Source: a bacterium
GTDB taxonomy: Bacteria > ARS69
Direction: 5' to 3'
NCBI GenBank assembly: GCA_025774865.1
Contig: JALGZO010000590.1
Span: 1 to 21,913, forward strand
DNA length: 21,913 nucleotides
Part shown: positions 1 to 21,913 of the stretch, one piece after another
How the letters are laid out: each line of letters begins with the position of its first letter
How positions within the stretch are numbered: the stretch's first letter is position 1
Translations under genes and position numbers: made by a program
Notes under the pieces: model-generated
Seen by the model: the letters and a program-made list of their open reading frames with translations, nothing else
What the model was told of the DNA's origin: nothing
The model's database searches: none

Positions 1-14
1 ATCTGGCCGGAGCG

Positions 15-557
15 ATGGTCGACGAGGACGACCCGGCGCCGCCGACGAAGAGTCGCACGGGTTCCGGCGCTCTCAAGTACTTCCTTCCGTTTCCCGTGAT
101 CGTCGTCGCGGTCTTCGCGTATCTGCGGTGGGCTCCGCCGGACCGAGCGGCGGAGCGCGCGACCGACGCGGACGATCTGCCGCTTCTCGTACGGACGCTG
201 ACCGAGGAGCGGGCCGGCCTGCGGCGCGAGCGCGACGAGCTGCGATTCGTGCAACGACGCCTCGAGCTCGAGCGACGCGAGATCGAGGATCAGCGTCGCG
301 AAGTCGAGGCTCTGCTCGCCCGCATGCAAGGAAGCGTTCAGGGCCTGGAAGAGGAACGGGACCGCACGCTCGCCCAGGTCGCCCGGGTTTACGACACGAT
401 GGAGCCTCGCGCCGCGGCCAGGATTCTGACCGGAGTCGACGCCGCGACGTCGACCGAGATCGTGCGGCGGATGAGGGAGAGGCCGGCGGCCGAGGTCATG
501 GCCGCCCTCGACCCGACCTTGGCGCGATGCATCAGCAATCGGCTCGTGGGGCCATGA
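15..557 (+). CDS. motE: MotE-like flagellar protein (MgtE N-domain family)
   Basis: A 180-residue protein with one membrane segment at about residues 22-38, a long charged coiled coil at about 55-120, and a C-terminal helical repeat at about 124-175. That last part has the form VYDTMEPRAAARIL...IVRRMRERPAAEVMAALDP, typical of the MgtE-N/FliG-like domain of MotE/YlxF proteins. Known MotE proteins sit next to stator genes; in alphaproteobacteria MotE is a periplasmic partner of a motility protein. Here it lies just before motA and motB, which fits a stator accessory role. The frame stays open to the left edge and the ATG at 15 has only a badly spaced GGAG, so the true start may lie upstream. 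The family is fairly sure; the exact role is inferred. Confidence 0.75.
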   Translation: MVDEDDPAPPTKSRTGSGALKYFLPFPVIVVAVFAYLRWAPPDRAAERATDADDLPLLVRTLTEERAGLRRERDELRFVQRRLELERREIEDQRREVEALLARMQGSVQGLEEERDRTLAQVARVYDTMEPRAAARILTGVDAATSTEIVRRMRERPAAEVMAALDPTLARCISNRLVGP

Positions 558-639
558 CCCCGGCGAAGCTTTCGGAAACCGCCGGTTGCCCTGGATGAGA
601 TAGCACGCATCGCGATCGAGTATCGCGAGGGAGGCAGAC

Positions 640-1413
640 TTGGACCTCGGAACGATCGTCGGCGTCCTGATCGGAATGGGCCTCGTCTTCGCCGCCATCT
701 TCCTCGGCGGGGGACTGGCCATCTTCTTGAACGGGCCCTCCCTGCTCATCGTGCTCGGTGGTGTGTGCGCCGCCGTCTTGATGTCCTTTCCGCTCGGCGT
801 CGTCAAATCCGTTCCCGGGGTCGTGCTGAAGACGTTTCTGCACAAGGCGCCCACTCACGAGGAAATCCTCTCCCTGATCGTTCGCTACGCGGAAGTCGCA
901 CGGCGCGACGGCATGCTGGCGCTCGACGAGGAGGCGGAGCGTGCACCCGATGAGTTCCTCCGCAAGGCGTTGCGGCTCGCCGTCGACGGAACCGACGCCG
1001 CCCTCATCGGAATGATCCTCCGGCTCGAGCTGAACTCCCTGGAAGACCGGCATACCACCGGGCAGAGTGTGTTGCGCGCGGCGGGAGGCTACGCGCCGGC
1101 GTTCGGGATGATCGGGACGCTGATCGGACTCGTCCAGATGCTGCAGGTGCTCGACCAGCCCGGCCGCATCGGTCACGGGATGGCCGTCGCTCTCGTCACT
1201 TCGTTCTGGGGCGCTTTCCTCGCGAACACGTTGTTTCTGCCTCTCGCGGGCAAGTTGCGGAACCGCTCCCGGGAGGAACGCTCGGTCCGGCGCCTCGTCA
1301 TCGAGGGGATCACAGCGATCCAAGCGGGGGACAGTCCCCGCATCGTGAGGGAGAAGCTCGACACGTTCCTGTCTCCGGGAACGCGCGGCACCCTGGCGAC
1401 GGCGAAGAGCTGA
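640..1413 (+). CDS. motA: Flagellar motor stator protein MotA
   Basis: A 257-residue inner-membrane stator protein that, with MotB, forms the ion channel turning the motor. Four membrane segments are visible at about 4-28, 33-52, 148-170 and 181-204, with the usual large cytoplasmic loop between the second and third. The loop keeps the charged residues that contact FliG (Arg88/Arg89 and Glu98). The two conserved channel prolines are Pro153 and Pro201. The short length and the opening MDLGTIVG look more like PomA/MotP-type sodium stators than E. coli MotA, but I cannot assign the ion. The TTG start is chosen because GAGGGAGGC precedes it at 626-634 and it gives the family N-terminus. An 82-base gap separates it from the motE-like gene; motB follows after 12 bases. 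Confidence 0.93.
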   Translation: MDLGTIVGVLIGMGLVFAAIFLGGGLAIFLNGPSLLIVLGGVCAAVLMSFPLGVVKSVPGVVLKTFLHKAPTHEEILSLIVRYAEVARRDGMLALDEEAERAPDEFLRKALRLAVDGTDAALIGMILRLELNSLEDRHTTGQSVLRAAGGYAPAFGMIGTLIGLVQMLQVLDQPGRIGHGMAVALVTSFWGAFLANTLFLPLAGKLRNRSREERSVRRLVIEGITAIQAGDSPRIVREKLDTFLSPGTRGTLATAKS

Positions 1414-1425
1414 CGGGGCGCGGCG

Positions 1426-2106
1426 ATGACGCTCCACGAAGAAGACGTCCACGACGACGATGTCAAGGGACACGCCCCCTGGCTCGTGACCTGGGCGGAC
1501 ATGATGGCGGTGCTGCTGACGTTCTTCATCGTGCTGCAGGCGTTTTCGACCGTCTCCGAGCGGAAGTTCCAAGAGGCCATGAGTTCGATCCAGCGCGCGT
1601 TCGACATCCGGCTCCCGATTCGTCCGCCGGATGTCGTTCGAGTGTTCACTCCGGATCGGAGCGCGATCGATCTCGAGACTCGAATCACGGAGGCGCACCT
1701 GGACGGCGTGTCGGTGCAGGACTGGGGCGATCGCATCGTTCTCACCGTAGACACCAGGTTTCTGTTCGACCGGGGCCAGGCCGACCTCACCGAGTCGGGG
1801 CGCGCGATGCTCGACGGGCTGGCGGCCGCGCTCGCGGATTCGGAAGGCCTGATCCGGATCGAAGGGCACACCTGTGACCTGCCCGTCGCACCGCAGAGTC
1901 GGTGGCGGAGCAACTGGTGGCTGTCGACGGCTCGGGCGCTGACGGTGCTCGAGAGCCTCGAGGGCCGAGGCCTGTCCGGCAACCGCCTGTCGGCCACGGG
2001 TTACGGGGAGCACGTTCCGATCGCCCCGAACGACGGGGAAGTCAATCGGGCGCGCAATCGCCGCGTCGAGTTCGTCATTGAGAAACCACGGCCCCGGGCC
2101 GATTGA
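1426..2106 (+). CDS. motB: Flagellar motor stator protein MotB
   Basis: A 226-residue partner of MotA. A short cytoplasmic N-terminus leads into one membrane helix at about 19-41 containing TWADMMAVLLTFF; Asp25 is the ion-carrying aspartate. The periplasmic part ends in an OmpA-like peptidoglycan-binding domain at about 100-220, with GHTCD at 148-151 and SNWWLSTARA at 162-171, followed by the NRARNRRVEF signature at 207-216. This anchors the stator to the cell wall. The helix sequence resembles PomB/MotS-type proteins. Translation is probably coupled to motA (12-base spacing). The OmpA signature reads GHTCD rather than the commoner GHTD, a small variation whose effect I cannot judge. Confidence 0.93.
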   Translation: MTLHEEDVHDDDVKGHAPWLVTWADMMAVLLTFFIVLQAFSTVSERKFQEAMSSIQRAFDIRLPIRPPDVVRVFTPDRSAIDLETRITEAHLDGVSVQDWGDRIVLTVDTRFLFDRGQADLTESGRAMLDGLAAALADSEGLIRIEGHTCDLPVAPQSRWRSNWWLSTARALTVLESLEGRGLSGNRLSATGYGEHVPIAPNDGEVNRARNRRVEFVIEKPRPRAD

Positions 2107-2145
2107 TCGAGGAGGACCATTCCACGCTGATGAGGAACTCGATCG

Positions 2146-2598
2146 GTGAGAACGATGGTGAAGCTCGGCCTGGCGGTTGCGGCGCAGATCGCTCTGGCGT
2201 TCGCGCTCGTGCAATGGCTCGGTCGGCCTTGGCTCGCCGACCGCCCGATGCCCTGGGAGCGGGACCGTGCGGCGGCGGCGGAGGAGACGCGCAAGCTCGG
2301 GCCGCTGCTCACGATGGACGAGATTCTGGTGAACGTCGCGGAGACGCAGGGCCGCCGCTTCTTCCGGACCTCGCTGGCCCTGGAAGCGGACGACGACACC
2401 GCCAAGCGCCGGGTGGTCGATCGCATGCCGGTGCTGCGTGGCAAGGTGATCGATCTTCTCTCGAGGAAGCGCATGGATCAGCTCGTCCAACCGACCGCAC
2501 GCGATACGCTGCGGTTGGAGCTTCTCACGACGTTGAACGCCGAGATGGGGACGGGGCAATTGCGAGACGTCCACTTCACGGAGTTCCTCGTTCAATGA
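2146..2598 (+). CDS. fliL: Flagellar basal-body-associated protein FliL
   Basis: A 150-residue protein with one membrane segment at about 5-25 and a periplasmic domain. The domain carries the pattern typical of FliL: LTMDEILVNVAE, then a strand ending in TSLALEAD, then conserved arginines and 'LRDVLL'-like helices, ending in VHFTEFLVQ. FliL surrounds the stator and supports torque and stator retention. I choose the GTG at 2146 because GAGGA at 2132-2136 is correctly spaced to it; the ATG three codons later is too far from that site. It lies 39 bases after motB and directly before fliN, whereas fliM usually intervenes in other genomes. Confidence 0.85.
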   Translation: MRTMVKLGLAVAAQIALAFALVQWLGRPWLADRPMPWERDRAAAAEETRKLGPLLTMDEILVNVAETQGRRFFRTSLALEADDDTAKRRVVDRMPVLRGKVIDLLSRKRMDQLVQPTARDTLRLELLTTLNAEMGTGQLRDVHFTEFLVQ

Positions 2599-2608
2599 CG
2601 AGCGACTC

Positions 2609-2971
2609 ATGACCGCACGGACCTGCGATCCTGCCGCGTTACCGACGCTCAAGCGCCGCCGAACCCGCCGGGCGGCGCTCCTCGCGCTCGACGACTTCGG
2701 TGAGACCGATCTTCACCTGGAGGTCCCTCTCGGATCGCTCGAGCTCGACGTGCGCGAGCTCCTCGAGCTGCGCGTCGGCTCCCTGCTTCAGCTCGATCGT
2801 CTCACGGGGGACTTCCTCGACGTCACCGTGAATGGCACGCTGATTGCGAGAGGTGAGGTTCGGATGCACGGCGAGAAGTTCGCGGTCCGGCTCACCGAGA
2901 TCCTGGGAACCGCGACGCCCGATGCATCCGGGGAGGAACCCCGAGATGAGAAGCGGACGACCCCGGACTGA
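2609..2971 (+). CDS. fliN: Flagellar switch protein FliN (short form)
   Basis: A 120-residue protein whose residues 33-97 form a SpoA (surface presentation) domain: LEVPLGSLELDVRELLEL, then GSLLQLDRLTGD, DVTVNGTLIARGEV and FAVRLTEIL. FliN builds the lower C-ring and helps deliver export substrates through FliH. The N-terminus is short and basic and the C-terminal tail is acidic. No strong ribosome binding site precedes the ATG, which lies 10 bases after the fliL stop, so translation is probably coupled. A second, longer FliN-type protein is encoded at 14082-14912. This copy sits where fliM-fliN-fliO normally run, but without fliM. Confidence 0.87.
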   Translation: MTARTCDPAALPTLKRRRTRRAALLALDDFGETDLHLEVPLGSLELDVRELLELRVGSLLQLDRLTGDFLDVTVNGTLIARGEVRMHGEKFAVRLTEILGTATPDASGEEPRDEKRTTPD

Positions 2972-3368
2972 GCTCGCCTGTCTCGCATTCACCCTCGTTC
3001 CCGCGGCGGCCCTCGCGGCCGACGGCGACGCGGTGCCCGGCCTCGGCGAGATGGCGCTCCGGGCCGGGCTCTCGCTCGCGGCCGTCCTGGCGCTCATCGT
3101 GGCTCTCGCGGTGCTCGTACGCCGGCTCCGGACGCCGAGGGCGGCCGCCTCCAGCTCCCGTCGCGTCGTCCCGCTCGATCGGCTCGATCTCGGATCCCGG
3201 CGCGAGATCCGGCTCCTACGCGTCGAAGATCGGCTCGTACTCCTGGGCGTCACCGGGGACCGGATCGCGCTCCTGTCGGACCTCCCGGCCGGCGCTGAGG
3301 ACGTCCGCGGCGAGGGCTCGGACCCGGGCGGTCTTCGCCTGCTGTCAAAACTGACCAATTCTTCCTGA
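2946..3368 (+). CDS. fliO: Flagellar export-gate assembly protein FliO
   Basis: A 140-residue protein with a cleavable-looking hydrophobic N-terminus (about 8-25, ending in AALAA), a membrane segment at about 40-58 followed by basic residues, and a small cytoplasmic domain. That domain has the FliO pattern of a short beta-rich stretch (VVPLDRLDLGSRREIRLLRV, then RLVLLGVTGDRIALL). FliO is a scaffold for FliP ring assembly. The ATG at 2946 is preceded by GGGGAGGAA at proper spacing and overlaps the end of fliN by 26 bases. Sequence conservation in this family is weak, so the call leans on topology, size and the position before fliP. Confidence 0.8.
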   Translation: MRSGRPRTELACLAFTLVPAAALAADGDAVPGLGEMALRAGLSLAAVLALIVALAVLVRRLRTPRAAASSSRRVVPLDRLDLGSRREIRLLRVEDRLVLLGVTGDRIALLSDLPAGAEDVRGEGSDPGGLRLLSKLTNSS

Positions 3369-3400
3369 CCAGTTCTCGGCCACTGGCTTCTTTCTGACCA
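3351..3400 (+). promoter_or_regulatory. Triple CTGACCA repeat, candidate activator-binding sites
   Basis: The heptamer CTGACCA occurs three times, at 3351-3357, 3365-3371 and 3394-3400. The spacings are 14 and 29 bases, and the first copy lies inside the end of fliO. The middle copy is also part of a small dyad, CCAGT (3369-3373) and ACTGG (3382-3386). The group lies about 97-146 bases upstream of the -24 element of the fliP promoter, the usual distance for enhancer-binding activators of sigma-54. A binding function is inferred. Confidence 0.4.
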
Positions 3401-3495
3401 CCGGCGCGGTTCGGATTCCGTGCGCCGAAAGGACCGGTTCGCGCGAAACGCTTGGGAGCCAGTCACATCCGTCAGTTTCTCGGGGGAGCGCCGCG

Positions 3496-3510
3496 TGGCA
3501 CTTCCCTTGC
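3496..3510 (+). promoter_or_regulatory. Sigma-54 (-24/-12) promoter for fliP
   Basis: TGGCAC at 3496-3501 and TTGC at 3507-3510 give the exact GG-N10-GC spacing of RpoN promoters with a full match to the core elements. It lies in the only sizeable gap (187 bases) of the fliO-fliP junction, 46 bases before the fliP start, with a predicted transcript start near 3522. Sigma-54 control of export-gate and basal-body genes is known in many flagellated bacteria. Confidence 0.85.
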
Positions 3511-3555
3511 GTTACGCCAGGGCTCGCCGCGAAGTGGCGGGAGGGGGGGAAGGCC

Positions 3556-4326
3556 GTGACGTTCGGGTCGAGATCGGGAACGTGCATCTGGGGGGCAGTC
3601 GTGGCCCTGGCGGCGTTCTCAGCCGCACCCGCATGCGGCCAGACCCCCGTGGCCTTCCCGACGGTGTCGCTCGGGGTCGAGGATGCGACCGAGCCGTCCA
3701 AGGTCGCGCTCACGCTCCAGATCCTGGCCTTCATGACGGTCCTGTCGCTCGCGCCCGCCATTCTCATTCTCACGACCTCGTTCACGCGCATCGCGGTCGT
3801 TCTGTCGTTCCTCCGGACTGCCCTCGGCGCGCAGCAGCTCCCGCCGAACCAGGTACTGATGGGGCTCGCCCTGTTCCTGACGTTCTTCGTCATGGCCCCG
3901 ACCTGGTCCGAGATCAATGCGCGCTCGCTGCAGCCGTATCTCGCCGGCGAAGTGCCTCCGCAGGCGGCGTTCGACCGGGCGGCGGGCACCATGAAGGAGT
4001 TCATGCTGAGGAACACGCGCTCCGAGGACATCGGGCTCTTCGTCGAGCTGCGCGGCGCCGACGTTCCCGACGGCCCGGAGGAACTCGGGTTGGAAGTGAT
4101 CGTGCCGTCGTTCGTCATCTCCGAGCTTCGGACCGCTTTTCAAATGGGCTTCGTTCTGTACATCCCGTTCCTCGTGATCGACATGGTCGTCGCGTCCGTG
4201 CTCATGTCGATGGGGATGCTGATGCTTCCGCCGGTCCTGATCTCTCTTCCGTTCAAGATCCTGCTCTTCGTCTTGGTGGACGGCTGGCACCTCGTCGTGA
4301 GGTCGCTCGCCGGAAGCTTCGCCTGA
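3556..4326 (+). CDS. fliP: Flagellar export-gate protein FliP
   Basis: A 256-residue core subunit of the type III export gate (FliP5-FliQ4-FliR1). It has a signal-like N-terminus at about 10-28, then the family's hydrophobic blocks: VLSLAPAILILTTSFTRIAV at about 59-78, LMGLALFLTFFVM at about 100-112, and the C-terminal pair around FVLYIPFLVIDMVVASVLMS and PPVLISLPFKILLFVLVDGW. All are highly characteristic. The GTG start follows a G-rich ribosome binding site containing a run of seven G at 3543-3549. It is the first gene of the sigma-54 transcript and is followed by fliQ after 7 bases. Confidence 0.95.
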   Translation: MTFGSRSGTCIWGAVVALAAFSAAPACGQTPVAFPTVSLGVEDATEPSKVALTLQILAFMTVLSLAPAILILTTSFTRIAVVLSFLRTALGAQQLPPNQVLMGLALFLTFFVMAPTWSEINARSLQPYLAGEVPPQAAFDRAAGTMKEFMLRNTRSEDIGLFVELRGADVPDGPEELGLEVIVPSFVISELRTAFQMGFVLYIPFLVIDMVVASVLMSMGMLMLPPVLISLPFKILLFVLVDGWHLVVRSLAGSFA

Positions 4327-4333
4327 GGTCGCC

Positions 4334-4600
4334 ATGTCGCCGGAATCTGCTGTGGACATCTTCACACAAGCGCTGACGACGGCGCTGCTCATCGCGTCCC
4401 CGATGCTGGGAGTCGGACTCGTCGTGGGGCTCCTGATCGGCGTCCTGCAGGCCGTCACGCAGGTGCACGAGATGACGCTCACCTTCGTGCCGAAGATGAT
4501 CGGCGTCGTGGTGGTGCTGCTCGTGGCGCTCCCCTGGATGCTCCAGCTCATGCTCGGATACACCACGTCGCTCTTCCAGAGCATCGCGGGGTTGGGGTGA
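4334..4600 (+). CDS. fliQ: Flagellar export-gate protein FliQ
   Basis: An 88-residue protein, the normal length for FliQ, with two membrane helices at about 14-40 and 50-72 joined by the conserved VTQVHEMTLTFVPK loop. It lines the export gate and forms part of its helical plug with FliP and FliR. The ATG is preceded by GAGG at the end of fliP. Seven bases separate it from fliR. Confidence 0.95.
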   Translation: MSPESAVDIFTQALTTALLIASPMLGVGLVVGLLIGVLQAVTQVHEMTLTFVPKMIGVVVVLLVALPWMLQLMLGYTTSLFQSIAGLG

Positions 4601-4607
4601 GGCTTCC

Positions 4608-5378
4608 GTGAGCATCCAATTCGATCTCGATCGCGCCTTTCTCTTCGCGCTTCTGCTCGCGCGCGCCGGCGGCCTCGTCGTCGCGGCGCCGCTTTGGGGA
4701 GACCGGGCCGTTCCGCGCAAGGTGCGTGTCTTCTTCGCCGGAGCGCTCGCTCTCCTCATGCTCGCGCTCGAACCCGCGGCGCCCGCGCGGCCGGAGAGCG
4801 TGCCCGGCCTCGCGCTTCTGGCCGGCGCGGAACTCTCGGTGGGGCTCGCCATGGGCTTCGTCGCTCGGCTCGTCGTGCTCGCGTTCGAGATGGCCGGCCG
4901 AATCGTCGCGATCCAAATGGGTCTCGGAGCCGCCGTGCTTTTCGACCCGGGGCAGGCGCGGCCCTCCAACGTGCTCGGGCGGTGGATGTGGATCGTCGGG
5001 ATGACGTTCTTCCTCGGCCTCGGCGGTCACCACCACTTGCTGCGAGCAGTCGCCGGCAGCCTCGACACGCTTCCGCTGGGGCGGGGCCTCCTCGGCGACG
5101 GCGTCATCCACGCGATCGTCGGGATCACGGGCGAGAGTCTCGTGAGCGCGCTGCAGATCGCCGCGCCGGCGATCGGAGTACTGCTGCTCACGTCGCTCGG
5201 ACTCGGCCTCCTCGCGAGAACCGTCCCGACGATGAACGTGTTCATGGTCGGCCTCCCTCTGAAGATCGCCGCCGGGCTGATCACGATCGCTCTCACGCTT
5301 CCATACGCACTCGCCGTGGCCCGCAGCGAAGTCGGAAACCTCGTGGACCGTCTCGCGACCCTCGTGGTCGCGGCCTAG
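4608..5378 (+). CDS. fliR: Flagellar export-gate protein FliR
   Basis: A 256-residue membrane protein with about six hydrophobic segments and the FliR landmarks: ARAGGLVVAAPLWGDRAVPRKVRVFFAGAL split over residues 18-47, ELSVGLAMGFVARLVV at about 75-90, AGRIVAIQMGLG at about 95-106, and the C-terminal FMVGLPLKIAAGLI at about 212-225. A single FliR copy completes the export gate. The GTG start gives the usual short N-terminus. It is followed after 9 bases by flhB, whose ribosome binding site AGGAGGA overlaps the fliR stop. Confidence 0.93.
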   Translation: MSIQFDLDRAFLFALLLARAGGLVVAAPLWGDRAVPRKVRVFFAGALALLMLALEPAAPARPESVPGLALLAGAELSVGLAMGFVARLVVLAFEMAGRIVAIQMGLGAAVLFDPGQARPSNVLGRWMWIVGMTFFLGLGGHHHLLRAVAGSLDTLPLGRGLLGDGVIHAIVGITGESLVSALQIAAPAIGVLLLTSLGLGLLARTVPTMNVFMVGLPLKIAAGLITIALTLPYALAVARSEVGNLVDRLATLVVAA

Positions 5379-5387
5379 GAGGACGGA

Positions 5388-6467
5388 GTGACGGAGAATC
5401 CGGCGGGGCAGGAGAGAACGGAAGCCGCGACCGCACGTCGCCGGCGCTCGGCGCGCGAACGGGGAGATATCGCTCGTTCGGTCGAGGTCGGCTCGGTCGC
5501 GGTTCTCGCGGGCGCGCTCGTCGGGTTCGCCGTGTTCGGATCCGACATGGTGCGCGCGATCGTCGAGGTCTTCCGGACTCACTTCGCCGAGCTTTCGGCC
5601 GCCGAGGTCACCCGCGGCACGGCGGTGCCCTACGCGAGGCGAATCGCTGCGTCGCTCGCGGCGGTTCTTCTCCCGTGGTCGGCGACGGTTCTCCTCGTGG
5701 GAGCCGGCGCGGGCCTCGCTCAGACCGGCGCCGTATTCACCTGGAAGCCGGTCGGGCCGCAGCTTCGCCGCGTCTCTCCGGCGGCCGGGCTCCGGAGAAT
5801 CTTCTCCCGTCGGAGCGCCGGAGAGCTCGGAAAGTCGCTTCTCAAACTGACGATCGTCGGCGGCCTCGTCTCCTGGACGCTCTGGGGCCGCGTCGAGTCG
5901 TTGCTGCCGCTCGCCGTGACCGGACTCGGGGCCGGCTCCCGCACGATCGTCGTCGCCATGCTGGAGGTTGCGGCGGTGGGGACGCTTGCACTGGGAGCCG
6001 TGGCGATCCTCGACTTCGGCCTCCAGCGGTGGCATTGGGACAAGCGAATCAAGATGACCCGGCAGGAGGCGAAAGACGACCGCCGGCAGAGCGAAGGAGA
6101 TCCGCTCGCGAAGAGCAGAGTGCAGACCCGCCGCCAGGAGATGGCGCGGCGGGGGAGCGCGCAGAACGTCGCGACGGCCGATGTCGTGGTCGTCGATCCG
6201 ACGCATGTCGCCGTCGCGCTCGCGTACGACCCGGGTCGAATGCCTGCGCCACGCGTGGTCGCTCGCGGCGCGCGCCTTCTCGCCAGGCAGATCCACGCCG
6301 TGGCGACGGAAGCCGGCGTTCCAATCGTCGAGGACTCGCGGCTCGCGCGTGCTCTCTACCGAGATGCCGGCGCCGAGATCCCGACTTCTCAGTACGCGTC
6401 GATCGCCGAGCTACTGGCCGGCGTGTTTCACGCGCGTGAGACCCCCATCGCGGCAGGTGTGCGTTGA
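5388..6467 (+). CDS. flhB: Flagellar export switch protein FlhB, with DPTH in place of NPTH
   Basis: A 359-residue protein that switches the export machine from hook to filament substrates. The N-terminus (EATARRRRSARERGDIARS) is typical and is followed by four membrane segments. The cytoplasmic part has KSRVQTRRQEMARR and then the cleavage site. In known FlhB/YscU proteins the site is Asn-Pro-Thr-His, cut between Asn and Pro. Here the codon at 6195-6197 is GAT, giving Asp270-Pro-Thr-His. The rest of the domain (HVAVALAYDP, APRVVARG, ARALYRDAGAEIP) is normal and the frame is intact. The GTG start follows a perfect AGGAGGA. The stop overlaps the flhA start as TTGA. Confidence 0.93.
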   Translation: MTENPAGQERTEAATARRRRSARERGDIARSVEVGSVAVLAGALVGFAVFGSDMVRAIVEVFRTHFAELSAAEVTRGTAVPYARRIAASLAAVLLPWSATVLLVGAGAGLAQTGAVFTWKPVGPQLRRVSPAAGLRRIFSRRSAGELGKSLLKLTIVGGLVSWTLWGRVESLLPLAVTGLGAGSRTIVVAMLEVAAVGTLALGAVAILDFGLQRWHWDKRIKMTRQEAKDDRRQSEGDPLAKSRVQTRRQEMARRGSAQNVATADVVVVDPTHVAVALAYDPGRMPAPRVVARGARLLARQIHAVATEAGVPIVEDSRLARALYRDAGAEIPTSQYASIAELLAGVFHARETPIAAGVR

Positions 6468-8509
6468 ACGGATCCCTCTCGAGTTCGCGGAACGGCACGG
6501 TCGTCCTCGCGGGCGGGCTGTTCCTCGCGCTCGCGGTGATGATCGTACCCGTGCCGACGGGGCTCCTCGATCTCTCGCTCACGTTCAACATCGCCTTCGC
6601 GCTGACCATACTGCTTGTCACGCTCTATACGAGGGAGCCACTGGACCTGTCGGTGTTTCCGAGTCTGCTCCTTCTGACGACCCTCCTCCGCCTCGCGCTG
6701 AACGTCGCTTCGACGCGGCTCATCCTCTCCGACGGGTACGCCGGAAAGGTGATCGCGAGCTTCGGCCAGTTCGTCGTGTCGGGCAATCCGATCATCGGAC
6801 TCGTCATCTTCTTCATATTGATCGTCATCCAGTTCGTGGTGATCACGAGGGGGGCCGGGCGCGTGGCCGAAGTGAGCGCGCGGTTCACCCTCGACGCGCT
6901 TCCGGGCAAGCAGATGGGGATCGACGCCGATCTGAACGCCGGCCTCATCGACGAAACGGAGGCTCGCCGACGGCGCGATCTGGTCACGCGCGAAGCCGAC
7001 TTCTACGGGTCGATGGACGGCGCCTCGAAGTTCGTTCGCGGCGACGCGGTCGCAGGTGTCGTCATCACGCTCATCAACATCTCGGGCGGCTTCGCCATCG
7101 GCGTGGCGCAGCGGGGCCTCTCGTTCGGTGAAGCCCTCCACACGTATACGCTGCTCACCGTCGGCGACGGCCTCGTGACGCAGATTCCCGCGCTCGTCAT
7201 CTCGGTCGCAGCTGGAATCCTCGTCACGCGCGCCGTCGGCGCCCACGACTTCGCCCGTGATCTCTTCGGACAGGTGTTCCTGCACCCACCGGCGATTCTC
7301 GTGACGTCCGGAATGCTCGCGGTTCTCGGCATCGTGCCGGGATTGCCGACGGTGCCGTTTCTCGTCCTCGCGGCGCTCGCGGCGGGACTCGGCGTGACGA
7401 CCGCGCGCCGCGTCGCGCGTCGGGAACGCGTACGCGTTGCGGCCGACGCCTCGACGCCGGAGCCGGCGAGCCGCTTGCCGGTCGACGATCTTCTCGTGGT
7501 CGACCTGCTCGAGATCGAAATCGGTGACGAGCTCGTTTCTCTCGTGGAATCGAGTGGTGACCTTCTCGAGCACGTTCCGAGAATCCGACGCCGGGTGGCG
7601 TCTGAGCTCGGCTTCATCTTGCCGCCGGTCCGGATCCGCGACCATCGACGGCTCCCGCCGAACGAGTACCGCATCCTCGTGAAGGGCGTTCCGGTCGGCC
7701 GTGGGGAGATCCACCTGGATCGACTGCTCGCGATGAACCCGGGCCACGCGTCAGGCGAGCTTCGCGGCATCGAAGTGCGAGAGCCCACGTTCGGAGCGCC
7801 CGCCGTATGGATCGACCCGGCGACCCGCGACGATGCGTCGGCCTCGGAGTGGACGATCGTCGAGCCCGCCGCCGTCGTCGCCACGCACCTCTCGGAAATC
7901 GTGACGGCCGAGGCGCCCGAGCTTCTCGGACGACAGGAAACGAAGGATCTGCTGGACGGTGTGAAGGGACGAGCTTCCGCCGTCGTCGAAGAGCTCATCC
8001 CGGGGCTATTGACCCTGGGGGAAGTGCAGAAGGTCCTCGCGGGACTCCTGCGGGAGCGCGTCTCGATCCGAGATCTCGTCACGATCCTGGAGACGTTGGC
8101 GGATCACGCCCGCACCGACCGCGAGGTGGACCATCTCGTCGAGCTCTGCCGTGCCGCTCTCGGGCGCGCTATCTGCGACTCGCATCGCAATCCGGACGGC
8201 ACGCTCGCGGCGGTTACGCTCTCGGCGAGCGTCGAGAGCCTACTTGGCGACTCCATCGACTCGCCGGCGGGCCCGCCCGCCCTCTCGCCCGAGGTGAGTC
8301 GATCCCTGGTCGGAGCGATTCACTCGCTCATCGAGCGGGCCGTGGCCGGCGGCAGCCGGCCGGTCATTCTGACCTCCGGCCGGCTCCGCAACGCCCTGCG
8401 GCGTCTGATCGAGCCGCTACTTCCGCACGTGGCCGTGCTCTCGCTTTCGGAGATCGCGGCCGGAACCCAGGTGACCTCCCTCGGAATGGTGAGACTGGAC
8501 GATGAATGA
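6464..8509 (+). CDS. flhA: Flagellar export-gate protein FlhA
   Basis: A 681-residue protein of normal FlhA length. About eight membrane segments lie in residues 13-315. The FHIPEP-family signature ITRGAGRVAEVSARFTLDA followed by PGKQMGIDADLNAG lies at 127-160, and GASKFVRGDAVAG at 186-198 includes Asp194, near the proposed proton path. The large cytoplasmic domain (about 330-681) forms the nine-fold ring that docks chaperones and substrates. The TTG start at 6464 overlaps the flhB stop; AGGTG lies just upstream and the resulting N-terminus fits the family. The 3' end overlaps flhF by 8 bases. Confidence 0.95.
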   Translation: MNGSLSSSRNGTVVLAGGLFLALAVMIVPVPTGLLDLSLTFNIAFALTILLVTLYTREPLDLSVFPSLLLLTTLLRLALNVASTRLILSDGYAGKVIASFGQFVVSGNPIIGLVIFFILIVIQFVVITRGAGRVAEVSARFTLDALPGKQMGIDADLNAGLIDETEARRRRDLVTREADFYGSMDGASKFVRGDAVAGVVITLINISGGFAIGVAQRGLSFGEALHTYTLLTVGDGLVTQIPALVISVAAGILVTRAVGAHDFARDLFGQVFLHPPAILVTSGMLAVLGIVPGLPTVPFLVLAALAAGLGVTTARRVARRERVRVAADASTPEPASRLPVDDLLVVDLLEIEIGDELVSLVESSGDLLEHVPRIRRRVASELGFILPPVRIRDHRRLPPNEYRILVKGVPVGRGEIHLDRLLAMNPGHASGELRGIEVREPTFGAPAVWIDPATRDDASASEWTIVEPAAVVATHLSEIVTAEAPELLGRQETKDLLDGVKGRASAVVEELIPGLLTLGEVQKVLAGLLRERVSIRDLVTILETLADHARTDREVDHLVELCRAALGRAICDSHRNPDGTLAAVTLSASVESLLGDSIDSPAGPPALSPEVSRSLVGAIHSLIERAVAGGSRPVILTSGRLRNALRRLIEPLLPHVAVLSLSEIAAGTQVTSLGMVRLDDE

Positions 8510-9521
8510 CGAGATTCGGTACCGGGGCCGTACCCCCGGCGAAGCGATGAGAAAAGCGAGGGCCGACCTCGGCGAGAACGCCCGACTCGTGGACTCGCGT
8601 CGCGTGCCCGTGCGCGGGCAGACGCCTGTGTACGAAGTTCGCGTCCTCCCGCCCGGTGTCCACGACGAGTCGATGACGCCGGTGATCCCGGCTGTCGCCG
8701 AAGCGCCCAGCGTCGAGCCGGCGCCGCTGCCCCCCAAACCGGTGGAAGCTAGGGCGGCGAAGCGTTGGATCGAGGTCCTGCAGCAGCGCGGGGCGGGGGA
8801 GGAGGTCGCCCAGGAGATCGTCGCGGCCGCCGGGTGCGACGCCTCGGGTCGCGATGCGTGGTTCAAAGCACTCCGGACGGTCATCGAGGACCGATTCGGC
8901 GAATCGCACCCGGAGAATCCCCCGGGCGAGCGTTCGACCGTGTTCGTGGGTCCCACGGGTGCGGGCAAGACGACCGTGGCCTCCCGGGTCGCGTCGGAGC
9001 TCGCGCGACGAGGCGATGCCCCGATCCTGGTCTCCGCCGACGGAGAGAGCATCGCGGGCGAGGACACACTCCAGGCGGTCGGGGAAGCGCTCGAGCTCCG
9101 CGTGGAGACCGCGTTCCTCGACGGACAGGTGCAGGCCCTCGTCGAGGAGCTCGGCGCCGAGGAGACCTACCTGGTCGATACGCCCGGTCGTGCTCCGTTC
9201 GACGAAGACGGACTCGTGAGCGTGAGGAGGCTCGTACGTTCGCTGCCGGACCCGGAGGTGCTGCTCGTCATGCCCGCAACGACCGACATGGACGAAGCGC
9301 GCCTTCTCGTGCGCGGATACTCGATGGTCGGCGTGGACCGTGTCGTGCTGACGAAGCTCGACGAGCTCTGCCGCCCCGGTCGGATCCTCGATCTGGCCAT
9401 CGCCGTGGACAAACCGATCGCGCTTGTCACGTTCGGCCGAGGCGTGCACGGCACGAGTTCCGCCCCAACGGACGTGCGCATCGTGTCGCGCATCCTCGGA
9501 CCGTCGTTCTCGGTCAGCTGA
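8502..9521 (+). CDS. flhF: SRP-like GTPase FlhF, degenerate in one nucleotide-binding motif
   Basis: A 339-residue protein that in other bacteria sets flagellar position and number. An N-terminal basic domain with YRGRTPGEAMRKARADLG is typical of FlhF, followed by a variable linker. The GTPase domain has the P-loop GPTGAGKTT at 150-158, DTPGR at 226-230 and TKLDE at 284-288. The stretch where SRP GTPases normally have a DTYRIGA-like motif reads SADGESIAGEDTL (178-190), so the usual Thr and Arg are missing. This may weaken GTP hydrolysis or dimer contacts. The usual partner flhG is not next to it; a non-coding gap follows. The start overlaps flhA, so translation is coupled. Confidence 0.87.
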   Translation: MNDEIRYRGRTPGEAMRKARADLGENARLVDSRRVPVRGQTPVYEVRVLPPGVHDESMTPVIPAVAEAPSVEPAPLPPKPVEARAAKRWIEVLQQRGAGEEVAQEIVAAAGCDASGRDAWFKALRTVIEDRFGESHPENPPGERSTVFVGPTGAGKTTVASRVASELARRGDAPILVSADGESIAGEDTLQAVGEALELRVETAFLDGQVQALVEELGAEETYLVDTPGRAPFDEDGLVSVRRLVRSLPDPEVLLVMPATTDMDEARLLVRGYSMVGVDRVVLTKLDELCRPGRILDLAIAVDKPIALVTFGRGVHGTSSAPTDVRIVSRILGPSFSVS

Positions 9522-9858
9522 TGCGCAACACCACCAACGAACGCAACAAATTGCAAAGCCGACGCATTGGCTTCGCATGCAATCGAGGCGCCAGGAGCGC
9601 TCGTGGGCGCCTATGTGACCGCTTTGACGGGTACCACGTAAGAAACTCGCTGAGGGTCTTGCTAACGAGAGTAAGAATCACGTTCTTGCTCGTGTCGGAA
9701 CCTCTGATGCTCGTGTCGGTCTCAATAATCCGAGCTCTTTGCTCGCTGATAACAGATCCGGACCCGCGAGCTCTCGCCGACTACCGATCGGGAACCGCGT
9801 ACACCTGGAAGCACACTGGATAACCGAATCCCCCGAAACGACGGAAAAAGGTGTGTTC
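9522..9858 (+). other. Non-coding gap between flhF and fliA, with repeats
   Basis: A stretch of 337 bases, less GC-rich than its surroundings. One frame is open from an ATG overlapping the flhF stop (9521) to 9823, but its codon use is unlike the neighbours and it shows no domain. A possible hairpin pairs GGCGCC at 9587-9592 with GGCGCC at 9606-9611. The 12-mer TGCTCGTGTCGG occurs at 9687-9698 and 9708-9719, exactly 21 bases apart, with shorter TTGCT copies near 9659 and 9739. I found no convincing sigma-54 or sigma-70 promoter. It probably holds the fliA promoter and operator. Confidence 0.5.
9687..9719 (+). repeat. Tandem 12-base direct repeat upstream of fliA
   Basis: TGCTCGTGTCGG is repeated exactly at 9687-9698 and 9708-9719, with a 21-base period equal to two helical turns. 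It lies about 140-170 bases before the fliA start. Same-face tandem sites of this kind often bind a regulator; that role is inferred. Confidence 0.5.
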
Positions 9859-10737
9859 ATGACGAAGACGACCGATAGCGTCGAGAAGCTGTGGCAGGAC
9901 TACCGGAAGACTCGTTCGCCCGAGATCCGCGAGAAGCTGGTCCTCAGGTACGTCTCTCTCGTGAAGTACGTGGCGGGTCGGCTGGCCATCGGATTGCCCC
10001 CGTCGGTGCAGGCGGACGATCTGATCAGTTCCGGGATCCTCGGGTTGATGGACGCCATCGACAAATACGATCTCGAGCGCGATACGCGTTTCGAGACGTA
10101 CGCCGTCACGAGAATCCGCGGCGCCATCCTCGACGAGCTGCGAGCCCTCGACTGGATCCCGAGGTCGACCCGGCAGAAGGCCCGACGCTTGGAGAGCGTA
10201 TACGTCCAACTCGAGAATGCTCTCGGTCGGGCGGCGACGACGGAAGAAGTCGCGAAACACATGAAGCTCTCGACCACGGCGCTGTACGGGATCCTGGATG
10301 AGGTTCGCTCGACGAATCTCGTGTCCCTCGACGAATACGTGCAGGGAAAGGACGGCGACGGTCAGACGCGGCTCGTCGACGCCGTCGAGGATCGCGTCAG
10401 CCTCGATCCCTCCGATCGCATCGACATCGAGGACCTCAAGGAAGTGATGAACGGCGCCATCCTCCGGCTTCCGCCGAGAGAGCGCCTCGTCATCGCGCTC
10501 TACTACTACGAGGAGCTGACTCTGAAGGAAATCGGCTCGATCTTGAACGTTTCGGAGTCGCGCATCTCGCAGATCCACACGAAGGCGATCCTGCGGCTTC
10601 GCGGCAAGCTGCGGAGCCAGATGCGGTCGCTCATCTCGAGTCTCATGGGACCGGGCATCCCGCAGGAGTTCTCGAGCGCCGAGACGAAGGGTGCGCGGGC
10701 GGTCATCGGAGATATCTCGAAGATCTTGTCCGAGTAG
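9859..10737 (+). CDS. fliA: Flagellar sigma factor FliA (sigma-28, WhiG type)
   Basis: A 292-residue sigma factor for late flagellar genes. Region 2 is clear (LVLRYVSLVKYVAGRLA, then QADDLISSGILGLMDAIDKYD and FETYAVTRIRGAILDELR). The next segment DWIPRSTRQKAR is the sigma-28 hallmark. Region 3 lies at about 108-160 and region 4 at about 196-252, with LPPRERLVIALYYYEELTLKEIG and the helix-turn-helix SESRISQIHTKAI. A tail of about 40 residues beyond region 4 is longer than usual and ends in GDISKILSE. The ATG at 9859 is chosen because of AAAAAGGTG just upstream; an open frame further upstream gives no family sequence. No FlgM anti-sigma is recognisable nearby. Confidence 0.95.
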   Translation: MTKTTDSVEKLWQDYRKTRSPEIREKLVLRYVSLVKYVAGRLAIGLPPSVQADDLISSGILGLMDAIDKYDLERDTRFETYAVTRIRGAILDELRALDWIPRSTRQKARRLESVYVQLENALGRAATTEEVAKHMKLSTTALYGILDEVRSTNLVSLDEYVQGKDGDGQTRLVDAVEDRVSLDPSDRIDIEDLKEVMNGAILRLPPRERLVIALYYYEELTLKEIGSILNVSESRISQIHTKAILRLRGKLRSQMRSLISSLMGPGIPQEFSSAETKGARAVIGDISKILSE

Positions 10738-10774
10738 GCCCCACGGCTCGGCGCCGACGAGGAGGGCAGACGCG

Positions 10775-10996
10775 ATGATGGACGGCTCGGATCTCTCCGG
10801 ATCCATTCGGGCGCCGCATTCGACGGGGCGGGTACCGCCCACGCAAGGTCGGCGAAGAAACCTCAGCCGGAGTCGATTCCCGCTCCAAATCGCTCAGGAA
10901 AGTACCGAAGAACCGGAGAAGCAGGCCCAGCCGGCGGACTCCGGAAGGCTGGACGTCACGGAGGAGCGGGGAGGAAGAATCGATGTTCGCATCTAA
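10775..10996 (+). CDS. Small hypothetical protein downstream of fliA
   Basis: A 73-residue polar, basic-to-acidic ORF that I do not recognise. It is supported by a GGAGGG at 10761-10766 with 8-base spacing to tandem ATG codons, its placement 37 bases after fliA, and a 14-base overlap with the next gene. The middle is arginine-rich, the second half acidic, and it ends GGRIDVRI, giving a probably disordered chain with a short strand-like tail. A small partner of sigma-28 or of the following membrane protein is possible, but I see no FlgM signature. Confidence 0.5.
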   Translation: MMDGSDLSGSIRAPHSTGRVPPTQGRRRNLSRSRFPLQIAQESTEEPEKQAQPADSGRLDVTEERGGRIDVRI

Positions 10997-11675
10997 GTGG
11001 GCTCGGCTTTCGTCTGCGGGGCTCGGCGTTCTTCTGCTGGCCGTTCCCGCCACGGCCACCGATCCGAACCGCCTGCAGCTTCTGGCCGCGGAGGCGGCGG
11101 ATCTCGCGTACGGCTCCTCGGGGACGGGGGGGCCGCCTGGGTGGGTGTGGATGCTCGCCATCGTCGGCACGCTCTTCTCCGCGTTCGGGGGGGCGTATTT
11201 CGGGCTGCGACGATTCTCGATCAGCCACGTGCGGACGCACGAAGGGTGGCGGGAGATCACGTACCGGTTCCGCGCGAAGGGACCCCTGCGCTTCGGCGGA
11301 GACGTCATCCAGCGACTCGGAGCCGTGATCGCGGACCTGGAGCAGCTCACGCCGGTGATCGGCTCGCGGCGTCGCTCTCCCACGCCGGCTCCGGAGGAAG
11401 CCCCCCGTGCGCCCGCCGCGCCCAGCGAACCCAAACCACCCGTCCAGTTCGTGCGACGCACCGAGCCCGAACCGACGTCGCCGAGCCCGCCGACGAACGG
11501 TGGATCTGCCCCGAAGCCCAGGCTCCGGGGCCGCGCGGATCGATCGGCAAACTACGAACGCGCCCGACGGCTTCTCGGGGAGGGTCACGACCCGTGGACG
11601 GTTCGGGAGCTGACCGGGTTGAAGCTCGCCGAGCTCGACCTTCTCGGCGCGACCATCCCCGTGGGGACGTCGTGA
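10983..11675 (+). CDS. SwrB-like membrane protein with C-terminal HTH-like domain
   Basis: A 230-residue protein with a signal-like N-terminus (about 9-26), a second hydrophobic segment at about 53-75 (WVWMLAIVGTLFSAFGGAYF), a basic cytoplasmic region, a Pro-rich linker (132-185), and a C-terminal helical motif at about 190-222 (YERARRLLGEGHDPWTVREL, then LKLAELDLL). Membrane anchor, linker and this HTH-like end match the layout of SwrB/YlxL and DUF2802-type proteins. In Bacillus SwrB lies directly after the sigma-28 gene and promotes assembly of the export apparatus and basal body. The same gene order here supports the comparison, but overall similarity is low. GGGGAGGAAG precedes the ATG. 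Confidence 0.6.
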   Translation: MFASKWARLSSAGLGVLLLAVPATATDPNRLQLLAAEAADLAYGSSGTGGPPGWVWMLAIVGTLFSAFGGAYFGLRRFSISHVRTHEGWREITYRFRAKGPLRFGGDVIQRLGAVIADLEQLTPVIGSRRRSPTPAPEEAPRAPAAPSEPKPPVQFVRRTEPEPTSPSPPTNGGSAPKPRLRGRADRSANYERARRLLGEGHDPWTVRELTGLKLAELDLLGATIPVGTS

Positions 11676-11893
11676 AGACGAAATCGAAGACCCTGGGTTC
11701 TCGCGACCCGGCGAAGCTGCGCGGCGCGTTCCCCGCCGACGCGCCGGCCAGCGAGCTCACACCGCCGCGAGACGGCGGCGCTCCGAGACGATGGCCCGAC
11801 CTCGTCACCACGATCCAGGCCCTGCGAGCGAGGTTGCACGTCGCCGCCTCTCGTCCATCCGCGCGTGATCGAGGCGAGGACGAAGAGCGGTGA
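11672..11893 (+). CDS. Small hypothetical protein coupled to the REC-kinase gene
   Basis: A 73-residue ORF. Its GTG start overlaps the previous stop (GTGA at 11672-11675), and its own stop overlaps the GTG of the next gene in the same way (11890-11893). The double four-base overlap and a GGGGA upstream argue that it is translated. The sequence is basic and probably largely disordered, with one amphipathic stretch around WPDLVTTIQALRARLHVA (about 45-62). I recognise no family. Its place in the operon suggests a small flagellar accessory or signalling partner. Confidence 0.5.
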   Translation: MKTKSKTLGSRDPAKLRGAFPADAPASELTPPRDGGAPRRWPDLVTTIQALRARLHVAASRPSARDRGEDEER

Positions 11894-13068
11894 GCTCGCC
11901 CACGTTCCTCCCCATCGGAGAACCGCTCGCTCCCGCGGTCGCGTCCAAACCGCGAATCCTCATCATCGACGACGAGGAGAGTATCCGCTCCACCCTGGAG
12001 GAGTTCATCTCGCGGAACGGGTACGAAGTCGACAGCGCGAGTGACGGCAAGAGCGCTCTCGCTCTCCTCGGCCGGAACTCCTACGACCTGGTGCTTTCAG
12101 ACCTGAAGATGCCGAACGTCGACGGTGCGGCCGTGATCGAATGGGTCGCCCGAGCGCACGCGGAGACGCCGGTCATCGTCATGACCGGGCACGCCACGAT
12201 CGAGAGCGCGATTCACGCGCTCAGAGCGGGAGCGTACGACTACCTCCTGAAGCCGCTCAGCCTCGAAGAGATCGAGCGCACCATCAGAAACTGTCTCGAG
12301 AAGAGTCGCCTTCTGCGCAGCAACGCGGAGCTCACCGAGACGAACGAACGGCTGCGCGAGATCGAGCGCATCAAGGACAGTCTGCTCGCGACCGTTTCGC
12401 ACGAGTTCCGGACCCCACTCACGACAATGACCGGATTCTTGTCGATGATGGACCGCCTTGGAACGGACAATCTGCGACCGGATCAGATGCATTCGCTCGA
12501 AGCGATTCGCGCCAACGTCGAGCGTCTCGACACGATGATCGGGAACCTGTTGACGCTCGTGGAGGCTCAGGCCGGCTGCTACCAGGCGAACCTCGAACCG
12601 CTTCGTCTCGGCGACTTTCTGGATGAGTACTTCCGGACCAGTCGCACGGTGCGGGGCCACGACGGGTTCCGCGCGGAGATCGATGGACCGGCGCGCGAAG
12701 TCATCGTGCGACTGGACCGGTCCCGGTTTCCCCTCGTGCTTTCGAACCTGTTGGAAAACGCGATCAAGTTCGCCCCCGGACCGGGGCGCGTGATCTTCCG
12801 GGCTCGTCGCGAAGAGAACCGTGCTCACCTCGAGATGCACGACGACGGCGTGGGAATCGAACCGTCGCTCAGTGAGCATATCTTCGACCGCTTCACGCAG
12901 GCGGACATGACTTCGACCCGCGAGTTTCCGGGCGTGGGCCTCGGGCTTGCCGTCGTCCGCGTGATCGTCGAGGCCCATCACGGGACCGTGGGCCTCGAAA
13001 CGTCAGAGCTCGGAGGCGCTTGCATTCGAGTGGCGCTGCCCATCTCCGCCGTCCCCGGGGAGAACTGA
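11890..13068 (+). CDS. Receiver-histidine kinase hybrid
   Basis: A 392-residue cytoplasmic two-component protein. The N-terminal receiver domain (about 22-137) has the acidic pair Asp27/Asp28, phospho-acceptor Asp71 in LVLSDLKMP, the Thr/Gly switch at MTG (98-100) and Lys121 in LLKPL. A coiled linker (138-162) leads to a HisKA domain with His171 in SHEFRTPL, then the ATPase domain with the N box around Asn290 (NLLENAIKF), DDGVGI at 318-323 and GVGLGLAVV at 348-356. There is no membrane or PAS domain, so input probably comes through the receiver. Sitting just before fliM, it could feed a flagellar checkpoint or a sigma-54 activator; no such activator is in the window. Confidence 0.85.
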   Translation: MSSPTFLPIGEPLAPAVASKPRILIIDDEESIRSTLEEFISRNGYEVDSASDGKSALALLGRNSYDLVLSDLKMPNVDGAAVIEWVARAHAETPVIVMTGHATIESAIHALRAGAYDYLLKPLSLEEIERTIRNCLEKSRLLRSNAELTETNERLREIERIKDSLLATVSHEFRTPLTTMTGFLSMMDRLGTDNLRPDQMHSLEAIRANVERLDTMIGNLLTLVEAQAGCYQANLEPLRLGDFLDEYFRTSRTVRGHDGFRAEIDGPAREVIVRLDRSRFPLVLSNLLENAIKFAPGPGRVIFRARREENRAHLEMHDDGVGIEPSLSEHIFDRFTQADMTSTREFPGVGLGLAVVRVIVEAHHGTVGLETSELGGACIRVALPISAVPGEN

Positions 13069-13072
13069 ATCG

Positions 13073-14098
13073 GTGGCGGAGACGGTCAGTCAGGCCGACA
13101 TCGACGCGTTCCTGGGCGCTCTTCCGGGCGGAGCGGCGGCGGGATCGACCAACGCGCCAGCCACGCCGGCCTCTCTTCCTTCGAAAGCCAGCGCGTACGA
13201 TTTCAGCCATCCGGATTTGCTGTCGCGCGACCGGATCCGCTCGGTGCATACGCTACACGAAGGGTACGCGCAGGCGCTCGCGAAGCGACTTTCGACCGAG
13301 CTCCTCATGAACGTATCCGTATCGGTGTCCGCATTGGACCACCTGACGTACGGCGAGTTCCTGATGCTGTTGCCGGCTCCGACCGTCCTCGCCGTGATCG
13401 AGGCCTGCGAGCTCGACGGCAACATCGCGATCATGCTCGACCGGGCCCTGACCTTCGCGGTCATTGATCGTCTCCTCGGAGGTGTCGGCGCTCCACTCGC
13501 TGAGGTGCGCTCGCTCACCGCGATCGAGCAGGGGCTGATGGAGCGCGTGCTCCGTCGTTGCTGCCGGGAGCTCGAGTTGGCCTGGGCACCGATCACCGCA
13601 CTGCAGTTCCGGTTGCAGTCGATCGAGTCGAATCCGGAGCTCGCGCGCGTCGTGGGGCCGAACGAAATGGTCGTGCTGGTCACCCTCGAAGTGAAGATGA
13701 GGGGCCTGACGGGAACGATGAACATCTGTCTCCCGTACGTCGTGATGGAGCCGGCATTTCACCGGATGGCACACGGGAGTCGACACCCACGGATCGCGGG
13801 CGGTCCGCCCGGCCGCGGTCGGGAAGCGCTGTCTCGCTCAATGCGCACGAGCCGCGTCGAACTGAACATCGATCTCGGGTCCGCCGACCTCTCGCTCCGA
13901 GAGTTTCTGGAGCTCACACCCGGCGACATTCTGCGGATCGCGCCGCTCGAGGAGCACGGTGCCGAGGCAAGAGTGGAAGGAGTCCCGATGCTCAGCGGTG
14001 TCCCGGGACGCTTCCGCGGTCACCGCGCGTTCGAGGTTCGCGCGAGGCACCCGCGAAACCGGAGCGACGGAGGGGGGAAGAATGAATCCGGGAAATGA
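13073..14098 (+). CDS. fliM: Flagellar switch protein FliM
   Basis: A 341-residue C-ring protein. The N-terminus VSQADIDAFLGAL (5-17) is the conserved CheY-P binding peptide. The middle domain runs from about 42 to 235, with YDFSHPDLLSRDRIRSVHTL, the LTAIEQGLMERVL helix and the AWAPI stretch. The C-terminal SpoA domain (about 258-330) has VELNIDLGSADLSLREFLEL, then PGDILRI and FRGHRAFEVRAR. It begins 4 bases after the kinase gene and overlaps the next gene by 17 bases. It is about 10 kb away from fliL and the first fliN, its usual neighbours. Confidence 0.93.
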   Translation: MAETVSQADIDAFLGALPGGAAAGSTNAPATPASLPSKASAYDFSHPDLLSRDRIRSVHTLHEGYAQALAKRLSTELLMNVSVSVSALDHLTYGEFLMLLPAPTVLAVIEACELDGNIAIMLDRALTFAVIDRLLGGVGAPLAEVRSLTAIEQGLMERVLRRCCRELELAWAPITALQFRLQSIESNPELARVVGPNEMVVLVTLEVKMRGLTGTMNICLPYVVMEPAFHRMAHGSRHPRIAGGPPGRGREALSRSMRTSRVELNIDLGSADLSLREFLELTPGDILRIAPLEEHGAEARVEGVPMLSGVPGRFRGHRAFEVRARHPRNRSDGGGKNESGK

Positions 14099-14912
14099 TT
14101 CGACGAGGACGCACCACGTCCTGTTCGCGGCGTTTGCCAAACGCTTTGCTCGGGCGCAGGGGGCGCGAGGGGGGGGGCAGGGTGCCCCGACCTCGGTGGC
14201 CGAGACCTCGACCCTGGGACGAGATGCTATCGTCGCCCGGGCGGGCTCGGGGGCGCTCTGCGCCCAGACGTCCTGGTGGGATCGGGGCGGGACCGCCACC
14301 GGCTTCCTCCTCTGGGTCGGCGCCGCCGGAGCTCTGCTCGGCGAGGGCCGGAGGTCCGTCGCGGAACTGACCGAAGGAGACGTCCAGACGCTGGACCAGA
14401 GGCTCCGCCTCTGCATCGAAGGAGGCGGCGAAGGGGACCTCGGCTTCCAGTGGTCCGCGCTCCGGCGATTGGCGGCATCCGAGATCGACGACGCCCTGCG
14501 GGGGGCCGGTGTCCCCGATGAAAGCGAGGTCTGCGAGATCTCCCTGGCCCTGGGCGGGGGCGACGTCTCCTTCCTGTTCATGGCCACGCAGCTCCCGTCG
14601 GCCGAAGCCGCCGAGGCCCCGGCCCCGGCACCGGTGTCGGTCGCCTTGCCGCCTGGCAACCTGCCCCATCTCCTCAAAGTCCGAATGCCGCTCACCATCC
14701 GACTCGGATCGACTCGCATGAGCCTCGACGATGTCCTGCGCCTGACGCAGGGGTCCCTCGTCGAGCTCGATCAGCGGGAGGACGAGCCACTGGACGTTCT
14801 CGCCAACGGACGGGTCGTCGCTCGCGGAGAAGTCGTCGTCGTCGACGAGCGCTTCGGACTGCGCATCACGGAGATCGGGACCACCGAGGACCGAGCGCGC
14901 ACAGCAGGGTAG
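14082..14912 (+). CDS. fliN: Second, long FliN/FliY-type switch protein
   Basis: A 276-residue protein. The C-terminal SpoA domain at about 197-266 is a textbook FliN (MPLTIRLGSTRMSLDDVLRL, GSLVELDQREDEPLDVLANG, RVVARGEVVVVDERFGLRI). The N-terminal 180 residues include a weakly conserved alpha/beta region (about 70-170) that may be a degenerate CheC/FliY-like module, but I see no clear phosphatase motif. The ATG at 14082 is chosen because GGAGGGGGG precedes it; an upstream open frame lies inside fliM. It carries a run of nine G at 14169-14177 coding for Gly30-32, a possible slippage site. With the short FliN at 2609 the window encodes two FliN-type proteins. Confidence 0.85.
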   Translation: MNPGNDSTRTHHVLFAAFAKRFARAQGARGGGQGAPTSVAETSTLGRDAIVARAGSGALCAQTSWWDRGGTATGFLLWVGAAGALLGEGRRSVAELTEGDVQTLDQRLRLCIEGGGEGDLGFQWSALRRLAASEIDDALRGAGVPDESEVCEISLALGGGDVSFLFMATQLPSAEAAEAPAPAPVSVALPPGNLPHLLKVRMPLTIRLGSTRMSLDDVLRLTQGSLVELDQREDEPLDVLANGRVVARGEVVVVDERFGLRITEIGTTEDRARTAG

Positions 14913-14957
14913 GCACGGCAGGGTGGGGGGACGCGGAGTCGCCGTCGGGGAATGGGA

Positions 14958-14982
14958 CCCAGGGTTCCTGGGGGAGTTTCCC
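14958..14982 (+). terminator. Possible hairpin end of the flagellar operon
   Basis: CCCAGG at 14958-14963 and CCTGGG at 14967-14972 form a perfect 6-base stem with a 3-base loop, about 45 bases after the long fliN gene. It is followed by a second short G-rich and C-rich pairing around 14971-14982. There is no clear T run, so the call rests on position and stem only. Confidence 0.25.
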
Positions 14983-15091
14983 CGAATGCGGCTCCGCGGC
15001 GCTCGCCCCGGCACCACCGCGGCAGTCGATCCTGACCGACGCTGGCCGGCTCCGGCCCATCTCGACCACGTACGACAGGACGACCCCTTCC

Positions 15092-15107
15092 GGGCACGTG
15101 GGTTGCA
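15092..15107 (+). promoter_or_regulatory. Sigma-54 promoter for the riboswitch-protease transcript
   Basis: GGGCACG at 15092-15098, four bases, then TTGCA at 15103-15107. GG (15093-15094) and GC (15105-15106) are exactly 10 bases apart. Only the first T of the consensus TGGCACG is changed. The predicted transcript start, near 15118, is about 20 bases before the riboswitch closing stem, which is a natural arrangement and raises confidence in both elements. An imperfect CTGACC-like site lies at 15032. Confidence 0.85.
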
Positions 15108-15122
15108 AGGGTCTCGGATCGA

Positions 15123-15139
15123 CGTGCTGTTCAAGCACG
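15123..15139 (+). promoter_or_regulatory. Leader hairpin overlapping the riboswitch closing stem
   Basis: CGTGCT at 15123-15128 pairs perfectly with AGCACG at 15134-15139 around a 5-base loop. Its last two bases (15138-15139) are also the first two of the riboswitch P1 strand, so the two helices compete at their edge. It may serve as a 5' stabilising hairpin or a competing fold. Confidence 0.5.
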
Positions 15140-15217
15140 AGACCGAAAAGGCAACCCTCTTGTGCGGGGGGACGCAAAGCCACGGGGCGCATTCGCCGCC
15201 GGGCCGCCGAAGTCTCG
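15138..15217 (+). ncRNA. Cyclic-di-GMP class I riboswitch (GEMM-I)
   Basis: The core GGACGCAAAGCC at 15170-15181 is the signature of the GEMM-I aptamer. It is preceded by GGCAACC at 15150-15156 (consensus GGCAAACC, one A shorter), which pairs through GGC with the GCC of the core. The 3' part has GCCGGG followed by GCCGA (about 15198-15210), matching the conserved GCCGGG...CCGA of the second arm. CGAGAC (15138-15143) and GTCTCG (15212-15217) close the aptamer with a perfect 6-base P1. A GGCG/CGCC stem lies at 15186-15197. The usual GNRA loop on the first arm is not obvious. No T-rich terminator follows, so control is probably at translation. Confidence 0.9.
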
Positions 15218-15223
15218 CGACAC

Positions 15224-15237
15224 TTCTCTCCGGAGAA
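15224..15237 (+). promoter_or_regulatory. Hairpin over the ribosome binding site
   Basis: TTCTC (15224-15228) and GAGAA (15233-15237) pair around TCCG, and the inner TCTCCGGAGA is a perfect palindrome. The right arm contains GGAG (15232-15235), the best-placed ribosome binding site for the ATG at 15246. The hairpin lies 7 bases after P1, so it is the likely expression platform of the riboswitch. The regulatory direction cannot be read from the sequence. Confidence 0.55.
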
Positions 15238-15245
15238 CGAGGTCG

Positions 15246-16259
15246 ATGCGGACTCAAGGGCTGCCCGGCGCATTCTTCTTCCTCCTGATCATCGCTTGCG
15301 TCTTTGCATTCACGAATGTCGCCCGGGCCGCCCTCGAAATCGTCGGACCTCGCGAGGTGGAGGAGCGCTACATCCACCGGTTCGGCGCGTCGGTGTATCT
15401 CGTCGTCGACGGGCGCCAGTGGGACCTCATCACCGATCCCCACTCGCCCCTCGTCTCCTCACTCGGTGACGGCAGCTTCCATCCGATGCGCCGCGGCCTC
15501 GTACGGGACGCGATCGAGGACGTTCAATCGGAGGGCGTGAGCCTGCACGGCAAGATCCTCATCCTTCCGTACCCGCGACAAACGACCCTCAAGTCGAGCT
15601 GCGAAGGAAACACGATCTTCCTCTCTCCCGGAATCCGCGAGGTCGTCCCCGAGCACGTCCACGCCACCGTGGCCCACGAGATCGGGCACCTTCTCCAGCA
15701 TCAGCGACTGCGCCGGACCGGGGCAGCGTGGGCCACGTATCTCGACCGTCGTGGCCTGAACGAGGACCTCTACCACGCCGGAGCGGCGCACCGCGATCGC
15801 CCGAGTGAGATCTTCGCCGAGGACTTCCGCTTCTTCTTCGGCGGGGCGCTGGCGACCACCTCCGGCAGGATCGAGAATCCAGACCTTCCTCTTCCGAACG
15901 AGATCCCGGGTTTCGAGGACTGGTTCCGTGGCGTCCTCGCGCGGCCGTCTCACGGACTCCTGGACACTTCGGACGCCCGACCCGCCATCTTCCCGAACCC
16001 CTACCGGGCTACCCACGATGACGCGCTTCGCGTGCGCTTCCACGCTGCGGCCCATGCCGGCGCGTCCCACGCCGATATCTTCGACGTCACCGGAAGGCTC
16101 GTGCGGACCGTCCCCGGTGAGGTCGCGGAGACGACATCGGTGGAGTTCCGATGGAACGGCCGCGACGCCTCCGGCCGGAATCTGGCCTCAGGGATCTATT
16201 TCGTTCGCTGGCGCGAGAATCCCGCCGCGGGAACCGCGCGGGTTCAGGTCCTTCGCTAG
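15246..16259 (+). CDS. Secreted ATLF-like zinc metallopeptidase with FlgD-like C-terminus
   Basis: A 337-residue exported protein. A signal peptide covers about 1-28 (hydrophobic core FFLLIIACVFAF, ending VARA). The catalytic domain (about 30-235) has HEIGH at 144-148 (zinc ligands His144 and His148, base Glu145). About 40 residues later comes RPSEIFAEDFRFFF, where Glu188 matches the third ligand in the EFFAEAFR motif of anthrax lethal factor and PPEP-type enzymes. The C-terminal 85 residues form a FlgD-like Ig module (FPNPYRA, IFDVTGRLVRTV, WNGRDASGRNLASGIYFVRW), common in secreted proteins of FCB-type bacteria and perhaps a sorting or anchoring signal. It is expressed from a sigma-54 promoter through a c-di-GMP riboswitch. 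The substrate is unknown; a surface adhesin is a plausible guess. Confidence 0.85.
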   Translation: MRTQGLPGAFFFLLIIACVFAFTNVARAALEIVGPREVEERYIHRFGASVYLVVDGRQWDLITDPHSPLVSSLGDGSFHPMRRGLVRDAIEDVQSEGVSLHGKILILPYPRQTTLKSSCEGNTIFLSPGIREVVPEHVHATVAHEIGHLLQHQRLRRTGAAWATYLDRRGLNEDLYHAGAAHRDRPSEIFAEDFRFFFGGALATTSGRIENPDLPLPNEIPGFEDWFRGVLARPSHGLLDTSDARPAIFPNPYRATHDDALRVRFHAAAHAGASHADIFDVTGRLVRTVPGEVAETTSVEFRWNGRDASGRNLASGIYFVRWRENPAAGTARVQVLR

Positions 16260-16318
16260 CCACATCACGATTGCGTTTTGCAACACGGTCGTTGCGGGTC
16301 GAGTGTCGCGAAACGCAT

Positions 16319-16345
16319 CCGCACGGTCTCGCCCGTGCGGTCTTT
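16319..16345 (+). terminator. Hairpin terminator after the metallopeptidase gene
   Basis: CCGCACGG (16319-16326) and CCGTGCGG (16333-16340) form a perfect 8-base stem with a 6-base loop, followed by TCTTT. It ends the riboswitch transcript about 60 bases after the stop and before the next promoter. The T run is short, as is common in GC-rich genomes. Confidence 0.6.
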
Positions 16346-16391
16346 CGAGCACTCCTCGGCAATCCTCGCCGATCTCGACGATCACGCCAGC

Positions 16392-16407
16392 TGGTACCGA
16401 ACTTGCT
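16392..16407 (+). promoter_or_regulatory. Sigma-54 promoter for the FnIII lipoprotein
   Basis: TGGTACC at 16392-16398, four bases, then TTGCT at 16403-16407, with GG and GC exactly 10 bases apart. The -12 element is a full match and the -24 element differs at two less critical bases. The predicted start near 16418 leaves a leader of about 48 bases before the ATG at 16466. Confidence 0.7.
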
Positions 16408-16465
16408 GCACCTCCCGACGGCTTCGACTCGTAGAACCGTCCCGAATCACGGAGGTGTTCCGAAC

Positions 16466-16882
16466 ATGACCCCCAGGATCCTGCCAGGAATCGTCGCGGT
16501 CGCCGCGATCTCGGCTCTCGCTCTCGCCGGATGCTCCGACCCGAGTTCCACTGGCTACTTGTTCGATACGGCGCCGCCGGCCACGCCGGTGGGTCTCATG
16601 GTCGAGCGGGTCGACGACACGCTGGTCATCACCTGGACCCCGAACACCGAGGCCGATCTCTCGGGTTACCGCCTGTGGCGGAGCTTGGACTATGGGGTTA
16701 CGTGGGTACAGCTCACGAACAACCTGACCTCGCGCACCAGTTACGTCGACGAGCTGCACAGCGCGGCCCTCTACCGCGTGGAGGCTCATGACAATTCCGG
16801 GAACAGCAGCCCGCCGTCGGCTCCGATCGCCTACTACACGCCCTCGGGCGGTGGCGGCAAGGACCCGACCAACCCCGCCTGA
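16466..16882 (+). CDS. Lipoprotein with one fibronectin type III domain
   Basis: A 138-residue exported lipoprotein. The signal sequence ends in the lipobox LAGC with Cys23 as the lipidated residue. Residues 38-128 form one fibronectin-III domain: PPATPVGLMVERVDDTLVIT, then WTPNTEADLSGYRLWRS, TSYVDEL and ALYRVEAHDNSGNSSPPS. The tail is a short Gly-rich stretch. FnIII domains mediate binding to proteins or carbohydrates, so a surface or periplasmic binding role is likely. GGAGGTG sits 8 bases before the ATG. It has its own sigma-54 promoter and lies between hairpin terminators, so it is probably a single-gene transcript. Confidence 0.8.
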   Translation: MTPRILPGIVAVAAISALALAGCSDPSSTGYLFDTAPPATPVGLMVERVDDTLVITWTPNTEADLSGYRLWRSLDYGVTWVQLTNNLTSRTSYVDELHSAALYRVEAHDNSGNSSPPSAPIAYYTPSGGGGKDPTNPA

Positions 16883-16911
16883 TCTCGCGCTCGAAACGCA
16901 TGCGAATCGAG

Positions 16912-16934
16912 GCCCGCGACTCCCCGTCGCGGGC
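16912..16934 (+). terminator. Hairpin terminator after the lipoprotein gene
   Basis: GCCCGCGAC (16912-16920) and GTCGCGGGC (16926-16934) form a perfect 9-base stem around a 5-base loop, 30 bases after the stop. It is followed by TTCGTCG, not a strong T run. Stem strength and position support the call. Confidence 0.6.
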
Positions 16935-17028
16935 TTCGTCGTATCCGGCTCGCTTGACCGCTGACCGAGATGGCGCTAACGTGTTTCTTCAGCGTTATTT
17001 GCCTCTCCCTGTGGTGCGAGACCCTTCC

Positions 17029-19326
17029 ATGCTCCCAACCCGAGTCTCGGCCGCGCTCGTCCTCGCGGCGACCGTTGCTGCCGCCGAGCGGCCGGCAGCG
17101 GCCGGAACCCTCGAGCCCCCGTTCGACCTCTACGAGGCGGGACCCGCGGCCGCAGAGGGGCTCGCGGCTGCAGCCGCCAACGTCGGCCCGTGGAAGGTGC
17201 TTCAGCGGGAGACGAAGGACCGACGCACCTGGCTCCTCCTCGCGCTTCCCGACGGTCTCGCCGGGGGAGAGCTCTCGGGCCTCGGACGGCCGCGGTATCT
17301 GGGGCGGGTGCGCCCCGGGGAACAGATCATCTTCGCCGCCCCGAGCGACCGCCGCGGGGACCGGCTCCGGACCGGGCGTTCGGTGACGATCGCTCCTTCC
17401 GGGGCGACCGTCCTCGTGACGACAGAACCGACGGACGAGCTCGCGCGGCGCGCCCATGCGGGCTTTCACGTCCTGGATCGCGACGTCCCGCTCACCCCGC
17501 CCCGACCGCCGGGTCCGCCCGCCGGAATCCGGCCGCTCCTCGAGCACGCCCTGGCCCTGGAAACGCCGGGGTGGGAGCTGCGCGCAGCCGTCGCGGATTC
17601 CTCCGTCGCATTCCTGCGCGACCAAGTCGACAGCGCCAACCTCCTTCGCTACGTCGACGGACTCTCCCTCGACGGCGGCATCGCGTCATCGAGCCGGTGG
17701 TGGGCCGACCCGCGGACCGAAGGCGTCAAGGCGGACTCGATCGTGATCTGGCTCGGGGCGGCCCTCGGTCTCGAGAACGTCCGCAAGCATCGCTTCGAAC
17801 TGGAAGGCCGATCGGTCCACAACATCATCGCGAAGCACGCCTCACCGAATCCGGACGCCGGTGCGATCCTGGTGACCGCCCACTACGACGCGACCGGCAA
17901 GCTCAGTTCTGCCGTGAAGCTGTGCGACGAGGTACCCCGGCCTCCGGGCTGCAACTGCCTGGCGGATCCCACCGTGATCGACACTCTCACCGCCTGCCAG
18001 TGGAACGAGGACACGGATCCTGCGCCCGGCGCGGACGACAACGCGTCGGGGGTGGCGGCGATGATCGAGACGGCTCGGGTTCTCGCCGACGTCACGTTCG
18101 ACTTCGACATCTACTACGTGGCATTCCAGGCGGAGGAGAAGGGCCTGATCGGGTCGGCCGCTTTCGCCGACTCGATCGCGAGCGATACCATCGACCAGGA
18201 CGTCTTCGCCGTCCTGAACATGGACATGCTCGGGTACCGGAACGCCCCGGGCGAACACGTCGACATCGTCGCGAACGAGACGTCGGAGTGGTTCGCGGAC
18301 TGGATCGTCGAGACGGCCACGCGGTTCGTGCCGGTTTCGGCGGAGAAGATCGTGACGATCTTCGGGCGAAGCGACCACGCGAGCTTCTGGCGCGTGGGGA
18401 TCGACGGCGTTCTCATGATCGAGAACATCGATCTTCCGTATCCCGAGTACCACACCTTCCAGGACCTCTGGAACAACGACTGGCCGGCCGGCGAGGAGCT
18501 CTCGGAGCTTCAGCTCCGGTACGCCACGCAGCTCGCCGTGACCACGCTCGGACGTTTCGCCGTCCACTACGAAGACCCCGACCTCGCGATTCCCGCCGGC
18601 GAACTGGTGGCGAGACCGGTGTCGAGCATCGACTTCGAAGCCGGCCGCGACATTCTCCTCCAGGCCCGCGTCCACAACTTCGGAACGTCTCACCTCACGT
18701 TCCAGAAGACGACGGTCGAGTCGTTGACGGCGCGCGTCCAGTTCTTCGACGGCGACCCGGCGGGCAACCGCCTCATTGCCGAGGAGACGCGAACCCAGTT
18801 CTTTGCGTCCGGGGGCGTCGTCGTGTTCGAGGGGATCTGGGAGACCAGGCCGGGGCAGGAGGGCTTTCACGAGATCCACGCAGTGGTCGAGGGCCTCGAC
18901 CCCGGTTACGCGCAGCGCGAGGAATTCACCTCGACCACGAACAACCGCTCGTCGGTCGAGTTCTTCCTCCAGAGCCCCCGAGACGCCGGACCGCGCCTGC
19001 TCGAGCTGTACGCGTACCCGAACCCGGTGATCGGCGACATCTCCAACCTGACTTTCTACTACGAGCTCACGGACGTCGCCGGAGTCAGCATCGACGTCTT
19101 CGATCTCGAGGGCAACTGGGTCGGGGCGTTCGGCGCGGAGGCCAACCAGAACCAGGAGGGGAGCCGTCCGGGCGCGAACCGCATCACCGGAGACCTGATC
19201 CGGGACGACAACAAGGACCCGATCACGCTGAAGAGCGGCGTATTCGTCTACACGGTGCGTGTCTTCGACCGCGACAGTGGTGCCGTCACCGACACGAGGA
19301 AGGGGAAATTCGCCATCGTCCAGTGA
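17029..19326 (+). CDS. Secreted M28 zinc peptidase with FlgD-like C-terminus
   Basis: A 765-residue exported enzyme with a signal peptide at about 1-26. An N-terminal region of about 230 residues has no clear family. The M28 peptidase domain (about 255-515) shows all metal ligands in order: His285 in TAHYD, Asp336 in GADDNASG, Glu369/Glu370 in FQAEEKGLIGS (catalytic Glu and ligand), Asp399 in NMDMLGY and His475 in EYHTFQD. This di-zinc family cleaves N-terminal amino acids or short peptides. Beta-rich, CARDB-like sequence follows (about 530-650), then a FlgD-like end from YAYPNPVIGD to the C-terminus. An insertion at about 293-328 carries four cysteines. The start has a weak ribosome binding site; GTG codons at 17011 and 17014 are alternatives. 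Substrate unknown. Confidence 0.85.
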   Translation: MLPTRVSAALVLAATVAAAERPAAAGTLEPPFDLYEAGPAAAEGLAAAAANVGPWKVLQRETKDRRTWLLLALPDGLAGGELSGLGRPRYLGRVRPGEQIIFAAPSDRRGDRLRTGRSVTIAPSGATVLVTTEPTDELARRAHAGFHVLDRDVPLTPPRPPGPPAGIRPLLEHALALETPGWELRAAVADSSVAFLRDQVDSANLLRYVDGLSLDGGIASSSRWWADPRTEGVKADSIVIWLGAALGLENVRKHRFELEGRSVHNIIAKHASPNPDAGAILVTAHYDATGKLSSAVKLCDEVPRPPGCNCLADPTVIDTLTACQWNEDTDPAPGADDNASGVAAMIETARVLADVTFDFDIYYVAFQAEEKGLIGSAAFADSIASDTIDQDVFAVLNMDMLGYRNAPGEHVDIVANETSEWFADWIVETATRFVPVSAEKIVTIFGRSDHASFWRVGIDGVLMIENIDLPYPEYHTFQDLWNNDWPAGEELSELQLRYATQLAVTTLGRFAVHYEDPDLAIPAGELVARPVSSIDFEAGRDILLQARVHNFGTSHLTFQKTTVESLTARVQFFDGDPAGNRLIAEETRTQFFASGGVVVFEGIWETRPGQEGFHEIHAVVEGLDPGYAQREEFTSTTNNRSSVEFFLQSPRDAGPRLLELYAYPNPVIGDISNLTFYYELTDVAGVSIDVFDLEGNWVGAFGAEANQNQEGSRPGANRITGDLIRDDNKDPITLKSGVFVYTVRVFDRDSGAVTDTRKGKFAIVQ

Positions 19327-19362
19327 CACACCGGACCGCGTGAGTCGGGCGAAATCGAAAAA

Positions 19363-19390
19363 GCCTCCCCACAGGTGGGGAGGCCTCTTT
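19363..19390. terminator. Bidirectional terminator between convergent genes
   Basis: GCCTCCCCA (19363-19371) and TGGGGAGGC (19376-19384) form a perfect 9-base stem with a 4-base loop. It is flanked by a run of A on the left and CTCTTT on the right. It lies between the M28 peptidase gene (+) and the small membrane-protein genes (-), so it can stop transcription from both sides. Confidence 0.85.
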
Positions 19391-19447
19391 CGAACCACCG
19401 ACCTTCCGCGATCGGCGATTCCCCGTCTCTCTCCGGTGGCTTTCCCG

Positions 19448-19651
19448 TCAGCCGGAGATCATGCGGGGCATCCACCAGGCCGAGGCGTACCCGTAATAGA
19501 GCAGCACAGCGAATCCGGTGAGGGCGATTCTTCGGAGCCAGGGGCGTCGGTCCATTTCACTTCCCTCGGTCCATCGTTTCCGGACCTCGCCACGCAGGAG
19601 CGACACGTCGCGAGGCCCGGCCATGGGCTCGACTTCGGTTTCTCCTGTCAT
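19448..19651 (-). CDS. Small single-pass membrane protein
   Basis: A 67-residue protein on the minus strand. The first 40 residues are charged (GEVRKRWTEGSE, then MDRRPWLRR), followed by one hydrophobic segment at about 46-63 (IALTGFAVLLYYGYASAWWM). This suggests a cytoplasmic N-terminus and a membrane-embedded end. Its ATG overlaps the stop of the 22-residue ORF as ATGA, with GGTGG just upstream, so the two are translationally coupled. I recognise no family. It is the second gene of a likely sigma-54 transcript that ends at the bidirectional terminator. Confidence 0.6.
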   Translation of the reverse strand: MTGETEVEPMAGPRDVSLLRGEVRKRWTEGSEMDRRPWLRRIALTGFAVLLYYGYASAWWMPRMISG

Positions 19652-19716
19652 CGGAGCCACCAAAAGAAGTCGAGAAACGAAGAGAAAATCCCGGCCAGCA
19701 GTACCAGCGATTTCAC
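19648..19716 (-). CDS. Tiny 22-residue membrane peptide
   Basis: A 22-residue ORF, almost entirely hydrophobic: one basic residue near the start, then SLVLLAGIFSSFLDFFWWLR. It is long enough for a single membrane helix. Evidence for translation is unusually good for its size: AGGAGG at 19723-19728 lies 6 bases before the GTG, its stop overlaps the next start as ATGA, and a sigma-54 promoter lies upstream. It could also act as a leader peptide for the 67-residue protein. No known small-protein family is recognised. Confidence 0.55.
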   Translation of the reverse strand: MKSLVLLAGIFSSFLDFFWWLR

Positions 19717-19761
19717 GTGTCTCCTCCTTGCGCCTTTCGCGAGGTGACTGACCCCTGACTG

Positions 19762-19777
19762 TGCATAGCCGGTGCCA
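19762..19777 (-). promoter_or_regulatory. Sigma-54 promoter for the small membrane-protein genes
   Basis: On the minus strand TGGCACC (19777-19771), four bases, then ATGCA (19766-19762), with GG and GC exactly 10 bases apart. The -24 element matches six of seven consensus bases and the -12 element four of five. The predicted start near 19751 leaves about 35 bases before the GTG at 19716. Confidence 0.75.
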
Positions 19778-19859
19778 TCTGCGGCCGAGTGGGGATTCCG
19801 ACGCAGTTTTTGGAGAGCTCGCAACCCATTGGGAAAAGGGCTTTTAGGCGGCGCCTTCC

Positions 19860-19877
19860 AAGTGATTTCATTCACTT
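19860..19877. repeat. Short inverted repeat
   Basis: AAGTGA (19860-19865) and TCACTT (19872-19877) form a 6-base dyad with a 6-base centre. It lies between the GC-rich hairpin and the minus-strand sigma-54 promoter, about 85-100 bases upstream of the latter. It could be an operator or activator site; nothing more can be said. Confidence 0.4.
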
Positions 19878-19883
19878 GCAGGG

Positions 19884-19906
19884 CCGGGCCCGAGGCCGGG
19901 GCCCGG
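19884..19906 (-). terminator. GC-rich hairpin after the phosphatase gene
   Basis: CCGGGCCC (19884-19891) and GGGCCCGG (19899-19906) form a perfect 8-base stem with a 7-base loop, starting 38 bases past the phosphatase stop on the minus strand. There is no T run, so it may act as a terminator or an RNA 3' stabiliser. Confidence 0.45.
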
Positions 19907-19917
19907 TTGAACAGGAG

Positions 19918-19937
19918 CTGGCCAGTTTGGTGGTCAG
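19918..19937 (-). promoter_or_regulatory. Imperfect dyad containing CTGACCA, candidate activator site
   Basis: On the minus strand CTGACCA (19937-19931), six bases, then TGGCCAG (19924-19918): a 7-6-7 dyad with one mismatch. It lies about 141-160 bases upstream of the minus-strand sigma-54 promoter and shares the CTGACCA half-site with the repeats before fliP. A role as an enhancer is inferred. Confidence 0.35.
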
Positions 19938-19944
19938 CTTTTGA

Positions 19945-21913
19945 TCAGATGGCGGGATCCTCGGCGGTCACCGGCCCGCCCGCGGGGAGGAACTTCGCGA
20001 CGAGGATCGTCAGGTCGTCGGGCAGGGAGCCCCCGACGAAGGTCTCCACGGCGGAGACGATGCTCTCGATGACCGCGCCGCCCGAGAGGTGGGCGAGGCG
20101 CGGAACGAGCGCCTCGAGTCTGGAGCCGAACTCCTCGTCATCTTCGTTCAGGACGTCCGTGACTCCGTCACTGTAGAGAAGCAGCATGTCCCCGGGCTCG
20201 AACTGCTCGACGCCGGCCCGGTAATCCGCGGTGCTCTCGACGCCCAGGAGAATCCCACCAGTCTCGAGTCGCGTGAGGGTCCCGTCGCGGCGAACGACGA
20301 TCGCCGCCGGATGCCCGGCGTTCACGTAACGAAAGGTGCGATCGCTCGGGTCCAGGTGTCCGTACAGGAGACTCGCGAAGCTGCCCGGCTGCACATCGGC
20401 GCACAACCGCTCGTTGATCTTGCGCACGACGGGCTCCGGCCGGCTTTCCGGACACGCCTCGGCGCGGAGCGTCGCCTGCAGCCCCGACAGGATCAGCGCC
20501 GCCGGCACTCCCTTGCCCGAGACGTCCGCGACCGCGAGCCCGAGGCCGTTCGACCCGAGATCCAGGAAATCGTAGAAGTCGCCGCCGACCTGGCGGCAGG
20601 GACGAGTCATCGCGGCGATCTCGATGCCCTCGGGGCGGGGGACCTGGGACGGGAGGAGCGTTCTCTGAATCCGGCGCGCGACCGCGAGCTCCTCCTCCAG
20701 GCGACGCCGCTCGAGGGCCTCCTCGTACAGCCGTGAGCTCGACAGCGCCGTACCCGCTTGATCGCCGAGAGTCGCGAGCATCTCGAGGTCCTGAGCGCGG
20801 TAGCGATCGTCCGAGCGCTTCGGGCCGAGGAGCAGAATACCCTCGATCTCGCGCTCCCGCGGGAGCAGCACGATCACCGACGCACCGATCGCCGCGATCG
20901 TCTCCCGCTCCGCCTCAGAGAGGCGCTGGAGGTGATCGGCGTGATGGACCGCGTCGACCGGAATCGGCCCGTCGAACTCGCGCCACCAGGAACAGAGACC
21001 GGGCGAGGGACGGTAGGTCGGAAGGGGAAGCTCTTCCTCGCCGACGCCGCGCGTTTCGGTCAGCTGCAGGGGTCCACCGTCGGTCCCCGAACGCACGAAC
21101 AACGCCGCGCGGTCGACGTCGAGAACCTCGGGAAGCCGGTTCACGAGCAGACCCACGAGCTCGTCCCGTTCCATCATGGTGGCGAGGGCGTTCGAGAACG
21201 TCCGCAGGGTCCTACGGTAACTGTATCGCTCGCGGTAGAACGTGCGATCCACGAATTCCTGGATCCGATCCCGGGCTGGCACGAAGAGGAGCGCCGCCGC
21301 GAACACGACCGTGAACGAGAGCACCGTTCGGCCGGTGCCCGTGCGCTCGACGATCCATGCTCCCAGGACTTCGGCCACGAGGTAGTAGACGGTCACGAGC
21401 AGCGCGGTCAGCGCGGTGTAGACGACGCTCCGTTTCACGACCAGCTCGAGATCCATGAGGCCATACCGGAAGATCGCGTGCGCGAACGACAGCGGAACGA
21501 GGAGGAACGTGACGAACGCGTACCGGTCACCGGGGATCTCGATCGACGGATTGAGATTCAGGATCGCGGCCAAGACGAGAGGGGGGAGGATCCCGAGAGC
21601 AGTCCCCGGCAGTACCCAGCGAACGCTTCGCCGGAGAAGGGGAGAGGACATGTTGCGCACGCCGCGCAAGAACGTCCCGACCCCCGCCACGATCATCACG
21701 ACGAAAACGAGAGCCGTGATCTGCTCGAAGGCGAGAGCGGCCGGAGAGGCCGGCCGGCCTCCCAGCACCATCTCGACATCGAACCTCAGCGCCAACGGCA
21801 GCCCCACGATCGCGGGCAGGTAGAGCAACCACGCTGCCCGCGGCCTTCGCACGAGGAGCCGGGCTCGCTGGGGAAAGCAGAGGAAGAAGTGAAGCAGGAT
21901 CGAGGGAAGAAGC
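19945..21913 (-). CDS. Membrane-anchored GAF/SpoIIE-type serine phosphatase (5' end outside window)
   Basis: A minus-strand frame open to the window edge, at least 655 residues, so the start is missing. Numbered from the GTG codon at 21852, membrane segments lie at about 8-22, 43-62, 80-98, 112-128, 143-165 and 178-192. A GAF domain follows at about 225-372 and a coiled linker at 373-400. The SpoIIE/PP2C phosphatase (about 405-622) has VGGDFYDF at 422-429, VADVSGKGVPAAL at 441-453, VNAGHPAA at 510-517, LYSDGVTD at 559-566 and PDDLTIL at 611-617, including the metal-binding aspartates. Such RsbU-like enzymes dephosphorylate anti-sigma antagonists in partner switching, a known pathway; the target here is unknown. 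The sequence before that GTG (HFFLCFPQRARLL) also looks like coding membrane-protein sequence. Confidence 0.85.
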   Translation of the reverse strand, partial: LLPSILLHFFLCFPQRARLLVRRPRAAWLLYLPAIVGLPLALRFDVEMVLGGRPASPAALAFEQITALVFVVMIVAGVGTFLRGVRNMSSPLLRRSVRWVLPGTALGILPPLVLAAILNLNPSIEIPGDRYAFVTFLLVPLSFAHAIFRYGLMDLELVVKRSVVYTALTALLVTVYYLVAEVLGAWIVERTGTGRTVLSFTVVFAAALLFVPARDRIQEFVDRTFYRERYSYRRTLRTFSNALATMMERDELVGLLVNRLPEVLDVDRAALFVRSGTDGGPLQLTETRGVGEEELPLPTYRPSPGLCSWWREFDGPIPVDAVHHADHLQRLSEAERETIAAIGASVIVLLPREREIEGILLLGPKRSDDRYRAQDLEMLATLGDQAGTALSSSRLYEEALERRRLEEELAVARRIQRTLLPSQVPRPEGIEIAAMTRPCRQVGGDFYDFLDLGSNGLGLAVADVSGKGVPAALILSGLQATLRAEACPESRPEPVVRKINERLCADVQPGSFASLLYGHLDPSDRTFRYVNAGHPAAIVVRRDGTLTRLETGGILLGVESTADYRAGVEQFEPGDMLLLYSDGVTDVLNEDDEEFGSRLEALVPRLAHLSGGAVIESIVSAVETFVGGSLPDDLTILVAKFLPAGGPVTAEDPAI

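What the first reader, a model, noticed from the sequence alone, without database searches (positions are those of the whole stretch)
15092..16259. Sigma-54 promoter, c-di-GMP riboswitch and secreted ATLF-like protease in one transcript
Seen: a GG-N10-GC promoter, a GEMM-I aptamer with a perfect closing stem, a hairpin over GGAG, then an exported HEIGH...SEIFAED metallopeptidase. Known: in Clostridioides difficile a class I c-di-GMP riboswitch controls the secreted ATLF-family protease PPEP-1, which releases adhesins. Inference: a Gram-negative bacterium with a quite different envelope has an analogous protease-release switch, placed under sigma-54 beside the flagellar genes. The FlgD-like tail suggests a different export or anchoring route. 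This would be a direct RNA-level link between motility regulation and surface proteolysis.
Basis: partly seen in the sequence, partly recalled or inferred. Interest (0 to 1): 0.92.

Follow-up and report, generated by a model that had tools for sequence, protein, structure and literature searches.

The report
c-di-GMP riboswitch on an exported protease
In a little-known group of Gram-negative bacteria, an exported zinc protease with the anthrax-lethal-factor/Pro-Pro-endopeptidase fold sits behind a sigma-54 promoter and a c-di-GMP-sensing RNA, and the same pairing of protease and RNA has arisen separately in Clostridia, so bacteria seem to have repeatedly put surface proteolysis under this second messenger.

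Summary
A GEMM-I aptamer (RF01051, 39.7 bits, gathering score 35) lies at 15140-15211, behind the best intergenic sigma-54 site of the window (15092-15107) and before an exported HEIGH...EIFAED protein. It is the only GEMM-I above cut-off in this genome. All three protease homologues in the phylum (43-54% identical over the catalytic domain) keep the sigma-54 site and an aptamer in the same place; one aptamer is below Rfam's cut-off. The protease is a new subfamily with no Pfam or NCBIfam assignment. It keeps HExxH and Glu188 in 37 of 37 members, and its best fold matches are anthrax lethal factor and PPEP-1/2/3 (Z 8-9), but it lacks the ATLF/PPEP tyrosine and glutamate tandem. Two parts of the interpretation need changing. 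The unit is not tied to flagella: a relative with no FlhA keeps it. The FlgD-like tail is a generic, T9SS-like tail matched at about 150 places. Beyond the finding: clostridial relatives carry one or two canonical GEMM-I aptamers, and a third clade carries a GEMM-like RNA that Rfam does not recognise, fused to a terminator. The protein tree needs at least two origins of the pairing. Ligand binding, switch direction and substrate are untested.

The parts
15092..15107 (+). sigma-54 (-24/-12) promoter, GG at 15093-15094, GC at 15105-15106; inferred start of transcription about 15118
   Evidence: 21 of 22 in a consensus score; conserved in 4 of 4 genera at -150 to -173 from the start codon
15138..15217 (+). 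c-di-GMP-I (GEMM-I) aptamer with closing stem P1 (15138-15143 pairs with 15212-15217)
   Evidence: RF01051 15140-15211, 39.7 bits, gathering 35; homologous aptamers in L011, L013 and L012 (below cut-off); P1 has one A-U to G-C change that keeps the pair
15218..15245 (+). expression platform / ribosome-binding region (GGAG 15232-15235)
   Evidence: sequence; no terminator found; local hairpin not better than shuffles; the aptamer 3' half is complementary to the start region in this genome (z -3.4, 1 of 300 shuffles) but not in L011 or L012
15246..16259 (+). exported zinc protease, 337 aa: hydrophobic N-terminal segment, catalytic domain about residues 29-240, C-terminal tail about 248-337
   Evidence: ORF; model of residues 22-246 with pLDDT 93, pTM 0.90; fold matches to LF and PPEPs
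15675..15689 (+). HEIGH: zinc ligands His144 and His148, general base Glu145
   Evidence: invariant in 37 of 37 members
15807..15824 (+). E188IFAED: third zinc ligand Glu188
   Evidence: invariant in 37 of 37; aligns with Glu735 of lethal factor in a weak profile match
15987..16256 (+). FlgD_ig / T9SS-like C-terminal tail
   Evidence: PF13860 E 1.3e-8, PF18962 E 1.3e-4 below its cut-off; tail region matched at about 150 places in the genome
16392..16407 (+). second sigma-54-like site, before the downstream lipoprotein gene
   Evidence: 19.5 of 22; not clearly conserved in the relatives
16466..16882 (+). FN3-like lipoprotein, syntenic neighbour of the protease
   Evidence: lipobox by inspection; weak FN3-type matches; same gene follows the protease in L011, L012, L013
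16900..19326 (+). exported M28 family peptidase, syntenic neighbour
   Evidence: PF04389 E 4.8e-32; same gene in L016 and L017

Best explanation
A sigma-54 promoter drives an mRNA with a 128-nt leader that holds a c-di-GMP-I riboswitch, followed by an exported zinc protease of a new subfamily with the lethal-factor/PPEP fold. Transcription depends on an RpoN activator and output is tuned by c-di-GMP binding to the leader, probably at translation since no terminator is seen. The protein is exported by Sec, and its tail probably sends it to the cell surface through a T9SS-like route, where it cleaves surface or extracellular proteins. Shown: the parts, their order, and their conservation in four genera. 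Inferred: c-di-GMP binding, control of translation, surface location, zinc proteolysis, substrate. I do not commit on direction: in the window the free RNA is predicted to hide the start codon (an ON switch), but two of three relatives do not show this.
For: Aptamer above Rfam cut-off, the only one found in this genome, and in G003 and G004 also the single one found, also at the protease; a fourth copy in G001 is below the cut-off. Core letters GGCA, CGCAAAGCCACGG and GCCGGGYYGCCGA kept. Sigma-54 site invariant in 4 of 4 and enriched before the same protease in other phyla: 30 of 54 loci at score 18.5 or more against 3.2% of control stretches. RpoN and GGDEF proteins in 5 of 5 genomes; G001 keeps an NtrC-type activator, a histidine kinase and a YcgR/PilZ protein beside the locus. 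Fold: Foldseek's top 44 rows are all LF or PPEP, Z 9.3 LF, 8.2 PPEP-1. Zinc motif 37 of 37. SprA in 5 of 5.
Against: The aptamer scores are modest (35.9-39.7 bits, 25.7 in G001). The expression platform is not conserved and direction is unresolved. Fold match is moderate: TM 0.33-0.44, E 1.5e-3, and Z near 8 can arise by chance. Only four genomes of the phylum carry it; one (G002, 82% complete) has none. All data are from metagenome-assembled genomes.
Confidence: 0.72

Rival explanations
1. One reading: a late flagellar gene that releases adhesins when motility is switched, as PPEP-1 does.
For: Window and G004 place it beside fliM/fliY or fliY; sigma-54 and FliA-like sigma genes nearby; PPEP-1 is under a class I c-di-GMP riboswitch and cleaves adhesins (PMC6200980).
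Against: G001 lacks FlhA and keeps the unit; many Eisenbacteria carry the protease without FlhA; G002 has FlhA but no protease was found. No adhesin or Pro-Pro cleavage evidence.
Confidence: 0.2
2. A c-di-GMP-tuned nutritional or cell-envelope maintenance protease: with the neighbouring M28 peptidase it digests proteins at the surface.
For: Conserved neighbours are an exported M28 peptidase and a lipoprotein; the tail is generic to about 150 places.
Against: A dedicated riboswitch and sigma-54 control are unusual for a housekeeping protease; invariant motifs suggest a defined cleft.
Confidence: 0.35
3. The aptamer is a decayed relic or binds another dinucleotide such as cGAMP.
For: Modest scores; P3 is short in window and G004; one copy is below the Rfam cut-off.
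Against: Core kept between proteins only 43-54% identical; P1 covaries; the position thought to set c-di-GMP against cGAMP (G20 of Vc2, own knowledge) reads G here.
Confidence: 0.12

Closest known systems
PPEP-1/Zmp1 of Clostridioides difficile under class I riboswitch Cdi-1-12
   Same: Exported zincin with HExxH and a downstream Glu, similar fold (Z 8.2), class I c-di-GMP riboswitch in the leader (PMC6200980)
   Different: Other phylum and envelope; sigma-54 promoter; C-terminal T9SS-like tail; no Tyr 7 residues before the Glu ligand and no Glu-Glu tandem (compare PMC12828418); no terminator, where C. difficile class I switches act as OFF switches
Anthrax lethal factor catalytic domain (ATLF, M34)
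   Same: Best fold match (Z 9.3, 147 residues, 3.8 A); HExxH plus Glu aligned in a weak profile match
   Different: Pfam ATLF reached by 5 of 37 members with E 0.0021 at best, below cut-off; single exported enzyme, no toxin architecture
c-di-GMP-I riboswitch (GEMM-I, RF01051)
   Same: Full-length match above gathering score
   Different: Short P3, low score, translational-looking platform behind a sigma-54 promoter

Membership tests
c-di-GMP-I riboswitch (RF01051) | covariance-model score at or above the gathering score | tested here: met
   39.7 against 35 bits
c-di-GMP-I riboswitch (RF01051) | conserved core and junction letters, kept in homologous loci | tested here: met
   4 of 4 loci
c-di-GMP-I riboswitch (RF01051) | binds c-di-GMP | not testable with these tools
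   needs in-line probing or calorimetry
sigma-54 promoter | GG-N10-GC with flanking consensus, conserved, with RpoN in the genome | tested here: met
ATLF / peptidase M34 | Pfam PF07737 above its gathering score | tested here: not met
   no match for the window protein at E 1; best of 37 members E 0.0021
ATLF / peptidase M34 | fold of the catalytic domain | tested here: inconclusive
   LF and PPEPs are the top matches but TM 0.33-0.44, Z 8-9
ATLF / peptidase M34 | HExxH and a Glu ligand about 40-45 residues on | tested here: met
   37 of 37; His148 to Glu188 is 40
Pro-Pro endopeptidase (PPEP) | catalytic Tyr 7 residues before the Glu ligand (PPEP-3 Tyr190, Glu197) | tested here: not met
   residue 181 is Ala here; His182, 6 before, is kept in 36 of 37 (PMC12828418)
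Pro-Pro endopeptidase (PPEP) | Glu-Glu tandem at the third ligand | tested here: not met
   residue 187 is Ser here, His in 30 of 37
Pro-Pro endopeptidase (PPEP) | cleaves between two prolines | not testable with these tools
   needs peptide library assay
T9SS cargo | C-terminal sorting domain and a T9SS translocon | tested here: inconclusive
   PF18962 22.6 bits below cut-off 27, FlgD_ig above its cut-off; SprA_N in 5 of 5 genomes

The most novel reading that the evidence does not exclude
RNA sensors of c-di-GMP have been recruited at least twice, probably three times, to one family of exported lethal-factor-fold proteases: GEMM-I behind sigma-54 in this phylum, one or two canonical GEMM-I aptamers with OFF-type terminators in Clostridia, and an Rfam-negative GEMM-like RNA with an ON-type terminator in a third clade. 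The last may be a new riboswitch class or variant, and control of surface proteolysis by c-di-GMP would be a general strategy with opposite signs in different lineages.
Probability: 0.45. Interest if true: 0.8.

Novelty: new variant of a known kind. Interest (0 to 1): 0.66.

Why it matters
One known case, PPEP-1 in C. difficile, links a c-di-GMP riboswitch to an adhesin-releasing protease. Finding the same logic in a Gram-negative candidate phylum, with a different promoter class and export route, and again in other Clostridia, suggests convergent wiring rather than a species quirk. It names a new protease subfamily in Eisenbacteria, Krumholzibacteriota, Latescibacterota and relatives, gives a defined RNA to test, and offers a GEMM-like RNA that may be a new class.

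Tried and rejected
First genome-contig scan with the single protein found no relatives; the 37-member alignment found 73 loci. Plasmid search: no match. Foldseek with the full-length 4-sequence model was dominated by the tail; the domain model was needed. The local hairpin over the ribosome-binding site was rejected as evidence (z +0.4, -0.4, -0.4, +0.9 in the four loci). A common expression platform for the four loci was sought by folding and by duplex energies and not found. GEMM-I was looked for, and not found, beside the protease in the Eisenbacteria genomes searched and in five further loci at gathering score. A Pro-Pro cleavage site in the downstream lipoprotein (DTAPPATP after the lipobox) was considered; such D-x-x-PP-x-x-P stretches are common before FN3 domains (own knowledge), so it is only a lead. 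Literature searches for such a pairing outside C. difficile found nothing in the open-access library; subscription papers are not held.

Full report
What is there. The window (contig C594 of a 785-contig genome) is a flagellar cluster (flhA, flhF, a FliA-like sigma factor, fliM, fliY) followed by the reported unit. The sigma-54 site at 15092-15107 is tied for the best in the window. The inferred transcript starts about 15118 and has a 128-nt leader. Rfam finds c-di-GMP-I at 15140-15211 with 39.7 bits, and this is the only match in the genome. The 337-aa protein at 15246-16259 has a hydrophobic N-terminus, HEIGH at 144-148, E188IFAED, and a FlgD_ig tail.

Conservation. The phylum as held has five genomes in five genera. 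Three others carry a homologue (57, 49 and 46% identical over the query stretch; 54, 46 and 43% over the catalytic domain). Each has GEMM-I in front: G003 39.1 bits and G004 35.9 bits, above cut-off; G001 25.7 bits, best as the GGC variant model, below cut-off. In G003 and G004, too, it is the single GEMM-I found in the genome. All four have GGCACG-N4-TTGC at -150 to -173 from the start codon. P1 changes from CGAGAC/GTCTCG to CGAAAC/GTTTCG (one search counts one pair changed on both sides). With four sequences this is modest but consistent.

The protease. Pfam and NCBIfam assign only the tail. A domain model from 37 homologues has pLDDT 93 and pTM 0.90. The top 44 Foldseek rows in the PDB are lethal factor, PPEP-1, PPEP-2 or PPEP-3, with E from 1.5e-3 and TM 0.33-0.44. 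The aligner gives Z 9.3 to lethal factor and 8.2 to PPEP-1, just above the level that the tool's note calls common by chance, so the agreement of the whole list, not the number, is the argument. His144, Glu145, His148, Glu188 and Glu192 are invariant in 37 of 37. The tyrosine that ATLF/PPEP enzymes carry 7 residues before the third ligand and the PPEP glutamate tandem (PMC12828418) are absent; His182, 6 residues before Glu188, is in 36 of 37, and three of the GEMM-I-bearing clostridial relatives have Tyr at that spot. I therefore call it ATLF-like in fold and a separate subfamily.

Not a flagellar accessory. G001 has no FlhA (completeness estimate 100%). At its locus the fliM-fliY genes are missing, but the hybrid response regulator/kinase, a FliA-like sigma factor, an NtrC-type sigma-54 activator, a kinase, an MCP-like protein and a YcgR/PilZ protein stand beside the unit. 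In Eisenbacteria 30 of 47 genomes carry the protease and only 15 of 47 have FlhA above the cut-off. A sigma-54-like site is strongly enriched before the protease across these phyla (30 of 54 loci at 18.5 or more, 3.2% in control stretches). So sigma-54 control looks old and broad, and the aptamer a local addition.

The tail and export. The protein matches about 150 places in its own genome, nearly all through the tail. It resembles PorZ and PorU C-termini and FlgD. SprA_N is in 5 of 5 genomes. A T9SS-like route is likely, not shown.

Recurrence. A scan of named genomes with the 37-member alignment found 73 loci in Eisenbacteria, Krumholzibacteriota, Latescibacterota, UBP1 and, more distantly, Clostridia. 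Four clostridial relatives (L136-L139; hmmsearch E 1e-34 to 7e-39) have canonical GEMM-I directly upstream, two in tandem in L138 and L139, 72-93 bits. After the aptamer in L137 and after the first aptamer in L138, an intrinsic terminator contains CAACCC complementary to the aptamer's GGGTTG (by inspection), which predicts an OFF switch, as for C. difficile class I switches (PMC6200980). A covariance model from the four phylum aptamers also hits directly upstream of the protease in L129, L123, L134, L132 and L131 (E 1e-4 to 0.4 over 764 kb; 7e-6 to 0.02 when searched alone), although Rfam does not recognise these even at E 1. They share CCGA-AAAGG and GGGCTGCCGAAG but have a shortened P2 without the usual internal loop. 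The 3' half GGGCTGCCGA is also the 5' arm of a terminator (for example L131 GGGCUGCCGA...UCGGCAGCCC-UUUUU, -26.8 kcal/mol), which predicts an ON switch; L131 has a sigma-70-like promoter in front. L123 and L134 are nearly the same sequence, so this rests on four independent sequences. On a tree of 73 proteins the aptamer labels need three changes, at least two forced by strongly supported branches (quick method, some long branches).

Direction. In the window the aptamer 3' half can pair with the start region (z -3.4, 1 of 300 shuffles), which would give an ON switch at translation; in L013 z is -1.6 and in L011 and L012 about 0. I leave the direction open.

Verdict. A real, conserved regulatory unit and a new variant of a known kind (class I c-di-GMP riboswitch plus ATLF-fold exported protease), with evidence that the pairing has arisen more than once.

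Noticed in passing
L129 5751-5833; L134 5749-5828; L123 4255-4334; L131 5678-5762; L132 1408-1492: GEMM-like RNA upstream of the same protease, not recognised by Rfam at E 1, whose 3' half doubles as a terminator arm; candidate new riboswitch class or variant.
   Followed up: partly
L138 5594-5888; L139 213-521: Tandem canonical GEMM-I aptamers, with a terminator after the first one, before a clostridial relative of the protease.
   Followed up: partly
L016 (G001) 9641-17252, minus strand: A genome without FlhA keeps flagellar-type regulators (FliA-like sigma, NtrC-type activator with kinase, YcgR/PilZ, MCP-like protein) beside the protease.
   Followed up: partly
window 16466-16882: FN3-like lipoprotein with its own sigma-54-like site (16392) and a DTAPPATP stretch after the lipobox; conserved beside the protease; possible substrate.
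   Followed up: no
window 16319-16340: GC-rich 8-bp inverted repeat followed by TCTTT after the protease gene, terminator-like by eye although the scan did not call it.
   Followed up: no
L066, L067: In Eisenbacteria of family f265, GEMM-I stands before genes for small exported proteins with an FN3-like start.
   Followed up: no
Eisenbacteria, Krumholzibacteriota and Latescibacterota loci, e.g. L084-L104: Strongly conserved GGGAAC-N4-GTTGCA sigma-54-type sites before the protease with short leaders and no recognised aptamer.
   Followed up: partly

Follow-up and report, generated by a model that had tools for sequence, protein, structure and literature searches.

The window analysed here (21,913 nt) makes up contig G000:C594 in a metagenome-assembled genome of 4.7 Mb, and its minus strand carries a real bicistronic microprotein operon. 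Read from its sequence, the unit consists of ORF1 (22 aa), a spacer of ~90 nt, ORF2 (35 aa), and a terminator, which would be transcribed together, under sigma-54 control, as a self-contained bicistronic unit of ~390 nt. An initial sequence-only reading had proposed that a sigma-54 promoter drives two very small membrane proteins of a size that annotation tends to overlook. Conservation across three genera bears this out, with the second protein having originally been mis-bounded. We consider it probable (roughly 0.6) that the locus encodes two single-pass membrane microproteins under enhancer-dependent activation, and that the pair serves a neighbouring membrane machine, either as small accessory subunits or as its regulators.

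The orthologous loci belong to two other genera of the same family, represented by genomes G002 (contig JALGZR010000007.1) and G004 (BQJX01000035.1). Promoter, ORF1, ORF2, and terminator occur in identical order in the window and both relatives, and a conserved block upstream of the promoter is kept too. Orthologues in these other metagenome-assembled genomes rule out an assembly artefact of a single organism. Both ORFs are constant in length (22 and 35 aa) across the three genera, and the spacer between them contains indels and stops. This conservation shows both ORFs to be coding; the evidence is good but not overwhelming, as all conservation figures rest on three sequences from a single family of a single phylum.

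ORF1 (MKSLVLLAGIFSSFLDFFWWLR; 19716-19648, minus strand, stop included) was recovered as proposed. It begins at a GTG codon behind the ribosome site AAGGAGGAG, and its syntenic orthologues in G002 and G004 (MRALVLGGLWTLCFLDFFWWLR and MRWHLLAAMTLLALFDFFWWMR) have exactly the same length. In-frame conservation was evaluated in a three-way alignment, where protein similarity exceeded all 2000 column shuffles (z 4.2) and was the best of the six frames. Pairs for which dN and dS were both estimable gave dN/dS values of ~0.35-0.58, only moderately below 1. The peptide has a single hydrophobic segment and a conserved C-terminus, DFFWW-x-R. This end, which we term an interfacial motif (LDFFWWLR), is much better conserved among the three genera than the middle of ORF1.

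The second ORF had been read as a 67-residue protein overlapping, and coupled to, ORF1 through an ATGA. The relatives interrupt this frame and we rejected it. Orthologues in G002 and G004 (61% and 52% identity) align fully only over the last 35 residues, and the frame opened by the ATGA closes after 13 and 17 codons, respectively. Stops or frameshifts in close relatives, which had been named as grounds for refutation if they hit both ORFs, do break the 32 additional N-terminal codons, which are also unconserved, but leave ORF1 and the 35-residue core intact. In both relatives the core has its own ATG after a GAGG(G/A)A ribosome site, and the window has an equivalent internal start (GAGGGAAGTGAA-ATG) at 19555. 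ORF2 is therefore assigned as MDRRPWLRRIALTGFAVLLYYGYASAWWMPRMISG (19555-19448, minus strand, stop included), with 35-aa orthologues MSPRPWILRIVLTAFAALLYYGAFAHWWLPRTISG and MFQSPWMNRVALTIFAAALYWGVAAQWWVPRTIPG. Because the conserved ORF2 starts downstream at this ATG, behind a separate ribosome site, no significance attaches to the ATGA overlap; it is just the Arg-stop end of ORF1 (CGA/AGA TGA).

Conservation of ORF2 is stronger in the same alignment (z 6.8, above all 2000 column shuffles and best of six frames), with dN/dS values of ~0.27-0.33 for the pairs in which both rates were estimable. AlphaFold2 predicts one helix spanning residues 5-28 (mean pLDDT 78). The helix follows a positively charged N-terminus and precedes a WWxPRxIxG tail. 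By hydropathy, ORF1 and ORF2 are both hydrophobic enough for a single membrane pass, and we predict that both are single-pass inner-membrane microproteins.

The sigma-54 promoter that had been proposed upstream of ORF1 lies at 19777-19762 on the minus strand (TGGCAC-CGGCT-ATGCA; TGGCACCGGCTATGCA), 45 nt before the ORF1 start. Its -24/-12 element follows the GG-N10-GC pattern at a suitable distance and has one mismatch to TGGCACN5TTGCA. The form TGGCACN5ATGCA occurs at the same place, 44-52 nt upstream of ORF1, in all three genera. By itself the pattern is not enriched genome-wide (4 hits versus 4 for the control), and so it is this positional conservation that constitutes the promoter evidence. 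Type IV pilin genes are a textbook target of sigma-54. The pilA genes of three genomes in the phylum (L053 in G000, L051 in G004, and L055 in G003) have promoters of the form TGGCACG-N2-CCATGCA, so ATGCA can credibly serve as a -12 element in these bacteria. These promoter sequences suggest that the phylum prefers ATGCA over TTGCA at this position. All five genomes of the phylum encode RpoN and give hits to the AAA+ activator family (range 19-34; at least 25 in four genomes and 19 in the fifth). Elsewhere in the host genome (L048; G000:C260, ~10000), another exact TGGCACN5ATGCA site lies downstream of a perfect palindrome, TGCGAAT-GTC-ATTCGCA; the contig end truncates the gene it targets.

Gap-free comparison of the three loci, anchored at the -24 element, revealed a single outstanding block further upstream. 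This 16-mer, GTGAA-N3-A-N3-ACTT, sits 98, 98, and 99 nt upstream of the -24 element in the three genomes, within the ~80-150 nt at which a putative enhancer site of a sigma-54 unit is sought. Eleven of its 16 columns are identical across the genera, a count that none of 1000 shuffles equalled (maximum 9). In the window the block is part of a perfect inverted repeat, AAGTGA-ATGAAA-TCACTT (19877-19860, minus strand), the only zero-mismatch copy of AAGTGA-N6-TCACTT in the genome. Its spacing and form match an enhancer of a sigma-54 activator, and the block is probably an activator-binding site, that is, an upstream activating sequence. One gene considered as a dedicated activator encodes a REC-AAA-Fis protein and is found on the same strand, 6-7 kb upstream of the phosphatase gene that neighbours the pair in G002 and G004 (L072:10181-11458 (-); G002:C15:40650-41909 (+)). 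Orthologues of this gene are found in every one of the five genomes, including those that lack the pair, so it is not specific and was rejected for this role.

Downstream of ORF2, the strong terminator noted in the sequence-only reading was confirmed at ~19387-19356 on the minus strand (GAGGCCTCCCCACCTGTGGGGAGGCTTTTTC), a hairpin followed by a U-run (z -3.96). It is shared by the microprotein unit and the convergent M28 peptidase gene, and similar terminators recur in G002 and G004.

The spacer between the ORFs measures ~90-105 nt in the three genera and contains a stem-loop in each (3/3), beginning ~25-35 nt past the ORF1 stop, opening with (C)CGGGCCTCG(T/C)G, and including some compensated pairs. 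In the window it comprises CCGGGCCTCGC...GCGAGGTCCGG (19620-19580, minus strand; tentative). Its folding energy is ordinary relative to composition shuffles in all three genera (z -1.7, +1.2, and -0.6). For this reason we grade the hairpin as suggestive only and, despite the recurrence of the stem, do not for now accept it as a proven RNA element. The loops (CUCCU, UCCUCC, and CUUCU) are pyrimidine-rich and could pair with the ORF1 ribosome site; self-regulation through such pairing is possible.

These features bear on whether ORF1 could instead be a leader peptide, with its DFFWW-x-R-stop end stalling ribosomes, the hairpin controlling ORF2, and ORF2 being the only functional protein. The Phe/Trp-rich or arrest-like C-terminus of ORF1 is indeed far better kept than its middle, the stem-loop follows ~30 nt past its stop in three genera, and the loop has its potential partner in the ORF1 ribosome site. 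Against this, no terminator-like U-run follows the stem, the stem leaves the ORF2 ribosome site uncovered, and neither an alternative terminator nor ribosome-site sequestration, as expected downstream of an attenuator peptide, was found at the locus. The hairpin is also no more stable than shuffles, the retained hydrophobic N-terminal half of ORF1 is unneeded by a leader, and such control of a 35-aa peptide would be unusual. We therefore regard a leader function as unlikely. It is more doubtful still that the unit chiefly yields a small regulatory RNA dependent on sigma-54, with the ORFs secondary or dual-function. The short stand-alone unit with its terminator, and the conserved intercistronic stem with its CUCCU/UCCUCC loop, would suit such an RNA. 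Conservation is nonetheless concentrated at the amino-acid level in two frames, the spacer is the least length-constrained part of the unit, and Rfam returned no match.

Family searches place the pair outside described families. No credible match to either ORF was found in Pfam, NCBIfam, PDB, or Rfam. With Pfam and NCBIfam thresholds relaxed to E values of up to 10, PspB, PspC, PspD, and PspG were not matched and the sole hit was a chance match to DUF748; likewise, no KdpF- or CydX-type family model in these databases matched. A survey of 386 genomes spread over the domain yielded no convincing further homologue. Matches of the 67-aa query in other phyla were low-scoring, partial, and inside other frames, and the surroundings of the top such match in one search (L011) are unlike the microprotein locus; we discarded these. 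ORF1 and ORF2 are a pair of new protein families, although their general kind is known.

In size and hydrophobicity, ORF1 broadly resembles type I toxin peptides. A toxin-like pair would depolarise the inner membrane on firing of the promoter, lower the proton motive force, and stop motility, and the stand-alone transcript with strong structure is also reminiscent of such systems. We nevertheless consider this reading improbable. The locus is present once, at a syntenic position that three genera have kept, it encodes two different ORFs under sigma-54 control, a promoter scan found no sigma-70-like antisense promoter, and the family searches found no match.

For the preferred reading, of a regulatory or accessory membrane pair, genomic context supplies the candidate partners. 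The upstream neighbour in the window is a membrane GAF-SpoIIE/PP2C phosphatase gene (19945-21852, minus strand) with its N-terminus cut by the contig end. Orthologues in the relatives (one at L071:10587-13100 (+)) are 835-837 aa long. The phosphatase comprises a weak PDZ-like region, a hydrophobic middle, a GAF domain, and a SpoIIE/PP2C domain. The pair sits just downstream of this gene in all three genomes (3/3). It is present in G000, G002, and G004 and absent from G001 (67% complete) and G003 (100%); among these five, a close orthologue of the phosphatase (64-68%) and the flagellar export protein FlhA are likewise confined to the three genomes with the pair. The order in G000 and G002 is fliM-fliN, peptidase, FN3 lipoprotein, and M28 peptidase, followed by the convergent pair and phosphatase (gene names in the G002 block were assigned by eye from similarity to the window ORFs). 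The pair thus lies beside fliM-fliN in two genomes; in G004 the contig stops short of any flagellar gene. With five genomes, of which one is 67% complete, the evidence from co-occurrence is weak and may simply reflect the synteny block.

Upstream of fliP, all three flagellated genomes keep a further sigma-54-like site (window 3496-3511 (+), L093:13724, and L095:1224; TGGCACTTCCCTTGCG and similar), so sigma-54 probably controls part of the flagellar cluster. The fliP upstream region differs from that of the microprotein pair.

Our data suggest a model in which a bacterial enhancer-binding protein binds the palindrome ~98 nt upstream, loops onto sigma-54 polymerase at the -24/-12 element, and switches on both peptides together. 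The short mRNA would end at the bidirectional terminator and encode the two peptides, each with its own ribosome-binding site. Both peptides would enter the inner membrane, where they may attach to a larger membrane complex encoded nearby and adjust its activity. Joint action is most likely, since the two are always co-encoded, both carry Trp pairs at the membrane edge, and ORF1 retains an Asp where its helix ends. Candidate targets are the SpoIIE-type membrane phosphatase, which is always adjacent, and the flagellar motor or export gate, encoded in the same genomes and, in two of them, in the same block. The stator, export gate, and phosphatase suggested earlier are compatible with this synteny and co-occurrence. 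More tentatively, the two peptides could form a new paired-microprotein family, a heteromeric two-helix module that regulates flagellar motor activity or the adjacent membrane phosphatase in response to a signal gated by the enhancer. Such a module would be a membrane switch built from two peptides, one of them only 22 residues long.

Annotation pipelines normally pass over genes as short as 22 and 35 codons. A conserved and dedicated operon that contains nothing else, and that is controlled by an enhancer, therefore illustrates what gene prediction overlooks in phyla without cultured members. Should the peptides prove to modulate the flagellum or a membrane phosphatase, few control elements would be as compact, and their conserved residues make the role directly testable.

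Tiny membrane peptides of known systems offer partial parallels. KdpF and CydX are single-helix peptides of ~30 residues that stabilise a large membrane enzyme. The pair resembles them in length and predicted single-helix form but lacks a family match, shares no operon with an enzyme of that type, and has its own sigma-54 promoter. In the Rhodobacter puf operon, tiny Trp-containing membrane peptides of one helix each are encoded in tandem, with a hairpin between the cistrons, an arrangement shared by our locus. Unlike puf, the pair has no conserved histidine, no accompanying photosynthesis genes, and an unrelated sequence, and its hairpin is not significant by energy.

In terms of control, the closest comparison is Escherichia coli PspG, a sigma-54/PspF-driven membrane effector whose overproduction lowers motility (PMC2763126). 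The pair differs from PspG and the Psp systems in having no sequence match, far smaller peptides, two peptides per unit, a different enhancer site, and no psp genes seen nearby. With PspG and the other PspF-driven phage-shock proteins it would share control of a small membrane effector by sigma-54 and an enhancer-binding protein, a precedent by analogy of control and size class rather than of sequence.
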